A stretch of DNA of 64,000 bases from NCBI RefSeq assembly GCF_002283365.1, contig NZ_MQWD01000001.1, forward strand, positions 3,607,951 to 3,671,950, in the 5' to 3' direction. This stretch comes from Rubrivirga marina (lineage in GTDB: Bacteria > Bacteroidota > Rhodothermia > Rhodothermales > Rubricoccaceae). The position numbers and the translations under genes are program-made. Below the pieces are notes generated by a model. The model ran no database searches and was not told where the DNA came from. It saw nothing but the letters and a program-made list of their open reading frames with translations. Of this stretch, positions 1 through 64,000 are shown in pieces; positions within the stretch are counted from its first letter, which is position 1; the number at the start of each line of letters is the position of its first letter.

Positions 1-211
1 GCAGGTCGACGGGCAGGCCGGAGAGGCCGTAGATCAGGCCCTGCTCGGTGGCCGCGAGGTGACCGGCGTTCCACAGGACGTGGTTGTTGAACCCGTCCGG
101 GATCGTGGTCCGTGCGGCATCGGGGAGCGCGTCGACGATGGCGACGAGCGACTGGCGGGTCTGGCGGAGTGTGTCGAACGCGGCGAGCGTGTCGGGGCGG
201 AGGTCGCTCAT
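1..211 (-). CDS. DinB-family protein, N-terminal part
   Basis: This gene runs off the left edge, leaving its first 70 residues. The ATG at 211 overlaps the stop of the upstream acetyltransferase gene (ATGA), so the two are probably co-translated. The peptide contains FNNHVLWNAGHLA, which matches the start of the DinB/YfiT four-helix bundle (helix with an N-x-x-W-x-x-G-H pattern, where the His is usually a metal ligand). Known relatives are metal-binding enzymes that often handle thiols such as bacillithiol, but the substrate cannot be told from this fragment. The call rests on one motif and the predicted helical pattern, so the family is likely and the function open. Confidence 0.6.
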   Translation of the reverse strand, partial: MSDLRPDTLAAFDTLRQTRQSLVAIVDALPDAARTTIPDGFNNHVLWNAGHLAATEQGLIYGLSGLPVDL

Positions 212-612
212 GCCGTCCGCACCCAGGCGTTGTCGACGGACTCGAACCCGAGCCGCTCGTAGAAGCCGGCCGAGAGGTTCGAGTCGCGGAGGACGAGTTC
301 GACGCCGGGCAGCCGGCCCAGGATCTCGTCGACCATCCGCTTGCCGACGCCCGCGCCCTGGACGTCGGGCTCGACGGCGAGGTCGCAGAGGTAGGCCGTC
401 TGGACGCCGTCGGTCAGCACGCGCGCGAGGCCCACGACGCGGTCGCTCTCCCACAACGTGAGAACCAGCGACGACGCCTCGAACGCCTTCCACAGCCGCT
501 CGGGGTTGTCGGTCTTGCGGAGGAGCGGGGCGCGGCGGTAGAGCGTGGCGATCCGCGCGGGCGTGAGGCCGTCGAGCGTGTCGCGGAGGGTGAGCGCGTC
601 GGGGTCGGTCAT
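208..612 (-). CDS. GNAT-family N-acetyltransferase
   Basis: A 134-residue single-domain acetyltransferase, the usual size for a minimal GNAT fold. The acetyl-CoA pyrophosphate loop is seen as QGAGVGK at residues 85-91, following the beta-4 strand TAYLCDLAVEP. The C-terminal SAGFYERLGFE is the conserved alpha-4/beta-6 segment with the general-acid Tyr. The acceptor could be a small amine or a protein N-terminus; nothing in the sequence decides this. It is the first gene of a two-gene unit with the DinB-like gene, with a 4-base overlap. Confidence 0.85.
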   Translation of the reverse strand: MTDPDALTLRDTLDGLTPARIATLYRRAPLLRKTDNPERLWKAFEASSLVLTLWESDRVVGLARVLTDGVQTAYLCDLAVEPDVQGAGVGKRMVDEILGRLPGVELVLRDSNLSAGFYERLGFESVDNAWVRTA

Positions 613-681
613 GGGGTGATGCGTGAGGAGGGAGGCGTGCGGGGCGTCGCGCCCCAGGGCCCACGGATCGGCTCCGAAGAT

Positions 682-1725
<1,044 letters not shown>

Positions 1726-1735
1726 CTCGAAATGG

Positions 1736-1764
1736 GTAGGGGCACACCGACGGCGTGCCCCTAC
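1736..1764. repeat. GTAGGGGCAC hairpin, dispersed-repeat type
   Basis: A perfect 10-bp inverted repeat, GTAGGGGCAC (1736-1745) and GTGCCCCTAC (1755-1764), separated by 9 bases. It lies 11 bases upstream of the ABC ATPase start and downstream of sucC. Short palindromes of the GTAGGGGC...GCCCCTAC type followed by GGGTGTGTCC are, to my knowledge, widespread interspersed repeats in bacterial genomes. It may act as a terminator for sucC. Confidence 0.6.
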
Positions 1765-1772
1765 GGGTGTGT

Positions 1773-1816
1773 CCGCCTCGGCGGCTCCCCTGAGCGAAGC
1801 CGAAGGGCCGAGGTGG
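1773..1816. terminator. CCGCCTCGG/CCGAGGTGG hairpin after sucC
   Basis: Arms CCGCCTCGG (1773-1781) and CCGAGGTGG (1808-1816, one mismatch) enclose a GGCTCCCC...GAAGCC inner part. It lies 10 bases downstream of the sucC stop in the transcribed direction. It belongs to the palindrome family described in the findings. There is no U-tract, so termination is an inference from position. Confidence 0.45.
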
Positions 1817-1826
1817 GCGGGGTCGG

Positions 1827-2999
1827 CTACGCGTTGAGCGCGGCCGTCACCTTGTCGGCGGCCTCCTGGAGCAGGATCGCGCTCTCGATCGGGAGCCCCG
1901 AGTTCTTGAGCAGCGCCATGCCCTCCTCAGCGTTCGTGCCCTGGAGCCGGACGATGAGCGGCACCGACAGGTCGATGTTCTGCGCCGCCTCGATCACGCC
2001 CTGCGCGACGACGTCGCACCGGACGATCCCGCCGAAGATGTTGACGAGGATCGCCTTCACGTTCGGGTCCGACAGGATTATCCGGAAGCCGGCCTCGACC
2101 GTCTCCGCCGACGCCGTCCCGCCGACGTCGAGGAAGTTGGCCGGCTCGCCGCCCGCCAGCTTGATGAGGTCCATCGTCCCCATCGCCAGCCCGGCGCCGT
2201 TGACCATGCAGCCGACGTTCCCGTCGAGCTTGATGTAGTTGAGGTGATGCTTGCCGGCCTCGACCTCGAGCGGGTCCTCCTCGGCCTCGTCGCGCATGTC
2301 GGCGAGGTCCTTGTGCCGGTAGAGCGCGTTGTCGTCGAGGTTGATCTTGGCGTCGAGCGCGACCACGCGGCCGTCGTCGGTGCGGACGAGCGGGTTGATC
2401 TCGGCGATCGTGGCGTCGGCGGCGCGGTACGCCTTGTAGAGCGCGGCGACGAACGTCTTGGCCTCCTTCAGCGCGGAGCCCTCGAACCCGAGCTTCGACG
2501 CGATCTCGTTGACCTGGTACGGCCGGAGGCCGATCGACGGGTCGACCCACACCTTGACGATCTTGTCGGGGTTCTCCTCGGCGACCTCCTCGATCTCGAC
2601 GCCGCCCTCGGTCGAGGCCATGATGACGTCCATCCCCTTGGCGCGGTCGAGCGTCACGCCGACGTAGTACTCGTGGGCGATGTCCTCGGCCGCCGTCACG
2701 AGGATCTTCTTGACCTCCTGGCCCTCGGGCCCGGTCTGCGGCGTCTTCAGATGCATGCCGAGGATCTTCTCGGCGTTGCTCCGCACGTCGTCCACGGTCG
2801 GCGAGAACTTGACGCCGCCGCCCTTGCCGCGCCCGCCGGCGTGGATCTGGGCCTTGACGACGAATTGGTCGACGCCGTCCTTCGCCATCGTCTCGGCCGC
2901 CTCGACGGCCTCCTCGACCGTGTTGGCGACGATGCCGCGCTGGACGGCGACGCCGTGCTCGGCGAGGATTTCTTTCGCTTGGTACTCGTGGACCTTCAT
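1827..2999 (-). CDS. sucC: Succinyl-CoA synthetase (ADP-forming), beta subunit
   Basis: The beta subunit of the TCA-cycle enzyme that converts succinyl-CoA, ADP (or GDP) and phosphate to succinate, CoA and ATP. Its 390 residues are very close to E. coli SucC (388). The N-terminus [12 protein letters not shown] is diagnostic, followed by the ATP-grasp region with [13 protein letters not shown] and the C-terminal ligase domain with [16 protein letters not shown]. Start ATG at 2999. The partner sucD is not in the window, so the two genes are separated here, unlike many Proteobacteria. It is divergent from the LptF/G gene, with a 190-bp shared upstream region containing a striking inverted repeat. 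Confidence 0.97.
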
Positions 3000-3186
3000 C
3001 GGGTGAGGTGTGATCGGGTGAGGTCAGATTGGGGAGGCCGCCCGCCGCGCCGCCGCCAGAAGGGCACGCCAAGCTAGCCCCAGCCGTTCCGTGGACATCG
3101 GGTGATCTTGCGAAGTCCCGACGGCCCCGGGGGCCCCCCTCGCCCGTCGCCCGATTCCCCGTTCACCCGATCGCACCTCACCCGAT
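2998..3186. promoter_or_regulatory. Divergent sucC/lptF region with 24-bp inverted repeat
   Basis: The segment 2998-3021 and the reverse complement of 3163-3186 match at 23 of 24 positions. The repeated 9-mer ATCGGGTGA occurs at 2998-3006, 3013-3021 and 3097-3105, and inverted at 3163-3171 and 3178-3186. One arm touches the sucC start codon and the other lies just before the TTG start of the divergent permease. It may be an operator pair or a translation-control element; which one is not decidable from sequence. Confidence 0.5.
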
Positions 3187-3189
3187 CCC

Positions 3190-4281
3190 TTGACCCGGTT
3201 CGACTGGCACGTCCTCCGCCGCTTCCTCTCCGGCACCGCGCTCCTGCTCGTGCTGCTGGTGGCGACGTTCGTCGTCCTCGACCTCGCGGAGCGGATCGAC
3301 GACTTCCTCGACCGCGGCGCGACGCCCGCCCAGATCTTCGGCGAGTACTACCTCTACTACGCCCCCGACATCCTCCGGCTGACCAGCCCGCTCGCGCTCT
3401 TCCTCGCGGCGGTCTACGTGACGGCCCGGCTCGCGCAGTCGATGCAGCTCACGGCGGTCCACATGGCGGGCGTCTCGACGTGGCGGTTCTTGCGGCCGTT
3501 CCTGCTCGCGGGGCTCGTGTTCACCGGAGGCATGCTCCTGTTCAACGGGTTCGTGGTGCCGCGGGCGAACGCCGTCGTCCACGCCTTCCAGAACCAGTAC
3601 TACCGCGACGCCCCGGAGAGCGGCGGCGGATCCGAGATCGTCCGCCAGACGGCGCCCGGCGAGATCCTCACGGCCCGCTACTTCGACCGCGAGCGGGGCC
3701 AGGCCTTCCGCGTCAGCGTGGTCTCCCTCGCCGACTCCGCCGCGGGCGGCGTGTCGCGCCGCCTCGACGCCTCGCAGATGACGTGGAACGACTCGCTCGC
3801 GATCTGGCAGGCCGCCGACGTCGCCATCCGCACGTTCGCCCCGACCGGGGCGGAGACGTACGCCTACCACGCCGTGCTCGACACGGCCCTCGCCGTGCTC
3901 CCGCGCGACCTCGCCCAGTCGGAGCGCGACGCGGAGCGGCTGACGCTTCCGGAAGCTTACGCCTACGTGCGGTCGCTGGAGCGGGCCGGCGTAACGGAGC
4001 GCGGTCGGCCACTCGTGGCGTACCACGCCAAGATCGCCTACCCCTTCGCCAACCTCATCCTGGTGCTCCTGGCAGTCCCGCTCGCCGCACGGCGCCGCCG
4101 AGGCGGGCAGGCCGCCCAACTCGCCCTCGGCCTCGGCGTGGCGTTCCTCTACCTCGCGCTCCAAAAGACGATCGAGCCGCTCGGGTACGTCCAGACGATC
4201 CCGCCCGCCGTCGCGGCGTGGCTCCCGCACGCCGTGTTCGGAGGCGTGGCGCTCCTCCTCCTCGTCCGCGCCAACCGGTAG
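3190..4281 (+). CDS. LptF/LptG-family permease (YjgP/YjgQ)
   Basis: A 363-residue inner-membrane protein of the permease family that, with the LptB ATPase, extracts lipopolysaccharide from the inner membrane and feeds the Lpt bridge. N-terminal membrane segments around residues 12-32, 58-78 and 95-117 are followed by a periplasmic beta-rich domain (about 130-275) and three C-terminal membrane segments, which is the family layout. The TTG at 3190 is taken as start because it gives the conserved N-terminus TRFDWHVLRRFLSGT. It could be LptF or LptG, and the sequence alone does not separate them. Confidence 0.88.
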   Translation: MTRFDWHVLRRFLSGTALLLVLLVATFVVLDLAERIDDFLDRGATPAQIFGEYYLYYAPDILRLTSPLALFLAAVYVTARLAQSMQLTAVHMAGVSTWRFLRPFLLAGLVFTGGMLLFNGFVVPRANAVVHAFQNQYYRDAPESGGGSEIVRQTAPGEILTARYFDRERGQAFRVSVVSLADSAAGGVSRRLDASQMTWNDSLAIWQAADVAIRTFAPTGAETYAYHAVLDTALAVLPRDLAQSERDAERLTLPEAYAYVRSLERAGVTERGRPLVAYHAKIAYPFANLILVLLAVPLAARRRRGGQAAQLALGLGVAFLYLALQKTIEPLGYVQTIPPAVAAWLPHAVFGGVALLLLVRANR

Positions 4282-4504
4282 TCGCAGCGGGCCGCCTGGG
4301 ACTCGCTCCCCCCGGCGCTAGTGCGCCGCTCCTATCGGAAGGGAGGCGTCGGCGTATACCGTGAAGTCTCACAACGATAAGTCGTCTCCGCAACGGGCTG
4401 ATTCCGGGCGACTTGGCGTCGAGTCCACCTTTGAGACGCGATTTTCTCATGTTCTCAGACCGCATTCGGAGCTTTCTTAGGGCATCCCCCGGCTGACCTG
4501 CTTC

Positions 4505-5821
4505 ATGACGACCCCACCACGTCATTCGGATCGCGTTCTCTCCTACCGCGATCTCGTCCGCATCCGAACGCAGATGGACCTGCCGGGACGGACCTCCGAG
4601 TTCACGGGACGGATCCGCGGCGAACGCGAGAACGCGATCGACGGGCTCCACTTCCGTGAAGTGCTGACCGCCGCCGAGCGCGAGGTCGTCGTCCGCGACC
4701 ACCGTGGCGAGACGCGCCCGATGCTCATGTTCGGGTCGAACAACTACCTCGGGCTCGCCACGCACCCCCGCGTGATCGAAGCCGTCCGGGATGCCGTCGC
4801 CCAGTACGGCGTGGGCGCAGGGGGCCCGCCGATCCTCAATGGGCACGGTCCCCTTCACCGGGAACTGGAGGACCGACTCGCGGCGCACGAGGGGCAGGAG
4901 GCCGCGCTCGTGTTCTCGAGCGGCTACTCGGCCAACGTCGGGATGATGAGCGCCCTCCCCGGGCCGCGTGACCTCGTCCTCTATGACGACGAGATCCATG
5001 CGTCGATGCTCGACGGACTCAAGATGGGCCGGATCGAGGCCCGCCCGTTCCCGCACAACGACCACCGCGCGCTCGACGCGCTCATCACCAAGCACGGTGG
5101 GGGGTTCCAGGACCTGTTCGTCGCCGTCGAAGGCGTGTATTCGATGTCGGGCAGCGTCGCCCGCCTCGACCGGATCGGCGAGGTCTGCCGGAAGCACGGG
5201 GCCACGCTCATCATCGACGAGGCGCACGGGACGGGCGTGACCGGCCCGAACGGGGCCGGGACCGTCGCCATGTTCGACGCGGCGGACACCGTCGACATCG
5301 TCATGGGCACGTTCTCGAAGACGTTCGGCGTGTCGGGCGGCTTCGTCGCCGCCGGCGGCGACGTCATCGACTACCTCCGCTACTTCGCCCGGTCGTACGT
5401 CTTCTCGACGGCCCCGTCGACGGCCATCTGCGCGGCCGTCCTCGCCGGCCTCGACGTGCTGGAGGAGGAGCCCGAGATCCACGGGCGGCTCATGGAGAAC
5501 ACGGGGTACCTCGCGCAGGAGCTCAAAAAGCGCGGCTTCGCCGACGCCTCGGGCGTCACGGCGGTGTTCTCGCTCCCGGTCCCGGCCGGCACGGACGTCC
5601 GGGCCGCGGCCCACGACTTCCACCAGCGCGGGCTCTTCCTCAACCACATCGAGGCGCCCGCCGTCCCGACGTCGCAGCAGCGGTTCCGCGTCAGCCTCAC
5701 GTCCGACCACACGCGGGAGGACATCGACCGGCTCCTCGAGGCGGTCGACGCCGTGTGGGCCGTCCACGTCCTCCCCGTCGGCGACGGGACGGTGGGGTCG
5801 GAGCCGCGGCTCAGGAAGTAG
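4505..5821 (+). CDS. Alpha-oxoamine synthase (serine palmitoyltransferase / KBL-like, PLP-dependent)
   Basis: A 438-residue fold-type I aminotransferase-like enzyme condensing an amino acid with an acyl-CoA. The PLP lysine is in GTFSKTFG (Lys272), the cofactor Asp/His are in IIDEAHGTG, and the glycine-rich NNYLGLATHP and GPPILNGHGPLH match the family. Possible activities are serine palmitoyltransferase (sphingolipid base synthesis, common in Bacteroidota), 2-amino-3-ketobutyrate CoA ligase or 8-amino-7-oxononanoate synthase. No tdh or biotin gene is adjacent, and the extended N-terminus of about 45 residues favours the Spt-like group, but this is inference. The 223-bp leader (4282-4504) is less GC-rich than its surroundings; I see no clear promoter boxes in it. 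Confidence 0.85.
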   Translation: MTTPPRHSDRVLSYRDLVRIRTQMDLPGRTSEFTGRIRGERENAIDGLHFREVLTAAEREVVVRDHRGETRPMLMFGSNNYLGLATHPRVIEAVRDAVAQYGVGAGGPPILNGHGPLHRELEDRLAAHEGQEAALVFSSGYSANVGMMSALPGPRDLVLYDDEIHASMLDGLKMGRIEARPFPHNDHRALDALITKHGGGFQDLFVAVEGVYSMSGSVARLDRIGEVCRKHGATLIIDEAHGTGVTGPNGAGTVAMFDAADTVDIVMGTFSKTFGVSGGFVAAGGDVIDYLRYFARSYVFSTAPSTAICAAVLAGLDVLEEEPEIHGRLMENTGYLAQELKKRGFADASGVTAVFSLPVPAGTDVRAAAHDFHQRGLFLNHIEAPAVPTSQQRFRVSLTSDHTREDIDRLLEAVDAVWAVHVLPVGDGTVGSEPRLRK

Positions 5822-5830
5822 CCTCGCCCG

Positions 5831-6145
5831 CTACGCCTCGCCCTCGGGGCCCGTGAACTGGACCTGCGTCTGGGGCGGCATCTCGCCGATCTCCCCGTGC
5901 TGCGTCTCGTAGCGCTGGATGTTCTCCGCGAGCGCCGCCAGGAGCCGCTTCGCGTGGCCCGGCGTCACCACGATCCGGCTCTTGACGCGCGCCTTCGGCA
6001 CGCCCGGCATCACCCGGATAAAGTCGAGGATGAACTCCTCCGGGCTGTGGGCGATCATGACGAGGTTCGAGTAGACGCCCTCCGCGATCTCCTCGGCGAG
6101 TTCGATGGAGAGGGATGGGGTCTGCGGGCCGGACGGGGGTTCCAT
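5831..6145 (-). CDS. DUF3467-family protein
   Basis: A 104-residue protein matching the DUF3467 family: an N-terminal strand with the YSNLVMIAHSPEEFILDF pattern, then VPKARVKSRIVVTPGHAKRLLAALAE, then a disordered tail. The family is widespread and of unknown biochemical function. Its stop is 9 bases from the stop of the convergent oxoamine synthase gene, with no obvious terminator between them. The high-confidence part is family membership only. Confidence 0.85.
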   Translation of the reverse strand: MEPPSGPQTPSLSIELAEEIAEGVYSNLVMIAHSPEEFILDFIRVMPGVPKARVKSRIVVTPGHAKRLLAALAENIQRYETQHGEIGEMPPQTQVQFTGPEGEA

Positions 6146-6211
6146 GGGTCGGGAGTCGGAAAGAGGTGGGATCTCGGCAGGCCTGTTCGGTTCCCGCCGC
6201 GTGGGGGAGGG

Positions 6212-7606
6212 CTAGCGGGGGCGGCCGTTGCGCGCGAGCGCGGCGATGAGGTCGCTCCGCGTGAGGATGTCGAACCCGCCCGCCTCGGCGCGGACGAGGA
6301 CGGCCCCGGCCTCGCCGTCGAGCGTGGCCGTGAGGTCGTCGAGGTGGACCGAGGCGGGGACGACCGGCAGCGGCGCGCCCATCACGGCGCGGACGGGCTC
6401 GTCGCGCGCCTCGGGCTCGGCGATCAGCCGGTGGAGCACGCCGCGTTCGTTGAGGCTCCCCACGACCTCGTCGCCGTCGAGAACCGGGACCTGGCTGATT
6501 CCGTGCTGGGTCATGGCCTCGATGGCCGAGGCGAGCGTGTCGTCAGGCGCGACGCCGATCACGGCCTCGGCCCGTGGGCGGACCGCAAGCACGTCTTCGA
6601 GCGTGAGCGTATCGGGCTCTTCGAGGAACCCGTTCCGGCGCATCCACTCGTCGTCGTAGGTCTTCGAGAGGTAGCGGAAGCCGCTGTCGGGCAACAGGAT
6701 GACCACGACGTCCTCCTCCGTCAGCTCACCCTCGTGCGCTCGCAGCCAGTCGAGCGCGCCGGCGACGGCCATCCCGCAGCTCTGTCCCACGAACAGGCCC
6801 TCCTCGCGCGCGAGCCGCCGCGTCATCCGCATCGACGTCTTGTCGTCGACCTGGACGTAGTCGTCGACGAGCGAGAAGTCCATGTTGCCCGCCAGGATGT
6901 CCTCGCCAACGCCCTCGGTGAGGTACGGGTAGATCTCAGACTCCTTGAACTCGCCCGTTCGCCAGTACTCGGCGTACACGCTCCCGTAGGGGTCGACGCC
7001 GATCGCCTTGACGCTCGGCTTCTGCTCCTTGAGGTACTTCGTGGTGCCGGAGATCGTGCCGCCCGTTCCGGCCCCGGCGATGAAGTGGGTGATCCGGCCG
7101 TCGGTCTGGTCCCAGAGCTCCGGGCCCGTCGTCCGGTAGTGGGCCTCGGTGTTGGCGGGGTGGTCGTACTGGTTCGGGTAGAACGAGTTGGGGATCTCGG
7201 TCGAAAGCCGTTTGGCGACGGAGTAGTAGCTCCTGGGGTCGTCCGGCGCCACGTTCGTCGGGCAGACGATGACCTCAGCGCCGAGGGCGCGGAGGACGTC
7301 GACCTTCTCGGGGCTCTGCTTGTCGGTCGTCGTGAAGATGCACTGGTAGCCCTTGGCGATGGCGGCGATGGCGAGGCCGGCCCCCGTGTTGCCCGACGTC
7401 CCCTCGATGATGGTCCCGCCCGGCTTGAGCTCGCCCTTGGCCTCGGCGTCCTCGATCATCGCCATGCCGATCCGGTCCTTGACCGACCCGCCGGGGTTGA
7501 AGAACTCGACCTTCGCGAGGACGGTGCACGGGAGGTCCCGCCCCAGCGTCTGGAGACGGACGAGCGGCGTGTTGCCGATGGTGTCGAGGATTGAGTCGGA
7601 CCACAT
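6212..7606 (-). CDS. Cystathionine beta-synthase with C-terminal CBS pair
   Basis: A 464-residue PLP enzyme joining homocysteine and serine to cystathionine in the transsulfuration route. The PLP lysine is in GGSVKDRIG (Lys43), the Asn-containing loop is SGNTGAGLA, and the phosphate-binding loop is GAGTGGT (178-184). Residues from about 335 on form two CBS motifs (TLASAIEAMTQHGISQVPV...; EPVRAVMG...), as in eukaryotic-type CBS, where they regulate activity. ATG at 7606 is chosen because MWSDSILDTIGNTPLVRL is the family's usual start; the frame stays open upstream but without similarity. O-acetylserine-dependent activity cannot be excluded. It is divergent from yqgE across a 50-bp perfect palindrome. 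Confidence 0.9.
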   Translation of the reverse strand: MWSDSILDTIGNTPLVRLQTLGRDLPCTVLAKVEFFNPGGSVKDRIGMAMIEDAEAKGELKPGGTIIEGTSGNTGAGLAIAAIAKGYQCIFTTTDKQSPEKVDVLRALGAEVIVCPTNVAPDDPRSYYSVAKRLSTEIPNSFYPNQYDHPANTEAHYRTTGPELWDQTDGRITHFIAGAGTGGTISGTTKYLKEQKPSVKAIGVDPYGSVYAEYWRTGEFKESEIYPYLTEGVGEDILAGNMDFSLVDDYVQVDDKTSMRMTRRLAREEGLFVGQSCGMAVAGALDWLRAHEGELTEEDVVVILLPDSGFRYLSKTYDDEWMRRNGFLEEPDTLTLEDVLAVRPRAEAVIGVAPDDTLASAIEAMTQHGISQVPVLDGDEVVGSLNERGVLHRLIAEPEARDEPVRAVMGAPLPVVPASVHLDDLTATLDGEAGAVLVRAEAGGFDILTRSDLIAALARNGRPR

Positions 7607-7716
7607 GGAGGGCGCGGAGACGGTCGGGCCGAAAGCTACTCGGCCGGGCGTGCGGTCCCCGTGAGGATCGATGCGTCGCGCATGCTGCCGGCCCTCCGCC
7701 GGCCCTCCGCCTGCCA

Positions 7717-7766
7717 CGCGCCCGGCTGGTCCCGCCTCGGCGCCGAGGCGGGACCAGCCGGGCGCG
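7717..7766. repeat. 50-bp perfect palindrome between divergent CBS and yqgE genes
   Basis: Bases 7717-7741 are the exact reverse complement of 7742-7766 (25 + 25, no loop). The centre is the family core GCCTCGGCGCCGAGGC and the outer arms read CGCGCCCGGCTGGTCCC and its complement. It lies between two divergently transcribed starts (7606 and 7873), so it cannot be a terminator for either. It could be an operator, a cruciform-forming site or a mobile palindromic repeat. Confidence 0.9.
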
Positions 7767-7872
7767 GACGGCCACGTCGGGCGCACCTTGGCGTGGGGCG
7801 TAGGCCATTCCCCGGCGCCCCGTGAACCCCGCCGCGGCGCGGCCGTTGATGAGGCGGCCTGTCCCCCACCCC

Positions 7873-8421
7873 ATGCCTGCCCCCGTCCCGGGCGACGTCC
7901 TCGTCGCCGAGCCTCCAATGGCGGACCCCAACTTCCGCCGGACCGTCGTGCTCCTCTGCGAGCACACCACCGACGGCTCGTTCGGCCTCGTGCTCAATCG
8001 GCCGACGGGGCTCGCGCTATCGCAGGCCACCGACGAGGCGTTCTCGTTCGACGCCGAGCTCTGGATGGGGGGGCCCGTCCAATCCGACACGCTCCACTAC
8101 CTCCACCCCTACGGAGACCTCGACGGCACGCTCCCCGTGCTCGACGACGTGTTCTGGGGCGGCGACTTCGACTCGCTCCGGAGCGCCATCGCCGCCGGCT
8201 GGGTCGACCCCGAGCGCGTCCGGTTCTTCGTCGGCTACTCGGGCTGGGGCTCGGGCCAGCTCGACGCCGAGGTCGACGAGAACGCATGGATCGTGCTCCC
8301 CGGTTCGGCCGACCTCGTCTTCGCCGACGGCGACGACGCGCTCTGGAGACAGGTCCTCCGCCAGCTCGGCGGCGAGTACGCCCTCCTCTCGACGTTCCCC
8401 GACGACCCGCGCCTGAACTGA
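7873..8421 (+). CDS. YqgE/AlgH-family protein (UPF0301)
   Basis: A 182-residue cytoplasmic protein of the YqgE/AlgH family, whose structure is known but whose function is not settled. Family signatures are GDVLVAEPPMADPNFRRTVVLL at the start (here beginning at residue 7), GLVLNRPTG, WMGGPV and VGYSGWGSGQL. The start at 7873 (MPAPVPGD) fits family length; an in-frame start at 7822 would add 17 residues that read across the palindrome-flanking spacer. The next gene starts 2 bases after its stop, suggesting one transcript. Confidence 0.9.
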   Translation: MPAPVPGDVLVAEPPMADPNFRRTVVLLCEHTTDGSFGLVLNRPTGLALSQATDEAFSFDAELWMGGPVQSDTLHYLHPYGDLDGTLPVLDDVFWGGDFDSLRSAIAAGWVDPERVRFFVGYSGWGSGQLDAEVDENAWIVLPGSADLVFADGDDALWRQVLRQLGGEYALLSTFPDDPRLN

Positions 8422-8422
8422 C

Positions 8423-8968
8423 GTGGCGACGCTGACGCACCGGATCGCGCGACCCGACGACCTCGCGGTGCTCCGGCCCCTCGCCGACGCGGCCATCGCC
8501 GAGCTCCAGCGCCCGTTCCTCACGCCCGAGCAGGTCGCCGCGAGCCGTGCGCTCATGGGCATCGACACGCTCCTCATCGACGACGGAACGTATTACGTCG
8601 TCGAGGCCGATGGCGAGATCGCGGGGTGCGGTGGGTGGAGCCGACGGGCCACGCTCTACGGCGGCGATGCCTCCCCAGGCCGCGACCCGGCCCTCCTCGA
8701 CCCCGCCCGTGACGCGGCCCGCGTCCGGGCCATGTACACCCACCCCGACCACGTGCGGAAGGGCGTCGGGCGCCGGATCCTCTCGGTCTGCGAGGCGGCG
8801 GCGGCCTCCGAGGGGTTCCGGACGGCCGAGTTGATGGCGACGAAGGCCGGGGAGCCGCTCTATCGGGCCTGCGGATACGAGCCTGTGGAGGACGTCGTCG
8901 ACGACCGCGGCGGGGCGCCGGTGCCGCTCGTCCTCATGCGCAAGGCGCTGGCCGCACCCGGCCCGTAG
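8423..8968 (+). CDS. GNAT-family N-acetyltransferase
   Basis: A 181-residue GNAT enzyme with a GTG start directly after yqgE. The acetyl-CoA loop is HVRKGVGRRIL, preceded by the strand AARVRAMYTHPD, and the C-terminal EPLYRACGYEPVED is the conserved Tyr-containing segment. The middle insertion GCGGWSRRATLYGG is typical of a subgroup that acts on small molecules, but the acceptor is unknown. Convergent with the CheY-like gene, with only 10 bases between the two stops. Confidence 0.85.
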   Translation: MATLTHRIARPDDLAVLRPLADAAIAELQRPFLTPEQVAASRALMGIDTLLIDDGTYYVVEADGEIAGCGGWSRRATLYGGDASPGRDPALLDPARDAARVRAMYTHPDHVRKGVGRRILSVCEAAAASEGFRTAELMATKAGEPLYRACGYEPVEDVVDDRGGAPVPLVLMRKALAAPGP

Positions 8969-8978
8969 GGCGCCCCGC

Positions 8979-9359
8979 TTACGCCTCGCCCTGGGTCATC
9001 TGTCGGAGAACCTCGAGGACACGGTCGATCCCAGCCGACTTGTCGAAAAAGTGGTTCGCCCCGGCCTCGAGGCACGCGCTGCGGTAGACGGCGTCGGCGT
9101 GGTTCGTGAGGACGATGACGTGGGACCCTAGGCCGTTCGCGCGGAGGCGCTGGAGCGCCTGCAGGCCGCCCATCACCGGCATCTGGAGGTCGAGCACCAC
9201 GACGCCCGGCTCGTGGGCACGGACGCCGTCGATGGCCTCCGCACCGTCAGCGGCCTCGGCGACGACCTCGACGCCGTCGACCTCCCGAATCGCATCGCAG
9301 AGGAGACGGCGAAGGAGAGACGAGTCGTCGGCGACGAGGACACGGATGGGGCGGGGCAT
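8979..9359 (-). CDS. Single-domain response regulator (CheY-like)
   Basis: A 126-residue receiver domain without an output domain. The acidic pocket DD is at residues 11-12, the phosphoacceptor is Asp57 in VVLDLQMPVMGG, the Thr/Ser switch is in VIVLTNHA, and the conserved Lys is in FFDKSAG. Start ATG at 9359 is preferred over an upstream in-frame codon because it gives the usual PIRVLVADDSS beginning. It follows the LuxR-type regulator after a 127-bp gap and may be the last gene of the kinase operon, or have its own promoter in that gap. Confidence 0.9.
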   Translation of the reverse strand: MPRPIRVLVADDSSLLRRLLCDAIREVDGVEVVAEAADGAEAIDGVRAHEPGVVVLDLQMPVMGGLQALQRLRANGLGSHVIVLTNHADAVYRSACLEAGANHFFDKSAGIDRVLEVLRQMTQGEA

Positions 9360-9486
9360 CGAGTGAAGGCGAGTCCGGGGGATGGAGCATCCTACGGATT
9401 CGACCGCCCGCACGCCCGGGGCCGGGGCGCCCGAGACGCCGCAGCGACGTGCCGGAGCCCGGCCCGTCGGAGCGTCCGCGTCCGTC

Positions 9487-10119
9487 CTACTCGACGAGGC
9501 CGTTCTCGAGCGCGTAGCGGGTGATCTCCGAGTTGTTCGACATCCCCATCTTCTGGAGGAGCCGGCTCCGGTACGTCGAGACCGTCTTGACGCTCAGCGA
9601 GAGATGCTCCGCGATGCCGCCGACGGTCATGCCCGAGGCGATGAGCCGGAGCACCTGGTACTCGCGGTCGGACAGCGCGGCGTGCGGGTCCTCGTCGGGG
9701 TCGGCGTCGAGCGCGTCGAGGAGCGAGGCCGCCAGCGTCTGCGTGAGGTAGCGCTTGCCCGAGGCCACACGGCGGACGGCGTCGACGAGGTCGGCCTCGG
9801 CGCTCTCCTTGGTGAGGTAGCCCATCGCCCCGGCGCGGACGACGCGGACGGCGTACTGGTCCTCAGGGTGGGCCGAGAGCACGAGGAGGGGGAGCTTCGG
9901 GAACTCGGCCTTGATCGACTTGACGAGGTCGAGCCCGCTCGGGCCCGGCATGCTCATGTCCATCACGACGACGTCGACGTGCTCATCGCGGACGAGGCGG
10001 AGCAGTTCATCACCCGAGGACGCCTCCCCGACCACGCGGAAGTCGTCCATCTCGCGGAGCAGCTCGGCCAGCCCGCGGCGGACGAGAACGTGGTCGTCGG
10101 CGATTACAATCCGGGTCAT
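9487..10119 (-). CDS. NarL/FixJ-type response regulator (REC + LuxR HTH)
   Basis: A 210-residue transcription regulator. The N-terminal receiver has DD at 8-9, phosphoacceptor Asp54 in VVMDMSMPGPSG and the Lys in GYLTKESAE. Residues about 145-205 form a LuxR-type helix-turn-helix (LSDREYQVLRLIASGMTVGGIAEHLSLS...). Its ATG overlaps the stop of the upstream histidine kinase (4 bases), so they are a cognate two-component pair. Targets are unknown. Confidence 0.93.
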   Translation of the reverse strand: MTRIVIADDHVLVRRGLAELLREMDDFRVVGEASSGDELLRLVRDEHVDVVVMDMSMPGPSGLDLVKSIKAEFPKLPLLVLSAHPEDQYAVRVVRAGAMGYLTKESAEADLVDAVRRVASGKRYLTQTLAASLLDALDADPDEDPHAALSDREYQVLRLIASGMTVGGIAEHLSLSVKTVSTYRSRLLQKMGMSNNSEITRYALENGLVE

Positions 10120-11834
10120 GACGCTGGGGGAGAGCCGTCAGGCGATGCGTGGTGGTGCGGCAACGTACACTCTACGACGGTCCCCTGGCCACGGACCCCG
10201 CGGACGTCGAGCGTCCCGCCCTGAGCCCCCGCCCGCTCGCGCATCCCGACGAGGCCGAGCGACCGGCGCCCGACCCGCTCGGGGTCGAATCCGCGGCCGT
10301 CGTCGGCGACGACGAGGCGGACGGTCTCAGCCCCGAGCACGAGCGTGACGGCGACGGAGCCGGCGTGGGCGTGGCGCGCGACGTTCGTGAGGGCCTCCTG
10401 CAAGACGCGGAAGGCCGCCGTGGCGACCTCCGTCGGCGGCTCGGTCCCGCCCTGCACGTCGACGCGGCAGCCCGTCCCCGTCCGCTCCTCGAAGCGCTTG
10501 CCCTGCCACTCGACGGCGCTGGCGAGCCCGAAGTCGTCGAGGACGCCCGGGCGGAGGTCGGAGGCGATCTCGCGGACGTGGCGGATCGTCTCGTCGATCG
10601 TCTCGCGGACGTCGCCGAGGCGGGCCTGGGCGGCCTCGTCCTCCGAGAAGTGCCGCCCGAACCAGCCGATGCCGAGGCGGATGGCCGTGAGTTGCTGGCC
10701 GAGCACGTCGTGAACGTCACGCGAGAGCCGCGTCCGTTCCTCTTCTCGCACGTCCTGGAGGTGGGTCGCGAGCGCGCGGAGCTCGGCCTTCGACCGCTCC
10801 AGCGCCGCCTCGTTCTCACGGAGCGCCGTCACGTCGCGGAGCATCGAGAGGATCTCGCCGCCCTCGATCGGCGCCATCCGGACCTCCCGGTAGTACGTCC
10901 GCCCGCCGAACTGGACATCGTAGTCGTAGGAAACGACTTCGCCTGTCGCTAGAAGCCGGTCCCGCGCGTCGAGGAACTTCGCCGCCAGCGGGTCGGGGAT
11001 GATGTCCTGCAGCCGCTTCCCAAGCATCTTCTCGGCCGGAAACTCCGTCGCGAACGCCTCGGGCACGTGGAAGTCGAGGACGAGGCCGTCGGCGGCGAGG
11101 CGCGAGACGACGTCGGGGAGCGCGCGGACGATCGTGCGGTACCGCGCTCGGGACTCCGTCAGCCGCGCCTCCGTCGCCACCTGGTCCGTCACGTCGCGCG
11201 TCGTGATGATGCCGAGGGGGGCGCCGTCGGGGCCCGCGGCCGACCGCCCGCGGCTCTCCATGACGCGCGTCTCGCCCTCGGGCGTCAGGACGCGAAAGCG
11301 GAGGCTTTTGGCTTCGCCGGTGCTGAACCCCTCGGCGAGCGTCGCGAGCACGGCGTCACGGTCGTCGGGATGGATCGACGCCAGCGACGGCCCGGACACG
11401 AGGTCGTGGGCGGGGCGCCCCACCTGCTGCTGAGCCGACGGGCTCGCGTAGACCGTCTTCCCGCTCGCGTCCGAAACGGTGATCAGGTCCGTCGCGCTCT
11501 CGACCATGAGCCGGTACAGCTCGGCGTCCGAGCCGGTGCCCGCGTGCCGGGCCCGGGCGCGGCGGGCCTCGCGGGCGGCCTCCTCCGGCGTCGAGTCGAC
11601 GGAGACGACGCCCTCGGCACCGGCCCGTAGCGCGGCGTCCTCCTCCGCCTCGGTGGCCGCGACGACGAAGACCGGAGGGCGTTGACGGGGACGCCGGAGC
11701 CAGTCGGCGAACCGGTCGGCCCCCTCGACCAGGACGACGAGGTCGGCCGCGGCGTCGTGGGGGTCGTCGGCGTGCTCGACCGAGCCGAGGGCGTCGGCCC
11801 AGGGGGCGGGCGGTCCGATCCAGAGCACGCGCAT
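10116..11834 (-). CDS. PAS-domain sensor histidine kinase (HisKA_3 type)
   Basis: A 572-residue cytosolic-looking kinase of the NarX/DegS class; no membrane segment is seen. Residues 1-100 (MRVLWIGPPAPWADAL...) look like a degenerate receiver-like fold without the acidic pocket. Two PAS domains follow (about 105-225 and 230-340). The phosphoacceptor is His375 in RDVHDVLGQQL, and the ATPase has EALTNVARHAH, DDGRGFD and GLVGMRERA. It starts 3 bases after the cysteine desulfurase stop, an unusual link between a sulfur enzyme and a soluble PAS kinase that could suggest redox or sulfur sensing (inference). Confidence 0.92.
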   Translation of the reverse strand: MRVLWIGPPAPWADALGSVEHADDPHDAAADLVVLVEGADRFADWLRRPRQRPPVFVVAATEAEEDAALRAGAEGVVSVDSTPEEAAREARRARARHAGTGSDAELYRLMVESATDLITVSDASGKTVYASPSAQQQVGRPAHDLVSGPSLASIHPDDRDAVLATLAEGFSTGEAKSLRFRVLTPEGETRVMESRGRSAAGPDGAPLGIITTRDVTDQVATEARLTESRARYRTIVRALPDVVSRLAADGLVLDFHVPEAFATEFPAEKMLGKRLQDIIPDPLAAKFLDARDRLLATGEVVSYDYDVQFGGRTYYREVRMAPIEGGEILSMLRDVTALRENEAALERSKAELRALATHLQDVREEERTRLSRDVHDVLGQQLTAIRLGIGWFGRHFSEDEAAQARLGDVRETIDETIRHVREIASDLRPGVLDDFGLASAVEWQGKRFEERTGTGCRVDVQGGTEPPTEVATAAFRVLQEALTNVARHAHAGSVAVTLVLGAETVRLVVADDGRGFDPERVGRRSLGLVGMRERAGAQGGTLDVRGVRGQGTVVECTLPHHHASPDGSPPAS

Positions 11835-11837
11835 GAC

Positions 11838-13004
11838 TCAGGCGGCGACGGTGTCGAGGCGGGCGACGACGCGGCGAAGCGCCCCCGCGGCGGCCTCGAC
11901 GTCCGCCTCGGTCGTCGTCCGGCCGAGGGAGAAGCGAACGGTCGCGGCGGCGACGTCGCGGTCGCGGCGGAGGGCCAGGAGGACGTGGCTCGGTTCGAGG
12001 GCCCCGCTCGTGCACGCGCTCCCGGCCGAGGCGTGGACGCCCTCCAGGTCGAGCGCCGTCAGGAGCATCTCGCCGTCGAGTGGGCCGCTGGCGGACGGCC
12101 GAAGCGACACGTTGAGGACGTGGGGCGCCGCGTCCGCAGGCGTATTGACCACGAGCCGGTCTCCGAAGGCGTCCACGAGTCGAGAGCGGAGCTGGTCGCG
12201 AAGGGACCCGATCCGGGTCGCGGCCTCGTCTCGCTCGGCGTCGGCCAGCACCAATGCTTCGGCGAAGCCCACGATGCCAGCGACGTTCTCCGTCCCGCCC
12301 CGCCGTTTCCGCTCCTGCGAGCCGCCCGTCTGGACGCCCGCGAACGGCGTCCCCGCCCGCACGAAGAGGGCGCCGACGCCCTTCGGCCCGCCCACTTTGT
12401 GGGACGAGAGTGACAGGAGGTCCACGTCGAGCGCGTCGACGTCGAGCGTCAGCAGCCCGGCCGCCTGGACGGCGTCGGTGTGCATCAGCGCGCCGGCTGC
12501 ATGTGCGGCGTCGGCGATCTCGCGGATCGGGTTGATCGTCCCGATCTCGTTGTTGACGAGCATGGCCGAGACGAGCCCGGTCCCCTCCCCCACCGCATCG
12601 CCGAGGCCGGCGGGGTCGAGACGGCCGGCGGCGTCGGGCGGGAGGATCGTGACGGGATGACCGTCGGTGACGAGCGCCTGCGCCGTCTGGAGCACGGCCT
12701 CGTGCTCGACGGCCGACGTGACGAGGCCGGGCCGTCCGGTGTCCCGCCGCGTGGCGCCCGTGACGACGCCCCGGAGCGCGGCGTTGTCCGCCTCGGTGCC
12801 ACCGCTCGTGAAGACGATCTCACCCGGCTCCGCCCCGATCACGGCCGCCACCCGCTCCCGCGCCCGGTCGACCGCCACGCGCGCCCGCCGGCCCGGTCCA
12901 TGGAGCGACGACGGGTTGCCGTACGTCTCCCGGAGGAACGGGAGCATCGCCGCGAGGGCTTCCTCGCGGAGCGGGGTCGTGGCGGCGTGGTCGAGGTACG
13001 GCAC
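11838..13004 (-). CDS. Cysteine desulfurase (NifS/IscS family)
   Basis: A 388-residue PLP enzyme that removes sulfur from cysteine for Fe-S clusters or thio-modification. Visible are YLDHAATTPL at the start, SAVEHEAVL (PLP-stacking His), HTDAVQAAG, the PLP lysine in SSHKVGGPKG (Lys203), and the catalytic Cys331 in GSACTSGA on a short loop, as in group I desulfurases. GTG at 13004 is chosen because VPYLDHAATT is the usual N-terminus; the frame is open further upstream without similarity. There is no iscU or iscA next to it. It is the first gene of a tight run with the histidine kinase and its regulator. Confidence 0.92.
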   Translation of the reverse strand: MPYLDHAATTPLREEALAAMLPFLRETYGNPSSLHGPGRRARVAVDRARERVAAVIGAEPGEIVFTSGGTEADNAALRGVVTGATRRDTGRPGLVTSAVEHEAVLQTAQALVTDGHPVTILPPDAAGRLDPAGLGDAVGEGTGLVSAMLVNNEIGTINPIREIADAAHAAGALMHTDAVQAAGLLTLDVDALDVDLLSLSSHKVGGPKGVGALFVRAGTPFAGVQTGGSQERKRRGGTENVAGIVGFAEALVLADAERDEAATRIGSLRDQLRSRLVDAFGDRLVVNTPADAAPHVLNVSLRPSASGPLDGEMLLTALDLEGVHASAGSACTSGALEPSHVLLALRRDRDVAAATVRFSLGRTTTEADVEAAAGALRRVVARLDTVAA

Positions 13005-13136
13005 AGTGGACGGGGACCGCCGGCCACACGCCGAGGCCCCCAGGATGAGGGGTTCCGAACCTACTCGCACGCCGCGCCCGCGGCTCCCGCTGGCGACGTA
13101 TGCCGCCAGCGGGACAGGTCGACTCGCGGCCGACGT

Positions 13137-15734
13137 TCAGGCCGTCTCTTCTGCGGCGGGATCTTCAGGCTCGACGGCCCCGGCCCACGCCGTGGCGCCC
13201 GCGTTGACGGTCGCGGCGTCGCCGAAGCCGACGGCGGCCGTGGCCCCGTCGCCCTCGATCGTGACCGCGCCCACCTCGGACGTGTCGGGCGTGACCTGGG
13301 CTGGGTCGACGGCGCTCGCGAAGTAGTCCTCGTTGTCGAACGCGTCGACCTGGATGGCGTCGTTGCGGGCGTCCTCGGCGCGCTGGAGGAGCTCGGCCTC
13401 CTCGCGCGTGATGACGCCGGCCTCGACGGCCTGCGGGATGAGCGTCGCCGGGTGCTGCTTGGGCAGCTTGCGCCGCTTGATGGCGTCCTTGACCTTGATC
13501 ACGACGGCCTCGGCCTCGTAGCACAGGCGCATGGCGTGCTCGAACCGGCCGAGCGTGTGGTCCGGGTCGAGCGTCGTGAAGACGGTCGGCGTGATCCGGT
13601 CGCGCTGCTCGCCCGGCATCTGGAGCGCCGCCGCCACCTTGTGGCCGGTCCTGTCGGACGGAAGCGCCGCGATCCGGTTGATCCGGCTCCACGCCGCGAT
13701 CGGGCCGCGGAACAGCCAGGTCGCGCCCGGGACCTGGAGGTTGGCGAAGAGGCCGTCGAAGGCGTCCTGGATCTGGGCGAAGGCGTACTGCATGGACCAC
13801 TCCATGAACGCGCGGTCCTCCTTCCGCTGGCCCTCGGCCTCGAAGCGCCGGAGGACTGCCGTGCCGAGGTACATCCACGAGAAGATGTCGGCGAACCGGC
13901 CCGTCAGCTTTTCCTTCCGCTTGAGGTCGCCGCCGAGCGTGCCCATCGCGACGTCGGCGAGGAAGGCGAACGTGGCGCTCGACCACGCCATCTTCCGCCA
14001 GTACGGCGCCGCCGGGCCACTCACGGGCGAGCCGGCGAGGAGCCCTCGCGTGACGCTCAGGCCAACGGCCCGGAACGCGTTGCGGACGACGTGGCCGATG
14101 TGGGGCCAGAACGCGGAGTCGAACGCCTTCACGTCGTGGGCCATGAGCGCCTGCATCTCCTTGAGCGCGTACGGGTGGCAGCGGATGGCGCCCTGCCCGA
14201 AGATCATCAGCGTCCGCGTGAGGATGTTGGCGCCCTCGACCGTGATCGAGACCGGGAGGCCGATGTAGGCACTCGCGATCGGGTTGCGCGGGCCCCGCGA
14301 GATCGCGTTGCCGCCGAGGATGTCCATGGCGTCGTTGACGGCCTTCCGGAACAGCTCGGTCGTGTTGTACTTCATCATGGCCGTGACGACGGCCGGGGCG
14401 GCGCCCTGGTCGAGGCCCCCGTTCGTGTAGCGGCGGGCGGCCTCCATGGTGTAGGCCCAGCCGCCGATCCGCGCGAGCGGCTCCTCGATCCCCTCGAACT
14501 TGCCGATGCTCAGCCCGAACTGCTTGCGGATCAGCGCGTGCGCGCCGGCGACCCGGGCGGCCTGCTGGACGCCGGCCGTCGCCGAGGCGGGCAGGGAGAT
14601 GCCGCGGCCGGCGGCGAGGCTCTGCATGAGCATCCGCCAGCCGCGCCCGCACCCGGCCGTCCCGCCGATCACGGCGTCCTCCAGCTTCACGACGACGTCG
14701 TGGCCCTCGGTCGGGCAGTTCCAGAACGGGACGCCGAGCGGGTCGTGCCGCTTGCCTAGGACGACGCCCTCGGTGTCGGTGGGGACGAGCGCACAGGTGA
14801 TGCCGAGGTGCTGGCCCTTGCCCAGCAGCTCGTCGGGGTCCTCCAGCTTGAACGCGAGGCCGAGGACGTCGGAGATCGCGGCGAGCGTGATGTAGCGCTT
14901 GCGCCAGTTCAGCTTGAGGTAGAGCTCGCCGTCGCGTTCGAAGACGACGCCGCGCGACGAGATCGCCCCGGCGTCGGAGCCCGCGCCGGGTTCGGTGAGG
15001 GCGAACGACGGGATCGCCTCGCCGGTCGCCAGCTTCGGCAGCCAGTGGTCCTTCTGCGCGTCGGTCCCAAAGTGGGCCAGCAGCTCGGCCGGGCCGAGCG
15101 AGTTCGGCACCATCACCGTGATGCCGAGCGTGCTCGACACCGACGCGGCCTTGGCGACGACAGCGCTGTTAAGCGACGGGCTGAACCCGTGGCCGCCGTA
15201 CGCCTTCGGCACGATGAGGCCGAAGAACTTCTCGTCCTTCAGCTTCTGCCAGACGGCCTCGGGGAGGTCACGGCGCTGCCAGACCTCCCAGTCGTCGACC
15301 ATCTGGCAGAGCTCCTCGACGGGGCCGTCGAGGAAGGCCTGCTCCTCCTCGGTGAGGCCGGCGTAGGGCTGGGCGAGGAGCCGCTTCCCGTCGGGCTTGC
15401 CCGAGAACAGCTCGCCCTCGACCCAGACCGTCCCGGCGTCGATGGCCTCCTGCTCGGTCTCGGAGATCACCGGGAGGAACTGGAGCTTCTCCATCAGCGA
15501 CATGACGCCACCGGAGAGCACGCGCCGGATCGGCTTGACGACGAACACGGCCGAGAGCGCAGCGAACGCGACGACGAGCCAGACGGGCGCGCCGAAGCCG
15601 ACGAGGGCGACGAGGCCGGCCAGGGCCCACGCCCACGCCGGAGCGCCGGTGAACCCGAGCACGAAGAGGACGAGGAGCACGCCGATCACGGCGGCCCAGG
15701 CCGGCGTGCCGGCGAAGACGGAGAGGGCGTCCAT
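13137..15734 (-). CDS. fadE: FadE-type long-chain acyl-CoA dehydrogenase
   Basis: An 865-residue acyl-CoA dehydrogenase of the long FadE form (E. coli FadE is 814). It performs the first, FAD-dependent, step of fatty-acid beta-oxidation. Residues about 12-75 hold two or three hydrophobic segments, suggesting membrane anchoring. The dehydrogenase core has FALTEPGAGSDAG and KRYITLA, then a long C-terminal extension typical of FadE. The start MDALSVFAG (15734) is chosen because it begins the hydrophobic anchor. A palindrome shared with the acyl-CoA dehydrogenase gene at 40479 lies 54-70 bases upstream, suggesting joint control with the beta-oxidation block. Confidence 0.92.
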   Translation of the reverse strand: MDALSVFAGTPAWAAVIGVLLVLFVLGFTGAPAWAWALAGLVALVGFGAPVWLVVAFAALSAVFVVKPIRRVLSGGVMSLMEKLQFLPVISETEQEAIDAGTVWVEGELFSGKPDGKRLLAQPYAGLTEEEQAFLDGPVEELCQMVDDWEVWQRRDLPEAVWQKLKDEKFFGLIVPKAYGGHGFSPSLNSAVVAKAASVSSTLGITVMVPNSLGPAELLAHFGTDAQKDHWLPKLATGEAIPSFALTEPGAGSDAGAISSRGVVFERDGELYLKLNWRKRYITLAAISDVLGLAFKLEDPDELLGKGQHLGITCALVPTDTEGVVLGKRHDPLGVPFWNCPTEGHDVVVKLEDAVIGGTAGCGRGWRMLMQSLAAGRGISLPASATAGVQQAARVAGAHALIRKQFGLSIGKFEGIEEPLARIGGWAYTMEAARRYTNGGLDQGAAPAVVTAMMKYNTTELFRKAVNDAMDILGGNAISRGPRNPIASAYIGLPVSITVEGANILTRTLMIFGQGAIRCHPYALKEMQALMAHDVKAFDSAFWPHIGHVVRNAFRAVGLSVTRGLLAGSPVSGPAAPYWRKMAWSSATFAFLADVAMGTLGGDLKRKEKLTGRFADIFSWMYLGTAVLRRFEAEGQRKEDRAFMEWSMQYAFAQIQDAFDGLFANLQVPGATWLFRGPIAAWSRINRIAALPSDRTGHKVAAALQMPGEQRDRITPTVFTTLDPDHTLGRFEHAMRLCYEAEAVVIKVKDAIKRRKLPKQHPATLIPQAVEAGVITREEAELLQRAEDARNDAIQVDAFDNEDYFASAVDPAQVTPDTSEVGAVTIEGDGATAAVGFGDAATVNAGATAWAGAVEPEDPAAEETA

Positions 15735-15787
15735 GGCAGGAGGCGGTGAGAGACGAACGGGACCGGCGCGGAAGCGCTTCGCTCCGA

Positions 15788-15804
15788 GGTTAACACTGTA
15801 AACC
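15788..15804. promoter_or_regulatory. Putative fatty-acid regulon operator upstream of fadE
   Basis: GGTTAACACTGTAAACC is an 8-1-8 palindrome with one mismatch. The same half-site GGTTAACA-C-TGTTAA occurs at 40504-40520 upstream of another acyl-CoA dehydrogenase gene and I found it nowhere else in the window. It is probably the site of a TetR-type regulator such as the one encoded at 42672-43295. Confidence 0.6.
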
Positions 15805-15888
15805 ATACGCTGCAACGCGACAGAAGGGTCCCGCGTCGGATCGCCGACGCCCGCCAAGCGTCCAGTGGTCGCCCCTCTCCCCTCCGCC

Positions 15889-16857
15889 ATGTCCGACCTC
15901 CTCTCGTGGGCGACCGCCCACGTCCCCGACCAGACCGGCCGCGTCGCCGTCGTCACCGGCGCCAACAGCGGGATCGGGCTGGAGACCGCCCGCGCCCTCG
16001 CCCACCGAGGCGCCCGCGTCGTCCTCGCCTGCCGCGACCTCACGAAGGCCGCCCGCGCCCGCGCGGACATCGACGGCACCGTGCCCGGCGCCTCGACCGA
16101 GATCCTCCGCCTCGACCTCGCCGACCTCGACTGCGTCCGCCGGTTCTCCGAGGCCTACGCGGCCAAGCACGACCGGCTCGACCTCCTCATCAACAACGCC
16201 GGGGTCATGGCCATCCCAAAGCGACGGACGGCCGACGGCTTCGAAATGCAGTTCGGGACGAACGTCCTCGGCCACTTTGCGCTCACGACGTGTCTGCTCC
16301 CGCTCGTTCGCGAGACGCCGGGCAGCCGGGTCGTCTGGCTCAGTTCGCTCGCGCATCGGGGCGGTCGGATCGACTTCGACGACCTCATGCACGAGGCGGA
16401 CTACGGGCCGTGGGCAGTCTACCAACAGAGCAAGCTGGCCGACCTCGCCCTCGCCCTCGAGCTTCAGCGGCGACTCGACGCGGCCGGGTCCGGCACGCTC
16501 AGCGTCGCCGCGCATCCGGGGTGGACGGCCACGAACCTCCAGTTCAAGGGGCCCGAGATGATGGGCAGCAAGGTCGGCGAGGTGTTGGCGCGCGGGTTCA
16601 ACGCCGCGTTCGCCATGGACACGTGGAAGGGCGCGCTCCCGACGCTCGTGGCCGCGACCGCCAGCGGCGTCCGCCCCGGCGACTACGTCGGCCCCGGCGG
16701 CCTCGGCGAGGTGTGGGGTCTGCCCGACCGCGCGACGATCTCGGACGAAGCCCGCGACCCGACGACCGGCCGCCGCCTCTGGGAGGCCTGCGAGCGCCTC
16801 ACCGGCGTCTCCGCCGACGTCCCGTGCATCGCCGTTGATGAGGCGGTCGCCATCTGA
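15889..16857 (+). CDS. Short-chain dehydrogenase/reductase
   Basis: A 322-residue classical SDR, close in organisation to the retinol dehydrogenase/WW-oxidoreductase-like group. The NAD(P) motif is TGANSGIG near residue 26, the structural motif is NNAGVM, the catalytic Ser is in WLSSLAH and the active pair is in YQQSK. An Arg after the second strand (LACRD) suggests NADPH preference. The substrate is unknown. Start ATG 15889 (MSDLLSWATAHVP) matches relatives. It is divergent from fadE with about 150 bp between; co-regulation by the operator there is possible. Confidence 0.9.
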   Translation: MSDLLSWATAHVPDQTGRVAVVTGANSGIGLETARALAHRGARVVLACRDLTKAARARADIDGTVPGASTEILRLDLADLDCVRRFSEAYAAKHDRLDLLINNAGVMAIPKRRTADGFEMQFGTNVLGHFALTTCLLPLVRETPGSRVVWLSSLAHRGGRIDFDDLMHEADYGPWAVYQQSKLADLALALELQRRLDAAGSGTLSVAAHPGWTATNLQFKGPEMMGSKVGEVLARGFNAAFAMDTWKGALPTLVAATASGVRPGDYVGPGGLGEVWGLPDRATISDEARDPTTGRRLWEACERLTGVSADVPCIAVDEAVAI

Positions 16858-16896
16858 GTCCGCCCGCGCGGTCCCGAACGCACGACCGAGGCCGGC

Positions 16897-17517
16897 TTAG
16901 TCGGCCTCGACGGCGGCGCGGAGGGTCGGGAGGAACGGCTTCAGGTTTTCGCCGGGGCAGACCGTCTGGCCGACGGCGCGGTCGCCGTGGCCGGCGATGG
17001 CGTCGGCCGGGATGGCCCACGCGTCGGCAAGCGCCACGACGAGGCCGCGGAGCGAGGCCAACTGCTCGGGCGTGGGCTCCGTCTCCTCGAAGTTGCCTTC
17101 GACCACCACCTGGACGTGGCCCCTGAGGTCGTAGCTCGTGTTCGTGTCGCCCTCGTAGCGGACGTCGCGGCCCTCGGCCACGACGCCGTCGGTGCCGATG
17201 TAGTAGTGGTACGGGACGTCGGCCCAGGCCACCTTGGGGGTGCCGTCGCCGAGCGTGTCGGCGCGCTGCGAAAAGGCCTGGAGCGCCCGAATCTTCTCGG
17301 CCGTCGACCGCTCGGGGTTCGCGGGCGTGCCGGTGTGGTGGACCGTGATGACCGTCGGCGTGTGGGGGGTCATCTCAACCACGGGCTCGGCCGCGCCCCA
17401 CTGGGTGCGCGTGAGGACGGGGAGGTCGGAGGGGAGGCCCCGGAGATTCGCCGAGGCGGACTGGGAGCCCGCGCAGGAGGTGAGCGCGAGAGCAGCCAGG
17501 AGGACGGTGGATCGCAT
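16897..17517 (-). CDS. N-acetylmuramoyl-L-alanine amidase (Amidase_2), lipoprotein
   Basis: A 206-residue secreted amidase that cuts the lactyl-peptide bond of peptidoglycan. The N-terminus MRSTVLLAALALTSCAG is a lipoprotein signal with the lipobox Cys at residue 15. The mature part has LTRTQWGA, the zinc ligand region TVHHTGT, VPYHYYIGTDG, and the second ligand region GHGDRAVGQTVCPG, all characteristic of the Amidase_2/PGRP fold. The start at 17517 is fixed by the signal peptide. It acts in the periplasm, likely on recycled or remodelled murein. Divergent from the HerA-like gene with 81 bp between starts. Confidence 0.9.
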   Translation of the reverse strand: MRSTVLLAALALTSCAGSQSASANLRGLPSDLPVLTRTQWGAAEPVVEMTPHTPTVITVHHTGTPANPERSTAEKIRALQAFSQRADTLGDGTPKVAWADVPYHYYIGTDGVVAEGRDVRYEGDTNTSYDLRGHVQVVVEGNFEETEPTPEQLASLRGLVVALADAWAIPADAIAGHGDRAVGQTVCPGENLKPFLPTLRAAVEAD

Positions 17518-17598
17518 GGACGGAGGATACGGGCGTCTCTGGGCTGGCCGCGCGTCTCGAGCCCGCGCTAGACTCCGAGGCCCCCTCCCCCGCTCGCG

Positions 17599-19986
17599 AT
17601 GTCTGCCCCCTTCGAAGGCCTCGGCGTTTTCTACCTCGGCCGCGAGGTAGCCGACGGCGCCGTCACCGACGTGCCCGTCCTCTACGACGCCGCCGACCTC
17701 ACGACCCACGCCTTCATCGTCGGAATGACGGGCTCCGGGAAGACCGGGCTCGGCATCGGGCTGCTCGAGGAGGCCGCGCTCGATGGGATCCCGGTGATCG
17801 CCATCGACCCGAAGGGCGACCTCGGCAACCTCGCGCTCCAGTTCCCGAGCCTCGCCGCCGAGGACTTCCGCCCGTGGATCGACGAGTCGGAGGCGACACG
17901 CGACGGGATCTCGCCGGACGAGCTGGCGGCGAAGACGGCCGCGACCTGGAGACGCGGCCTCGACGGCTGGGGCCAGCCGGCCGAGCGGATCCAGCGGCTC
18001 CGCGACGCCGCCGACGTCCGCATCTACACACCGGGCTCCGACGCCGGCCTCCCGGTCTCCGTCCTCGGCTCCCTCGCCCCGCCCGCCCAGACGGCCGGGA
18101 GCGAAGGCTTCCGCGACCGCGTCGACGCGACGGTCGGTGGGCTCCTGACGCTCCTCGAGGTCGACGCCGAGCCGACCTCGGCCGAGCACGTCTTCCTGTC
18201 GCGCGTCGTCACCGACGCCTGGACGGCCGGGAAGACGCTCGCGGTCGAGGATCTAATCAAGGCGCTCCTCACACCGCCGTTCGACACGCTCGGCGTGATG
18301 TCGGTGGACGACTTCTTCCCGGAGCGCGACCGGAAGGGCCTCGCGATGGCGCTCAACGGGCTCGTCGCCTCGCCAGGCTTCTCCGCGTGGTCGCAGGGCC
18401 CGCCGCTCGACGCCGACCGCCTGTTCTTCGGCGACGCCGGCAAGCCGCAGATCTCCGTCCTCTCGATCGCTCACCTCAACGATGCCGAGCGGATGTTCTT
18501 CGTGACGCGGCTCCTCGGCGAGGTGGTCGCGTGGACGCGCCAGCAGTCGGGCACGGGCTCGCTGCGGGCGGTCCTCTACATGGACGAGATCTTCGGCTAC
18601 CTCCCGCCGAGCGCGAACCCGCCCACGAAGGCGCTTCTCCTGACGCTCCTCAAGCAGGCCCGCGCGTTCGGCCTCGGCCTCGTGCTGGCGACCCAGAACC
18701 CGGTCGACCTCGACTACAAGGCGCTCGCCAACTGCGGCACGTGGCTCGTCGGGCGGCTCCAGACGGAGCGCGACAAGGAGCGGCTGCTCGACGGGCTGGA
18801 GGGCGCCGCGAAGGGCGGGCTCTCGCGGTCCGACCTCGACGCGCTCCTCTCGGGCCTCGGCAAGCGGCGGTTCCTGCTCCACAACGTCCACGAGTCGGCG
18901 CCGACGGTGATGGAGACGCGGTGGGCGATGAGCTACCTCGCCGGGCCGCTCACGCGCGAGCAGATCGGCGTGCTCATGACGGACCTCAAGACCGCCGAGG
19001 CCGACGACCTGCCCGCTCCGGCCGCCGAGCCGACCACACCCGCCTCGGTGTCTCCGTCGGGGGAGCCGGAGGCCGGCACGCGCCCCGACCTGCCGGGCGT
19101 CCCGGAGGTGATCCTCGCGGGCAGTCCGGCAGACGTCTACGTGCCCCGACTCCTCGCCCGCGCCGAGGTCCCCTACGTCCGCGCGCGGCCCGAGGTGGAC
19201 CACACCGCGCGCCACGCCCTGCTGGCCGAAGTCGCCGACGTACCCGACTGGGCCTCCGCCGAGGCGCTCCCCGACCGTCCGGAGACGACCGCCAGCCCGG
19301 CGGATGGCGCTGCGTATGCGCCCGTCCCCTCCGCGCTGGCCGACGCCGCCAACTACGATCGGTGGGGCGACGACCTCAAGCGGCGGCTCCAGACCGAGCG
19401 CCCGCTCGTTCTTCTTCAGTCGCCGGAGACCAAGCTGACGAGCCGTCCGGACGAGGACGAGCGCGCCTTCCGCATCCGGATCGGGCAGGTGGCGCGTGAG
19501 GCCCGCGACGCACAGAAGGAGACGCTCCGCGAGCGCTACGCCAAAAAGCTCAAGACGCTAGAAGACCGGATGGACCGGGCCGAACAGGCCGTCGACCGAG
19601 AAGCTGCGCAGGCGAGCCAGCGGAAGATGGACACCGTCGTCCGCGTCGGGACCACGCTGCTCGGGGCGTTCCTCGGGCGTCGCTCGTCGCGCTCTACGCT
19701 GAGCCAGATCGGCGTCACGGCGCGGTCCGCCGGGCGGATGTCGAAGGAGGCGTCGGACGTACAGCGGGCGGAGGAAACGCTCGCCGCGCTCAAGGCCGAG
19801 TACGCCGACCTCGACGCCCAACTCCAGCGCGAGATGGACGACATCGACCTCCAAGCGAGCCCGGAGTCGGCAGACCTCGAGACCGTCGAGGTCCAGGCGA
19901 GGCAGACCGACATGCACGTCGTCGAGATGGCCCTCGCGTGGGTCCCCTACCGCCGCGGCGCCGACGGCCGCCTCGTCCGGGCGTAG
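17599..19986 (+). CDS. HerA/VirB4-like ATPase (DUF853 family)
   Basis: A 795-residue cytoplasmic ATPase of the FtsK/HerA superfamily. Walker A is GMTGSGKT (42-49), followed by IAIDPKGDLG; Walker B is VLYMDEIFGY near residue 327, and the sensor segment is LGLVLATQNPVDLDYKAL. About 200 residues after the ATPase include a Pro/Ala-rich linker and a long coiled-coil (about 620-690 and 720-760), with a small Gly-rich break between. DUF853 proteins are often annotated as helicases, but they lack proof of that activity. No nuclease such as NurA is adjacent, so a repair or defence role is not supported by context. Confidence 0.87.
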   Translation: MSAPFEGLGVFYLGREVADGAVTDVPVLYDAADLTTHAFIVGMTGSGKTGLGIGLLEEAALDGIPVIAIDPKGDLGNLALQFPSLAAEDFRPWIDESEATRDGISPDELAAKTAATWRRGLDGWGQPAERIQRLRDAADVRIYTPGSDAGLPVSVLGSLAPPAQTAGSEGFRDRVDATVGGLLTLLEVDAEPTSAEHVFLSRVVTDAWTAGKTLAVEDLIKALLTPPFDTLGVMSVDDFFPERDRKGLAMALNGLVASPGFSAWSQGPPLDADRLFFGDAGKPQISVLSIAHLNDAERMFFVTRLLGEVVAWTRQQSGTGSLRAVLYMDEIFGYLPPSANPPTKALLLTLLKQARAFGLGLVLATQNPVDLDYKALANCGTWLVGRLQTERDKERLLDGLEGAAKGGLSRSDLDALLSGLGKRRFLLHNVHESAPTVMETRWAMSYLAGPLTREQIGVLMTDLKTAEADDLPAPAAEPTTPASVSPSGEPEAGTRPDLPGVPEVILAGSPADVYVPRLLARAEVPYVRARPEVDHTARHALLAEVADVPDWASAEALPDRPETTASPADGAAYAPVPSALADAANYDRWGDDLKRRLQTERPLVLLQSPETKLTSRPDEDERAFRIRIGQVAREARDAQKETLRERYAKKLKTLEDRMDRAEQAVDREAAQASQRKMDTVVRVGTTLLGAFLGRRSSRSTLSQIGVTARSAGRMSKEASDVQRAEETLAALKAEYADLDAQLQREMDDIDLQASPESADLETVEVQARQTDMHVVEMALAWVPYRRGADGRLVRA

Positions 19987-20095
19987 CCTGGGAGCCCCGC
20001 CTCAGAGTTCCGCCCCCCCCAGGCCCCACCGAGGCGGAGGGGCCCGAACCCTCCCGGCGTGCGCTCCGTAGGGCAGCGGCCCCCCACCCCTCGCC

Positions 20096-20443
20096 ATGAA
20101 GCTCCTCCTCCGCTGGCTGGCCAGCGCCGCCGCCCTCCTCGCCGTCTCGTACCTCGTGCCCGGCGTCGTCGTGACCGGCTTCGTCACGGCGCTGCTCGCC
20201 GCGCTCGTCATCGGGCTCGTCAACGCCACGATCGGTGCGGTGGTCAAGTTTTTCACCACGCCGCTGCGGTGGCTCACGCTGGGCCTGCTCACGCTCGTCA
20301 TCAACGCCATCATGTTCTGGCTGGCGGCCGAGTTTGTCGACGGGTTCGCGACCGAAGGCGTCGGGCCGACGTTCATCGGCGCGCTGCTCTACGGGATCCT
20401 TGCGGGGCTCATCGGCGGCCTGCTGGGCGGGCGCAAGAAGTGA
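20096..20443 (+). CDS. Phage-holin-4-like small membrane protein
   Basis: A 115-residue protein with four hydrophobic segments (about 5-25, 32-50, 57-75, 90-112), fitting the Mycobacteriophage holin IV / YvlD-like family (Phage_holin_4_2). In non-phage genomes these are small envelope proteins linked with stress responses, not lysis. No phage genes are near. A strong bidirectional hairpin follows its stop. Confidence 0.8.
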   Translation: MKLLLRWLASAAALLAVSYLVPGVVVTGFVTALLAALVIGLVNATIGAVVKFFTTPLRWLTLGLLTLVINAIMFWLAAEFVDGFATEGVGPTFIGALLYGILAGLIGGLLGGRKK

Positions 20444-20494
20444 CCCCCTGCCTCGGTCACGCGATCGCCGAGGCGGCCTGGACCAGAACGACCG

Positions 20495-20525
20495 ACGCCC
20501 GCCCCGGGCAGGCCGGGGCGGGCGT
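20495..20525. terminator. Bidirectional hairpin terminator
   Basis: A 12-bp perfect stem, ACGCCCGCCCCG (20495-20506) and CGGGGCGGGCGT (20514-20525), with a 7-base loop. It sits between the convergent holin-like (stop 20443) and PRC-barrel (stop 20549) genes. Confidence 0.75.
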
Positions 20526-20548
20526 CGATGCGAAAGGCCGGGCGTCGG

Positions 20549-21133
20549 CTAGACGGCGCCGCGGGCGCGGTTGTAGCCGTAGCGGACGGCAGAACGGTCG
20601 GCGCCGTAGTCCCGGTCGGGGTAGCGCGCGAGATAGTCGCTCTGGAGGTCGGTCTCCGCGTCGACGTACGCACGGTTGCGGTAGTCGTCGTGGTAAGCCG
20701 TCTCGGTGCCGTAGCGGTACGCGTGGACGAGGTCGTCGTCGTAGTCCCGGTCGTGATCGGCGTAGGCCGTCTCGTAGTGGCGCCGGTAGTCCGGATCGTA
20801 GTCGACGATGACGTCGTCGGAGTACTCGTGGCCGGAGTGCGGGACGGTCGAGCCGTAGCCGTCGATGTCGCCGGCACGCTGGGCGCCGTCGATGGCGTCG
20901 GCCGTCGCGTAGACGACGCCGTCGCCGATCGAGAGGTCGCGGGCCGGATACTCGGTCCCGTCGGTGAAGACGACCGCGTCGACCATCTTCTGGTCGGTGT
21001 CGACGATCATGTCCTCGACCCGGAGGCCGGTCTCGGCGTTGTTCTTGTCGAGAACGGGCCAGCCGCGGACGTCCTGGTCTTGAGGGAATTCCAGCTTCCA
21101 GTCGCCGGTGTTAGAGAGTGCAATGCGTGACAT
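20549..21133 (-). CDS. PRC-barrel domain protein with Tyr/Asp/Arg-rich tail
   Basis: A 194-residue protein. Residues about 15-95 form a PRC-barrel (VRGWPVLDKNNAETGLRVEDMIVD ... YPARDLSIGDGVVYA), the fold shared by photosynthetic reaction-centre H subunits and RimM. In stand-alone bacterial proteins it is usually linked to stress. From about residue 105 the tail is strongly biased to Tyr, Asp, Arg and His, with no recognisable domain and probably disordered. It follows the acidic membrane protein gene on the same strand with 43 bases between, which contain a direct repeat of AGAAGGGTA. Confidence 0.8.
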   Translation of the reverse strand: MSRIALSNTGDWKLEFPQDQDVRGWPVLDKNNAETGLRVEDMIVDTDQKMVDAVVFTDGTEYPARDLSIGDGVVYATADAIDGAQRAGDIDGYGSTVPHSGHEYSDDVIVDYDPDYRRHYETAYADHDRDYDDDLVHAYRYGTETAYHDDYRNRAYVDAETDLQSDYLARYPDRDYGADRSAVRYGYNRARGAV

Positions 21134-21176
21134 ATGTTTAGAAGGGTACTGTGGAGAAGGGTAGTGGTCGGCAGCG

Positions 21177-21899
21177 TCAGCCGTTGACCGTCACGTCGTC
21201 GCGGGTGTTGACGCGGATGTAGGTGTTCCGCTGGCGGAGCGCCTCGGTGTCGGCGTCGGTGAGCTCGGAGAGCCCCTCGTCGCCGTCGCGGTAGCGGGCG
21301 AAGGCGCCGTCGATCGAGACCGTGTCGCCCTCGTCGACGTTGAAGACGCCGTCGGAGCCGCCGGCCCCGGTCTCGGACTCGCCGAGGTTGGAGAGGACGA
21401 CGAGCGTCCGGCGGTCGTTGCCGGTCCCGATCCAGAACGTGCTGTCGCCCACGACGTTGAGCACGCGGGCGTCCGAGAGGTCGACGCGGGTGCCGGGCTG
21501 GTAGCGGGTCACGGTCACGCCGTTCATCATCGCCCGCTCGCCGTCGCGGACCATGTCCGCGCTCGTGACCTCGGCCAGCTCACCGGCGTCGTCGGCACCG
21601 CCGGCGCCGTCGGCCAGCTCGGCGTCGGTCTCGAAGAGGCCGTCGTCGTCGGCGTAGGCCGCGTTCGAGACGGTGACGTACTCGTCGACGTCGCCGTCCA
21701 CCTCGTCGGCGCCGGGCTCGATCTCGAAGTCGTCGATGACGCCGATGTTGTCGTCGGTGCCGGCGATCTCGTCGGCGTCGGGCTCGTTGTCGAACAGCTC
21801 GGCGACGAGCCAGATGAGGCCGCCGAGGAGGAGCAGGCCGAGAAGCCAGAGCCACCAAGGCGTACCGGTGTGGGTCTTTTCGACGGGAATGTTGGCCAT
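21177..21899 (-). CDS. Single-pass acidic membrane protein, unknown function
   Basis: A 240-residue protein. One hydrophobic segment (WWLWLLGLLLLGGLIWLVAEL, about 15-35) is followed by an acidic Asp/Glu-rich stretch (about 37-110), then a folded-looking C-terminal domain (about 115-240) with VTVTRYQPGTRVDLSDARVLNVVGDSTFWIG, reminiscent of OB-like or SH3-like beta domains. I do not recognise a named family. It is upstream of the PRC-barrel gene and likely co-transcribed. A 28-bp imperfect hairpin at 21931-21958 lies 32 bases before its start. Confidence 0.6.
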   Translation of the reverse strand: MANIPVEKTHTGTPWWLWLLGLLLLGGLIWLVAELFDNEPDADEIAGTDDNIGVIDDFEIEPGADEVDGDVDEYVTVSNAAYADDDGLFETDAELADGAGGADDAGELAEVTSADMVRDGERAMMNGVTVTRYQPGTRVDLSDARVLNVVGDSTFWIGTGNDRRTLVVLSNLGESETGAGGSDGVFNVDEGDTVSIDGAFARYRDGDEGLSELTDADTEALRQRNTYIRVNTRDDVTVNG

Positions 21900-22168
21900 G
21901 GGAATAGAGATGGGCGGGTGAGAAGGGAGCAGGCGTACGTCCTGTGGGACAAACGCCTACATGGTGTACAGGGGCCCGGCTCGCGTGGTCCACCCGAAGC
22001 TGTCGCCTAGCCCCAACTGGGGCAAGCCCCCACTCCCGAGTAGGGCCATCGAGGAGGGGCCTCTGCCTGCCCTCGGCACGCGTCATCTGGGGCCATCGGA
22101 CGGGCTACGACGACGTCGAGGACGCGGTATTCTGGCGTCCTCTGTGAGGACCGCCCTTTCGCTCGCCA

Positions 22169-24646
22169 ATGCTCCGCTCGCTCCACATCGCCCTCGCGGC
22201 GTTCGCCCTCACGGCCTCGGTCGCTGCCCAGCCGACTCCGTACATCGCCGGGCTGACCGATCCGTACGCTCTGATCCAGCTCGAAGACGGCCGCGTCCTC
22301 GTGTCGGAGTACCTCTCGGGTGAGGTGTCGGTGATCTCGAATGCAAACGGGGTCGCCCTCCCCCAGGCCGATCTGTTCATCGACGGCCTCGTGTTTCCGG
22401 CCGGCCTCGTCCAGCTCGCTGACGGGCGCGTCCTCGTCGCCGAGGCCGGAGGGGGCGTCGCCGTCATCTCCGACACGGACGCCCAGCCGCTCGCCGACCC
22501 GGTCCCGTTCATCCCCAGCCTGAAAGGGGCGCTCGGCCTGCTCCGGCTCGACGACGACCGCGTCCTCGTCGCGGAGTCGTTCCGCGGCCGGGTCGCCGTG
22601 ATCTCGGGCGGCGGCGGCGTCCCCCGCGTCAATCCGCGGACGTTCCTGAACCAACTGCAGGACCCGGAGGGGATCGTCCAGCTGGCCGACGGCCGCGTCC
22701 TCACGTCCGAGTACAGCGGGGGCAGCGTCAGTGTCCTGTCCGACACCGAGGCGAACCCGCTCAGTGCGCCCGAGCCCTACGTCGGCGGCCTCGACAGCCC
22801 GTCCGGCCTGATCCAGCTGGCCGACGGCCGGGTCCTCGTCGCAGACATCGAGGCGGGCCGGGTCGCCGTGCTCTCCGACACCGACGGCGACCCGCTCGAC
22901 GAGGCCGAGGACTACGTGACCGGCCTCGCGCAGCCGGCCGGGCTCCTCCAACTGGCCGACGGTCGCGTCCTCGTCGCCGAGGGCGACGCCGGACAGGTCA
23001 CGGTGATTGGCGGAAGCAGCGGAGGAAGCGAGGTCCCGGTCTCGTTCGCCGCAGCCACGCTGTCGGCCGCCGAGGACGCCGGGTCCGTCGACCTCGTCGT
23101 CGAGGTCGACGGCCAGCCGGACCTCCCGGGCACCGTCACGGTCACGCTCACGAGCGGCGACAGCGCCGACCTCGACGGGTTCACCGCGGCCTCCGTCTCT
23201 GTGAGCAGCGCGGGGTCGTACACCGTCTCGATCCCCATCACCGACGACGCCCTCGCCGAAGACGACGAGTCGTTCCGGTTCGCGCTCTCGGTCTCGAACG
23301 CCCCTGGCGCGGAGTCGCCGCTCACCGTGATGTCCCCCTCCAACGCCACGCTCGTCCTGACCGACGACGACCTCGTGACGGCGACCGTCCCCACCGGTGT
23401 GGGACCGTTCCTGTTCGCCGCACCGGTGGGCGGGCTCGCCGCCAGCGATGTCACAGCCGAGGTCGGAGGGCCCGTCTACGTGTACGACGCCGCGGCCGAC
23501 GCCTTCGTCGAGGCCAAGGACGACGCGGTGTTCTCGCGCGGCCAAGCGCTCCTCGTGACGACCGACGGCGACGACCTCACGCTCGCCGGCGGCCCCGGGC
23601 CGAGCGTCCTCTCATTCGAGACGGACCCGGACGACGCGGGCCATGTCCTCGCGGTCGTCGGCAACCCGACGGATCACCCCGTCGCGCTGGGCGCCTTCGA
23701 CGTCGATGGCGGCGCGGTGACGGACATCGTCCTCGTGTTCGACGCGGACGGCGGCGCGTTTCGGCCCGTCTCGCTCGGAGGCCTCGCCGACGACGGGCCC
23801 CTCGTGCTCCGCCCCTATGAGGTCGCCGTCCTCCGGGTCGCGCCGGCCGAGGCTCCCGAGACCGTCACCGTCACGCTCGACCCCGAAGTCGGTCCTACCG
23901 AGGGGACGCCCCTGGCGGATGCCCCATTCGCCCCGACCGAGGGAGAGACTGCGGTGGTCCTCGCCCTCTCGGGCGGGCCTGGCATCGGAGACACGGCCGC
24001 GCTCCGGTTCGGCGTCGACGACCGCGAGCTCGACGCGCTCGACGTCGTCAGCCCGCTCGGGGCGACGCTCGCCTCGGCCCCCCTCCCCGCCGCCCGGTTC
24101 GCGGCGGTCTCGCTCGGGAGCCTCTCCTTCGATCCCGTCACGGTTCCGCTCACCGTCACCGTGCCCGAGGCCGGCACGTACGAACTCGTGCTCGCTGCCG
24201 ACCCTGGCCGCGTCGACGACGCCCCGGTCGTCGTCCTGTTGAGAGACGAATCGTCGGGCTCCGCAACGCGGGGGCTCGGGGTCGACGTTCCCTACGAGTT
24301 CGAGGTCGCGGAGGGGGAGGACCTGGCTGGACGGTTCTCCATCGAGGTGGCTCTTGGCGCGACCCCCGCGGTCGAAAGCGAGGTCCCCCCCTCGACGCTC
24401 GACGTCTGGCCGAACCCGTCGCCCGGCGGCGTGTCCGCTCGCCTCCTCACGCCCGCGAGCCCGCAGGTCCGCGTGGTGGTGTACGACGCGCTGGGCCGTG
24501 AGGTCGCCGTGCTCCACGACGGGCCGACGGCGGGCGACGTCCAGGCCCACGTGCCCGCCGGCCGGCTGTCGCCGGGGGCCTATGTCGTCCGTGCGACGGG
24601 GAACGGGGTCGCCCTGACACGCACGCTGACGGTCGTCGGTCGGTAA
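22169..24646 (+). CDS. Secreted beta-propeller / Calx-beta protein with type IX sorting domain
   Basis: An 825-residue exported protein. Residues 1-20 are a signal peptide ending near SVAAQ. Residues about 22-285 hold six repeats of the form GLxQLADGRVLVAE...VAVIS, spaced 40-45 residues, which should make a six-bladed NHL/SMP-30-like propeller. A Calx-beta domain follows (about 290-395, VPVSFAAATLSAAEDAGSVDLVVEV), then a region of unknown beta domains and a C-terminal Por-type sorting domain (about 745-825: LDVWPNPSPGG ... VVVYDALGREVAVL ... GAYVVRATG). Such tails direct export by the type IX system. Ligand and role are unknown. The 235-bp upstream gap holds no gene. Confidence 0.85.
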   Translation: MLRSLHIALAAFALTASVAAQPTPYIAGLTDPYALIQLEDGRVLVSEYLSGEVSVISNANGVALPQADLFIDGLVFPAGLVQLADGRVLVAEAGGGVAVISDTDAQPLADPVPFIPSLKGALGLLRLDDDRVLVAESFRGRVAVISGGGGVPRVNPRTFLNQLQDPEGIVQLADGRVLTSEYSGGSVSVLSDTEANPLSAPEPYVGGLDSPSGLIQLADGRVLVADIEAGRVAVLSDTDGDPLDEAEDYVTGLAQPAGLLQLADGRVLVAEGDAGQVTVIGGSSGGSEVPVSFAAATLSAAEDAGSVDLVVEVDGQPDLPGTVTVTLTSGDSADLDGFTAASVSVSSAGSYTVSIPITDDALAEDDESFRFALSVSNAPGAESPLTVMSPSNATLVLTDDDLVTATVPTGVGPFLFAAPVGGLAASDVTAEVGGPVYVYDAAADAFVEAKDDAVFSRGQALLVTTDGDDLTLAGGPGPSVLSFETDPDDAGHVLAVVGNPTDHPVALGAFDVDGGAVTDIVLVFDADGGAFRPVSLGGLADDGPLVLRPYEVAVLRVAPAEAPETVTVTLDPEVGPTEGTPLADAPFAPTEGETAVVLALSGGPGIGDTAALRFGVDDRELDALDVVSPLGATLASAPLPAARFAAVSLGSLSFDPVTVPLTVTVPEAGTYELVLAADPGRVDDAPVVVLLRDESSGSATRGLGVDVPYEFEVAEGEDLAGRFSIEVALGATPAVESEVPPSTLDVWPNPSPGGVSARLLTPASPQVRVVVYDALGREVAVLHDGPTAGDVQAHVPAGRLSPGAYVVRATGNGVALTRTLTVVGR

Positions 24647-24657
24647 CCCCGCTCGGC

Positions 24658-24677
24658 CCGCCTCGGCGCCGAGGCGG
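24658..24677. terminator. 20-bp perfect palindrome between convergent genes
   Basis: CCGCCTCGGCGCCGAGGCGG is a perfect palindrome with additional outer pairing (CCCCG at 24647-24651 with CGGGG at 24679-24683). It lies between the stops of the propeller gene (24646) and the AbgT transporter (24687), a bidirectional terminator position. It is identical to the copy inside the penicillin acylase gene. Confidence 0.65.
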
Positions 24678-24686
24678 ACGGGGCGG

Positions 24687-26273
24687 CTAGGGCGCGGTCG
24701 GGGCCGACGGCAGGACGTACTCGACGGTGGCCCCCGGCCCGAGCGGGATCTCGAAGGCGACCCACACGCCGACCAGCGCCAGCCCCACGATCAGCAGGCC
24801 GAACGAGTACGGGACCATCAGCGCCGCGAGGCTCCCCAGCCCGAACTCCTTCTGCCACCGCTGGCAGAAGATGAGGATGAGCGGGAAGTACACCATCAGC
24901 GGCGTGATGATGTTGGTCGCCCCGTCGCCGACGCGGTAGGCCGCCGTCGTCATCTCGGGGCTGATGCCGACGAGCATGAGCATCGGCACGAGGACCGGCG
25001 CGAGGAGCGCCCACTTCGCGCTGGCCGAGCCGACGAACAGGTTGATCACGCCCGTAAAGACCACGATCAGCATGAGCAGCAGCGGCGTCGGCAGCGCCAT
25101 CTGCTCCAGCGCGTTCGCGCCGTGGACCGCCGTGATGAGGCCGAGGTTCGACCACGCGAACATGGCCACGAAGTGGGCCGCGGCGAACGCCAGCACGAGG
25201 TAGTAGGCGAGGTCCTCCATCGCCCCCGACATCATCTTGACGATGTCGCGGTGGCTCTCGACGACGCCGACGGCCACGCCGTACGCCCAGCCCGCGGCCA
25301 GGAACAGGACGAGGAAGCCGGCCACGAGCGAGCGGTAGAACGGCGAGAGCCGGGCCTCCGGTGAAGCCGCCTCGTCGATGAGCGGCGTCCCCGGCCCGAG
25401 CGTGAGGAACGCCCAGACGCCGACGACGGCGAGCGTCGCCAGCCCGGCCCAGCGGAGCCCCTTCCGCTCGTCGGCCGTGATCTCCTGGTCGGCGTCGGGG
25501 TCGTCGGCGTGGTCGCCCTCGGGGACGTAGCCGCCCAGGCGCGGCTCGATGACCTTGTCCGTCACGTACCAGATGACCGGGATCGCGACGAAGACCATGG
25601 CCGCGATGAAGTACCAGTTGCCGGCGATGTTGGCGTCCCACGTGGGCACGAGCGCCTCGACGGCCTCCTCGGTGATCCCGAAGAGGAGCGCGTCGAGCTG
25701 GCCGGGCAACAGGTTGGCCGAGAACCCTCCCGAGACGCCGGCGAACGAGGCCGCGATGCCCGCGATCGGGTGCCGCCCGGCGGCGTAGTAGATCACGGCG
25801 GCGAGCGGGATCAGGACCACGTAGGCCGCGTCGGCGGCCAGGTTGCCCATCATGGCCACGAGCGCGACGACCGGCGTCAGCCACGTCGTCGACGCGTTGC
25901 GGACGGCGGCGCGCATGGCCGTCGAGAACAGCCCGGTCCGTTCGGCGACGCCCGCCCCGAGCATCACGACGAGCACGTACCCCAGCGGGTGGAAGTGCGT
26001 GAACGTCGTCGGCATCTCGACCCAGAGCCGCTGGATGTTCGCGGCCGAGAGCAGGCTCTCCGCCGCGATGACCAGCGGCGCGCCGTCCTCACCCGTCGCC
26101 GTCGGGTGGAGCGCCGACCAGTCGAGCCCAGCCGCGATTAGGCTCACAGCGATGAGCCCCCCGATGAGGTAGAAGAACAGGAAGACCGGGTCGGGCAGTT
26201 TGTTACCGACGCGTTCGATCCAGCCGAGGAAGCCAGTCTGGGGGTCGGCGGAAACGGCGGGTGTTGAGCTCAT
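24687..26273 (-). CDS. AbgT-family transporter
   Basis: A 528-residue inner-membrane transporter with about 11-13 hydrophobic segments. The family includes E. coli AbgT (p-aminobenzoyl-glutamate uptake) and MtrF/YdaH (sulfonamide efflux). Seen are the N-terminal WIERVGNKLPDPVFLFFYLIG, the hairpin-region GGFSANLLPGQLDALL, and NLFVGSASAKWALLAPVLVPML plus the GDGATNIITPLMVYFPLI motif, which are characteristic. Substrate and direction (uptake or efflux) are not decidable. The conserved N-terminus fits the ATG at 26273. Confidence 0.93.
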   Translation of the reverse strand: MSSTPAVSADPQTGFLGWIERVGNKLPDPVFLFFYLIGGLIAVSLIAAGLDWSALHPTATGEDGAPLVIAAESLLSAANIQRLWVEMPTTFTHFHPLGYVLVVMLGAGVAERTGLFSTAMRAAVRNASTTWLTPVVALVAMMGNLAADAAYVVLIPLAAVIYYAAGRHPIAGIAASFAGVSGGFSANLLPGQLDALLFGITEEAVEALVPTWDANIAGNWYFIAAMVFVAIPVIWYVTDKVIEPRLGGYVPEGDHADDPDADQEITADERKGLRWAGLATLAVVGVWAFLTLGPGTPLIDEAASPEARLSPFYRSLVAGFLVLFLAAGWAYGVAVGVVESHRDIVKMMSGAMEDLAYYLVLAFAAAHFVAMFAWSNLGLITAVHGANALEQMALPTPLLLMLIVVFTGVINLFVGSASAKWALLAPVLVPMLMLVGISPEMTTAAYRVGDGATNIITPLMVYFPLILIFCQRWQKEFGLGSLAALMVPYSFGLLIVGLALVGVWVAFEIPLGPGATVEYVLPSAPTAP

Positions 26274-26366
26274 CGGGCCGAGGCGAGAAGTCCTGGGGGA
26301 ACCCCCGAGGATACCAACGCGCGCCGGGCCGCCCCACTCGGCGGCGACCCCGCGCCGACTCGCCCT

Positions 26367-26382
26367 GCCTCGGCGCCGAGGC
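26367..26382. repeat. Palindrome GCCTCGGCGCCGAGGC
   Basis: A perfect 16-bp palindrome of the dispersed family, with CCTGCC/GGCAGG flanks. It lies between the kinase stop (26421) and the AbgT start (26273), both on the minus strand, in the position of a terminator for the kinase gene. Confidence 0.6.
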
Positions 26383-26420
26383 GGGGCAGGCGGCCTGAGT
26401 GCCGTGCCCCTGCGAAGGCC

Positions 26421-28934
26421 TCACTCGCCTGATGCCCGTAGTCCCGCCCAGGCCCTGGCCACGGCGCGCGCGTCCGCTCGCCCCCGGGCGCTGGGGGAGG
26501 AGTAGAGGGCGACCGCCCGTCGGTAGGCCGGCCCGGCGTCCCGGCGAGCCCCCCGCTGCTGGAGCGCTGCCCCGAACTCGAGGTACGCGTCAGCCAGCCA
26601 GAGGGAATCGACCCCCACGGGGGCCGGTCTCAAGGCCGTGCGGGCGGCAGACTCGGCTCCGTCGGAATCCCCCTGGAGATTGCGGACACGGGCCAAGCTC
26701 GCGTACTCCCGCACCTGGAGCGGGCTCCCGGGACCGAACCCGGCGATGGACGAGTCGAGGTACGTCTCCGCGTCGCGGTACAGGCCGGCCGACTCGTAGC
26801 TCCTCGCCACGAAGCTGTACCCCGACGCCGTCCGGTTGTGGCTCGTGCCGAGACGGCGTCGGTGCCCCTCGACGGACCTCTTGAGCGTCGGGATCGAGGC
26901 CTCGTACTCGCCGTTGACCCACTGGAGGTGGCCGAACTGACCGATCGCCGTCGCCGTCCGGACGTGGTCGGCGCCGTAGGTCTTCTCCGCGAGAGCCGTC
27001 ACCTGCCGCATCGCCGCGAGTCCCTCCTCGGTGCGCCCGGCGGCGGCCAGGGAGCTGGCGAGCTCGTTCAACGCCCGCTCCTTCATCCACGGGACCCCTG
27101 CCGCCTCCGCAGCCGCGACGGCGCGCTCCGCCCACACGATCGCCTCATCGATGTAGCGGGGCCTCCCGCCGGTGTAGCCGGCCTCCCGGTAGCACCAGGA
27201 GAGGTCGCGCGTCAGGTCGAACAGGACGTCGCGCTCGTTCGGGTTGCCGCTGGCCAGGGCCACGCCGGCCAGGAAGACGGGGATCGCGTCGGCGTACTGC
27301 TGGGTGACCCCGTAGAGCCGTCCGAGTTCGTAGTGCGCGAGCATCCGGTCCTGTACGGAGAGGGTCGTCTGGCCGGCCAGGTCCACCGCCATGGTCAGGA
27401 GCGAGTCGGCCAGGGAGATGTCCCCGACGTCGCGGTACGTCCGTCCCAGGATGGTCAGGAGGTAGGCCCGCAACGCGGGGGACTCGATGGCCTCCACCCG
27501 CTCGAGGCCGAGGTCCAGCACGTCCTGCGCCGACACGACGGTGCCGTTGGTGGACTCGGGGTCCGCCGTGCCGAACAGGCCGGCCAGAAGGTCCGAGGCC
27601 TCCCGCGCTCGGACCGAGGCTTCCTCCGCCGCCGCGCGCGCGCGGCGCTCCTTCGTCAGGGCGGAGAGCGACACGCCGAGTCCCGCGACGAGCGCGACGA
27701 GCGCGACGGCCACCGCCAACGCCGACGCCCGGTGGCGGCGAACGAACCGGCCGACCACGTAGGCATGGGAATCCCTCCGGGCCTCGACGGGCTGTCCCGC
27801 CAGGTGGCGCTCGAGGTCGGCCGCGAGGTCCGCGGCGCTGGCATAGCGACGGGCCGGATCCGGATGGAGAGCTCGAAGGCAAATCGTGTCGAGGTCGCCC
27901 CGGAGGGCGCGGGAGGTCCGGGCGGCTCCCGGTAGGGCAGCCCTGCGTCGGGCGGCCGTCGAGGGGGCCCCGACGAGACGCGAGGGCCACGTGGGCTCGG
28001 TCGTCGCGGGACCCGGGGTGACAGCGTCGTCGTGGGGCCGGCGGCCCGTCAGCAACTCGTACAGGAGCGCCCCGAGCCCGTACACGTCGGCCGCCGTCGT
28101 CACCGTCGCCATCGGCTCGTAGAGCTCGGGCGCTGCGTAGGCCGGCGTGAGGAGGCGGATTCCGGTCCGCGTCAGCGGGAACGCGCCCGAGCCAGGCTCC
28201 CCGGCCTCGTCGAGGAGCTTCGCGATCCCGAAGTCGAGGACGACGGGCTGGGGGAGCGGGCTCCCCCCGGGCCCGTCCCGCTCGGCGACGAGGACGTTCG
28301 ACGGCTTGAGGTCGCGGTGGACGACGAACCGGCGGTGGGCGTGGTCGACGGCCCGGGCCACCTCGGCCATCAGCCCCACCCGCTCCCGGACGCCGAGGTC
28401 CTGAGCGTCGGCGTAGGCCGTGATCGGGAGGCCGTCGACGAACTCGGTCACGAGGTACGGGACGCCGTCGTCGGTCTCGCCCCCGTCGACCAGCCGCGCG
28501 ATGCCGGGGTGGTCGAGCGTGGCGAGGAGGTCGCGTTCCCGTCTCAGACGGGCCATCACGTCTGCGCCCGCGAGTGCCAGCGACTGGCGGACGACTTTGA
28601 CGGCCACCGTCTTGTCGAACGCGCCGTCGGCCCGGTGGGCCCGGTAGACGCGGCCCATCCCTCCCTCCCCTACGAGCTCCTCGATCCGGTACGGGCCGAC
28701 GCGGACGCCCTCGGCCACGGCCGGCACGGGATCGGTGGCCACCAGCGACCCGACGACCTCTTCCGGACGATCGAGCAGGGGGAAGTCGCGCGCCGCGTCG
28801 CGGAGGAGCGGGTCCAGCGCGTCGCGAACCGCGGGGTTGAGCGTCGCGAGGTAGGCATCCCGCTCCTCTCCGTCGAGGTCGAGGGCTCGGTCGAACGCCG
28901 CGTCGACGGCAGTCCAGTCGGGGGAGACCTGCAT
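26421..28934 (-). CDS. Ser/Thr protein kinase with membrane segment and TPR-like tail
   Basis: An 837-residue Hanks-type kinase. After a short helical leader, the kinase domain spans about 75-345: VGEGGMGRVYRAH (P-loop), AVKVV (ATP lysine), HRDLKPSNVLV near residue 205 (catalytic loop) and DFGIAKLLDE (metal-binding Asp). A single membrane helix at about 405-427 places the remaining 400 residues outside the cytoplasm; these are helical repeats of the TPR type (LAHYELGRLYGVTQQYADAI and others). It starts 2 bases after the ECF sigma gene. Kinases of this build paired with ECF factors are a known arrangement in Acidobacteria, Planctomycetes and Rhodothermota-like genomes, where phosphorylation of the sigma factor is suspected. 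Confidence 0.9.
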   Translation of the reverse strand: MQVSPDWTAVDAAFDRALDLDGEERDAYLATLNPAVRDALDPLLRDAARDFPLLDRPEEVVGSLVATDPVPAVAEGVRVGPYRIEELVGEGGMGRVYRAHRADGAFDKTVAVKVVRQSLALAGADVMARLRRERDLLATLDHPGIARLVDGGETDDGVPYLVTEFVDGLPITAYADAQDLGVRERVGLMAEVARAVDHAHRRFVVHRDLKPSNVLVAERDGPGGSPLPQPVVLDFGIAKLLDEAGEPGSGAFPLTRTGIRLLTPAYAAPELYEPMATVTTAADVYGLGALLYELLTGRRPHDDAVTPGPATTEPTWPSRLVGAPSTAARRRAALPGAARTSRALRGDLDTICLRALHPDPARRYASAADLAADLERHLAGQPVEARRDSHAYVVGRFVRRHRASALAVAVALVALVAGLGVSLSALTKERRARAAAEEASVRAREASDLLAGLFGTADPESTNGTVVSAQDVLDLGLERVEAIESPALRAYLLTILGRTYRDVGDISLADSLLTMAVDLAGQTTLSVQDRMLAHYELGRLYGVTQQYADAIPVFLAGVALASGNPNERDVLFDLTRDLSWCYREAGYTGGRPRYIDEAIVWAERAVAAAEAAGVPWMKERALNELASSLAAAGRTEEGLAAMRQVTALAEKTYGADHVRTATAIGQFGHLQWVNGEYEASIPTLKRSVEGHRRRLGTSHNRTASGYSFVARSYESAGLYRDAETYLDSSIAGFGPGSPLQVREYASLARVRNLQGDSDGAESAARTALRPAPVGVDSLWLADAYLEFGAALQQRGARRDAGPAYRRAVALYSSPSARGRADARAVARAWAGLRASGE

Positions 28935-28936
28935 CC

Positions 28937-29530
28937 TCAGCAGAGGTCGGCGCGGAGGTAGGCTCGCGCCCGGGCCCAGTGGCGCGTGACCGTCCGCCGC
29001 GACACCCCCATCACCTCGGCGACCTCGGTCATCTCAAGCCCCCCGAAAAAGCGGAGCTCGACCAGCTGCGCCAGGCCGGCGTCCCGCTCCGCCAGCCGGT
29101 GCAGCGCCCCGTCGAGCGCGAGGACCTGGTCCGCCGCGGTTTCCTCGTCGCCGACGACACCGTCGAGGTCGGGAACGAGCGTGATCGGGCGGTCCGCACC
29201 GCCCCGCTTAGCGGCGTTCCGAGCCCGAGCCCGATCGCAGAGGATCTGGCGCATGGCCCGGCTCGCCACGGCCAGGAAGTGGGAGCGATCGGCCCACTCG
29301 TCCGAGTCGAGCAGCTTGAGGTAGGCCTCGTGCACGAGGCCCGTCGCCGAGACGGTCACGACCCCGGGCTCGGCGCTGATGCGGGCCTGGGACAGGCGCC
29401 GGAGCTCGTCGTAGACGTGCCGGAAGAGGAAGTCGGAGGCCCGATCGTCTCCGCCGCGCGCGGCGGAGATCAGGGCGGTCGTGTCATGCGTCCGCACGGG
29501 GACCGAGGGGTGTGAGCTCAATGTCAACAT
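28937..29530 (-). CDS. ECF-type sigma factor (TIGR02999-like, kinase-associated)
   Basis: A 197-residue sigma-70 family member with regions sigma-2 (ASDFLFRHVYDELRRLSQARIS ... HEAYLKLLDSDEWADRSHFLAVASRAMRQIL) and sigma-4 (VELRFFGGLEMTEVAEVMGVSRRTVTRHWARARAYL). This matches the Acidobacterial ECF group (TIGR02999), typically encoded directly upstream of a Hanks-type kinase, as here. The ATG at 29530 is taken; a GTG at 29497 (VRTHDTTALIS) is equally possible and would free 33 bases. No anti-sigma gene is present, so the kinase is the likely controller (inference). Confidence 0.9.
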   Translation of the reverse strand: MLTLSSHPSVPVRTHDTTALISAARGGDDRASDFLFRHVYDELRRLSQARISAEPGVVTVSATGLVHEAYLKLLDSDEWADRSHFLAVASRAMRQILCDRARARNAAKRGGADRPITLVPDLDGVVGDEETAADQVLALDGALHRLAERDAGLAQLVELRFFGGLEMTEVAEVMGVSRRTVTRHWARARAYLRADLC

Positions 29531-29636
29531 AACGTCTCGTGAGGGCGCCTCCCGGGGCCGAGTTCCAAGTCGTGTGGAGGGGGTGTCTCACCTGGGTCAG
29601 GTTTTCCGCTTCCTGGGTGGCTCCCCCTCCAACCCC

Positions 29637-30431
29637 GTGCAGGTCCCGTCCTCCAGCGCCCCTCCCCCATCGAACGGCCGCCCCCTCGGCCCGGATGCCC
29701 TCGACGTCGGTGGCGAGGACTCCACGGAGCGACCGCTCATCCTCATCGTGGGAGAAGACGAAGGCCTTCGAGAGGAACTCCGCTCCCGCATCGCGTGGAC
29801 TTACCGCGTCGAGGAGGCTCACTGTGGTCCTGCCGGCATCGAGCACGCCCTGTCCGTGCTCCCGGACCTCGTGCTCGTGGACGTGACCATCCCCGACGCC
29901 GACGGCATCGCGCTCCTGGCGACCCTCCGCGACGACGGACGGACGCGGCACGTGCCAGTCATCCTCCTCTCCGCCGGCGCACCCCACGACCAGGCTGCCG
30001 ACGTGCTCGGGCTCGCCGCCGGCGTCGCGGGGCTCGTTACCGACTGGGAGCCGCTTCTGAGTCTCCCCGCCTCGGCGATCGGCCCGCCCCTCCCGCCCCA
30101 GGACCAGTCATTTCTCGAGCGGGTCGACGACGCGATCCGCACCCACATGGGATCCCCCAGCTTCGGGGCCCGCGCGCTGGCCGAGGCGGTCTCAGTGAGC
30201 CCGCGCCAGCTCCGACGCCGACTCGCCGAGCTCACCGGGGAATCGCCCGCGGGCCACGTTCGCCGCATCCGCCTTGAGCGGGCCGCCGCGCTGCTCCGCG
30301 ACGGGGCGATGAGCGTCAAGGAGGTCTCCTACGCGGTCGGGTTCGCCAGCACGTCCGGGTTCCGGGCTGCCTTCCGCGAGGCCCACGGCGTCGCGCCCTC
30401 GGAGTTCGGTCGCGAGGTCTTCTCGTCATGA
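29637..30431 (+). CDS. Receiver + AraC-type HTH regulator
   Basis: About 264 residues. A receiver-like domain (LILIVGEDEGLREELRSRI ... DLVLVDVTIPDADG) is followed by an AraC-type helix-turn-helix (about 165-264: LAEAVSVSPRQLRRRLAEL and VKEVSYAVGFASTSGFRAAF). The phosphoacceptor Asp is present, but the usual Lys near the end of the receiver is not visible (GLVTDW), so phosphorylation signalling may be altered. GTG 29637 is chosen; the open frame extends back to 29481 and would overlap the ECF gene on the other strand. It is divergent from the sigma factor and upstream of a large secreted protein, a possible target. Confidence 0.8.
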   Translation: MQVPSSSAPPPSNGRPLGPDALDVGGEDSTERPLILIVGEDEGLREELRSRIAWTYRVEEAHCGPAGIEHALSVLPDLVLVDVTIPDADGIALLATLRDDGRTRHVPVILLSAGAPHDQAADVLGLAAGVAGLVTDWEPLLSLPASAIGPPLPPQDQSFLERVDDAIRTHMGSPSFGARALAEAVSVSPRQLRRRLAELTGESPAGHVRRIRLERAAALLRDGAMSVKEVSYAVGFASTSGFRAAFREAHGVAPSEFGREVFSS

Positions 30432-30830
30432 CCCGAGACCTGTCGACTCATCCGCGCACCGACGTCGTCTGCGTCGGGGTGTCCGATCTGCGGCGGCGTT
30501 TGTCCGCTGTGCGGCGGTGGGCGAGCGGCGCGGTGGGTCCCGCCTCGACTAGGCTCCCTGGCCTCCCCCACATGTCACCTTCCGCTGGGTGTCCGCCTTC
30601 ACGCTCCGCCCAACAGGCCGGTGGTCTCCCTAGTCCCAGAGCCCCTCTATCGCCGCGGTATCCGTGGTCTCGGTGGGTCGCCTTCTGGCTGCCCGCCTCA
30701 GAGGGGGGAGCCCTCCCCGGGCTGGGTTGCCCGCCGGCGTGACTCCGACTCCAAGCCCCCTCTCGCACTCACCGGCCGTGCCCCAGCACGGTCTTCATCT
30801 ACGGCCCTCGTGGCCCTCGACCTCACCCTC
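30432..30830. other. 399-bp spacer upstream of the RCC1-repeat gene
   Basis: I see no supported gene here on either strand. A weak hairpin GGGGGAG/CTCCCC occurs around 30703-30718. The region should carry the promoter of the downstream secreted-protein gene, but I cannot identify convincing -33/-7 boxes. Confidence 0.5.
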
Positions 30831-33173
30831 ATGACGATCTCTGTACGCTCTCTCTCACGGTTAGCGGCCCTCGCGCTGATGGCCCTCGTCGTAGCCCCCG
30901 TCGCGCTCGCCCAGAGCGGGACCGTCGCCTCCAACAGCTACGCCCCCCCCTCCGGCCTCAGCGACGTGGCGTCCATCTCTGCGGGGTACTACCACGGGCT
31001 CGCACTGAAGACGGACGGGTCCGTCGTCCAGTGGGGGGGCACCTCAAACGGGCAGGGATCGCCCCCCGCCGGCCTCAACGCCGTCGCCGTCGACGCCGGG
31101 CACTTCCATAGCCTCGCGCTCCGATCGGATGGGACCGTCGTCGCCTGGGGGAGCAACAGCAACGGGCAGAGCACGGTCCCGAGCGGCCTCTCCGACGTGG
31201 TCGCGGTCTCCGGCGGGTCTTATCACAGCCTCGCACTGAAGTCGGACGGCACGGTCGTCGGCTGGGGGGGCCGCACGTTCGGAGAGGCCACGCCGCCGGC
31301 TGGCCTCACCGACGTCGTCGCGATCGAGGCGGGAGGCGTCATGAGCCTCGCCCTCAAGGCGGATGGCACGGTCGTCCAGTGGGGGCACAGCGGCTACGGA
31401 ACGCCCCCCAGCAGCCTCGCCGGCGTGGTCTCCATCGCCGCCGGGGAGTTCCACGGGCTCGCCCTCAAGGCCGACGGGACCATCGTCGGCTGGGGGTACA
31501 GCGAGGGCTACGGCGCGGAGACGGCGCCCGCAACCCTCACCGACCCCGTCGCGATCTCGGCCGGACAGAGCTTCAGCATCGGGCTCAACAGCGACGGGAC
31601 CATCGTCGGGTGGGGGTATCCCGGCGGCTTCAGCGGGATGACGACGCTCTCGGGCGTCCGGAGCCTCTCGGCGGGCCGGGGCTTCACGCTCGCCCTCTAT
31701 GGCGAGACGCCGCCCCTCCCGACGACTCCCGGCGGCGGTGGCGGCGGCAGCAGTGAGTCGGCCCTCGCCATCGGCTCGTCGGCCTCGGTGTACTGGCCGA
31801 CGGACACGGCCGAGATCGCCGTCGACGCCGCCGCCGCCGACGGGCTCCTCGCCCTCTCGGCCGTCCTCGGCTACGACCCCGCCCGCCTCGACTACGACAC
31901 CGGGTCGCTCGAGGCCGGCGCCCTCTTCACCGACGGGTCGCCCCAGGCGTTCGCCCAGGACTTCCCCGAGGCGGGCACCCTCGACTGGACGACGGGCCGC
32001 ACAGTCGGGACCGCGACCGGCGACGGGTCCGTCGCGACGGTCACGTTCTCGATCGACGACCTCGCCGCCCCCGGCTGGGCCCCGTTCACGCTCGACCGCG
32101 TCGACGCCATCGACGACGCCGGTGCCGAGTTCACCTTCGACGAGGTCGGAGGCGGGCAGTTCATGATCGGCGGCGTGTGGCCGGGCGACCTCAACAACGA
32201 CTGCACGGCCAACTACCTGGACGGCCTCGCCATCCTTGCCGACTATAACGCGACCGGCGCGGCCCGCCCCGGTGATCGCGACATCGCGTGGGGGGCCAAG
32301 GCGTTCTCCCCGTGGGGCGGCTCGTCGGCCGCGCCTGAGTTCCTACGGAGCTTCATGGACGGCGACGGGAACGGGACGCTCGACTACCGCGACGCCCTCC
32401 CGGTCCTCCTCAACTACAACGAGACCCACGAGGCCGAGACAGGCTGCGTCGCGCCCGCGTCGGCCGCCCGGTTCGCGGGCACGGTCGATCGCACGGCGGG
32501 CGCGGCTTCAGTCGCCCTCAACGGGGCGGTCGGATCGACCGTCGCCTTCGACCTGGCGCTCTCCGAGCCGGCCGCCGAGCTCCTCGGCGTCGGCATCCAA
32601 CTCCGGTTCGGAACGAGCGGCGCGACGGTCACGAGCGTCGAGCCCGGCTCGCTCTTCACGCCGGCCATCAGCATCGTCCACATTGAGGACGGCGTGGCCG
32701 AGGCCGCGTTCGGCCAGGCCGGCCCTGACGCCGCGATCTCCGGCGAGGGCACGCTCGTCCGCGTCGTGGCTCGGATTGACGCGCCGGACGCGGCCGTCGA
32801 GATCGCCGGCCTCCACCTCTCGACGGTGAGCGGCGGGACGACCGCGCTCGACCCGGCCGCGGGTGGCGTGACGGTCTCCGAGTCCCAGCCGGTGGCCAAC
32901 GAGGACGCGGCCGGCGGCGCCCTCGACGTGGCCCTCGCCCCGAACCCGGCCCGCGCCGCGGCTCACGTCGCGCTGACCGCGCCGGAGGCCGGGGCGGTCA
33001 CGGTCCGTGTGTTCGACGCGCTCGGCCGGCAGGTGGCCGCCGTCGACCAGACGGTCCCGGCGGGCTCGACCCGGTTCGAGCTTCCGATCGACGCGCTCGC
33101 CCCGGGCGTGTACGTCGTCCGCGTCGCCGGCTTCGGCCAAGCGACCAGCCGGACCCTGACGGTCGCCCGCTAA
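30831..33173 (+). CDS. Secreted RCC1-repeat protein with cohesin/dockerin-like modules and type IX sorting domain
   Basis: A 780-residue exported protein. The signal peptide ends near VALAQS (residue 24). Residues about 30-290 carry seven RCC1-like repeats (SAGYYHGLALKTDGSVVQWG type), predicting a seven-bladed propeller. A Pro/Gly linker leads to a cohesin-like domain (about 310-440), then two calcium-loop segments (PGDLNNDCTANYLD and MDGDGNGTLDYRD) resembling a dockerin, then a second cohesin-like domain, and a Por sorting tail (VALAPNPARAA ... VRVFDALGRQVAAV ... GVYVVRVAG). Start ATG 30831 begins the signal peptide. The role may be surface assembly or adhesion, with partner unknown. Confidence 0.85.
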   Translation: MTISVRSLSRLAALALMALVVAPVALAQSGTVASNSYAPPSGLSDVASISAGYYHGLALKTDGSVVQWGGTSNGQGSPPAGLNAVAVDAGHFHSLALRSDGTVVAWGSNSNGQSTVPSGLSDVVAVSGGSYHSLALKSDGTVVGWGGRTFGEATPPAGLTDVVAIEAGGVMSLALKADGTVVQWGHSGYGTPPSSLAGVVSIAAGEFHGLALKADGTIVGWGYSEGYGAETAPATLTDPVAISAGQSFSIGLNSDGTIVGWGYPGGFSGMTTLSGVRSLSAGRGFTLALYGETPPLPTTPGGGGGGSSESALAIGSSASVYWPTDTAEIAVDAAAADGLLALSAVLGYDPARLDYDTGSLEAGALFTDGSPQAFAQDFPEAGTLDWTTGRTVGTATGDGSVATVTFSIDDLAAPGWAPFTLDRVDAIDDAGAEFTFDEVGGGQFMIGGVWPGDLNNDCTANYLDGLAILADYNATGAARPGDRDIAWGAKAFSPWGGSSAAPEFLRSFMDGDGNGTLDYRDALPVLLNYNETHEAETGCVAPASAARFAGTVDRTAGAASVALNGAVGSTVAFDLALSEPAAELLGVGIQLRFGTSGATVTSVEPGSLFTPAISIVHIEDGVAEAAFGQAGPDAAISGEGTLVRVVARIDAPDAAVEIAGLHLSTVSGGTTALDPAAGGVTVSESQPVANEDAAGGALDVALAPNPARAAAHVALTAPEAGAVTVRVFDALGRQVAAVDQTVPAGSTRFELPIDALAPGVYVVRVAGFGQATSRTLTVAR

Positions 33174-33200
33174 CCCGGTTCGACAGGGACGGTACGCCAC

Positions 33201-33230
33201 GGGCCCGCCCCTCCTCGGAGGGGCGGGCCC
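33201..33230. terminator. 14-bp-stem terminator after the RCC1-repeat gene
   Basis: GGGCCCGCCCCTCC (33201-33214) pairs perfectly with GGAGGGGCGGGCCC (33217-33230) across 2 bases, 27 bases after the stop at 33173. The sequence including its downstream flank resembles the terminator at 34601-34632, which supports duplication of this segment. Confidence 0.8.
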
Positions 33231-33248
33231 GCGCGCCTGAGGCCCTCC

Positions 33249-33264
33249 GCCTCGACGCCGAGGC
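33249..33264. repeat. Palindrome GCCTCGACGCCGAGGC (unit 1)
   Basis: A family palindrome with one mismatch, 13 bases from the position that corresponds to the fadA stop codon in the adjacent fadA remnant. The same spacing (11-13 bases) is found at the second remnant and at the real fadA 3' end. Confidence 0.6.
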
Positions 33265-33281
33265 GAGGGAAGCCGGGCGAG

Positions 33282-33364
33282 CGGCGGAGGGTCTCGAAGA
33301 CGCCCGAGGGACCCACCCCACCGCCCACGCGCACCGTGACGATGCGATAGTGCGAGCCACGACG
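33282..33364 (-). pseudogene. Remnant 1 of the fadA 3' end
   Basis: These 83 bases align without gaps to 35351-35433, the last coding part of fadA, at 64 of 83 positions. On the minus strand they would read VGGGVGPSGVFETLRR, against IGGGMGASAVFENLRR in FadA. The stop codon position is changed to TCG. No upstream thiolase sequence remains that I can recognise beyond about 33370. Confidence 0.75.
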
Positions 33365-33573
33365 CCTCGTCTACCGGGCCGGTGACGCTGCGCTCGCGCC
33401 GCGCATCCTCCCAATCGCGGATCACGTGACGACGGCGCTCCTCACGGACGACAAAAAAGTTCGGCGGGGCTGGCCGCCCGTCCGGCCCGTTCTCGCTTGT
33501 GGACTAGCAGACAGCTGTGCTGCTCCGCCCCGCCCTCTGGTGGAACGGTCTTCTCATCACACCCCAACGATTG

Positions 33574-34545
33574 ATGCTCCGCACCCTCCTTGTTGCCGCT
33601 CTCGCCTCCGTTGCCCTGCCCGCTCTCGCACAGTCAGGCGAGTCCTCGGTCGCGCTTCGCTCCGACACCGGCACGTACCTCGCGCGCTGCTACGGCTGCG
33701 TCCCCGGAAACGACAACTCCCCGACGAACGTCGCGACCGTCCACGAGGAGGCGGGCGACCCGGCGGCCCTGCCCGCCCACGCCCGGTTCGCCATCGTCCC
33801 GCAGCCCGACGGCCGGGTCGCCCTCCGGACCGACTCCGGCAACTACATGGCGCGGTGCGCCGGCTGCACGCCCGAGGTCCGCTACGCGGAGGTGAACGAC
33901 GTCGCCTTCGTCCACGTGAGGCAGCCCTCGGAGGGGCCGTGGGCGCTGTTCACGATGACCCAGATGCCGAACGGGAAGTACACCTTCCAGTCGGACAACG
34001 GCCGGTACCTCGCCCGCTGCAACAACTGTGTCGTAGGCAGCCTCCAGCCCGACGTGGCCATGATGCACGAGACGAACCCCGACTCGCCGTGGGCGCAGTG
34101 GGACGTGGTCCAACTAGGTGGGGGCGCCTCCGGCGACGAAAGCGCGGCCGCGGAAGAGAGGATCACGATCGACGGGACGGAGGTCCTGACCGGCGCCGTC
34201 CAGGTCACGCTCCAGTGGAACGCCCCCGTCGACCTTGACCTCTTCGTGACCGACCCGAACGGGGACGAGGTCTCGTACATCAACACGAGCGTGCCGTCTG
34301 GCGGGGTCCTCGACGTTGACGCCCGTGCGTCGTGCGCGGCGACACCTGAGACGGTCGAGAACATCGTATGGCAGACGAACCCGCCCCAGGGCACATACGG
34401 CGTCCGGGTCAACTACTACACCGCGTGCGACGAGGGCCCCGTGCCCTACACCGCGACGCTCCGGCGCGGCGGCCAAGTCGTCGAGACGTGGACCGGCACC
34501 CTCAACGTTGGTGAGTCAGCCGATCACACCTTCATGGCCCAGTAG
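33574..34545 (+). CDS. Secreted fascin-like beta-trefoil protein with three CxxC motifs and a DUF2135/YfaP-like domain
   Basis: A 323-residue exported protein. The signal peptide ends near LPALAQS (residue 20). Residues about 23-185 contain three repeats in which the fascin/trefoil YLxAxx segment carries a CxxC: YLARCYGC, YMARCAGC, YLARCNNC, about 60 residues apart. They may form disulfides or bind metal. A second domain (about 205-323) has VQVTLQWNAPVDLDLFVTDPNGDEV and YGVRVNYYTACDEGPVPYTATL, typical of the YfaP/DUF2135 beta-sandwich. ATG 33574 begins the signal peptide. It is flanked by fadA-end repeats and has its own terminator, so it looks like inserted cargo. Biological role unknown. 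Confidence 0.8.
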   Translation: MLRTLLVAALASVALPALAQSGESSVALRSDTGTYLARCYGCVPGNDNSPTNVATVHEEAGDPAALPAHARFAIVPQPDGRVALRTDSGNYMARCAGCTPEVRYAEVNDVAFVHVRQPSEGPWALFTMTQMPNGKYTFQSDNGRYLARCNNCVVGSLQPDVAMMHETNPDSPWAQWDVVQLGGGASGDESAAAEERITIDGTEVLTGAVQVTLQWNAPVDLDLFVTDPNGDEVSYINTSVPSGGVLDVDARASCAATPETVENIVWQTNPPQGTYGVRVNYYTACDEGPVPYTATLRRGGQVVETWTGTLNVGESADHTFMAQ

Positions 34546-34600
34546 CCCACCCGGCCGGCCGCCTCGCTCTCCGTAGCGGGCATGGAGGGACGACACGCAG

Positions 34601-34632
34601 CGGGCCCGCTCTTCTCAGGAGGAGCGGGCCCG
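34601..34632. terminator. Terminator after the beta-trefoil gene
   Basis: CGGGCCCGCTC (34601-34611) pairs with GAGCGGGCCCG (34622-34632), an 11-bp perfect stem with a 10-base loop, followed by TCGTTGTTT. The stem and flanks resemble 33201-33230. Confidence 0.8.
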
Positions 34633-34648
34633 TCGTTGTTTAGCTCCT

Positions 34649-34682
34649 CCGCCTCGGCGGCTCCGTGGAGCGACCGAGGCGG
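34649..34682. repeat. Structured palindrome (unit 2), inverted relative to unit 3
   Basis: CCGCCTCGG (34649-34657) and CCGAGGCGG (34674-34682) enclose an inner hairpin GCTCC-GT-GGAGC. Its reverse complement closely matches 35302-35335, so the two elements flank the SLATT gene as an inverted pair. Confidence 0.7.
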
Positions 34683-34693
34683 CGGGGTTGAAT

Positions 34694-34746
34694 CTACCGG
34701 CGGAGGTTCTTGAACAGGGCCGAGGCGCCCATCCCGCCCCCCGATG
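34694..34746 (-). pseudogene. Remnant 2 of the fadA 3' end
   Basis: Bases 34698-34746 match 35351-35398 of fadA at 44 of 48 positions plus one inserted C. Read on the minus strand the end gives GGMGASALFKNLRR followed by TAG, so the stop is kept, while the inserted C shifts the frame just upstream. It is clearly younger (better conserved) than remnant 1. Confidence 0.85.
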
Positions 34747-34800
34747 ACGCCATCCTGTCACCGCACGAGCGTATCCTCACGTCCCCTCGTTCACCGTGCC

Positions 34801-35283
34801 ATGTCGCCCCCTCCACCGTCCCTGCTCTTGGAGAAATGGTACCGACGTGCGTGGATCGCCCTGAACGCCCATTTCGACGCCTCCCATTCGCGGTCGACTG
34901 CCGATCGGTGGATGGTCGGCCTAGCCGCGTTCCTCTCAGCGATAGTCGCCGCCCTCGTCGGGTCCACTCTCGTCGACACGGGAGCGTTGGACGCCAGCCT
35001 GAAGTGGGTGATCGTCATCGCGAGCGCCGGCGCCGCCGGGCTGACGGCGCTCGCGACGCAGCTCCAGTACGGCAAGCAAGCGGCGGCCCACCGGGAAGCC
35101 GCCAGCGCCTACCAGAAGATCGCTGGCCGCATCGAGCAACTTGTTCTCAGCGACCGCCCCATCACGGACGAGGACGTCGCCGGGATCCGGGACCAAATCG
35201 ACGACGTCGAGAGCAGGGCGCCAGCCATTCCCGAGCGGTTCCGCAAGCGGTACCGGGACAAGTACACGCCGCTCGGCGCCTGA
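34801..35283 (+). CDS. SLATT-domain two-TM protein (conflict-system effector type)
   Basis: A 160-residue protein of the SLATT type (SMODS and SLOG-associating two-TM effector). It has an N-terminal helix (LLLEKWYRRAWIALNAHFDAS), two adjacent membrane helices (about 40-60 and 66-86, WMVGLAAFLSAIVAALVGSTL and WVIVIASAGAAGLTALATQL), and a long cytosolic helix with AAAHREAASAYQKIAGRIEQLVL. SLATT proteins are proposed pore-forming effectors in nucleotide-signalled defence systems. Here no nucleotidyltransferase or SLOG gene is adjacent, so it would be a stand-alone effector or respond to a partner elsewhere. ATG 34801 is chosen; the frame is open back to 34744, inside the fadA remnant. It sits between duplicated fadA ends, which suggests transfer. 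Confidence 0.7.
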   Translation: MSPPPPSLLLEKWYRRAWIALNAHFDASHSRSTADRWMVGLAAFLSAIVAALVGSTLVDTGALDASLKWVIVIASAGAAGLTALATQLQYGKQAAAHREAASAYQKIAGRIEQLVLSDRPITDEDVAGIRDQIDDVESRAPAIPERFRKRYRDKYTPLGA

Positions 35284-35301
35284 CGCCCGCGGCGGGGGCG
35301 C

Positions 35302-35335
35302 CCGCCTCGGTCGCTCCGGAGAGCCGCCGAGGCGG
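35302..35335. terminator. Structured palindrome (unit 3), terminator between SLATT gene and fadA
   Basis: CCGCCTCGG (35302-35310) and CCGAGGCGG (35327-35335) with an inner GCTC/GAGC hairpin. It lies between convergent stops at 35283 and 35347 and is the native partner of the fadA 3' end. Confidence 0.65.
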
Positions 35336-35346
35336 ACGGAACTGAC

Positions 35347-36540
<1,194 letters not shown>

Positions 36541-36588
36541 ATCTGTAGAGTCGCGTGCCGCTGGCGGACGCTGCCGCCAGCCGACGGC

Positions 36589-39015
36589 TTAGTTGCGGAG
36601 CGGCTTGTTGGTCGTGAGGATGCTCTGGATGCGGGCCTGCGTCTTCTCCTCGCCGAGGAGCGAGAGGAACACCTCGCGCTCGAGCTCGAGGAGGTAGTCC
36701 TCGTGGACGAAGGCCGGCTGCGTGAGGTCACCGCCGGTCATGACCCAGGCGAGCCGCTGGCCGAGGTACTTGTCGTAGTCCGAGACGTAGTCGCCCTCGC
36801 GGAACTGGTGGAGCGCGGCGTCGAACTGGGCCCGGCCCGGCGCGCCGAGCACGTGGACGTTCGTCCGCACCGGCGGCGGGAGGTAGCCCTGCTCGCTGAG
36901 CCGGACGACCTCCTGCTTGGCCACGTGGAACCGCCGCGCGTCGTTCATCACGATGATGGCGTCGTCGCCGACGAAGTTCATCTCGCGGGCCTGCTGAGCA
37001 CTCTCGGCGACCTTCGCCATCGCGATCTGCTCGAAGTGCTGGCGCAGGACCGACTGGATCTCGTTGACGTAGTCGGAGCCGGCGAGCTCAGCGGCCTTGG
37101 CCGTCATCATCGTCGTGCCGGCGCCGCCTGGGATGAGGCCCACGCCGAGCTCGACGAGACCCATGTACGTCTCGGCCGCCAGGACGGGGTGCGGGCAGGC
37201 GATCGTCATCTCGCAGCCGCCGCCGAGCACGCGCTGGTGCGTCGTGACCACGACCGGCTTCTCGGCGTAGCGGATCCGGAGGACGGCCCGCTGGAAGCTC
37301 TCGATAAAGGGCTCGAGGTCACTCACCTCCCCCATCGCCATGGCCATCACGACCTCGCCGAGGTTGGCGCCGACGGAGAAGTTGTTCCCCTCGTTGCCGA
37401 TGATCATGCCGCGGAGGTCGCGGTCGTCCTCCACCTTGGCGATCGCCTCCATGAGCCCGGAGATCACCTCCTGGCCGAGGCTGTTCGACTTGGACCGGAA
37501 CTCGAAGAGAGCGACGCCATCGCCCACGTCGAGGAGCGCGGCCTCGTCGTTCTGCCAGAGCGTGTTGTTCTCGTCCTCCTTGAGGTAGGTCAGCCCCCAC
37601 TCGTCCGCCGGGCGCGGGTCGGCCTGGTAGTCGCCTGAAGCGGGCGTCCAGACCTCGGGAATGCCGGCCTCGGTGTCGCGGTAGAACCCCTCGGCAGGCA
37701 CGTCGGCGACCCAGTCGGGCACCTCGATGCCGTCCTCCTGGAGGGCGTCGCGGACAGCGTCGATGCCGAGCGTGTCCCAGATCTGGTACGGCCCCATCTC
37801 CCAGCCGAAGCCCCACTGGAGCGCGCGGTCGATGTTCGAGGGCGAGTCCGAGATCTCGGGCGTCCGGCGGGCCGTGTAGCCGATGAGGTCGAGCGTGGTC
37901 GACCGGAAGAACTGGCCGGCCTTCCCGTCGTCGGCCCAGAGCGCCTTCAGACGCTCCGGCAGGTCGCCGGCCTTCTTGAACGGCGACACGTCGAACCCGA
38001 GCTCCGCAGGGTCCTCGTACTCCATCGTCTCGGGGTTGAGCGACTTGATCGTCTTCCCCTCCTTCTTGTAGAAGCCCTCCTTCGACTTGGCGCCGAGCCG
38101 CTTCAGGTCCACGAGCCGCTGGAGGACGTTCGGGACCTGGAACCGCTCGCGGGACTCGTCCTCCGGAATCGCCTCGTAGAGGTTGGCCGTGACGTGGCGG
38201 AGCGTGTCGAGGCCGACCACGTCGGCCGTGCGGAACGTGGCGCTCTTGGCGTGCCCGATGAGCGTGCCCGTGAGCGCGTCGATCTCCTCGATCGAGAAGT
38301 CGCCGGTCTCGAACTGCTCGACGGCGCCGAGCATGGCGTACGTCCCGATCCGGTTGCCGATAAAGTTCGGCGTGTCCTTGGCCACCACGATCCCCTTGCC
38401 AAGGTGGACGCGGGCGAACGACGACACGCGCGCCATCACCTCCGGATCGGTGTCCTCGGTCGGGATGACCTCGAACAGCTTGAGGTAGCGCGGCGGGTTG
38501 AAAAAGTGGGTCCCGAGGAAGCGCCGCTTGAACGCGTCCGAGCGGCCCTCGGCGATCTGACCGATCGGCAGGCCCGACGTGTTGGTCGAGATCACCGCCG
38601 TGTCGCTGGCGGCCGCCTCGATCCGCTCCATCACCTGCTGCTTGATGCCCATCCGCTCGACCACGACCTCGATGACCCAGTCGGCCTCGGCGATCTTGTC
38701 GAAGTCGTCGTCGAAGTTGCCGAGCGCGATCCGGCTCTGGGCGTCTTCCGACATGAACGGGTCCGGCTTCATCCGGGTCGCGTCCTTGAAGGCGCCCTCG
38801 ACGAGGTCGTTCTTCTTCCCCTCGCGGCCGATCGACTCGGGCGTGACGTCGAGGAGGAGCACGTCGAGGCCGGCGTTCGCGAGGTGGGCGGCGATCTGGC
38901 TGCCCATGACGCCGGCACCGAGGACGGCGGCGGTCTTGAACGGCTTGTGGGCCCAGAACGGCGTCTCGGCCGTGCCAGCGTCGGTGCCGTTGGAGGTGAG
39001 GGTCGGGGTTTCCAT
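36589..39015 (-). CDS. 3-hydroxyacyl-CoA dehydrogenase / enoyl-CoA hydratase (FadN-type fusion)
   Basis: An 808-residue bifunctional enzyme for the hydration and second oxidation steps of beta-oxidation. Domain order is dehydrogenase first: NAD fold with AVLGAGVMGSQIAAHL near residues 31-46, then two C-terminal helical dehydrogenase domains, then a crotonase domain from about 480 (VALFEFRSKSN ... GNNFSVGANLGEV ... VVTTHQRVLGGGCEMTIACP ... ELGVGLIPGGAGTT). This order is that of Bacillus FadN, the reverse of E. coli FadB. It acts with the adjacent fadA as a soluble or loosely bound complex. Start MET at 39015; the preceding 63 bases separate it from the acyl-CoA dehydrogenase gene. Confidence 0.93.
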   Translation of the reverse strand: METPTLTSNGTDAGTAETPFWAHKPFKTAAVLGAGVMGSQIAAHLANAGLDVLLLDVTPESIGREGKKNDLVEGAFKDATRMKPDPFMSEDAQSRIALGNFDDDFDKIAEADWVIEVVVERMGIKQQVMERIEAAASDTAVISTNTSGLPIGQIAEGRSDAFKRRFLGTHFFNPPRYLKLFEVIPTEDTDPEVMARVSSFARVHLGKGIVVAKDTPNFIGNRIGTYAMLGAVEQFETGDFSIEEIDALTGTLIGHAKSATFRTADVVGLDTLRHVTANLYEAIPEDESRERFQVPNVLQRLVDLKRLGAKSKEGFYKKEGKTIKSLNPETMEYEDPAELGFDVSPFKKAGDLPERLKALWADDGKAGQFFRSTTLDLIGYTARRTPEISDSPSNIDRALQWGFGWEMGPYQIWDTLGIDAVRDALQEDGIEVPDWVADVPAEGFYRDTEAGIPEVWTPASGDYQADPRPADEWGLTYLKEDENNTLWQNDEAALLDVGDGVALFEFRSKSNSLGQEVISGLMEAIAKVEDDRDLRGMIIGNEGNNFSVGANLGEVVMAMAMGEVSDLEPFIESFQRAVLRIRYAEKPVVVTTHQRVLGGGCEMTIACPHPVLAAETYMGLVELGVGLIPGGAGTTMMTAKAAELAGSDYVNEIQSVLRQHFEQIAMAKVAESAQQAREMNFVGDDAIIVMNDARRFHVAKQEVVRLSEQGYLPPPVRTNVHVLGAPGRAQFDAALHQFREGDYVSDYDKYLGQRLAWVMTGGDLTQPAFVHEDYLLELEREVFLSLLGEEKTQARIQSILTTNKPLRN

Positions 39016-39078
39016 CGGGTCGGAGGAAGAGATCAGAGGAATCGGAGCGCGGGCGGCGCGGGCCGCCCGCGGAAAGGG

Positions 39079-40479
39079 CTAGACGAAGGCGCCGAGGCCG
39101 GTGACGTGGCGGCCGACGATGAGGGAGTTGATCTCGTTCGTGCCCTCGTAGGAGTAGATGGCCTCCGTGTCGGCGAAGGCGCGGGCGACGTGGTTGTCGA
39201 TGAGGATGCCATTGCCCCCGTGGAGGTCGCGGGCGAGCGCCACGACGTCGCGGCAGCGGGCGGCGGTGTAGACCTTGGCGAGCGACGCCTGCGCGTCGGT
39301 CATCCGGCCGGCGTCTTGGAGCTGGCTCAGCCGGAGGCACATGGTCTGGAGCGCCGTCACGTTGCCGAGCATGTGGACCAGCTTGTCCTGGATGAGCTGG
39401 AACTGGGCGATCGGCCGGCCGAACTGGAGGCGCGTCGTGGCGTAGCGCTGGCTCCGCTCGTAGGCCCCCATCGCGCAGCCAACGGCCTGCCACGCCACGC
39501 CCGCCCGCGTCAGCTTGAGGACCTCGGCGACATCGGCGAACGAGTCGGCCTTCTGGAGCCGGTCGGAGTCGGGGACGCGGCAGTCGCTCAGCGTGATGAG
39601 GCCGTTCTCGACGGCCCGGAGCGCGATCTTGCCGCGGATCTTCTCGACGGAGTAGCCCTCGTGGCACTGGGGCTGGACGAGGAAGCCCTTGACCTGGCCG
39701 TCGGCCTCGTCGCGCGCCCAGATCACGACGACGTCGGCGAACGTCGCGTTGCCGATCCACTTTTTCTGGCCGTTCAGGACCCACTCGTCGCCCTCCCGCC
39801 GGGCCGTCGTCGTGACGCCCCCGGCGATGGCGCTGCCCACCTCGGGCTCGGTCAGGCCGAAGGCGCCGATCACGTCCCACGCGCGCATCTTGGGCAGCCA
39901 CTCGGCCTTCTGCTCGTCGCTGCCGCAGACGAGGACCGACTGCATCGCGAGGCCGGAGTGGACGCCGAAGAACGTCGCCGTGCTCACGTCGACGCGCGCG
40001 ATCTCCATCGTGAGGAGCCCCTCCATCACGGAGCCGTTGGGCTCGCGCGTCTCGAGGTCCTCGCCGTAGATCGCGGTCAGGAGGTCGAGCTTCTGAAAGC
40101 CCGGGACGAGCACGTCGAGCGGCGTCCGGTCGCCCAACCACGCCTCGTTGATGACGGGCTCGACCCCCTCCTCCATGAACCGGCGGAGCTCGGCCATCTT
40201 GGCCCGCTGCGCCTCTGAGATCAAGCCGTCGATGTCGAAAAAGTCGCCGTCGGGTGCGGGCGGCTCGTAGGCGGCGGGGCCGGCTGCCGCGCGTTCGAGG
40301 CCCTTGAGCGAGGCCGCGACGGCCGCCTCGTCCATCTGGCCAAACGCGGCCGCCAGCCGGTCGAGGTCGACGCCCGAGGCGGAGAGGGCCGCAAGCGCTT
40401 CCGGGGAGGCGGCGGGCGCGGCGGCCGGGGCCGAGGTGCCGTCCCCCGAGGCGCCGGGGGTGGAGACGGTGGGGTCCAT
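39079..40479 (-). CDS. Acyl-CoA dehydrogenase (glutaryl-CoA dehydrogenase-like)
   Basis: A 466-residue FAD enzyme. After an Ala/Pro-rich leader (1-75), the dehydrogenase has FGLTEPEVGSAIAGG (FAD loop), WVLNGQKKWIGNA, QFGRPIAQFQLIQDKL and the catalytic Glu in YSYEGTNEINSLIVGR. The overall pattern resembles the glutaryl-CoA dehydrogenase/plant ACX4 branch, but its place in a beta-oxidation block suggests short- or medium-chain acyl-CoA as substrate. ATG 40479 is used because the alternative upstream in-frame codon falls within the putative operator (40504-40520). Confidence 0.92.
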   Translation of the reverse strand: MDPTVSTPGASGDGTSAPAAAPAASPEALAALSASGVDLDRLAAAFGQMDEAAVAASLKGLERAAAGPAAYEPPAPDGDFFDIDGLISEAQRAKMAELRRFMEEGVEPVINEAWLGDRTPLDVLVPGFQKLDLLTAIYGEDLETREPNGSVMEGLLTMEIARVDVSTATFFGVHSGLAMQSVLVCGSDEQKAEWLPKMRAWDVIGAFGLTEPEVGSAIAGGVTTTARREGDEWVLNGQKKWIGNATFADVVVIWARDEADGQVKGFLVQPQCHEGYSVEKIRGKIALRAVENGLITLSDCRVPDSDRLQKADSFADVAEVLKLTRAGVAWQAVGCAMGAYERSQRYATTRLQFGRPIAQFQLIQDKLVHMLGNVTALQTMCLRLSQLQDAGRMTDAQASLAKVYTAARCRDVVALARDLHGGNGILIDNHVARAFADTEAIYSYEGTNEINSLIVGRHVTGLGAFV

Positions 40480-40503
40480 GGCAGGGCGGGCAGGGTGACG
40501 AAA

Positions 40504-40520
40504 GGTTAACACTGTTAAGC
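40504..40520. promoter_or_regulatory. Putative fatty-acid regulon operator upstream of the acyl-CoA dehydrogenase
   Basis: GGTTAACACTGTTAAGC, an 8-1-8 palindrome with one mismatch (inner 6-1-6 perfect: TTAACA-C-TGTTAA), 25-41 bases upstream of the start at 40479. It shares GGTTAACACTGT with the fadE site at 15788-15804. Confidence 0.65.
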
Positions 40521-40666
40521 CGCCCAGGTTCGCCTGCCGGACCGCCTTTCCGTTGGATGCCGCAGGGCGGCAGCCGTTCCGCGAAGACGAGGATGAGCGT
40601 CCCCGTCGGCTCCCCCCCCGGATCCACCCTGCCCGCCGGGGCCCACGTGCGGCCCCGACATCGAAC

Positions 40667-40695
40667 GGGGCGCCGGCGACGTCCGCCGGCGCCCC
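40667..40695. terminator. Strong hairpin between acyl-CoA ligase and dehydrogenase genes
   Basis: GGGGCGCCGGCG (40667-40678) pairs perfectly with CGCCGGCGCCCC (40684-40695) across a 5-base loop, 20 bases after the ligase stop. It separates the ligase transcript from the operator-controlled dehydrogenase-fadB-fadA unit. Confidence 0.75.
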
Positions 40696-40714
40696 GAGGT
40701 GGAACCGGCCGACG

Positions 40715-42598
40715 CTAGGCGACGACCGAGGCGCCGCCGTGGCCGCTCGACACCGACGCCTTGTACATGTCGTCGATCGACCCTTCGTACTGCTTGTTGA
40801 CGGCCCCGCGCTTGACCTTCATGGTCGGCGTTAGGAGTTCGTTCTCGACCGTCATCAGCTCGGGCACGAGGCGGAAGCGCTGGACCTGGCTCCAGTGGTC
40901 CATGCCCGCGTTGGCCTCGCTCACGAGCCGCTCGAACTCGGCCTGGACCGTGGGGTCCTTCAGAAGCGCCTCGCCCGACGCCGTCACGCCGTGCTGCCGA
41001 GCCCACACCGGCAGCGCCTCCATGTTCGGGAAGATGAGCGCCGTGCAGAACTTCTGGCTGTTCCCCACGACCACGGCCTGCTCGATGAGGGGGCTCTCCG
41101 TGAGCGCGTTCTCGATGGGCTGCGGGATGACGTACTTGCCCGTCGACAGCTTGAAGAGGGCCTTCTTGCGGTCCGTGATCTTGAGGAACCCATCGGGCGT
41201 GAACTCGCCGATGTCGCCGGTGTGGAACCAGCCGTCGTCGTCGATGACCTCGTCGGTCTTGTCCTGCGCCTTGTAGTAGCCCTGCATGACGTGGGGCCCG
41301 CGCGTGAGGATCTCGCCGTCCTCGGCGATGGCCACCTCGACGCCCGCGATCGGCGGCCCGACGGTCCCGGCCTTGTTGAAGCCCGGCCCGTTGGTCGTGA
41401 TGACCGGGCTCGTCTCGGTGAGGCCGTAGCCCTGGTAGGTCGGGATGCCGAAGGCGTTGAAGGCGTTGGCGAGGTCCTGCCGCAGCGCCGCGCCGCCGAC
41501 CGAGAGCGCCTTCACGCGCGTGAACCCGAGCCGCTCGCGGAGCTTCGAGTAGACCAGCTTGTCGGCCAGGCCGTGCTGGAGCGCGTCGAGGCCGGCCGGC
41601 TCCTTCTGGAGGTCGTAGTGCTGGGCCCGGTCGAAGGCCCACCCGGCGATCTTGGCCTTGAGGCCCTCTGCCTCGGACACGCCGAGGAGGACCTTGTCGA
41701 ACACCTTCTCGAGCACACGCGGGACCGTCGCCATCATCGTCGGGCGGACGGAGGGGAGGTGCCCGACGAGCTGGTCGGGGTCCGAGTAATAGATCGAGTG
41801 GCCCCACGCGACGTTCGCGAACGAGAGCATCCGCGCGTAGATATGGGTCATCGGGAGGAACGTCAGCGCGACCTCCTCCTGGTGGCCCAGCGTCGCGAGT
41901 CCCGTGAACGCGGCGTAGCTGTTCGACGAGATATTCTCGTGCGTGAGCATGACGCCCTTCGGCTGGCCCGTCGTGCCGGAGGTGTAGATGAGCGTGGCGA
42001 GGTCGCCGGGCTCGATCATGTCGCGGAGCTCGTCGGGCCGGTTCGGGGTCGCCGTCCGGACCCGCTTGCCCTCGGCTCGCAGGTCGTCGAGCGTCATCAG
42101 GCGGACGCCCTCGGGCAGCGAGGCGCCACTGCCCGTGCCCTCGGCGAGGATGACCAGCTTGACGTCGGGGACCTGATCGGCCCAGCCGGCGAAGTTGGCC
42201 AGCATCTCCTCGTTCGTCACGAACATGGCCTTGGCCTCGCCGTGCGTGGTGACATAGACGAGGTTCTCCGGCGCGTAGGTCGTATAGAGCGGGACGTTGA
42301 CGATCCCCGCGATGAGCGTCCCGAAGTCGGCCATCGCGAAGTACAGGTCGCTGTCCATGAAGAACGCGACGTGGTCGCCGCGCTCCAGGCCGGAGGCGAG
42401 GAGGCCGAGGGCGACCTCGTCGGCCGCGTCGCGGAACGCGCCGTTGGACAGCGTCTGCCAGCCCTCGCCGGCCGGCTGGTTGAACCCGGACGGGTTGGGG
42501 TAGCGCTCGACGGCCTCGTCGAGGAGCTCCGGGAGCGTCTTGCCGAGGACGACCCGTCCGTCCGTGTCGGAGGGGGCGGTGTGGATCTGGAGGGCCAT
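40715..42598 (-). CDS. Long-chain fatty-acid--CoA ligase (FAA1-like)
   Basis: A 627-residue adenylate-forming enzyme that activates fatty acids to acyl-CoA, feeding the beta-oxidation genes next to it. The P-loop is IYTSGTTGQPKGV, the adenine region is GYGLTETSPV, and the hinge/ATP region GWFHTGDIGEFTPDG is followed by the C-terminal lysine domain. Length and the region LRERLGFTRVKALSVGGAAL fit the Faa1/long-chain group. ATG 42598 begins MALQIHTAPSDTDG; the frame is open upstream into the tetR 3' region without similarity. Confidence 0.93.
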   Translation of the reverse strand: MALQIHTAPSDTDGRVVLGKTLPELLDEAVERYPNPSGFNQPAGEGWQTLSNGAFRDAADEVALGLLASGLERGDHVAFFMDSDLYFAMADFGTLIAGIVNVPLYTTYAPENLVYVTTHGEAKAMFVTNEEMLANFAGWADQVPDVKLVILAEGTGSGASLPEGVRLMTLDDLRAEGKRVRTATPNRPDELRDMIEPGDLATLIYTSGTTGQPKGVMLTHENISSNSYAAFTGLATLGHQEEVALTFLPMTHIYARMLSFANVAWGHSIYYSDPDQLVGHLPSVRPTMMATVPRVLEKVFDKVLLGVSEAEGLKAKIAGWAFDRAQHYDLQKEPAGLDALQHGLADKLVYSKLRERLGFTRVKALSVGGAALRQDLANAFNAFGIPTYQGYGLTETSPVITTNGPGFNKAGTVGPPIAGVEVAIAEDGEILTRGPHVMQGYYKAQDKTDEVIDDDGWFHTGDIGEFTPDGFLKITDRKKALFKLSTGKYVIPQPIENALTESPLIEQAVVVGNSQKFCTALIFPNMEALPVWARQHGVTASGEALLKDPTVQAEFERLVSEANAGMDHWSQVQRFRLVPELMTVENELLTPTMKVKRGAVNKQYEGSIDDMYKASVSSGHGGASVVA

Positions 42599-42627
42599 GG
42601 GGCGAAGTCGGTGAGTCGGAAGGGCTT

Positions 42628-42671
42628 CCGTTAAACGGGGGAAGATCGTCAGGCGTGTCGGAATGTTCCGA
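42628..42671. promoter_or_regulatory. Two short palindromes upstream of the acyl-CoA ligase
   Basis: CCGTTAAACGG (42628-42638, arms of 5 around one base) and TCGGAATGTTCCGA (42658-42671, arms of 6 around two bases) lie 30-73 bases upstream of the ligase start, the second ending at the tetR stop. They could be regulator sites. The first shares GTTAA with the fadE-type operator but is not the same site. Confidence 0.35.
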
Positions 42672-43295
42672 TCAGCCGACGGCGAACGGCGCGAGCGACT
42701 GACGGACGGCCGCGTCGACGAGGTCGTCGCCGGCGAGGCGAACGTCGACGCGACGCGCGAGGTGGAGCGAGACGAGGCCGTGGAGCGCGGTCCAGAGCAC
42801 GGCCGAGGCCACGTCGGGCGGGCTCGGCGCCGCGAGCGACCCGTCGGCGATGCCGGCCTCGATGGTCTCGCCGAACAGCTCGACGTTTCGGCGGGCACGG
42901 CGGTAGTCCTCGGCCGGGTACCGGGCCATCCGCTCCGGGTGGAGCTGGAACATGACCTCGTAGTATTCCGGGTTGTCGAGCCCGAATCGGACGTAGGCCC
43001 GGGAGAGGGCGTCGAGCCGGTCCGGCGGGTCGACGGACTCGTCGGCCGCGTCCGTGAGCGCGTCGTGGAGCCGGTCCATGCCCTCCGAGATGAGTGCGTG
43101 CGTGAGCGCGTCCTTGTTCTCGAAATGGAGGTAGATGCTCGTCGCGCTGCACCCGACGGACCCCGCGATCTTTCGCATCGAGAGCGCCTCGTAGCCGTCG
43201 GCGACGAGGAGGTGTCTGGCGTGGTCGAGGATGACGCGCCGGAGATCGGCGTCGGTCTCGGCGCGGCGGGCAGGAGCGGTGGCGGGGTCGGGCAC
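42672..43295 (-). CDS. TetR-family transcription regulator
   Basis: A 207-residue repressor. The N-terminal helix-turn-helix is LSMRKIAGSVGCSATSIYLHFENKDAL (about 43-69), followed by an all-helical ligand domain ending in ALHGLVSLHLARRVDVRL. It is the first gene before the acyl-CoA ligase on the same strand. By analogy with TetR-type fatty-acid regulators such as FadR of Bacillus and PsrA, it likely senses acyl-CoA and controls the ligase/dehydrogenase/fadBA genes and fadE (inference). GTG 43295 is used; the frame is open upstream to about 43403 without similarity. Confidence 0.88.
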   Translation of the reverse strand: MPDPATAPARRAETDADLRRVILDHARHLLVADGYEALSMRKIAGSVGCSATSIYLHFENKDALTHALISEGMDRLHDALTDAADESVDPPDRLDALSRAYVRFGLDNPEYYEVMFQLHPERMARYPAEDYRRARRNVELFGETIEAGIADGSLAAPSPPDVASAVLWTALHGLVSLHLARRVDVRLAGDDLVDAAVRQSLAPFAVG

Positions 43296-43441
43296 GGAAT
43301 CGGGTGGGGGGGACAAATCTAGCCGCTCCCCGGGTCGATGGAGAAACGATGAGACGTCCGGCGAGGAGCCGCCGCCGCCGGCCCCGCTCGACCGACGGCC
43401 CACAGATCGTTCTATCCTCGACCTCCCCTTCTCGATCCGTC

Positions 43442-44758
43442 ATGTCCTCCCCCCTCCCCTGGCGCGACGTCGTGCTCCCGTCCGTCGCCGCGCGGTTCTG
43501 CCGCTACGCCGAGGTCTACACGACCTCCGACCCCGCCTCCGACACGTTCCCCTCGACGGAGCGCCAGAAAGATCTCAGTCGGCTCTTGGTCGAGGAGCTG
43601 ACGGCGCTCGGCCTCGACGCCGAGATGGACGCGTGGGGCTACGTCTTCGCCACGTTGCCCTCTCCCCTGCCTCCTGCCGAGGCGGAGGCCCTGCCCGTCG
43701 TCGCCCTCGTCGCCCACGTCGACACGTCGCCGGACGCGCCGGGGGAGAACGTCCGCCCCCAGATCCACCCCGACTACGACGGCGGCCCCGTGACCTTCCC
43801 CGCCGCGCCCGACCTCCGGCTCGACGCCGACCGCCAGCCGGCTCTCGCCCGCCACGTCGGCCACGACCTGGTCACGAGCGACGGGACGACGCTCCTCGGC
43901 TCCGACGACAAGGCGGGCGTCGCCGCGATCATGCAACTGGTAGAGGACCTCGTACGCGCCGACGAGGACGCCGTCACGATCGGCGAGCGGCCCGCGGCCC
44001 GCCCCACGCTCCGGATCCTTTTCACGCCCGACGAGGAGATCGGCAAGGGGACCGACAAGCTGGACCTCGCCCGCCTCGGCGCCGACGTGGCCTACACGCT
44101 CGATGGGAGCGGGACCGACGTGCTCAGCGTCGAGACGTTCAACGCGGCCGAGGCCGTGTTCACGGTCGACGGCGTGGGTGTCCATCCGGGCTACGCGAAG
44201 GGCGTCATGGTCAACGCCGCGCGCGTCGCCGCCGCGTTCGTCGAGGGCCTGGCCGGCGACCCCGCGCCCGAGACGACGGGCGACCGCGAGGGCTACCTCC
44301 ACCCGCACACGGTCGACGCCACGACCGAGCGGGCGACGGTCAAGGTCCTCCTCCGCGACCACGACGACGCGGCGATGGACGCCAAGCGCGAGCGCGTCCG
44401 CCGGTTGGCCACCGAGATCGGCGAGCGGTTCCCAGGCGCGGGCACGGACCTCACGATCACCGAGAGCTACCGCAACATGCGCTCGTACATCGAGGCCGTC
44501 GACCCACGGGCGATCTCCGTCGCCGTCGAGGCCGCGCGGGCGATGGGATTCGAGCCCGAGTTCGAGGCCGTCCGGGGCGGGACCGACGGGGCGCGGCTCT
44601 CTGAGAAGGGCCTCCCCTGCCCCAACGTGTTCACGGGCGGCCACGACTTCCACAGCCGGTTCGAGTGGAACACGGTCCAGAACCTCGAGCGGACGCTGGC
44701 CTACACTCACGCGCTCGTCCGCCAGTGGGGCGCCGAGGCGAGCGGGGCCGCGGGGTAG
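43442..44758 (+). CDS. pepT: Peptidase T (tripeptide aminopeptidase)
   Basis: A 438-residue M20B metallopeptidase that removes the N-terminal residue from tripeptides in the cytoplasm. Metal ligands are seen in VALVAHVDTSPDAP (His/Asp), GSDDKAGVAAI (bridging Asp), the catalytic/ligand Glu pair in FTPDEEIGKG, and a C-terminal ligand His in FTGGHDFHSRFEW. PepT hallmarks PQIHPDYDGG and YRNMRSYIE are also visible. It is slightly longer than E. coli PepT (408). Start ATG 43442. Divergent from tetR with 146 bp between. Confidence 0.95.
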   Translation: MSSPLPWRDVVLPSVAARFCRYAEVYTTSDPASDTFPSTERQKDLSRLLVEELTALGLDAEMDAWGYVFATLPSPLPPAEAEALPVVALVAHVDTSPDAPGENVRPQIHPDYDGGPVTFPAAPDLRLDADRQPALARHVGHDLVTSDGTTLLGSDDKAGVAAIMQLVEDLVRADEDAVTIGERPAARPTLRILFTPDEEIGKGTDKLDLARLGADVAYTLDGSGTDVLSVETFNAAEAVFTVDGVGVHPGYAKGVMVNAARVAAAFVEGLAGDPAPETTGDREGYLHPHTVDATTERATVKVLLRDHDDAAMDAKRERVRRLATEIGERFPGAGTDLTITESYRNMRSYIEAVDPRAISVAVEAARAMGFEPEFEAVRGGTDGARLSEKGLPCPNVFTGGHDFHSRFEWNTVQNLERTLAYTHALVRQWGAEASGAAG

Positions 44759-44829
44759 CGTCGCCACAGAGGCTTCGCGGATCACGGATCTGCGCGGGCG
44801 GTTTCTTTGGGGACCGCTCCGCGCCAATC

Positions 44830-45012
44830 ATGCCGCTCTCCCGCACGCAGACTCGCACGTTCGTCGCCGTCCTCGTCGGCCTCATGCTCGGCCTGTCGGT
44901 CCTGGCGACGGTCCTCATCACGCGCGGCTGGGAGAACGAGGCCGTGCAAGAGCAGGTCCGCGAGCAGGAGACGGAGCGGGTGCGGCAGATGCCGAAGTTC
45001 TCCGACGACTAG
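44830..45012 (+). CDS. Small single-TM protein
   Basis: A 60-residue protein with one membrane helix (FVAVLVGLMLGLSVLATVLI, about 11-30) and a charged C-terminal helix rich in Glu, Gln and Arg. I recognise no family. The start at 44830 is preceded by 71 bases from the pepT stop, so it may share the pepT transcript. Codon use is like that of the neighbours, and the clear signal-anchor pattern supports it being real. Confidence 0.6.
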   Translation: MPLSRTQTRTFVAVLVGLMLGLSVLATVLITRGWENEAVQEQVREQETERVRQMPKFSDD

Positions 45013-45014
45013 GT

Positions 45015-45119
45015 CCGCCTCGGGCGGCTCGACGGGCGGCTCGACGGGCAGCCCTCCTCACGCGAGGAGGGGACCTGTCCAGAGACCTCGCGCCCGCTTC
45101 CCACCCCTCGCCGAGGCGG
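45015..45119. terminator. Nested hairpins between convergent small genes
   Basis: An inner perfect stem CCCTCCTC (45052-45059)/GAGGAGGG (45064-45071) with loop ACGC lies inside distant arms CCGCCTCGG (45015-45023)/CCGAGGCGG (45111-45119) of the dispersed palindrome family. The position between stops at 45012 and 45129 fits a bidirectional terminator. Confidence 0.6.
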
Positions 45120-45128
45120 GCGGGGTCG

Positions 45129-45452
45129 CTAGGTCAGCCGTCGGCTGAGGCCGTAGCCGAAGGCCACGAGCGCGATGGCACCGACAGCTGCATAGACCGG
45201 CTTCGAGAGCACGGCCTCGCGCCACGACCCGTGCTCGGGCGGGAGTTGGTCGAACGTGTGGACCGTCTCGATCTGCCCCGAGTCGCCGTGGACGACGACG
45301 CGGCCGGCGCCGAGCTGGCGGACGTAGCCGGCGGCGCGGTCGACGGCGGCGTCTCGGTCGTCGGTCTCGAACGAGAGCGACGGCGATCCTTCGAGGCGAA
45401 CGCCCCACCGCTCCTCGCGGGGGACGACGTGGTACACGTTGCGGCTAGGCAT
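45129..45452 (-). CDS. DUF2188-like protein with C-terminal membrane helix
   Basis: A 107-residue protein. Residues 1-65 (NVYHVVPREERWGVRLEG ... AVDRAAGYVRQLGAGRVVVHGDSGQIETVHTF) match the DUF2188 pattern, a small alpha/beta domain of unknown role often present in stress-related proteins. A C-terminal hydrophobic segment (about 82-103) would tail-anchor it to the membrane. The start MPSRNVYHV at 45452 is supported by the family motif. Divergent from the penicillin acylase gene (73 bp). Confidence 0.75.
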   Translation of the reverse strand: MPSRNVYHVVPREERWGVRLEGSPSLSFETDDRDAAVDRAAGYVRQLGAGRVVVHGDSGQIETVHTFDQLPPEHGSWREAVLSKPVYAAVGAIALVAFGYGLSRRLT

Positions 45453-45525
45453 GAGGGGCGTGGGGCGGATGGGCTCGGTGTACGCCCGTTTGTACCATCC
45501 GGTCCCCCCTGACGGACCCGCACCC

Positions 45526-47853
45526 ATGAAGCGCCTCCTCGCCATCCTGCTCGCCGCCGTCGTGCTGCTCGCCCTCCTCGGCGCCGTCGGCGTGTGGGGC
45601 GCGCTGCGCGGCAGCCTGCCCCACCTCGACGGCGAGCACGCCCTCGCCGGCCTGTCGGCGCCCGTGACCGTCGAGCGCGACGCGGCCGGCGTGCCGACGA
45701 TCACGGCCGCGACCCGGCCCGACGCGGCCCGCGCGCTGGGCTACGTCCACGCGCAAGAGCGGTACTTCCAGATGGACCTCCTCCGGCGGGCGCCCGCCGG
45801 CGAGCTCTCGGCGCTCCTCGGCGAGGCCACGTGGCGGACCGACTCGACGCTCGCCGGCCACCGCTTCCGCGAGCGGGCCCTCGCAAGCGTCGCCGCGCTG
45901 CCCCCCGACCAGCGGGCCGTCCTCGACGCCTACGTCGACGGCGTCAACGCCGGGCGGGAGGCCCTCGACGCGCGGCCGTTCGAATACCTCGCCCTCCGCC
46001 AGGAGCCGGCACCGTGGCGGCCGGAGGACTCGATCCTCGCTGCCTACGCCATGGTCCTCGACCTTCAGTTCGACGGCGGGTTCGGGGTCGAGCTCGAGCG
46101 GGAGGCCGTCGCCGCCGCGCTCCCCGAGGCCCTCGCCGACTTCCTCACGCCCCGCGGCGACGACTGGGACGCGCCCATCCAGGGCGACGCGATCGCCCCG
46201 CCTCCAATCCCCGCCCCGGACCAGCTCGAGGGCTTCCGCCTCGGCGCCGAGGCGGGCGCGGTCGCCGACCCGCCGACGCCGGGCTCGAACAACTGGGCCG
46301 TCGCGGGGGACCTCAGCGAGACCGGTAGCGCCATCGTCGCCGACGACATGCACCTCGGGCTCCGGCTCCCCCACATCTGGTTCCGTGCGTCGCTGGTCTA
46401 CGGCGGGCGCCGCGTGACGGGCGTGACCCTGCCCGGCGCACCGCTCGTGGTGGTCGGGAGCAACGGCGACGTGGCCTGGGGCTTCACCAACTCGTACGGC
46501 GACTTTATCGACTACGTCCGCCTCGTGGACGCCCCAGACCGGCCCGGCCACGTGCTCACCGACTCCGGGAGCGTCGCCGTCGACACGCTACGGATCGACG
46601 TGGCTGTGGGCGGGGACGTCCGCCAACTGGTCGTGGTCGACACGCCCTGGGGCCCGGTCACGGCGCGCGACGCCGACGGGACGGCCTACGCCGTGCAGTG
46701 GTCGGTCCACCGGCCCGAGGCCACGAACCTCGCGCTCCTCGACGTCGAGACGGCGACGACGCTCGACGACGCGCTCGACGCGGCCAACCGCTCGGGCATC
46801 CCGGCGCAGAACTTCACCGCCGGCGACCGGGCCGGGCGGATCGGGTGGACGATTGCGGGGCAGATCCCGCTCCGCGCCGGCCGCGACGGCCGGCGGCCGG
46901 TCGACTCGACCGACCCAAACGCACGGTGGGCCGGCTTCCTCCCGCCGAGCGACGTGCCCCGCGTCACCGACCCGGAAGACGGCCGGCTGTGGACGGCCAA
47001 CGCCCGCGTCGTCTCGGGCGAGGCCCTCGCGGTCATCGGCGACGACAACTACGCCCACGGCGCCCGCGCCCGCCAGATCCGCGACGGCCTCCGCGCCCTC
47101 ACGCCGCCGATCTCGGAACAGGACCTCCTCGGCATCCAGCTCGACGACCGCGCCGTGCTGATGGGCCGCTGGCGCGACCTCTTCCTCCAGACGCTCGCCG
47201 AGGCCGAGCCGACGACGGACCGCGACTCGCTCCGCGTCCTCCTCGACGCCTGGAGCGGGCGCGCCGCGCCCGGCGACGTCGGGTACCGGCTGACGAAGGA
47301 GTTCCGCGAGGCCGTGGTCGAGCGCGTGCTCCCCCCGCTGATGGCGCCCGTCCGCGCCCGCGCTCCGCGCGCCGACCTCCCGGCGCGCGACGAGACGCCG
47401 GTGTGGGCCCTCGTCACGGAGCGCCCGACCCACCTCCTCCCCTCCGGCCACGCGAGCTGGCAGGCCCTCCTCGAAGACGCGGCCGACGACGTGGCCGACC
47501 AGCACGACGTGCTCTCACAGGCGTCGTGGGGCGCGGCGAACACGCTCCGGATGGAGCACCCGATGGCCTCCGCCCTCCCCGGCCTCGGCGACCGGCTCGT
47601 TATGCCGGCCGTCCCCCAGTTCGGCGACCAGCGCATGCCGCGCGTCTCGGGCCCCGACTTCGGCGCGTCGCAGCGGATGGTCGTGTCGCCGGGCCACGAG
47701 GACCGCGGGATCTTCCAGATGCCCGGCGGCCAGGCCGGCCACTTCCTGTCCCCCTACTGGGGCGCCGGCCACGACGACTGGGTCGAGGGCCGCCCGAGCC
47801 CCTTCCTGCCGGGCCCGACGGAGTGGACGCTCACGCTCACGCCCGCGGGCTGA
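45526..47853 (+). CDS. Penicillin acylase-family N-terminal nucleophile hydrolase
   Basis: A 775-residue exported Ntn-hydrolase. The N-terminal hydrophobic segment (about 3-25) is a signal or anchor. The alpha part has LGYVHAQERYFQMDLLRR and FEYLALRQEPAPWRPEDS; the autocatalytic cleavage site precedes Ser254 in PGSNNWAVAG, the new N-terminus of the beta chain; further motifs are MHLGLRLPHIWF and GNVAWG-like NGDVAWGFTNSY. Members hydrolyse amides such as beta-lactam side chains or acyl-homoserine lactones; the natural substrate is unknown. A 20-bp perfect palindrome (46236-46255), identical to an intergenic one, codes for residues 237-244 in the spacer just before the cleavage site. Confidence 0.9.
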   Translation: MKRLLAILLAAVVLLALLGAVGVWGALRGSLPHLDGEHALAGLSAPVTVERDAAGVPTITAATRPDAARALGYVHAQERYFQMDLLRRAPAGELSALLGEATWRTDSTLAGHRFRERALASVAALPPDQRAVLDAYVDGVNAGREALDARPFEYLALRQEPAPWRPEDSILAAYAMVLDLQFDGGFGVELEREAVAAALPEALADFLTPRGDDWDAPIQGDAIAPPPIPAPDQLEGFRLGAEAGAVADPPTPGSNNWAVAGDLSETGSAIVADDMHLGLRLPHIWFRASLVYGGRRVTGVTLPGAPLVVVGSNGDVAWGFTNSYGDFIDYVRLVDAPDRPGHVLTDSGSVAVDTLRIDVAVGGDVRQLVVVDTPWGPVTARDADGTAYAVQWSVHRPEATNLALLDVETATTLDDALDAANRSGIPAQNFTAGDRAGRIGWTIAGQIPLRAGRDGRRPVDSTDPNARWAGFLPPSDVPRVTDPEDGRLWTANARVVSGEALAVIGDDNYAHGARARQIRDGLRALTPPISEQDLLGIQLDDRAVLMGRWRDLFLQTLAEAEPTTDRDSLRVLLDAWSGRAAPGDVGYRLTKEFREAVVERVLPPLMAPVRARAPRADLPARDETPVWALVTERPTHLLPSGHASWQALLEDAADDVADQHDVLSQASWGAANTLRMEHPMASALPGLGDRLVMPAVPQFGDQRMPRVSGPDFGASQRMVVSPGHEDRGIFQMPGGQAGHFLSPYWGAGHDDWVEGRPSPFLPGPTEWTLTLTPAG
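46236..46255. repeat. Dispersed palindrome inside the penicillin acylase gene
   Basis: CCGCCTCGGCGCCGAGGCGG, identical base for base to 24658-24677. It is in frame and encodes part of a flexible linker, so it is tolerated within a coding sequence. Confidence 0.85.
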
Positions 47854-47887
47854 CCGAGGCGGGCGGAGCCAGCCCCCTCCGCCTCGG
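47854..47887. terminator. Hairpin between penicillin acylase and esterase genes
   Basis: CCGAGGCGG (47854-47862) and CCGCCTCGG (47879-47887) form a 9-bp perfect stem with a 16-base loop. The first arm starts right after the acylase stop codon. It lies between convergent stops (47853, 47910). Confidence 0.6.
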
Positions 47888-47909
47888 GCGTCATATGGAG
47901 GCGGACGCC

Positions 47910-49454
47910 CTAGAAGCGGACCATCGTCCGGGCCTCGTCCACGCCGTCGATGCGGAGGCGGTAGACGTAGAGGCCGGCCGGGAGGGCCTGGCCGGCGTCA
48001 TCCTGTCCAGCCCACGTCGCGGTGTGCTCGCCGCTCGCACGGACGCCGTGGACGAGCGTGCGGACGCGCCGGCCCAGCGTGTCGAACACCTCGAGCGTCA
48101 CGGGGCCGGGCTCGCGGACCACGTAGTCGATCGCCGTCCCGCCGCCGAATGGGTTCGGGCGGTTCGGGCGCAGGCTGGCCGTGTCCGCCTCGGGGCCGTC
48201 GCCCGTCGACACGTTCATCGCGAGCTCCGGCGTGGTCCATGGGATCCACTCCGAGAGGTCGGCCTCGTAGGGCGTGGTCGCGACGTCGGTGTCCGCCTCG
48301 GTGTCGCCGAGGAGGAACTTGTCGACGAACGCCTCGACCTGCGGCCGCTGGCTGGCCGGGAGCTGGCAGTGGCTGCCCCCGACGATCGAGTACCCGAACC
48401 GGTCCGGGACGCCGAGCCCGGTCCAGACCTCCTTCGCGGCCGCGTTCGACACGTCCGCCGACTCGGCCGCGAGCCAGTCGATGCTCGGGTTGTTGAGGAC
48501 GAGGAGCGCGCGGGGCGCCACCAGCGCCATCAGTTCGTGGTGGTCGTAGGGGAGCGTCTCGGGCTGGCCGCCGAAGAGCGTGATGAACGTCCGGCTGAAC
48601 CACGACCCATTCGTCCGGTTGAGGCTCTCGACCTCGTAGGGCAGGGCGGCCGAAACGCGCCACGCCGCGGCGCCGCCCCCACCCGGCTCCTGGGCGATCG
48701 TCAGGGCGATCCGCTCGTCCTGCGCCCCCGTGAAGAGGGCGATCTTTCCGGCGAACGAGCACCCCGTCACCGCGAGGTGCGACGGGTCGATGTTGAGCTC
48801 TGGCGTCCGCTCGATGGCGTCGATGATCCGGCTGATGCCCCACGCCCACGCCGTCATCTTGCCGACGCTGGCGCCGTACGAGTTCCCCTCCGGGTACAGG
48901 CCGTAGTACGGCCCGCTTCGGCTCCCGCCGTGCGTGTCGCCCGAGATGTCGCCGACGTTGAACTGGACGGTCGCGACGTCCCGGCCGGTGAAGATGTCGG
49001 ACGGGAGGCTCCCCGTCGGACCGGCCACGCCGATGACGGCCGGGAACGGCCCGTCGCCAGACGGCACGTTGACTGGCGCCGTCATCGTCAGCGACCGGGT
49101 CCCTTCAGTGACGGTGATCGTGAGCTGACCGCCGGCGTAGCTCACGTCGAGGTTCTCATCGCTCGGCGGCGCCGGCTTGTAGCCGGCCTCGTAGTACCCG
49201 ATCTCTTTCAGGATCTCGGCCCGCCGGCACTGCCAGTCCGAGAAGGCCGTGATCCGGCCGCTCCCGTCGGACCACTCGAACGGGTCCGGAAGACTGGCGA
49301 TCTCGGGGAGCTGCTGCCAGCCGGGGAGCGGCGGGGGCGGGCAGTTCGCGCCCGTGTGCTCGACGTCGTAGACGAGCGGGACGTCCTGGGCGACGGCGGC
49401 GGTGGCGAGGAGCGCGCTTCCTAGGAGCGCTACCAGGGCGAGGCGGGCGGTCAT
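47910..49454 (-). CDS. Secreted CE15-type glucuronoyl esterase-like hydrolase with type IX sorting domain
   Basis: A 514-residue alpha/beta hydrolase. The signal peptide ends near AAVAQD (residue 23). The catalytic region has VTGCSFAGKIALFTGAQ with nucleophile Ser233, the acid region TIAQEPGGGGAA, and the His in VGGSHCQLP; the GCSxxGK elbow and the EPGGGG segment resemble carbohydrate esterase family 15, which cleaves lignin-glucuronoxylan esters. The C-terminal 80 residues (LRPNRPNPFGGGTAIDY ... LEVFDTLGRRVRTLV ... GLYVYRLRID) are a Por sorting domain. ATG 49454 begins the signal peptide. A different esterase substrate is possible. Confidence 0.82.
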   Translation of the reverse strand: MTARLALVALLGSALLATAAVAQDVPLVYDVEHTGANCPPPPLPGWQQLPEIASLPDPFEWSDGSGRITAFSDWQCRRAEILKEIGYYEAGYKPAPPSDENLDVSYAGGQLTITVTEGTRSLTMTAPVNVPSGDGPFPAVIGVAGPTGSLPSDIFTGRDVATVQFNVGDISGDTHGGSRSGPYYGLYPEGNSYGASVGKMTAWAWGISRIIDAIERTPELNIDPSHLAVTGCSFAGKIALFTGAQDERIALTIAQEPGGGGAAAWRVSAALPYEVESLNRTNGSWFSRTFITLFGGQPETLPYDHHELMALVAPRALLVLNNPSIDWLAAESADVSNAAAKEVWTGLGVPDRFGYSIVGGSHCQLPASQRPQVEAFVDKFLLGDTEADTDVATTPYEADLSEWIPWTTPELAMNVSTGDGPEADTASLRPNRPNPFGGGTAIDYVVREPGPVTLEVFDTLGRRVRTLVHGVRASGEHTATWAGQDDAGQALPAGLYVYRLRIDGVDEARTMVRF

Positions 49455-49721
49455 GGTCGGATCTGCGGAGTGGGGTCGGCCGGCGGGGGACCGCAGAATA
49501 CATCTGATCACTTGTCGACCCCACGCATCCCGTCTGACCTCCTGCGCGTCCAGGAACGCCCTCCGACTGCGCGGCCCCGACGACGGACCGGACCCACCGA
49601 GCCATCGACCGAGGCGGAGGCATCGGGCCACTCGGGGACGTCCGTTGCGGAGCCGATGCGAAGCCCTCAGGACGCCGCGGACGGGAGACCCAGACCGGAC
49701 GGCGCGGCCTCCACGGTAGAC

Positions 49722-50113
49722 TTAGAGCCCCTCCTGCCTGTAGACGATGAGGCTCACCAGGTCCTCCTCGCCGATCTGTCGGAAGCCATGTGAGCTCCCG
49801 GTCCGCGTGAGGATCGCCATCCCGGGGCCCACCATGGACGTCGATCCGTTCATCGTCAGCTCGCCAGTGCCGCTCAGGACGTAGCAGATCTCATCGTGGC
49901 CCTGCTCGTGGTACCCGATGGCCGCGTTGGAGTGGAGAGCCCGCTTGAGGAAGACCCATTCGAGCCCGGGAGCGTCCGCGAAAAGGGACAGGCCGTCGTA
50001 TCGCCCCCTCCGTCGTACGGCACGGGCTGGCGCGTCGTGACCTCCTGCGCGGCGGGTGTCGTCAGCATGCCCCCGAACACCGCGAGGCCGACGAGTGAAG
50101 GGGATCGTCTCAT
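49722..50113 (-). pseudogene. Secreted cupin-domain protein, frameshifted
   Basis: Two frames are needed. From ATG 50113 a signal peptide (MRRSPSLVGLAVFGGMLTTP) leads to VTTRQPVPYDGGG. Near 50001-50007, in a run of G, the reading must shift by one base to continue as RYDGLSLFADAPGLEWV and a cupin barrel (YHEQGHDEICYVLSGTGELTMNG ... GMAILTRTGSSHGF) to the stop at 49722. One extra G in the GGAGGGGGCG run would restore a single protein of about 130 residues. It could be a true pseudogene, a sequencing error in a homopolymer, or slippage. Cupins of this kind bind metal and small ligands; function unknown. Confidence 0.7.
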
Positions 50114-50477
50114 GAAGACGAGGGGGGTACCCGCGTTCCATGGCACAGCCGCACCCTTCACTCCGGGGCACGCGACGGTGCGAAACGGGGCGATCAGGAG
50201 GTCGCTGATGATGGCGGGCCCCTGCCCTCCATCGGCCTCGGGGGAGTGTCGGGTTTGCCTGGAGCCGTCAGTCCTCCCGACACGACGCCCGAGGCTGGTG
50301 GAGTCGTCCACGCGAGGCGAACCCTCATGGACAGGACGCGCCGCCCACTGAGTGGCGATTCAGCCGCCACACGCGGCACGGCGGCCGGACGGCGCGGAGG
50401 ACGCGCCGACGACCGTAGAAGACCGAACGCTGACGCGCCGGGGCGGCCTGCAAGCGCGGGATCGGTCGCCTCGGCTC
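50114..50477. other. 364-bp spacer without a supported gene
   Basis: Between the cupin pseudogene start and the stop of the NTF2-like gene. Several frames are open on both strands because of the base composition, but none shows a domain, signal peptide or consistent codon use. I see no clear terminator. Confidence 0.5.
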
Positions 50478-50960
50478 TCAGTTCGACGGTACGACGTTCG
50501 CGTGACGGGCGATCATCCGCCACGTCCCTTCCTCCTTCATCCAGACGTTCGTGAACCGCCGCTGCACCGTCTGTCCCGCCAGGGGGGCGTCACCGGCCGG
50601 TACGACCGACTCGGTGCCCATGACGACGACCACGTCCCCGTTCCGACGGACCTCCTCGACCCGCCGCTCGAAAGTGGCGTACCGGATCAGCCCGCGCTTC
50701 ACCAGATCGAGTACGTCTCCCCGGCTGACGGAGACGCGGCTCTGCGGGTTGTTGACGATGAGGGCCTCCGACCACAACCCCTCCAACGCGGCGGTGTCCC
50801 CGGCCAGGACGGCTTGGCGCTCCTCCTCGTCGAGGGCCCGAACGATCGTTTCCTCTGCGGCCCCACCGGGGGCTCCTTGCGCGCAAGAAGCGCTTGAGAG
50901 GGAGACCCCAAAGAGGGGGCTTAGCACCAACGCGGCGAAAAGGCGTGCAAGCTGGTTCAT
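50478..50960 (-). CDS. Exported NTF2-like (DUF4440/SnoaL) protein
   Basis: A 160-residue protein. The N-terminus MNQLARLFAALVLSPLFGVS is a signal sequence, with Cys28 in SSASCAQG as a possible lipobox. The rest (EETIVRALDEEERQAVLAGDTAALEGLWSEALIVNNP-like pattern; RRFTNVWMKEEGTWRMIARHANVV) is the cone-shaped NTF2 fold of DUF4440, common in small secreted proteins and enzymes with diverse ligands. Start ATG 50960 is fixed by the signal. No function can be assigned. Neighbours are an AT-rich gene and a frameshifted cupin, an accessory setting. Confidence 0.78.
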   Translation of the reverse strand: MNQLARLFAALVLSPLFGVSLSSASCAQGAPGGAAEETIVRALDEEERQAVLAGDTAALEGLWSEALIVNNPQSRVSVSRGDVLDLVKRGLIRYATFERRVEEVRRNGDVVVVMGTESVVPAGDAPLAGQTVQRRFTNVWMKEEGTWRMIARHANVVPSN

Positions 50961-51100
50961 TGTATTGCCGGCCGTCCGGGGTTTAGGGGAGAGCAGCCCA
51001 ACAACTGAGTTGTGCCGCGCGCCAGGTGGCGCCTTCTCGGGCGCAGTGGTAGCCCATTGCCAAGGACTACAGCTGCCCGAATACGAGGCAAAGGCAAAGA

Positions 51101-52012
51101 TCAGGGCAAATCGATCACCGACCCCACACCTGCATACACATAACCGAGGCCAAATACACGTCTGAGTACTGCAAATGCAAGCTCTCCAGTACAGTGGCCT
51201 GGCGCAATGCGGCCGATCTTCCACGTCTCACGGAGCGACACGGCGAGCCGTTCAATTTCTCGCTGCGGTGTGGTAACGAGATGCAGCCCCCCGACAATCA
51301 TCGATATATCCGGACTGTGCCTTTTCACCGAGGCAATAATTTGTTCAATTCCTGGATGAGAACATCCGACTAGCACTACCTGGCCATTTTCGGTGTCGAC
51401 AACCAGTGACAGCTCTGACGTCTCGCCAAATTGATGAGTATTGGAAACATTCCTAACCAACCAGAAGCCTGGCGCTATCTCTGTACTGTCCGAGACGTGG
51501 ACAAAGTTCGCTCCAGCCCACGCGCTCCCATGGGGGATCAACCCAGGCAATACGCCGTTGAAGTAGCGCATCTCCGTAGGAAGCGACGAATCAGGTTGCC
51601 TGAAGAAGATGGATGGAGTGGGTCCTCCAAACGCCTCATCGTCCGGCACGTAAACCTTGACCGTGGGATTTACGGCTAGTAGGTAGCGAAGCCCGGACGT
51701 ATGATCGCCGTGACGATGCGAGACTACCACCGCATCCAGGCGACCCAGTTCCACTCCTAGCTGCCGGACGTTCCTCTCGAAACCGGCCGAGTCGTTGCCG
51801 GTGTCAAAAAGAATCCTCTTCCCTCCGTACTCGATCAGGGCTGAATAGCCCCAGTCTTGATGCAAGTCTGCGCTCGACCCAAACGCATCAACCAGTACTG
51901 TTATACTGCCACGATTACGCAACCCATCTATTGCCGCACTAGCTTGGCGCGCCAAACAAAAACATCCCGAAGCAAGAATTATTATTAGAAAATATTTACG
52001 CATTTCATTCAC
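51101..52012 (-). CDS. Exported metallo-beta-lactamase-fold hydrolase, atypical base composition
   Basis: A 303-residue MBL-fold protein with a signal peptide (residues about 4-26, KYFLIIILASGCFCLARQASA). The metal motif is SHRHGDHTSG (His99-His104), with further ligand regions VLVGCSHPGIEQI, IVGGLHL and APGHCTG. The layout matches the group annotated as dihydropteridine/methanopterin-related MBL hydrolases (COG1237). The substrate is unknown. The gene is far AT-richer than its surroundings: 17 of 60 bases are G/C in 51961-52020 and 26 of 60 in 51301-51360. It is therefore probably a recent acquisition. The alternative start MRKYFL (52003) is equally plausible. Confidence 0.88.
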   Translation of the reverse strand: MNEMRKYFLIIILASGCFCLARQASAAIDGLRNRGSITVLVDAFGSSADLHQDWGYSALIEYGGKRILFDTGNDSAGFERNVRQLGVELGRLDAVVVSHRHGDHTSGLRYLLAVNPTVKVYVPDDEAFGGPTPSIFFRQPDSSLPTEMRYFNGVLPGLIPHGSAWAGANFVHVSDSTEIAPGFWLVRNVSNTHQFGETSELSLVVDTENGQVVLVGCSHPGIEQIIASVKRHSPDISMIVGGLHLVTTPQREIERLAVSLRETWKIGRIAPGHCTGELAFAVLRRVFGLGYVYAGVGSVIDLP

Positions 52013-52018
52013 AGTATG

Positions 52019-52402
52019 TTATTTGGAGATTGACATATACTGAATTATGCCGTGACGCCTAGTCATCGCCGAGTTTGGCGGCCCTCTCTGCATCCGGTGA
52101 CTGCCGAGCTGAGCCATTCGGTCCAGTAGACCGAGACGTCGAACGGCACCCGCACACAACCGCCCCGCCTTCCACCGTCCGTCCCAGGTGCCGCCGGCCC
52201 ACTTGACCCGCCGCGCCATGTCCGCCTCCCTTGCACCACGGGGCCGACGACCACCGTGTCCGGCCAGGGGCGTCACTCGCGGTCGTCCATGACCCGTCCC
52301 ACCGTCGGCGCGGTAGTGGACGCACACGAAGGGGTCGCCGAAGCGGTCCACGAGGTGGCGCGTGCCATGCTTGCCGGGACGGAGGGTCTGCTCGACACAC
52401 AT
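52019..52402 (-). pseudogene. Decayed short ORF resembling mobile-element-associated hypotheticals
   Basis: An open frame of 127 residues begins MCVEQTLRPGKHGTRHLVDR and continues FGDPFVCVHYRAD. From memory, this resembles small conserved hypothetical proteins (TLKPGQ..GTKKL...GDRLVCVRYRYD) often found beside transposases. A second block, RVKWAGGTWDGRWKAGRL..GAVRRLGLLDRM, resembles the C-terminal part of the same proteins, but with extra or missing residues, suggesting small frameshifts. The last 14 residues run into the AT-rich segment of the next gene. It probably marks the border of an inserted segment. No function is assigned. Confidence 0.5.
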
Positions 52403-52546
52403 ACGAACCCGCGAAGGCGAACTCCAGCAATGTAGAGCCGACGACCTGACCGCCGATCGTACCGAGGTCGCCTGCCTCGGCGGCACCCCGGGCAGAGTCG
52501 CGTGGTCTTGACCGGCGCCCGGGCGCGCGCGGTCGGATCTTCCGGC

Positions 52547-53284
52547 ATGCCGCCCGCCGTCTCCCTCGTCCTCCCCGCCTTCAACGAGGTCGAGAACCTT
52601 GAGGACGCCGTCGCCCAGGCTCGCGGACCGCTCCAGGACATCGACCCCGCCTGGGAGCTTGTGATCGTGGACGACGGCTCGGACGACGGGACCGGCGCCC
52701 TGGCCGACCGGATCGCCCTGGCCGACCCGCACGTTCGCGTCGTCCACCACGCCGAGAACCGCGGGAAGGGCGTGGCCCTCCGGAGCGGCGTCGCCGCGGC
52801 CCGCGCCCCTGTCGTCGCCTACACCGACGCCGACCTCCCGTTCGACATGGAGGCGTTGGGGCGCGCCCACGCCCGCCTCGTCGAGACTGGCGCCGACCTC
52901 GTGGCCGGCCTCCGCACCAACCGCGAGCAGTACTCGCTGCGGCGGCGCGTCCTCTCGGGCACCTACAACGCCCTCTTCCGCGCGCTCCTCGGCGTCCCCC
53001 TCGACGACGTCGGGTTCGCGCTGAAGGTCATGCGGCGGGAGACGTTCGAGCGGGCGGACCTCCAGAGCGACGGGGGCTTCATCGACGCCGAGTTGATGGC
53101 GTGGGCCCACCGCTCCGGCCTCTACATCGAGCGGGTCGGCGTCGAGTTCACGCCGCGCGTCCGGGGCACGTCGACGATGGCCGAGCCCGCGTCCGTGGCC
53201 GGCATCCTGCGGGACCTCATGCTGTTCCGGCTGGGCCGCCTCCGCCCGCGCCGCGCCGCGCTTCCCCGCGAGACCCCGGCATGA
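52547..53284 (+). CDS. Glycosyltransferase family 2 (dolichyl/polyprenyl-phosphate sugar transferase-like)
   Basis: A 245-residue GT2 enzyme. Seen are SLVLPAFNEVENLEDAV (N-terminal strand), VIVDDGSDDGT (nucleotide Asp), ENRGKGVALRSGV, TDADLPFDMEAL (DxD metal site) and DVGFALKVMRRETFE. This pattern fits polyprenyl-phosphate glucose/mannose synthases such as the Alg5 group; there are no C-terminal membrane helices. ATG 52547 gives the conserved start. Its stop overlaps the start of the next membrane-protein gene (ATGA), so the pair may supply a lipid-linked sugar to a membrane-bound glycosyl step. Confidence 0.88.
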   Translation: MPPAVSLVLPAFNEVENLEDAVAQARGPLQDIDPAWELVIVDDGSDDGTGALADRIALADPHVRVVHHAENRGKGVALRSGVAAARAPVVAYTDADLPFDMEALGRAHARLVETGADLVAGLRTNREQYSLRRRVLSGTYNALFRALLGVPLDDVGFALKVMRRETFERADLQSDGGFIDAELMAWAHRSGLYIERVGVEFTPRVRGTSTMAEPASVAGILRDLMLFRLGRLRPRRAALPRETPA

Positions 53285-54939
53285 CCGATCGGCTCCGCCG
53301 CCTCGGTCCCCCCCTGTTCGTCGTCGTGGGGCTGGCGGCGGCCGTCTACTGGCGCGTCGGCTACGCGTACGGCGTCGGCGACCACGAGGAACTGATCCCC
53401 CAGCTGCTCCGGCTCCTGGACCCGTCGCTGTACCCGCGCGACCCGTTCCTCGTCGCCGAGGAGCAGGCGTTCAGCGTCCGGTTCGTATGGCTCTGGACGC
53501 TCCGCGCGGCGTGCCTCGTGGTGCCGCCGCCCGTCGCCGTGTTCGGCTTCAGCGCCCTCGCGTGGGCCGCCGTGTGTGGGGCCGCGTTCCGGCTCGTGGC
53601 GACGCTCGTCCCGAGCCGCGCCGCCGCCGCGCTCGCCGTGCTCGCGGCGATCGCCACGATCTACTGGACGCCTGGGAGCAACGCGCTGTGGTCGGCCACC
53701 TACGCCCCCGAGTCGATCGCGTGGGCGCCCGCGCTCTGGGCCGTCGCCGTGTTTTTTGAGGACCGGTGGACGCTCGCCGCCGTCCTCCTCGGCGTGACAG
53801 CCTGGATCCAACCCCTCATGGGCCTCCAGCTCGGGCTGATGCTCGGCCTCGTCGCCCTCTGGCAGATGGCCGACGGCGCCCCCCTCGGCGCGCTCCGCCG
53901 GGCCGTCGCGTTCGGCGCCGTCGTGTTCGCCGTCGCCTCCCCGATCCTCGTCCCGACGCTCCTCACCCAGGTCGGCGCCGAGCCGGTCCCCGACGACGGC
54001 CTCTCGACGTTCTTCGTGACGGCGTGGCTCCGGCAGGCGCACCACTACCTCTGGACCGCCCAGCCGGTCGGCACGCTCGTCCGGTTCGCCGTGCTGATCG
54101 CCGCCGGCGGGGTCGGCCTCGGCGTGCTCCTGCGGGGAGCCGGCCCGGCCCAGGAGTCTCTCGAGGCGGGCGGAGTCGTCGGTGGGCCCCGGCCGCGGCA
54201 CATCCGAGTCGCGGCGCGGACGCTGGCCGTGATCGCCGCGCTCGTGGCCGTCTACGTCGCCATGACGGAGGGCGCCGAGAGCCTGACGGTCGCCAAGATG
54301 CAGTTCTTCCGCCTGACGCTCGTGGCGAAGCTGATCCTGCTCGCGTGGGCGGCGGGCGCGGCCGTGGCGGTCCTCCCTGCTGGTGGGCGGGTCCGGGCTG
54401 AGGCGCTGTTCAACAGCGCTGCCCTCGGGTGGAGCGTCTCCTTGGGCCTTCTTGCAATAACGGTTTTCCTTGTCGTCCTCGACGTCGGCCGCCCCGGCGC
54501 CCTGTGGGGACCGCGCGCCCACCGCGAGGCCGCTGTTTACCCCGCCGAGCGCTGGATCGCCGAGCACACGCCCCGCGACGCCGTCGTCCTCGTCCCCCCC
54601 ACCACGACGACGTTCCGCGTCCACGCCCGCCGCGCCGCTGCCGTCAACTTCAAGCCGACGACGTTCCGCGACGCCGCCATGCACCGGTGGCTCGCGCGGA
54701 TCCTGACGGTCGCCCCGACCGACCTGCCCGCCCGGAGCGGCGGCCTCGACGCGGTCGTCGCGTGGCGCGCGTCCCTCGACTCGGCCTATGCCGCCCACAC
54801 GCCCGCCGAGTGGTCCGCCCTCGCGGAGACGTTCGACGCCGACTACGCCCTCGTCGACCGCTCCATCACGCCGACGCCGCCCGCCGGCGCTCCCGCGTTC
54901 GCCACCGACCGCTGGGCTGTCTACCGGCTGCGTCGGTGA
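53281..54939 (+). CDS. Polytopic membrane protein, translationally coupled to GT2
   Basis: A 552-residue protein with roughly 10-12 hydrophobic segments and a soluble C-terminal part of about 120 residues (AVYPAERWIAEHTPRDAVVLVPPTTTTFRVHARR ... MHRWLARIL). The N-terminal YGVGDHEELIPQLLRLLDPSLYPRDPFL follows the first helix and resembles the extracytoplasmic loop of GT-C-like or DUF6798-type proteins. No catalytic motif is certain. Coupled to the preceding GT2 gene by a 4-base overlap, so a role in glycan transfer is suggested by context only. A hairpin element follows. Confidence 0.75.
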   Translation: MTDRLRRLGPPLFVVVGLAAAVYWRVGYAYGVGDHEELIPQLLRLLDPSLYPRDPFLVAEEQAFSVRFVWLWTLRAACLVVPPPVAVFGFSALAWAAVCGAAFRLVATLVPSRAAAALAVLAAIATIYWTPGSNALWSATYAPESIAWAPALWAVAVFFEDRWTLAAVLLGVTAWIQPLMGLQLGLMLGLVALWQMADGAPLGALRRAVAFGAVVFAVASPILVPTLLTQVGAEPVPDDGLSTFFVTAWLRQAHHYLWTAQPVGTLVRFAVLIAAGGVGLGVLLRGAGPAQESLEAGGVVGGPRPRHIRVAARTLAVIAALVAVYVAMTEGAESLTVAKMQFFRLTLVAKLILLAWAAGAAVAVLPAGGRVRAEALFNSAALGWSVSLGLLAITVFLVVLDVGRPGALWGPRAHREAAVYPAERWIAEHTPRDAVVLVPPTTTTFRVHARRAAAVNFKPTTFRDAAMHRWLARILTVAPTDLPARSGGLDAVVAWRASLDSAYAAHTPAEWSALAETFDADYALVDRSITPTPPAGAPAFATDRWAVYRLRR

Positions 54940-55025
54940 GGCGATCTGCCGAACACAGGGGAGCGAACGCGCCCCACGCCGATACGACACGCGGCAGGGT
55001 TGATCGGCCGCCCTACTTCCCTACT

Positions 55026-55164
55026 GTGTCATCCTGAGCGAGCGCAGCGAGTCGAAGGATCTCTGGTGCGACTGGATCTCAAGCTGACGCCGAGAGCGCG
55101 CATCGAAGCCATGCTCGCCAGAGACCCTTTGACTCCGGGCTACGCCCTCCGCTCAGGATGACAC
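55026..55164. repeat. 139-bp MITE-like long inverted repeat
   Basis: The ends GTGTCATCCTGAGCG (55026-55040) and CGCTCAGGATGACAC (55150-55164) are a perfect 15-bp inverted repeat. A second pair inside, GTCGAAGGATCTCTGG and CCAGAGACCCTTTGAC, matches at 14 of 16 positions. TGTCATCCTGAG-ended hairpins are, to my knowledge, dispersed repeats in many bacterial genomes. No transposase is present. Confidence 0.85.
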
Positions 55165-55198
55165 GCGGACGGAGCACGGACGACTCAGACGCCTCCGC

Positions 55199-55224
55199 CC
55201 GCCTCGGGCGGCTACCCGAGGCGG
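55199..55224. repeat. Palindrome CCGCCTCGGG/CCCGAGGCGG
   Basis: A 10-bp perfect stem with the 6-base loop CGGCTA, a member of the dispersed palindrome family, 41 bases before the RDD gene start. Confidence 0.7.
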
Positions 55225-55264
55225 ACGGCGCGAACGTCTGTGGGCCCCGGCGCTATCCTCCGGG

Positions 55265-56041
55265 ATGGACCTCTCGCTCGACATCCGGACGGCCCAGAAC
55301 GTCCCCCTGGCGCTTGAGCCGGCGAGCCTCGGCCAGCGCATCCTCGCCACGCTCGCCGACGGCGTGATCGTGATCGCATGGTGGATCCTCGTCCCGGTCG
55401 TCCTCGCGGCGCTCGGCGTAGACCCCGGGACGGCCGTGATCGTCGTGGTCTACGTCCTCCCGCCGTTCCTCTACCACCTCGCCTTCGAGGTCCTCCTGGA
55501 GGGCCGGACGCCGGGCAAGCTCCTCCTCAAGACGCAGGTCGCCCGCGTCGACGGCGCGCAGCCGACGCTCGGGCAGTACCTCCTCCGGTGGCTCCTCCGG
55601 TTCATCGACGTGACCGCGTCGAGCGGCGTCGTGGCCGTGGCGACGGTCGCGCTGACGCAGAAGTCGCAGCGCCTCGGCGACCTCGCGGCCGGGACGACGG
55701 TCGTCCGCCGCCGCCGCGTGCGACTGGAGGAGGTGCTCTACCCCCGGGCGCCCGAGGGCCACGTCGTCGAGTTCCCCGAGGCCGAGCGCCTCAGCGACGC
55801 CGACGTGCGGACGCTCCGGGCCGTGCTCGTCCGGCTCCGGCTGTCGTCGCGCGACGCGCGGGCCGTCGCCCTCGCCCGCCGCGCGAAGGCCGCCGTCGAG
55901 CGCCGCCTCGGGCTGGAGCCGGTGCGGATGCCGCCCGAGGCGTTTTTGAAGGCCGTCGTCCGCGACCACGTCTTCTTGCTGGACCGGCTGGCGGGCGGAG
56001 CCGTCGAGGCCCAGGAGCCCGACGACGATCGTGTGGCCTGA
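55265..56041 (+). CDS. RDD-family membrane protein
   Basis: A 258-residue protein with the RDD domain: PASLGQRILATLADGVIVIAWWIL (helix 1 with the R..D pattern), a second helix (VIVVVYVLPPFLYHLAFEVLL), EGRTPGKLLLKTQV and the third region with SQRLGDLAAGTTVV. The 90-residue C-terminal cytosolic extension (EAERLSDADVRTLRAVLVRLRL...) is helical. RDD proteins are proposed transporters or membrane-organising factors; some act in Na+/H+ exchange. No partner is evident here. Confidence 0.88.
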   Translation: MDLSLDIRTAQNVPLALEPASLGQRILATLADGVIVIAWWILVPVVLAALGVDPGTAVIVVVYVLPPFLYHLAFEVLLEGRTPGKLLLKTQVARVDGAQPTLGQYLLRWLLRFIDVTASSGVVAVATVALTQKSQRLGDLAAGTTVVRRRRVRLEEVLYPRAPEGHVVEFPEAERLSDADVRTLRAVLVRLRLSSRDARAVALARRAKAAVERRLGLEPVRMPPEAFLKAVVRDHVFLLDRLAGGAVEAQEPDDDRVA

Positions 56042-56105
56042 GAGCCGCCCGGTCCTTCGCGGAGCCACCCCTCCTCAGGGTGTCTCGTGGACGCACAGGG
56101 GGCCC

Positions 56106-56789
56106 CTACGCCCGCACGTCTCCGACCCCGCGGATGCTCTCCCGCAGCACGTCACCCGAACGCGGGCCGTGGTTCATGACGAGGTCCAGCACGCCGAGGC
56201 CGGCGACGAACCCGTCGTGCGTCTGCCGCCGCTCCCGCTCCTCGAACCGGAGCACGCGGACGCGGACGCCCGCCGGCACGGACTGGCGGTCCGACTCGGC
56301 CGACTCCGGCAGCGTCAGCAGCGTGTCGACCTCGGCCGCCTCGGCGACGCCGCGGAGAGAGTCGGGCGCGTTCGGTAGCTCGGAGGCGCGGCCGATCTCG
56401 ACCGGCGCCTTGAGCCACCGGGCCGTGAAGGCGACGGAGGCCGCGGCGACGTCCGCCAGCGAGCCGGGCGTGGCGAGGACCGCCTCCCACTCCGGCGCGA
56501 CGTGCTCGTAAAACGGCGCGAGCCCGTACGCCGCGCGGAGCGCGTGGGCGTAGCGCCGCCGCCAGCCGTCGTCGACGACCTCGACCTCGGCGAGCGGTTG
56601 GCCGAGGCCGGCGTGGCGGCGCGGGACCGTCAGCCACTGGCGGCCCTGGCCCGTCCGGATCCGCGTCCGGTTGTGGCCGCCCTGGCGCGAAAACGGGAAC
56701 GTGTCGGCCAGGACGAACCGGTCGGCCGCGAGGAGGAGCGCGGCGTACTCCAGGCGGGGAGCGAACTCGGGCGGGCGGATGGCCGTCAC
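56106..56789 (-). CDS. WbqC-like family protein
   Basis: A 227-residue protein of the WbqC family: RLEYAALLLAADRFVLADTFPFSRQGGHNRTRIRTGQGRQWLTVPRR is the typical N-terminal half (the QNR-x-x-I ... W-L-T-V-P pattern), then YAHALRAAYGLAPFYEHVAPEWEAVL. WbqC proteins occur in O-antigen loci and elsewhere and are proposed acyl- or amino-sugar-modifying enzymes without firm proof. It is divergent from the carotenoid cluster (82 bp). Confidence 0.85.
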   Translation of the reverse strand: MTAIRPPEFAPRLEYAALLLAADRFVLADTFPFSRQGGHNRTRIRTGQGRQWLTVPRRHAGLGQPLAEVEVVDDGWRRRYAHALRAAYGLAPFYEHVAPEWEAVLATPGSLADVAAASVAFTARWLKAPVEIGRASELPNAPDSLRGVAEAAEVDTLLTLPESAESDRQSVPAGVRVRVLRFEERERRQTHDGFVAGLGVLDLVMNHGPRSGDVLRESIRGVGDVRA

Positions 56790-56871
56790 GGCGGACTCAG
56801 GAGGTTCACGAGCGGAACGCCGACGATCTTAGCGCCGTCCGCGCCTCCCCATCCCCCATCGTGCCCCGCGC

Positions 56872-57690
56872 ATGACTTCGCGCCGCGTCTTCCGCCTCAC
56901 GTTCGGCCTGTTCGCCGCGACGATCGTGTTCGCCATCCTCGGCACGCTGTCGCTCTACATCGGGCCCGTGCGGGAGTTCTTCCTGCCCTACTACGAGACG
57001 CTCGTGGCCGCGCCGACGTGGACGTACATGGCGCTCCTGCCGGTCGTCTCGCTCGCGCTCTACTGGGAGGACCTGGGCGTCCGCCGCTCGCTCCTCTTTT
57101 TGCTGGCGGCGAGCGTGATCGGCGCCGCGTCGGAGCTCCTGGGGACCAACTTCGGCATCCCGTTCGGGGAGTACCACTACACCGACCGGCTCGGGGCCAA
57201 GATCCTCGGCGACGTCCCGTACTTCATCCCGACGAGCTGGTACGCGCTCGGCGTGCTGAGCTACGACCTCGCGGGGCGCCTCGGCGGCGGGCGGGTCGCG
57301 CGCGCGCTCGGCACGGCCTTCTTCATGGTCGTGTGGGACGTGTCGCTGGACCCGGCGATGAACCAGGGCGGCGGGACGTTCGTGTTCTGGGAGTACCCGG
57401 GCGGCGGCCCGTTCTACGGGATGCCGTGGGTGAACTGGGTGGGCTGGGCCGTGACCTCCATCGCGATCTCGTTCGCGTTCGACGCGCTCGGCGGGATGAC
57501 GCCGGCCCCGAGCGCGTTCGTCGCGCGGTGGGCGCCCGTCGTCTACGCCGTCAACGTGCTGTTCCCGATCTCGATCTGCCTCCTCTACGGCCTCCCCACT
57601 GCCGGCGTCATCGGCATCGCGACGCTCGCCCTCGCCCTCGCGCTCGTGCGCTGGCGGACGCCGAGCGCTCGGGGTGTCGCCGTGGTCTGA
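56872..57690 (+). CDS. cruF: CruF-like carotenoid 1',2'-hydratase (DUF422)
   Basis: A 272-residue integral membrane protein with about seven hydrophobic segments. It matches the carotenoid biosynthesis family (DUF422) that includes CruF, which adds water to the psi-end of acyclic carotenoids. Family features are GTNFGIPFGEYHYT, VPYFIPTSWYALG, the DPAMNQGG segment, WEYPGGGPFYGMPWVNWVGW. It is the first gene of a cluster in which genes overlap or nearly overlap. Its stop shares a base with the phytoene synthase ATG. The hydroxyl made by CruF is the usual site of later glycosylation. Confidence 0.85.
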   Translation: MTSRRVFRLTFGLFAATIVFAILGTLSLYIGPVREFFLPYYETLVAAPTWTYMALLPVVSLALYWEDLGVRRSLLFLLAASVIGAASELLGTNFGIPFGEYHYTDRLGAKILGDVPYFIPTSWYALGVLSYDLAGRLGGGRVARALGTAFFMVVWDVSLDPAMNQGGGTFVFWEYPGGGPFYGMPWVNWVGWAVTSIAISFAFDALGGMTPAPSAFVARWAPVVYAVNVLFPISICLLYGLPTAGVIGIATLALALALVRWRTPSARGVAVV

Positions 57691-58685
57691 TGGAGATCGC
57701 CTCGCCCCTGCTCCCGACGCTCGCGCCGGCGACCCGGAAGGGCTTCGCGGCGCCCGAGGCGCCGCCCGAGGGCGCGACGCGGCGCGAGGAGGACCGCTAC
57801 CTCCGCCGCGCGTTCCGCCACCACAGCCGAACGTTCTCGCTCGCCACGCGGCTCCTCCCCCGCCCCGAGCGCCTGCCCGTCGCCACGCTCTACCTCTACT
57901 GCCGGACCGTCGACTCGCTCGCCGACGAGCGGGCCGTCGTGATCGGCCCCGACCGCGCGCTCGCCGAGGTGGACGCCCTCGAGGCCGCGCTCGACCAGAC
58001 GCTGGCCGGTCGTCCACCGACCGGTCCGCACGCGCTCCTGTGGCGCCGCCTCGCCGAGGTCCACGCCGCCTACGACCTGCCCGCGCTCCCACTCCGCCAA
58101 CTCCTGGACGGGGCACGCTGGGACCTCCGGGGCCGGACCGTGGAGACGCGCGCCGACCTCCTCGCCTACGCCGACCTCGTAGCCGGCTCCGTCGGCGCCG
58201 CGATGCTCCCGTTCCTCGTCCGCGACGACGCCGACCGCGCCCGCCTCGACGCGCCGGCGCGGGCCCTCGGCAACGCGATGCAGCTCACGAACATCCTCCG
58301 CGACGTGGGCGAGGACTGCCGCGACCTCGGCCGCTGCTACCTCCCGACCGAGGACCTGGACCGCCACGGGCTCGACCTCGACGCGCTCGTCGACGCCGGC
58401 CCGCCCGTCCCCGACGCCTATGCCGCGCTCTGCGAGGGGCTGATGGCCGAGGCCGAGCGGCTCTACGACGAGGGCGGCGCGGCCATCCCCCTGCTCCGCC
58501 GCCGCGCCCAGCCCGGCATCCACGGCGCCGCCCGGATGTACCGCGAGTTCCTCAACGGCGTCCGCGCCAACGGCTACGACAACCTCTCACGGCGCGCGGC
58601 CGTCCCGCTCCGCCGGAAGCTCCGCGTGCTGCTCTCGAACGACTACGCCGTCCGCCGCGACCGGCTGGCGACGGCGGCCCGGTGA
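57690..58685 (+). CDS. crtB: Phytoene synthase (squalene/phytoene synthase family)
   Basis: A 331-residue prenyltransferase joining two geranylgeranyl diphosphates to phytoene, the first committed carotenoid step. The Asp-rich motifs are DSLAD (75-79) and NILRDVGED (about 202-210); RTFSLATRLL and RMYREFLNGV also fit CrtB. A squalene synthase role is possible from family alone, but the CruF-like and glycosyltransferase neighbours favour phytoene. Start ATG 57690 overlaps the cruF stop, and its own stop overlaps the next start. Confidence 0.92.
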   Translation: MEIASPLLPTLAPATRKGFAAPEAPPEGATRREEDRYLRRAFRHHSRTFSLATRLLPRPERLPVATLYLYCRTVDSLADERAVVIGPDRALAEVDALEAALDQTLAGRPPTGPHALLWRRLAEVHAAYDLPALPLRQLLDGARWDLRGRTVETRADLLAYADLVAGSVGAAMLPFLVRDDADRARLDAPARALGNAMQLTNILRDVGEDCRDLGRCYLPTEDLDRHGLDLDALVDAGPPVPDAYAALCEGLMAEAERLYDEGGAAIPLLRRRAQPGIHGAARMYREFLNGVRANGYDNLSRRAAVPLRRKLRVLLSNDYAVRRDRLATAAR

Positions 58686-59431
58686 GCGCCCGGCCCGACG
58701 GCGCACCCGACGGCCTCGGCGCCCGCCTGGCGCGTCGGTTCGCCGAGCGCGCAATCCGCGGGGAGCTCGACCAGTTGCGCCGCGTCGTCGGCGTCGGCGG
58801 CGTCGAGCGCGACCCGGCGCCCGGCCGGCCGCTCGTGGTCTACGCCAACCACCACGTCTACCCCGACAGCTTCTTGCTGTGGCACCTCGTCACGCAGGTC
58901 TGGGAGCGCCCGATGATCGTGTGGATGGAGGCGTGGGACCGGGCGCCGCTCTTCGGCCCCGTCGGCGCCCTCCCCTTCCCGGACGGCGACGCCCGCCGCC
59001 GCGTCCGCACGATGCGCGAAACGACGCGGCGGATGACGGCCGACCCGCGGACGGCGCTCTACCTCTACCCCGAGGGCTCGATGCGCGTGCCGGAGGATGG
59101 CCTCGGCCCGTTCCGCGCCGACCTCGGCCGCCTCGCCCGCGTGCTGCCCCAGGAAGTCGCCTGGGTGCCCGTCGGCGTCCACGCCGGGTGGTGGGGCGAG
59201 AGCCGGCCGACGGGTGTCCTCGCCCTCGGGGAGCCTCACGACGCTCCCGACGGCACCGAGCCGGCCCGCCTCGGCGCCGCGCTGGAGGCGGCCCGCGGCG
59301 CCCGTCCCGATGACCTCCCCCGTGACGGTGCCGAGGCGGTCGTCCTCCGCGACGGCCGCCCCGGGGCCGACGAGCGGTGGGACCTGTCGCGCCTGGCGCC
59401 TCTCTACGAGCGGTGGACGTTCCCGACCTGA
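58682..59431 (+). CDS. Lysophospholipid-acyltransferase-like protein, candidate carotenoid glycoside acyltransferase
   Basis: A 249-residue PlsC-type acyltransferase with a GTG start overlapping the crtB stop. The catalytic H-x4-D is in YANHHVYPDSFLLW, and the acceptor-site motif is LYLYPEGSMR. There is no strong membrane helix. Inside a carotenoid cluster with a CruF-like enzyme and glycosyltransferase, it probably acylates a sugar on the carotenoid, as CruD does in Chlorobaculum and as required for salinixanthin-type acyl glycosides. A general phospholipid role is the alternative. Confidence 0.78.
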   Translation: MSARPDGAPDGLGARLARRFAERAIRGELDQLRRVVGVGGVERDPAPGRPLVVYANHHVYPDSFLLWHLVTQVWERPMIVWMEAWDRAPLFGPVGALPFPDGDARRRVRTMRETTRRMTADPRTALYLYPEGSMRVPEDGLGPFRADLGRLARVLPQEVAWVPVGVHAGWWGESRPTGVLALGEPHDAPDGTEPARLGAALEAARGARPDDLPRDGAEAVVLRDGRPGADERWDLSRLAPLYERWTFPT

Positions 59432-59493
59432 GCCGGCGTGAATCGTTCGTGCCCGGAGCTCACGGGAGACGGCCTCCGTCTAGGTTCCCGTTC

Positions 59494-60153
59494 GTGACGG
59501 ACGCCCCCCGACTCCCGATGCTCCTCCTGCTCGTGGCCCTCGTCGGCCTCGCCACGCCCGCGGACGCCTCGACCGTCCGCGACTCGCTGACCCACTACTA
59601 CGTCCGCCAGGACATCGAGGCCGTCGACCGGCTCTACCGCACGAAGGCGCGGACGCGCGAGGACCGGCTCCTCTGCCTCTACCGCCTCTACCCGATGACG
59701 CTCGACGAGCGCTACCTCGCCGACATCCCGTCCGAGGACGGCGTGACGTCGGCCCGGGAGCTCGCGCTGATCTCGGCGCTGTGGGCCTACCGCGCGTCCA
59801 GCGGTCCGGCGTGGCGGCTCCCGACGTACGGCCGCCGCTCCGAGCGGATTCTGGACCGCGCGCTCGCCCGGGACCCGACGGAGCCGTACGCGCTGCTCGT
59901 CCGCGGCCAGGGCCTCTACTACAAGCCCGGCATCTTCGGCGGCGACGTGGCGGCGGCGCAGCGGACGTTCGAACGGCTCCGCCAACGGGTGAGTGGGCGC
60001 GGCGTGCCCGGCCTCCACCCGTTCGAGGCCGAGGTCTGGATCTGGATGGCCCTCCGTCGACAGGACGAGGCGGCCGGGGCGCGGCTTCGGCAGCGGCTGC
60101 TCGCACAGAACCCGCCGAGCATGTTCCGCCAGTTCCTGGTCGACCCTCCGTGA
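59494..60153 (+). CDS. Exported helical-repeat protein within the carotenoid cluster, unknown function
   Basis: A 219-residue protein. The GTG at 59494 (or ATG at 59518) precedes a signal-like segment LLLLVALVGLATPADAS. The mature part is helical, with TPR-like spacing (YRTKARTREDRLLCLYRLYP ... RSERILDRALARDPTEPYALLVRGQGLYYKPGIFGGD). The last pattern resembles proteins of the carotenoid-cluster hypotheticals, but I do not recognise a named family. Its stop overlaps the start of the following glycosyltransferase, so the product may act in the same pathway or complex. Confidence 0.65.
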   Translation: MTDAPRLPMLLLLVALVGLATPADASTVRDSLTHYYVRQDIEAVDRLYRTKARTREDRLLCLYRLYPMTLDERYLADIPSEDGVTSARELALISALWAYRASSGPAWRLPTYGRRSERILDRALARDPTEPYALLVRGQGLYYKPGIFGGDVAAAQRTFERLRQRVSGRGVPGLHPFEAEVWIWMALRRQDEAAGARLRQRLLAQNPPSMFRQFLVDPP

Positions 60154-61268
60154 CGCCGTTCGAGGTCCTCCTCGGCACCGTCCTGGCGATCCACGCGGCC
60201 GTGGCCGCCGTGCTCGCGATGAACCTCTGGTCGGTCGCCCGCGACCGACGGCGGACGCTCCCGACGGATCTCCCGACCGTGTCAGTCCTCGTCCCGGCGC
60301 GGAACGAGGAGGCCAACCTCCGCGCGCTCCTCCCGACGCTCCTCGCCCAGCACGGCGTCGAGGCCGAGTTCGTTGTCGTCGACGACGCCAGCGACGACGG
60401 GACCTGGGATGTCCTGAAGGCGCACGCCGACCCGCGCCTCGTCCCCGTGCGGGGCAGCGGACCGCCCGAGGGCTGGGTCGGCAAACCGCACGCGCTGTAC
60501 CAGGCGGCGAAGCGCGCGACCGGCGACGTGTTCGTTTTCCTCGACGCCGACGCCCAGCTCCGCGACGACGGCGCGCTCGCCCGGCTCGTCGGCCGGTGGG
60601 TCGCGAACGGCGGGGCCGGCACGGCGATGACAAGCCTCCCCCGCTACCTCGACCGCGGCCCGGCGGCCCTCCTCACGAGCCTCGTCCCGTTCGCCGTGCT
60701 GGCGGCCTTGCCGATCCCGCTCGTCCCCCGCGTCCAGGCCCCGTCGCTGAGCGCGCTCAACGGCCAGATCTGGGTGATGGGCGCCGACGACTACCGCCAC
60801 CTCGCGCCCCACGAGGCAGTCAAGAACGACGTGCTGGAGGACGTCATGATCGGCCGGTACCTGAAGCGCTCGGGCGTCCGCCTGTACTTCCAGAACCTCA
60901 GCGGCGAGGTCGCCGTGTGGATGTACCGGTCGTTTGAGGAGGCGTGGCGCGGCTTCCAGAAGAACGCGGCGCTCCTGGCGGGGGGGAAGCCGGGCCGGCC
61001 GGTCACGGTCGAGTTCGTGGCCTTCTTCCTGCTCTACACGCTGTCGTGGGTCGTCCCGAGCGTCTTGTGGGTCGGCGGCACGGCCGGACTGTGGGCGCTG
61101 GCGACACTCGTCGGGATCAAGCTGGCGATCGACCGGGCCGGGCGGTTCCCGCTGTGGGTCAGCGCGTTGGCGCCGGTCACGCTCGCCCTCGGCGCCGCGC
61201 TCCTGCTCGACTCGGCGCGGGCCCACGCGACGGGCCGCGTCTCATGGAAGGGCCGCGCCGTGAGCTGA
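60150..61268 (+). CDS. Membrane glycosyltransferase family 2 (CruG/CruC-like)
   Basis: A 372-residue GT2 enzyme with a GTG start overlapping the previous stop. A first membrane helix (4-26) is followed by the catalytic domain: SVLVPARNEEANLRALL, VVVDDASDDGT, GWVGKPHALYQA, VFLDADAQL, the acceptor-side VLEDVMIGRYLKRSG, and SFEEAWRGFQKN, then two or three C-terminal helices. The GKPHAL and EDVMIG motifs are shared with carotenoid glycosyltransferases of the CruG/CruC type. It likely adds a sugar to the hydroxyl made by the CruF-like enzyme. A family palindrome follows its stop. Confidence 0.83.
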   Translation: MTPFEVLLGTVLAIHAAVAAVLAMNLWSVARDRRRTLPTDLPTVSVLVPARNEEANLRALLPTLLAQHGVEAEFVVVDDASDDGTWDVLKAHADPRLVPVRGSGPPEGWVGKPHALYQAAKRATGDVFVFLDADAQLRDDGALARLVGRWVANGGAGTAMTSLPRYLDRGPAALLTSLVPFAVLAALPIPLVPRVQAPSLSALNGQIWVMGADDYRHLAPHEAVKNDVLEDVMIGRYLKRSGVRLYFQNLSGEVAVWMYRSFEEAWRGFQKNAALLAGGKPGRPVTVEFVAFFLLYTLSWVVPSVLWVGGTAGLWALATLVGIKLAIDRAGRFPLWVSALAPVTLALGAALLLDSARAHATGRVSWKGRAVS

Positions 61269-61275
61269 CCCCGCC

Positions 61276-61293
61276 CGCCTCGGCGCCGAGGCG
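61276..61293. terminator. 18-bp palindrome after the carotenoid cluster
   Basis: CGCCTCGGCGCCGAGGCG is a perfect palindrome, 7 bases after the glycosyltransferase stop and 51 bases before the convergent recQ stop. Confidence 0.65.
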
Positions 61294-61343
61294 ACGGGAC
61301 TCGGATGTGGGGATGGGTGGCGCTCGGGGCCCATCCGCTCCCC

Positions 61344-63548
61344 CTACTCCGCCTCGGCGACGAGGCCGAGCACGTCGGCGCCGTAGCGCTCCCACTTGGC
61401 CGGGCCGACGCCAGAGACCGCCAGCATCTCGTCCTCCGAGGCCGGCCGCGACTGGGCGATCGCGCGGAGCGTCTTGTCGTTGAACACGACGTAGGGCGGG
61501 ACGCCGTTCTCGCGGGCGAGCTCGGCGCGCCACGCGCGGAGCGACTCGAACAGCACCTCGTCGTCGGCGTCCAGCTCCCCCGACGGCGCGACCGAGGCGG
61601 ACCGAGACGACGACCGGCTGGTCGACCCGAACGCCGGCACCTCGACGTCGATCGCGTCGCGGTGGTCGAGCGCGTGCTCGCCGAGCGGCGTCATTTCCAC
61701 GACCGGGTACTCGTCGCCGCCGATCCGCAGGAAACCCTTGAGCAGGAGGTCCTTGTAGATGCCGTCGACGGTCCCCTGCCCGAGCGTCCCCAGCTTGCCG
61801 TAGTAGGGGTGGCTCTCGTACTTGTCCATCCCCTTCGCCTTCGAGCCGGCCAGGATCTTCGCCAGCGTCAGCCGGCCGACGGGCCACCGCAGCTTGCGGA
61901 CGGCGTCGAGCAGGCCGAGCGCGATGCGGGACGCCATCGGGAGTTCGTCCCAGTCCGGGATCTCGCCCGGGGTGCGGTTCTGCAGCTTCGCCCGCTGGCG
62001 GCACGCGTCGCAGCAGTCCTCCGGCGACACGAGCGTCTCGGCGTCGTCGCCGAAGTGGTCGAGGATCGTCCGCCGCCGGCACTCCGAGGTCTGCGCGTAG
62101 CGGACGATCCCCATGAGGCTCTGGAGCTGGTCGTCGCGGTGCTTGTCGACCGACTGAAGCGCGCGCTTGACGTCGCGGTCGTTCCAGGTCTTGGGCTCCC
62201 AGCGAGCCGGGCCGGCGCGGTGGTCGCGTTCCTCGAGCGCGCCGGCGTGCGTGAGGCGGCGGAGCACGTTGGGGAGCTTCGAGGCGTGGACCCCGGTCGC
62301 CTCGGCGGTCTCGAGGAGGAAGTCGGCGTCCGAGACGCCCGGCTGGTTCCAGTCGAACGCGTCGCCGAGCGCGGCGGCCTGCTCGTCGAGGCTCGCCGAC
62401 TGCCGCTTGATGTGGTTCCAGACGCGGCGGAGGTCGTCGGGGCTCGGCGCGCCCTGCTCGATGAACCACTCCTTGAGTTGGCGGTCCTGCGGCGCGTACA
62501 GGAGGAGAGCCACGGCGGGGCGCCCGTCGCGGCCCGCGCGTCCGGCTTCCTGGTAGTAGCTCTCCAGTGTCGAGGGGATCGACCAGTGGGCCACGAACCG
62601 GACGTCGCCGCGGTCGACGCCCATCCCGAACGCGTTCGTGGCGACGACCGTCTGGAGCCTCCCGCTCACGAACTGCTCCTGGACGTGGGCCCGCTCGGCG
62701 TCGGGCAGGCCGGCGTGGTAGGCCTCGCACGGCCGGCCGGCCTCCTCCCGGACGAACCGGGCGAGCGCCTCGCAGTCCTTCCGCGTGGCGACGTAGATCA
62801 GCCCGGCGTGGCCCTCGTGGTCGTGGAGGAACCGGCGGAGGACCTGCCGCTTCTGATCGGCCGTCGCCGTGGCCTTGACCTCAAACCGGAGGTTGGGCCG
62901 GTTGAAGCCCGTCACGAGGCGGGCCGGGTCGCGGAGGTCGAGCTGCGCGGCGATGTCGCCCTGGACGCGCGGCGTTGCCGTCGCCGTGAGCGCCACGCAG
63001 GGCGGGTCGCCCATCCCCTTCCGCGCCGACGCGATGGCGAGGTAATCGGGCCGGAAGTCGTGGCCCCACTGGCTCACGCAGTGGGCCTCGTCGACGGCGA
63101 GGAGGGCGACGTTCGTCTCCTTGAGCGTCCGCTGGAAGCTCTTGAGGCGGATCCGCTCGGGCGCGGCGTAGACGAGGCGGAGCCGGCCGGCCCTCAGATC
63201 CGCCAGCACCTCGCGCCGCTCGGTCTGGGTCTGCGACGAGTTGACGTAGGCCGCCGCGATGCCGCGGGCCCGGAGCGCGTCGACCTGGTCCTTCATCAGC
63301 GCGATGAGCGGCGAGACCACGACGGTCACGCCCTCGGGCTTGAGGAGCGCCGCGAGCTGGTAGACGAGGCTCTTGCCGGCCCCCGTCGGCATCACCACGA
63401 GCGCGTCGCGGCCCTCGATCACGGGACGGATGGCGTCCTCCTGGCCGGGCCGCAGGCCCTCGAACCCGAAGTGCTCGCGGAGCGCGGCGCGGAGGGCGTC
63501 GGAGGCGACGGTCGGGGCGGTCACGGTCGGGGCGGGAGGCACGGGCAC
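61344..63548 (-). CDS. recQ: ATP-dependent DNA helicase RecQ
   Basis: A 734-residue 3'-5' helicase for recombination and fork repair. The helicase core has GLRPGQEDAI, Walker A MPTGAGKSL, DEAH in AVDEAHCVSQWGHDFRP and the motif VI region YYQEAGRAGRDGRPA. The zinc-binding/RQC region shows the Cys-rich CRRRTILDHFG ... CCDACRQ. A C-terminal HRDC domain (LFESLRAWRAELARENGVPPYVVFNDKTLRAIA) completes the standard layout. GTG 63548 (VPVPPAPTV) is a tentative start; a TTG at 63593 is also in frame. Longer than E. coli RecQ (about 610) by the segment between RQC and HRDC. Confidence 0.93.
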   Translation of the reverse strand: MPVPPAPTVTAPTVASDALRAALREHFGFEGLRPGQEDAIRPVIEGRDALVVMPTGAGKSLVYQLAALLKPEGVTVVVSPLIALMKDQVDALRARGIAAAYVNSSQTQTERREVLADLRAGRLRLVYAAPERIRLKSFQRTLKETNVALLAVDEAHCVSQWGHDFRPDYLAIASARKGMGDPPCVALTATATPRVQGDIAAQLDLRDPARLVTGFNRPNLRFEVKATATADQKRQVLRRFLHDHEGHAGLIYVATRKDCEALARFVREEAGRPCEAYHAGLPDAERAHVQEQFVSGRLQTVVATNAFGMGVDRGDVRFVAHWSIPSTLESYYQEAGRAGRDGRPAVALLLYAPQDRQLKEWFIEQGAPSPDDLRRVWNHIKRQSASLDEQAAALGDAFDWNQPGVSDADFLLETAEATGVHASKLPNVLRRLTHAGALEERDHRAGPARWEPKTWNDRDVKRALQSVDKHRDDQLQSLMGIVRYAQTSECRRRTILDHFGDDAETLVSPEDCCDACRQRAKLQNRTPGEIPDWDELPMASRIALGLLDAVRKLRWPVGRLTLAKILAGSKAKGMDKYESHPYYGKLGTLGQGTVDGIYKDLLLKGFLRIGGDEYPVVEMTPLGEHALDHRDAIDVEVPAFGSTSRSSSRSASVAPSGELDADDEVLFESLRAWRAELARENGVPPYVVFNDKTLRAIAQSRPASEDEMLAVSGVGPAKWERYGADVLGLVAEAE

Positions 63549-63671
63549 AGGGTACGAACGGGCCCGGAACCGGATCGGCCGAGCCCCGACCAAGAAGCGC
63601 GCGGCCCCTGACAGATCGCCTGTCAGCCCGCCGCCTTCACCGAATCGTCCCGCCGGGCCCGCCTCGGCGCG

Positions 63672-64000
63672 CTAGTCGAGAAAGCGGACCGTCACGCGCA
63701 CGTCGAAGTCGGCGATCGCGTCGCCGTCGAGGTCGAACCCGTCGAGGCGGACCACGTCGGCCTGGTCGTCGACGATGGCCGGGGCGATGTCGCGGAGCGT
63801 GAACACCTCCGACTCGGCCATCGGGTCGTCGCCGGTGGTCGGGTCGTAGTCGAAGAGCGCGACGTAGAGCGGGTCGTCGAGGTCCCGGACGATGTAGCCG
63901 GGGTCGACCTCCCAGATCAGCGGGAAGTCGGCGACCTCGACGTTCTCGTACCACGCGCTGCTGGACGACGGCGCGGACACGATGTCCCCGTCGTCGCGCG
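63672..64000 (-). CDS. C-terminal part of a C2-like domain protein
   Basis: The gene enters from the right edge; the last 108 residues are visible and no sure start is seen (a GTG at 63980 is in frame, but the frame stays open to the edge as DDGDIVSAP). The segment AWYENVEVADFPLIWEV ... PLYVALFDYDPTTGDDPMAESEVFTLRDI has the alternation and acidic loops of a C2-like beta-sandwich, where Asp residues bind calcium. Family assignment is tentative and the upstream domains are unknown. Confidence 0.5.
   Translation of the reverse strand, partial: RDDGDIVSAPSSSSAWYENVEVADFPLIWEVDPGYIVRDLDDPLYVALFDYDPTTGDDPMAESEVFTLRDIAPAIVDDQADVVRLDGFDLDGDAIADFDVRVTVRFLD

Follow-up and report, generated by a model that had tools for sequence, protein, structure and literature searches.

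To our knowledge, uptake sequences are known only from Neisseriaceae and Pasteurellaceae. Those of Pasteurellaceae (USS) are non-palindromic 9-10-mers that are in excess in genes and have paired copies at gene ends. In the account of Neisseriaceae consulted here, DNA uptake sequences (DUS) are the most abundant short word, occur on both strands in genes and spacers, and form species dialects; inverted pairs are frequent at gene ends, overlapping dyads occur in S. muelleri, and the highest density (Frye 2013) is about 5,900 per 2.4 Mb (PMC3630211). DUS are described as scarce in acquired islands (PMC7371117), and as lying in permissive parts of the neisserial core genome, with many appearing by recombination (PMC2397512). 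Another kind of dispersed word, HIP1 and the alternate HIPs of cyanobacteria, is reported as palindromic octamers that are tied to methyltransferases, extremely over-represented and switching between lineages (PMC4390886). No report of uptake sequences for Rubrivirga, Rubricoccus, Rhodothermus or Bacteroidetes was found in the open-access literature. Here, we describe a 50-bp perfect palindrome of Rubrivirga marina that we read, with moderate confidence, as an inverted pair of a dispersed word (CCGAGGCGG) behaving like a DNA uptake sequence, with arms that were later perfected.

Methods

The R. marina genome (G000, 4.98 Mb), which holds the 64-kb stretch of DNA that was analysed (the window), was compared with Rubrivirga members G001, G002 and G003 and with other genomes of the family Rubricoccaceae, among them G007 and G008 of one other genus. 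The main R. marina sample was unselected and comprised the window and 20 stretches (464 kb). Samples of 400-464 kb each were used for G000, G001, G003 and G007, and smaller ones for G008 (142 kb), G004 (60 kb) and G005 with G006 (44 kb). Twenty further R. marina stretches, picked because they hold listed copies, served only for arm statistics, one per-stretch count and the pool of orthologous genes. Stretches of G001 and G007 were spread across large contigs; some of those of G001 were placed near listed dyads, so spacer counts for this genome may be high. Genes in the 464-kb sample were called with our own codon-usage gene-finding script (coding density 0.90), and over-representation was measured against 15 codon-preserving shufflings of synonymous codons within genes.

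Results

The palindrome is exact, as originally predicted: window positions 7717-7766 are their own reverse complement over 25+25 bp with no loop and no mismatch, bounded by unpaired bases at 7716 and 7767 (Table 1). No other perfect inverted repeat of the window is as long: the runners-up have 15-bp arms and loops of 5 and 2 nt, and about 4e-9 perfect 25-bp arms are expected in 64 kb at the window's composition. Folded as single-strand DNA it reaches -37.1 kcal/mol (z -9.3). It lies between the starts of the divergent genes cbs and yqgE, 110 and 106 nt from their start codons, and the original prediction was right that from this position, upstream of both, it cannot terminate either gene; its remark on the instability of perfect palindromes was, from general knowledge, overstated at 50 bp, strong instability being a property of much longer ones. 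A terminator and a sigma-70-type promoter were looked for at the palindrome and neither was found, and an Rfam search gave 0 matches over the gathering score and 2 sub-threshold ones. A phage origin was rejected, as no match was found. The octamer TAGCTTTC on the cbs side would be a possible -7 element of the cbs promoter, if compared with what we take to be the Bacteroidota-type consensus. Between this possible promoter and the palindrome (window 7684-7712), an 11-bp unit (GGCCCTCCGCC) is duplicated in tandem; the duplication is missing in G002 and G001, which are both shorter at that place.

Table 1. Features of the window around the palindrome, and other copies of the core dyad.
Feature	Position	Strand	Basis or remark
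50-bp perfect palindrome (25+25, loop 0)	7717..7766		reverse-complement identity, inverted-repeat scan, fold
dispersed family core dyad, CCGCCTCGG-CG-CCGAGGCGG	7732..7751		genome count; kept upstream of cbs in G002 and G001
forward half of the dyad, word CCGAGGCGG	7743..7751	+	top over-represented coding 9-mer in G000 and G001
reverse half of the dyad, word CCGAGGCGG	7732..7740	-	word enrichment in coding DNA
cbs-side outer arm, positions 11-25 from centre	7717..7731		alignment; outermost CGGGCGCG (cbs strand) common to G002
yqgE-side outer arm, positions 11-25	7752..7766		exact complement of cbs-side arm; unlike the G002 and G001 arm
TAGCTTTC, possible -7 element of cbs promoter	7632..7639	-	conservation in G002 and G001; inferred function
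cbs, cystathionine beta-synthase / cysteine synthase type	6212..7606	-	PALP + CBS domain
yqgE / AlgH-like	7873..8421	+	DUF179
other core dyad	24659..24676		between convergent genes, stop codons 21 and 19 nt away
other core dyad, 1 mismatch	26366..26383		46 nt past a stop
other core dyad, 1 mismatch	33248..33265		83 nt past a stop
other core dyad	46237..46254		within a called gene
other core dyad	61276..61293		16 nt past a stop

The centre of the palindrome belongs to a dispersed family, a further point on which the original prediction was borne out. Its central 18-mer (CGCCTCGGCGCCGAGGCG) occurs at 387 places in the R. marina genome at no more than one mismatch and its reversed, uncomplemented form at none; the same dyad is counted 167 times in G001, 194 times in G002, twice in G003 and 0-5 times in five other genomes of the family. 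Forty dyads lie in the 464-kb sample, of which spacers make up about 10%: 18 in tandem spacers, 7 in convergent and 3 in divergent ones, and 12 inside called genes, although our script will have set some starts wrongly and some of these last truly lie in spacers. In 22/40 cases the dyad centre is no more than 60 nt past a stop codon, against 2.7% of positions in the background, and all 7 convergent-spacer dyads lie between two gene ends. Since dyads mostly follow gene ends, the dyad between cbs and yqgE occupies a minority position. Unrelated to the dyad, the same sample (window and L160-L179) holds another repeat, TCATCCTGAG / GCTCAGGATG, in 16-18 copies where 0.6-0.8 are expected.

The dyad consists of two copies of the 9-mer CCGAGGCGG, which also stands alone on both strands. 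The original prediction had missed that the family pairs, in inverted orientation, a word which is also scattered singly through genes. In coding DNA, both strands counted, this word ranks first of 21,667 9-mers in R. marina (285 copies vs 101 expected, an excess of just 2.8-fold) and first of 19,229 in G001 (244 vs 79). The R. marina coding copies comprise 140 single, 90 weakly partnered and 55 paired ones. No consistent strand bias by locus was seen in R. marina, and the two strands carry similar numbers of words in every sampled stretch of G007. At dyad flank positions 11-25 the arms show no covariation beyond column shuffling (81, later 137 copies); outside the core the halves therefore evolve independently, as a DNA word and unlike an RNA stem. 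The unit is thus a DNA word and not a hairpin. A second word, CCGCCAGCC, is enriched 3.4-fold in R. marina coding DNA (77 vs 22 expected); it is close to the dialect of G003 and G008 described below, and possibly an ancestral or visiting dialect.

Relatives carry different words in the same architecture, namely CCGAGGCGG in G000 and G001, CGCTGGCGG in G003 and G008, and CGCCAGAGGC in G007. The top coding 9-mer of G003 is CCGCCAGCG, i.e. CGCTGGCGG (318 vs 85 expected, rank 1 of 18,428), while CCGAGGCGG is not enriched in this genome of similar GC; CGCTGGCGG also forms its commonest post-stop stem, with GCTGGCGG after 20/356 stops. Coding DNA of the G007 sample contains CCTCTGGCG 1,076 times where 58 copies are expected, and 51 kb of spacers contain a further 532. 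The 10-mer CGCCAGAGGC occurs genome-wide in 14,176 exact copies (7,127 forward and 7,049 reverse; about 3.2 per kb), its reversed form in 61 (37+24), and the other 113 of the order's 114 genomes hold at most 63+36 copies (G008). Within the G007 sample its 1,480 copies compare with 128 for its best one-mismatch neighbour, which contains the G003-type word CGCCAGCGG, and the flanks of the word hold nearly no information. The halves of the G007 dyad, GCCTCTGGCG/CGCCAGAGGC, overlap by CG like the Rubrivirga halves CCGCCTCGGCG/CGCCGAGGCGG, and 71/162 exact dyads lie within 60 nt past a stop (background 3.2%). In the 142 kb of G008, the word of the G003 type (89 vs 25.7) is joined by some of the G007 type (29 vs 4.5). 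No clear word was found in the small samples of G004 (60 kb) and of G005 with G006 (44 kb). G005 and G006 (L064, L316-L318 and others) do carry 11 copies of intergenic CACGTAATC/ACGTAATCA in the 44 kb, and 8 of AACAGCCTC, which may belong to a small repeated element.

How words came to lie in genes was approached by aligning orthologues. Between G007 and G000, 52 reciprocal-best gene pairs contain 207 G007 words, of which 132 lie in gap-free stretches; conservation at these is 0.57, compared with 0.66 in their flanks and 0.73 at random places. An alignment gap lies within 15 nt of 75/207 words, against 13% of random positions, and 12/207 words lie wholly within insertions of 9-90 nt, against 1.8% at random. 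As words are near gaps more often than random positions are, some did not arise by in-place substitution. Gap-free words in the other comparisons number 18 of 26 for G000 vs G003 and 22 of 28 for the reverse, 5 of 7 for G000 vs G001 and 3 of 4 for the reverse, 2 of 2 for G000 vs G002, and, for G007, 11 of 12 vs G008, 23 of 41 vs G003 and 15 of 30 vs G001. In two comparisons conservation is slightly higher at the word than in the flanks (G001 vs G000, 0.74 and 0.70; G000 vs G002, 0.94 and 0.92). Most words thus arose where they now stand, within permissive stretches of genes and in some cases together with indels, which resembles the permissive placement described for neisserial DUS (PMC2397512).

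Words are sparser on the one separate contig compared in each of two genomes. In a full density comparison of one non-chromosomal contig (C10) in each of two genomes, density is 3.5-fold lower in G000 (0.25 vs 0.87 per kb) and 5-fold lower in G007 (0.82 vs 4.04 per kb), where it drops along C10 from 1.9 to 0. One word is present in a 9-kb piece of another G007 contig, C11. TrbB-type conjugation ATPases score over the cut-off on contig C5 of G000 (L293) and on C14 and C15 of G007 (L290, L294), which suggests conjugative plasmids or islands in the family.

ComEC (PF03772) and DprA (PF02481) were found in 9/9 genomes of the family, and the ComEC of R. marina exceeds the NCBIfam cut-off (282 vs 190); both say little, because control genomes also carry them widely (ComEC 10/14, DprA 11/14). 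A PilT/PilU-family ATPase scores over the cut-off of 319.1 in G000 (323.0) and just short of it in G007 (316.9), and chromosomal PilB/GspE-like ATPases score 377 and 370 in these two genomes, below the PilB cut-off of 676. PilM gives weak matches in 7/9 genomes, and PF00437 (PilB/PilT) matches in 4/5 genomes tested, with no match in the 91%-complete assembly of G008. The idea that PilB/PilT presence tracks the presence of words was dropped, as G008 has no PF00437 match and yet is enriched in words.

The region upstream of cbs can be aligned in G000, G001 and G002, where it lies at a contig start. The core of the dyad is intact at the orthologous site of G002 and is CACCTCGGCGCCGAGACG in G001, with 2 changes in the 18-mer; TAGCTTTC is kept in G002 and is TAGCTTCC in G001. 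A different gene (judged by eye) lies upstream of the site in G001, whose yqgE is elsewhere, and since the core is nevertheless kept, the dyad goes with cbs and is older than these species. The outer arms differ from this. At the orthologous site of G002 the perfect arms are 10 bp long; at the end of its cbs-side arm stands CGGGCGCG, as far out as in G000, and its other arm differs. Inner arm positions 11-17 have a clean match in neither relative, with a similar GGACC in the other arm of G001. As originally predicted, the arms reach far beyond the core: in a set of 137 copies that is biased in that it includes listed exact copies (L009-L038), perfect arms are at most 14 bp in 135, 20 bp in one (genome position 59692) and 25 bp at the palindrome. 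All 15 of its outer positions pair, for which the product of column match rates is about 2.9e-7 per copy and 1.1e-4 over 387 copies; 0.04 copies with at least 13 outer matches are expected among 137.

The original prediction that the palindrome may be recent or selected therefore divides, the outer arms (G000-specific) looking recent and the core dyad, which predates these three species, being old. Perfection of the outer arms (positions 11-25) would postdate the divergence of G000 from G002. Its likeliest cause is a template switch at a dyad already in place, whereby replication or repair copied one arm from the other, the outer part probably from the cbs side, and not selection on a hairpin. 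We read the copy with 20-bp arms in the same way, such copying being occasional. Such a change would resemble the quasipalindrome template-switch mutation, in which an imperfect inverted repeat is made more perfect by copying one arm, as described in PMC7202029, with the difference that here it is reconstructed from one locus in three genome sequences, with no mutation event seen. Contig C241 of G002 starts 13 bases past the orthologous dyad, and the yqgE of G002 opens a different contig (L057); short-read assemblies may break at dyads.

Discussion

The words of Rubricoccaceae match uptake sequences in their abundance as non-palindromic words, absence of strand bias, post-stop inverted pairs and lineage dialects, and may do so in their scarcity on a non-chromosomal contig. 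Like the DUS of Neisseriaceae, as far as these are described in PMC3630211, they are abundant on both strands, have dialects, and form inverted pairs at gene ends and overlapping dyads; unlike them, they belong to another phylum, are unrelated GC-rich words, form dyads with no T tract and, in G007, reach a higher density (14,176 per 4.4 Mb). With the USS of Pasteurellaceae they share a length of 9-10 bases, an excess in genes and pairs at gene ends, and differ in sequence and phylum. By analogy, a DNA-uptake receptor would recognise the word. A non-palindromic 9-10-mer would be held at high copy on both strands, in genes and spacers, probably because word-bearing DNA is preferentially taken up or recombined by its own species, a molecular drive via natural transformation. 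In permissive spacers, two copies would then settle head to head, overlapping by CG.

The chief rival of the uptake-sequence reading is that the words owe their origin or upkeep to a DNA methyltransferase specific to the lineage, or to repair that depends on methylation, a mechanism proposed for the cyanobacterial HIP1, with lineages swapping word and enzyme; we regard this as unlikely. Very high density, exactness and lineage swaps would fit the HIPs of PMC4390886, and each word comes close to a palindrome but for an asymmetric centre, as in CCG-AGG-CGG and GCC-AGA-GGC. However, HIPs are true palindromes, whereas here one asymmetric centre alone is enriched (GCCAGAGGC, with 1,500 copies, where the 62 centres observed have a median of 18), and the portion of that source drawn on here describes no post-stop inverted pairs (PMC4390886); over-represented words that switch by lineage are common to both systems, and the Rubricoccaceae unit is set apart by being asymmetric and paired after stops. 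The position of 22/40 dyads soon after stops, the 7/7 convergent ones between gene ends and the strong hairpin at the palindrome could instead speak for dyads that are primarily bidirectional terminators or mRNA 3'-end hairpins, with single words as by-products. This is distinctly improbable, as a TTTT run occurs in 0/80 dyad flanks in G000 and 3/324 in G007, the arms do not covary outside the core, and hundreds of single words inside genes, together with a focal copy upstream of both its genes, would go unexplained. For the focal copy itself an intrinsic terminator was rejected on this position, the negative terminator search and the missing T tract. An operator for a dimeric regulator of cbs and/or yqgE would suit a site between divergent promoters, whose core is present upstream of cbs in three species despite a different upstream gene in G001, but the same core occurs at hundreds of places, mostly gene ends, and the outer arms are not conserved, so that we give this very little credence. 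We saw no sign that the site acts specifically on the cbs and yqgE promoters, and most likely the palindrome has no special regulatory role there.

We attach slightly less weight still to the perfect outer arms being an assembly or read artefact: the end of a G002 contig 13 bases past its dyad indicates that the site may be hard to assemble, but in G000 it sits between unique flanks inside a contig of 4.7 Mb, G002 shares the outer cbs-side arm, and the copy at 59692 has 20-bp arms. Least probable, to an equal degree, are two other origins. Intergenic palindromes in hundreds of copies with a species-specific expansion recall REP-like or MITE-like mobile elements spread by a RAYT-type transposase; against this, IS200-like Y1 transposase domains number 2 in G000 and 0 in G001 despite its 167 dyads, and the 132/207 genic single words that align gap-free look like substitutions, not insertions. 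The REP/RAYT explanation was rejected, the cognate Y1 transposase being absent from dyad-bearing G001. Chi-like or FtsK-orienting (KOPS-like) sites are brought to mind by the G003 sequence GCTGGCGG, presumably one base off the E. coli Chi octamer, but such sites are strand-polar, and here dyads are common, the words have no consistent direction in G000 and the strands are similar in every sampled stretch of G007; this explanation was rejected, as strand polarity was not found in the samples of either genome.

Taking up the uptake-sequence reading again, we tentatively propose, with confidence a little short of even, that Rubricoccaceae (Rhodothermota) have independently evolved self-recognising uptake sequences in three or more dialects, the densest of which exceeds the maximum of Frye 2013, and that the palindrome is a dyad caught mid-homogenisation. 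The palindrome would then be a natural case of a quasi-palindrome turned perfect. The word would serve as a practical marker for acquired DNA, and would likely be a key to transforming these marine bacteria. If the proposal is true, the family is a second, unrelated lineage in which closely related species use different dialects, and it would open the questions of how DNA self-recognition arises and shifts, which receptor reads the word, and whether word and receptor co-evolve.
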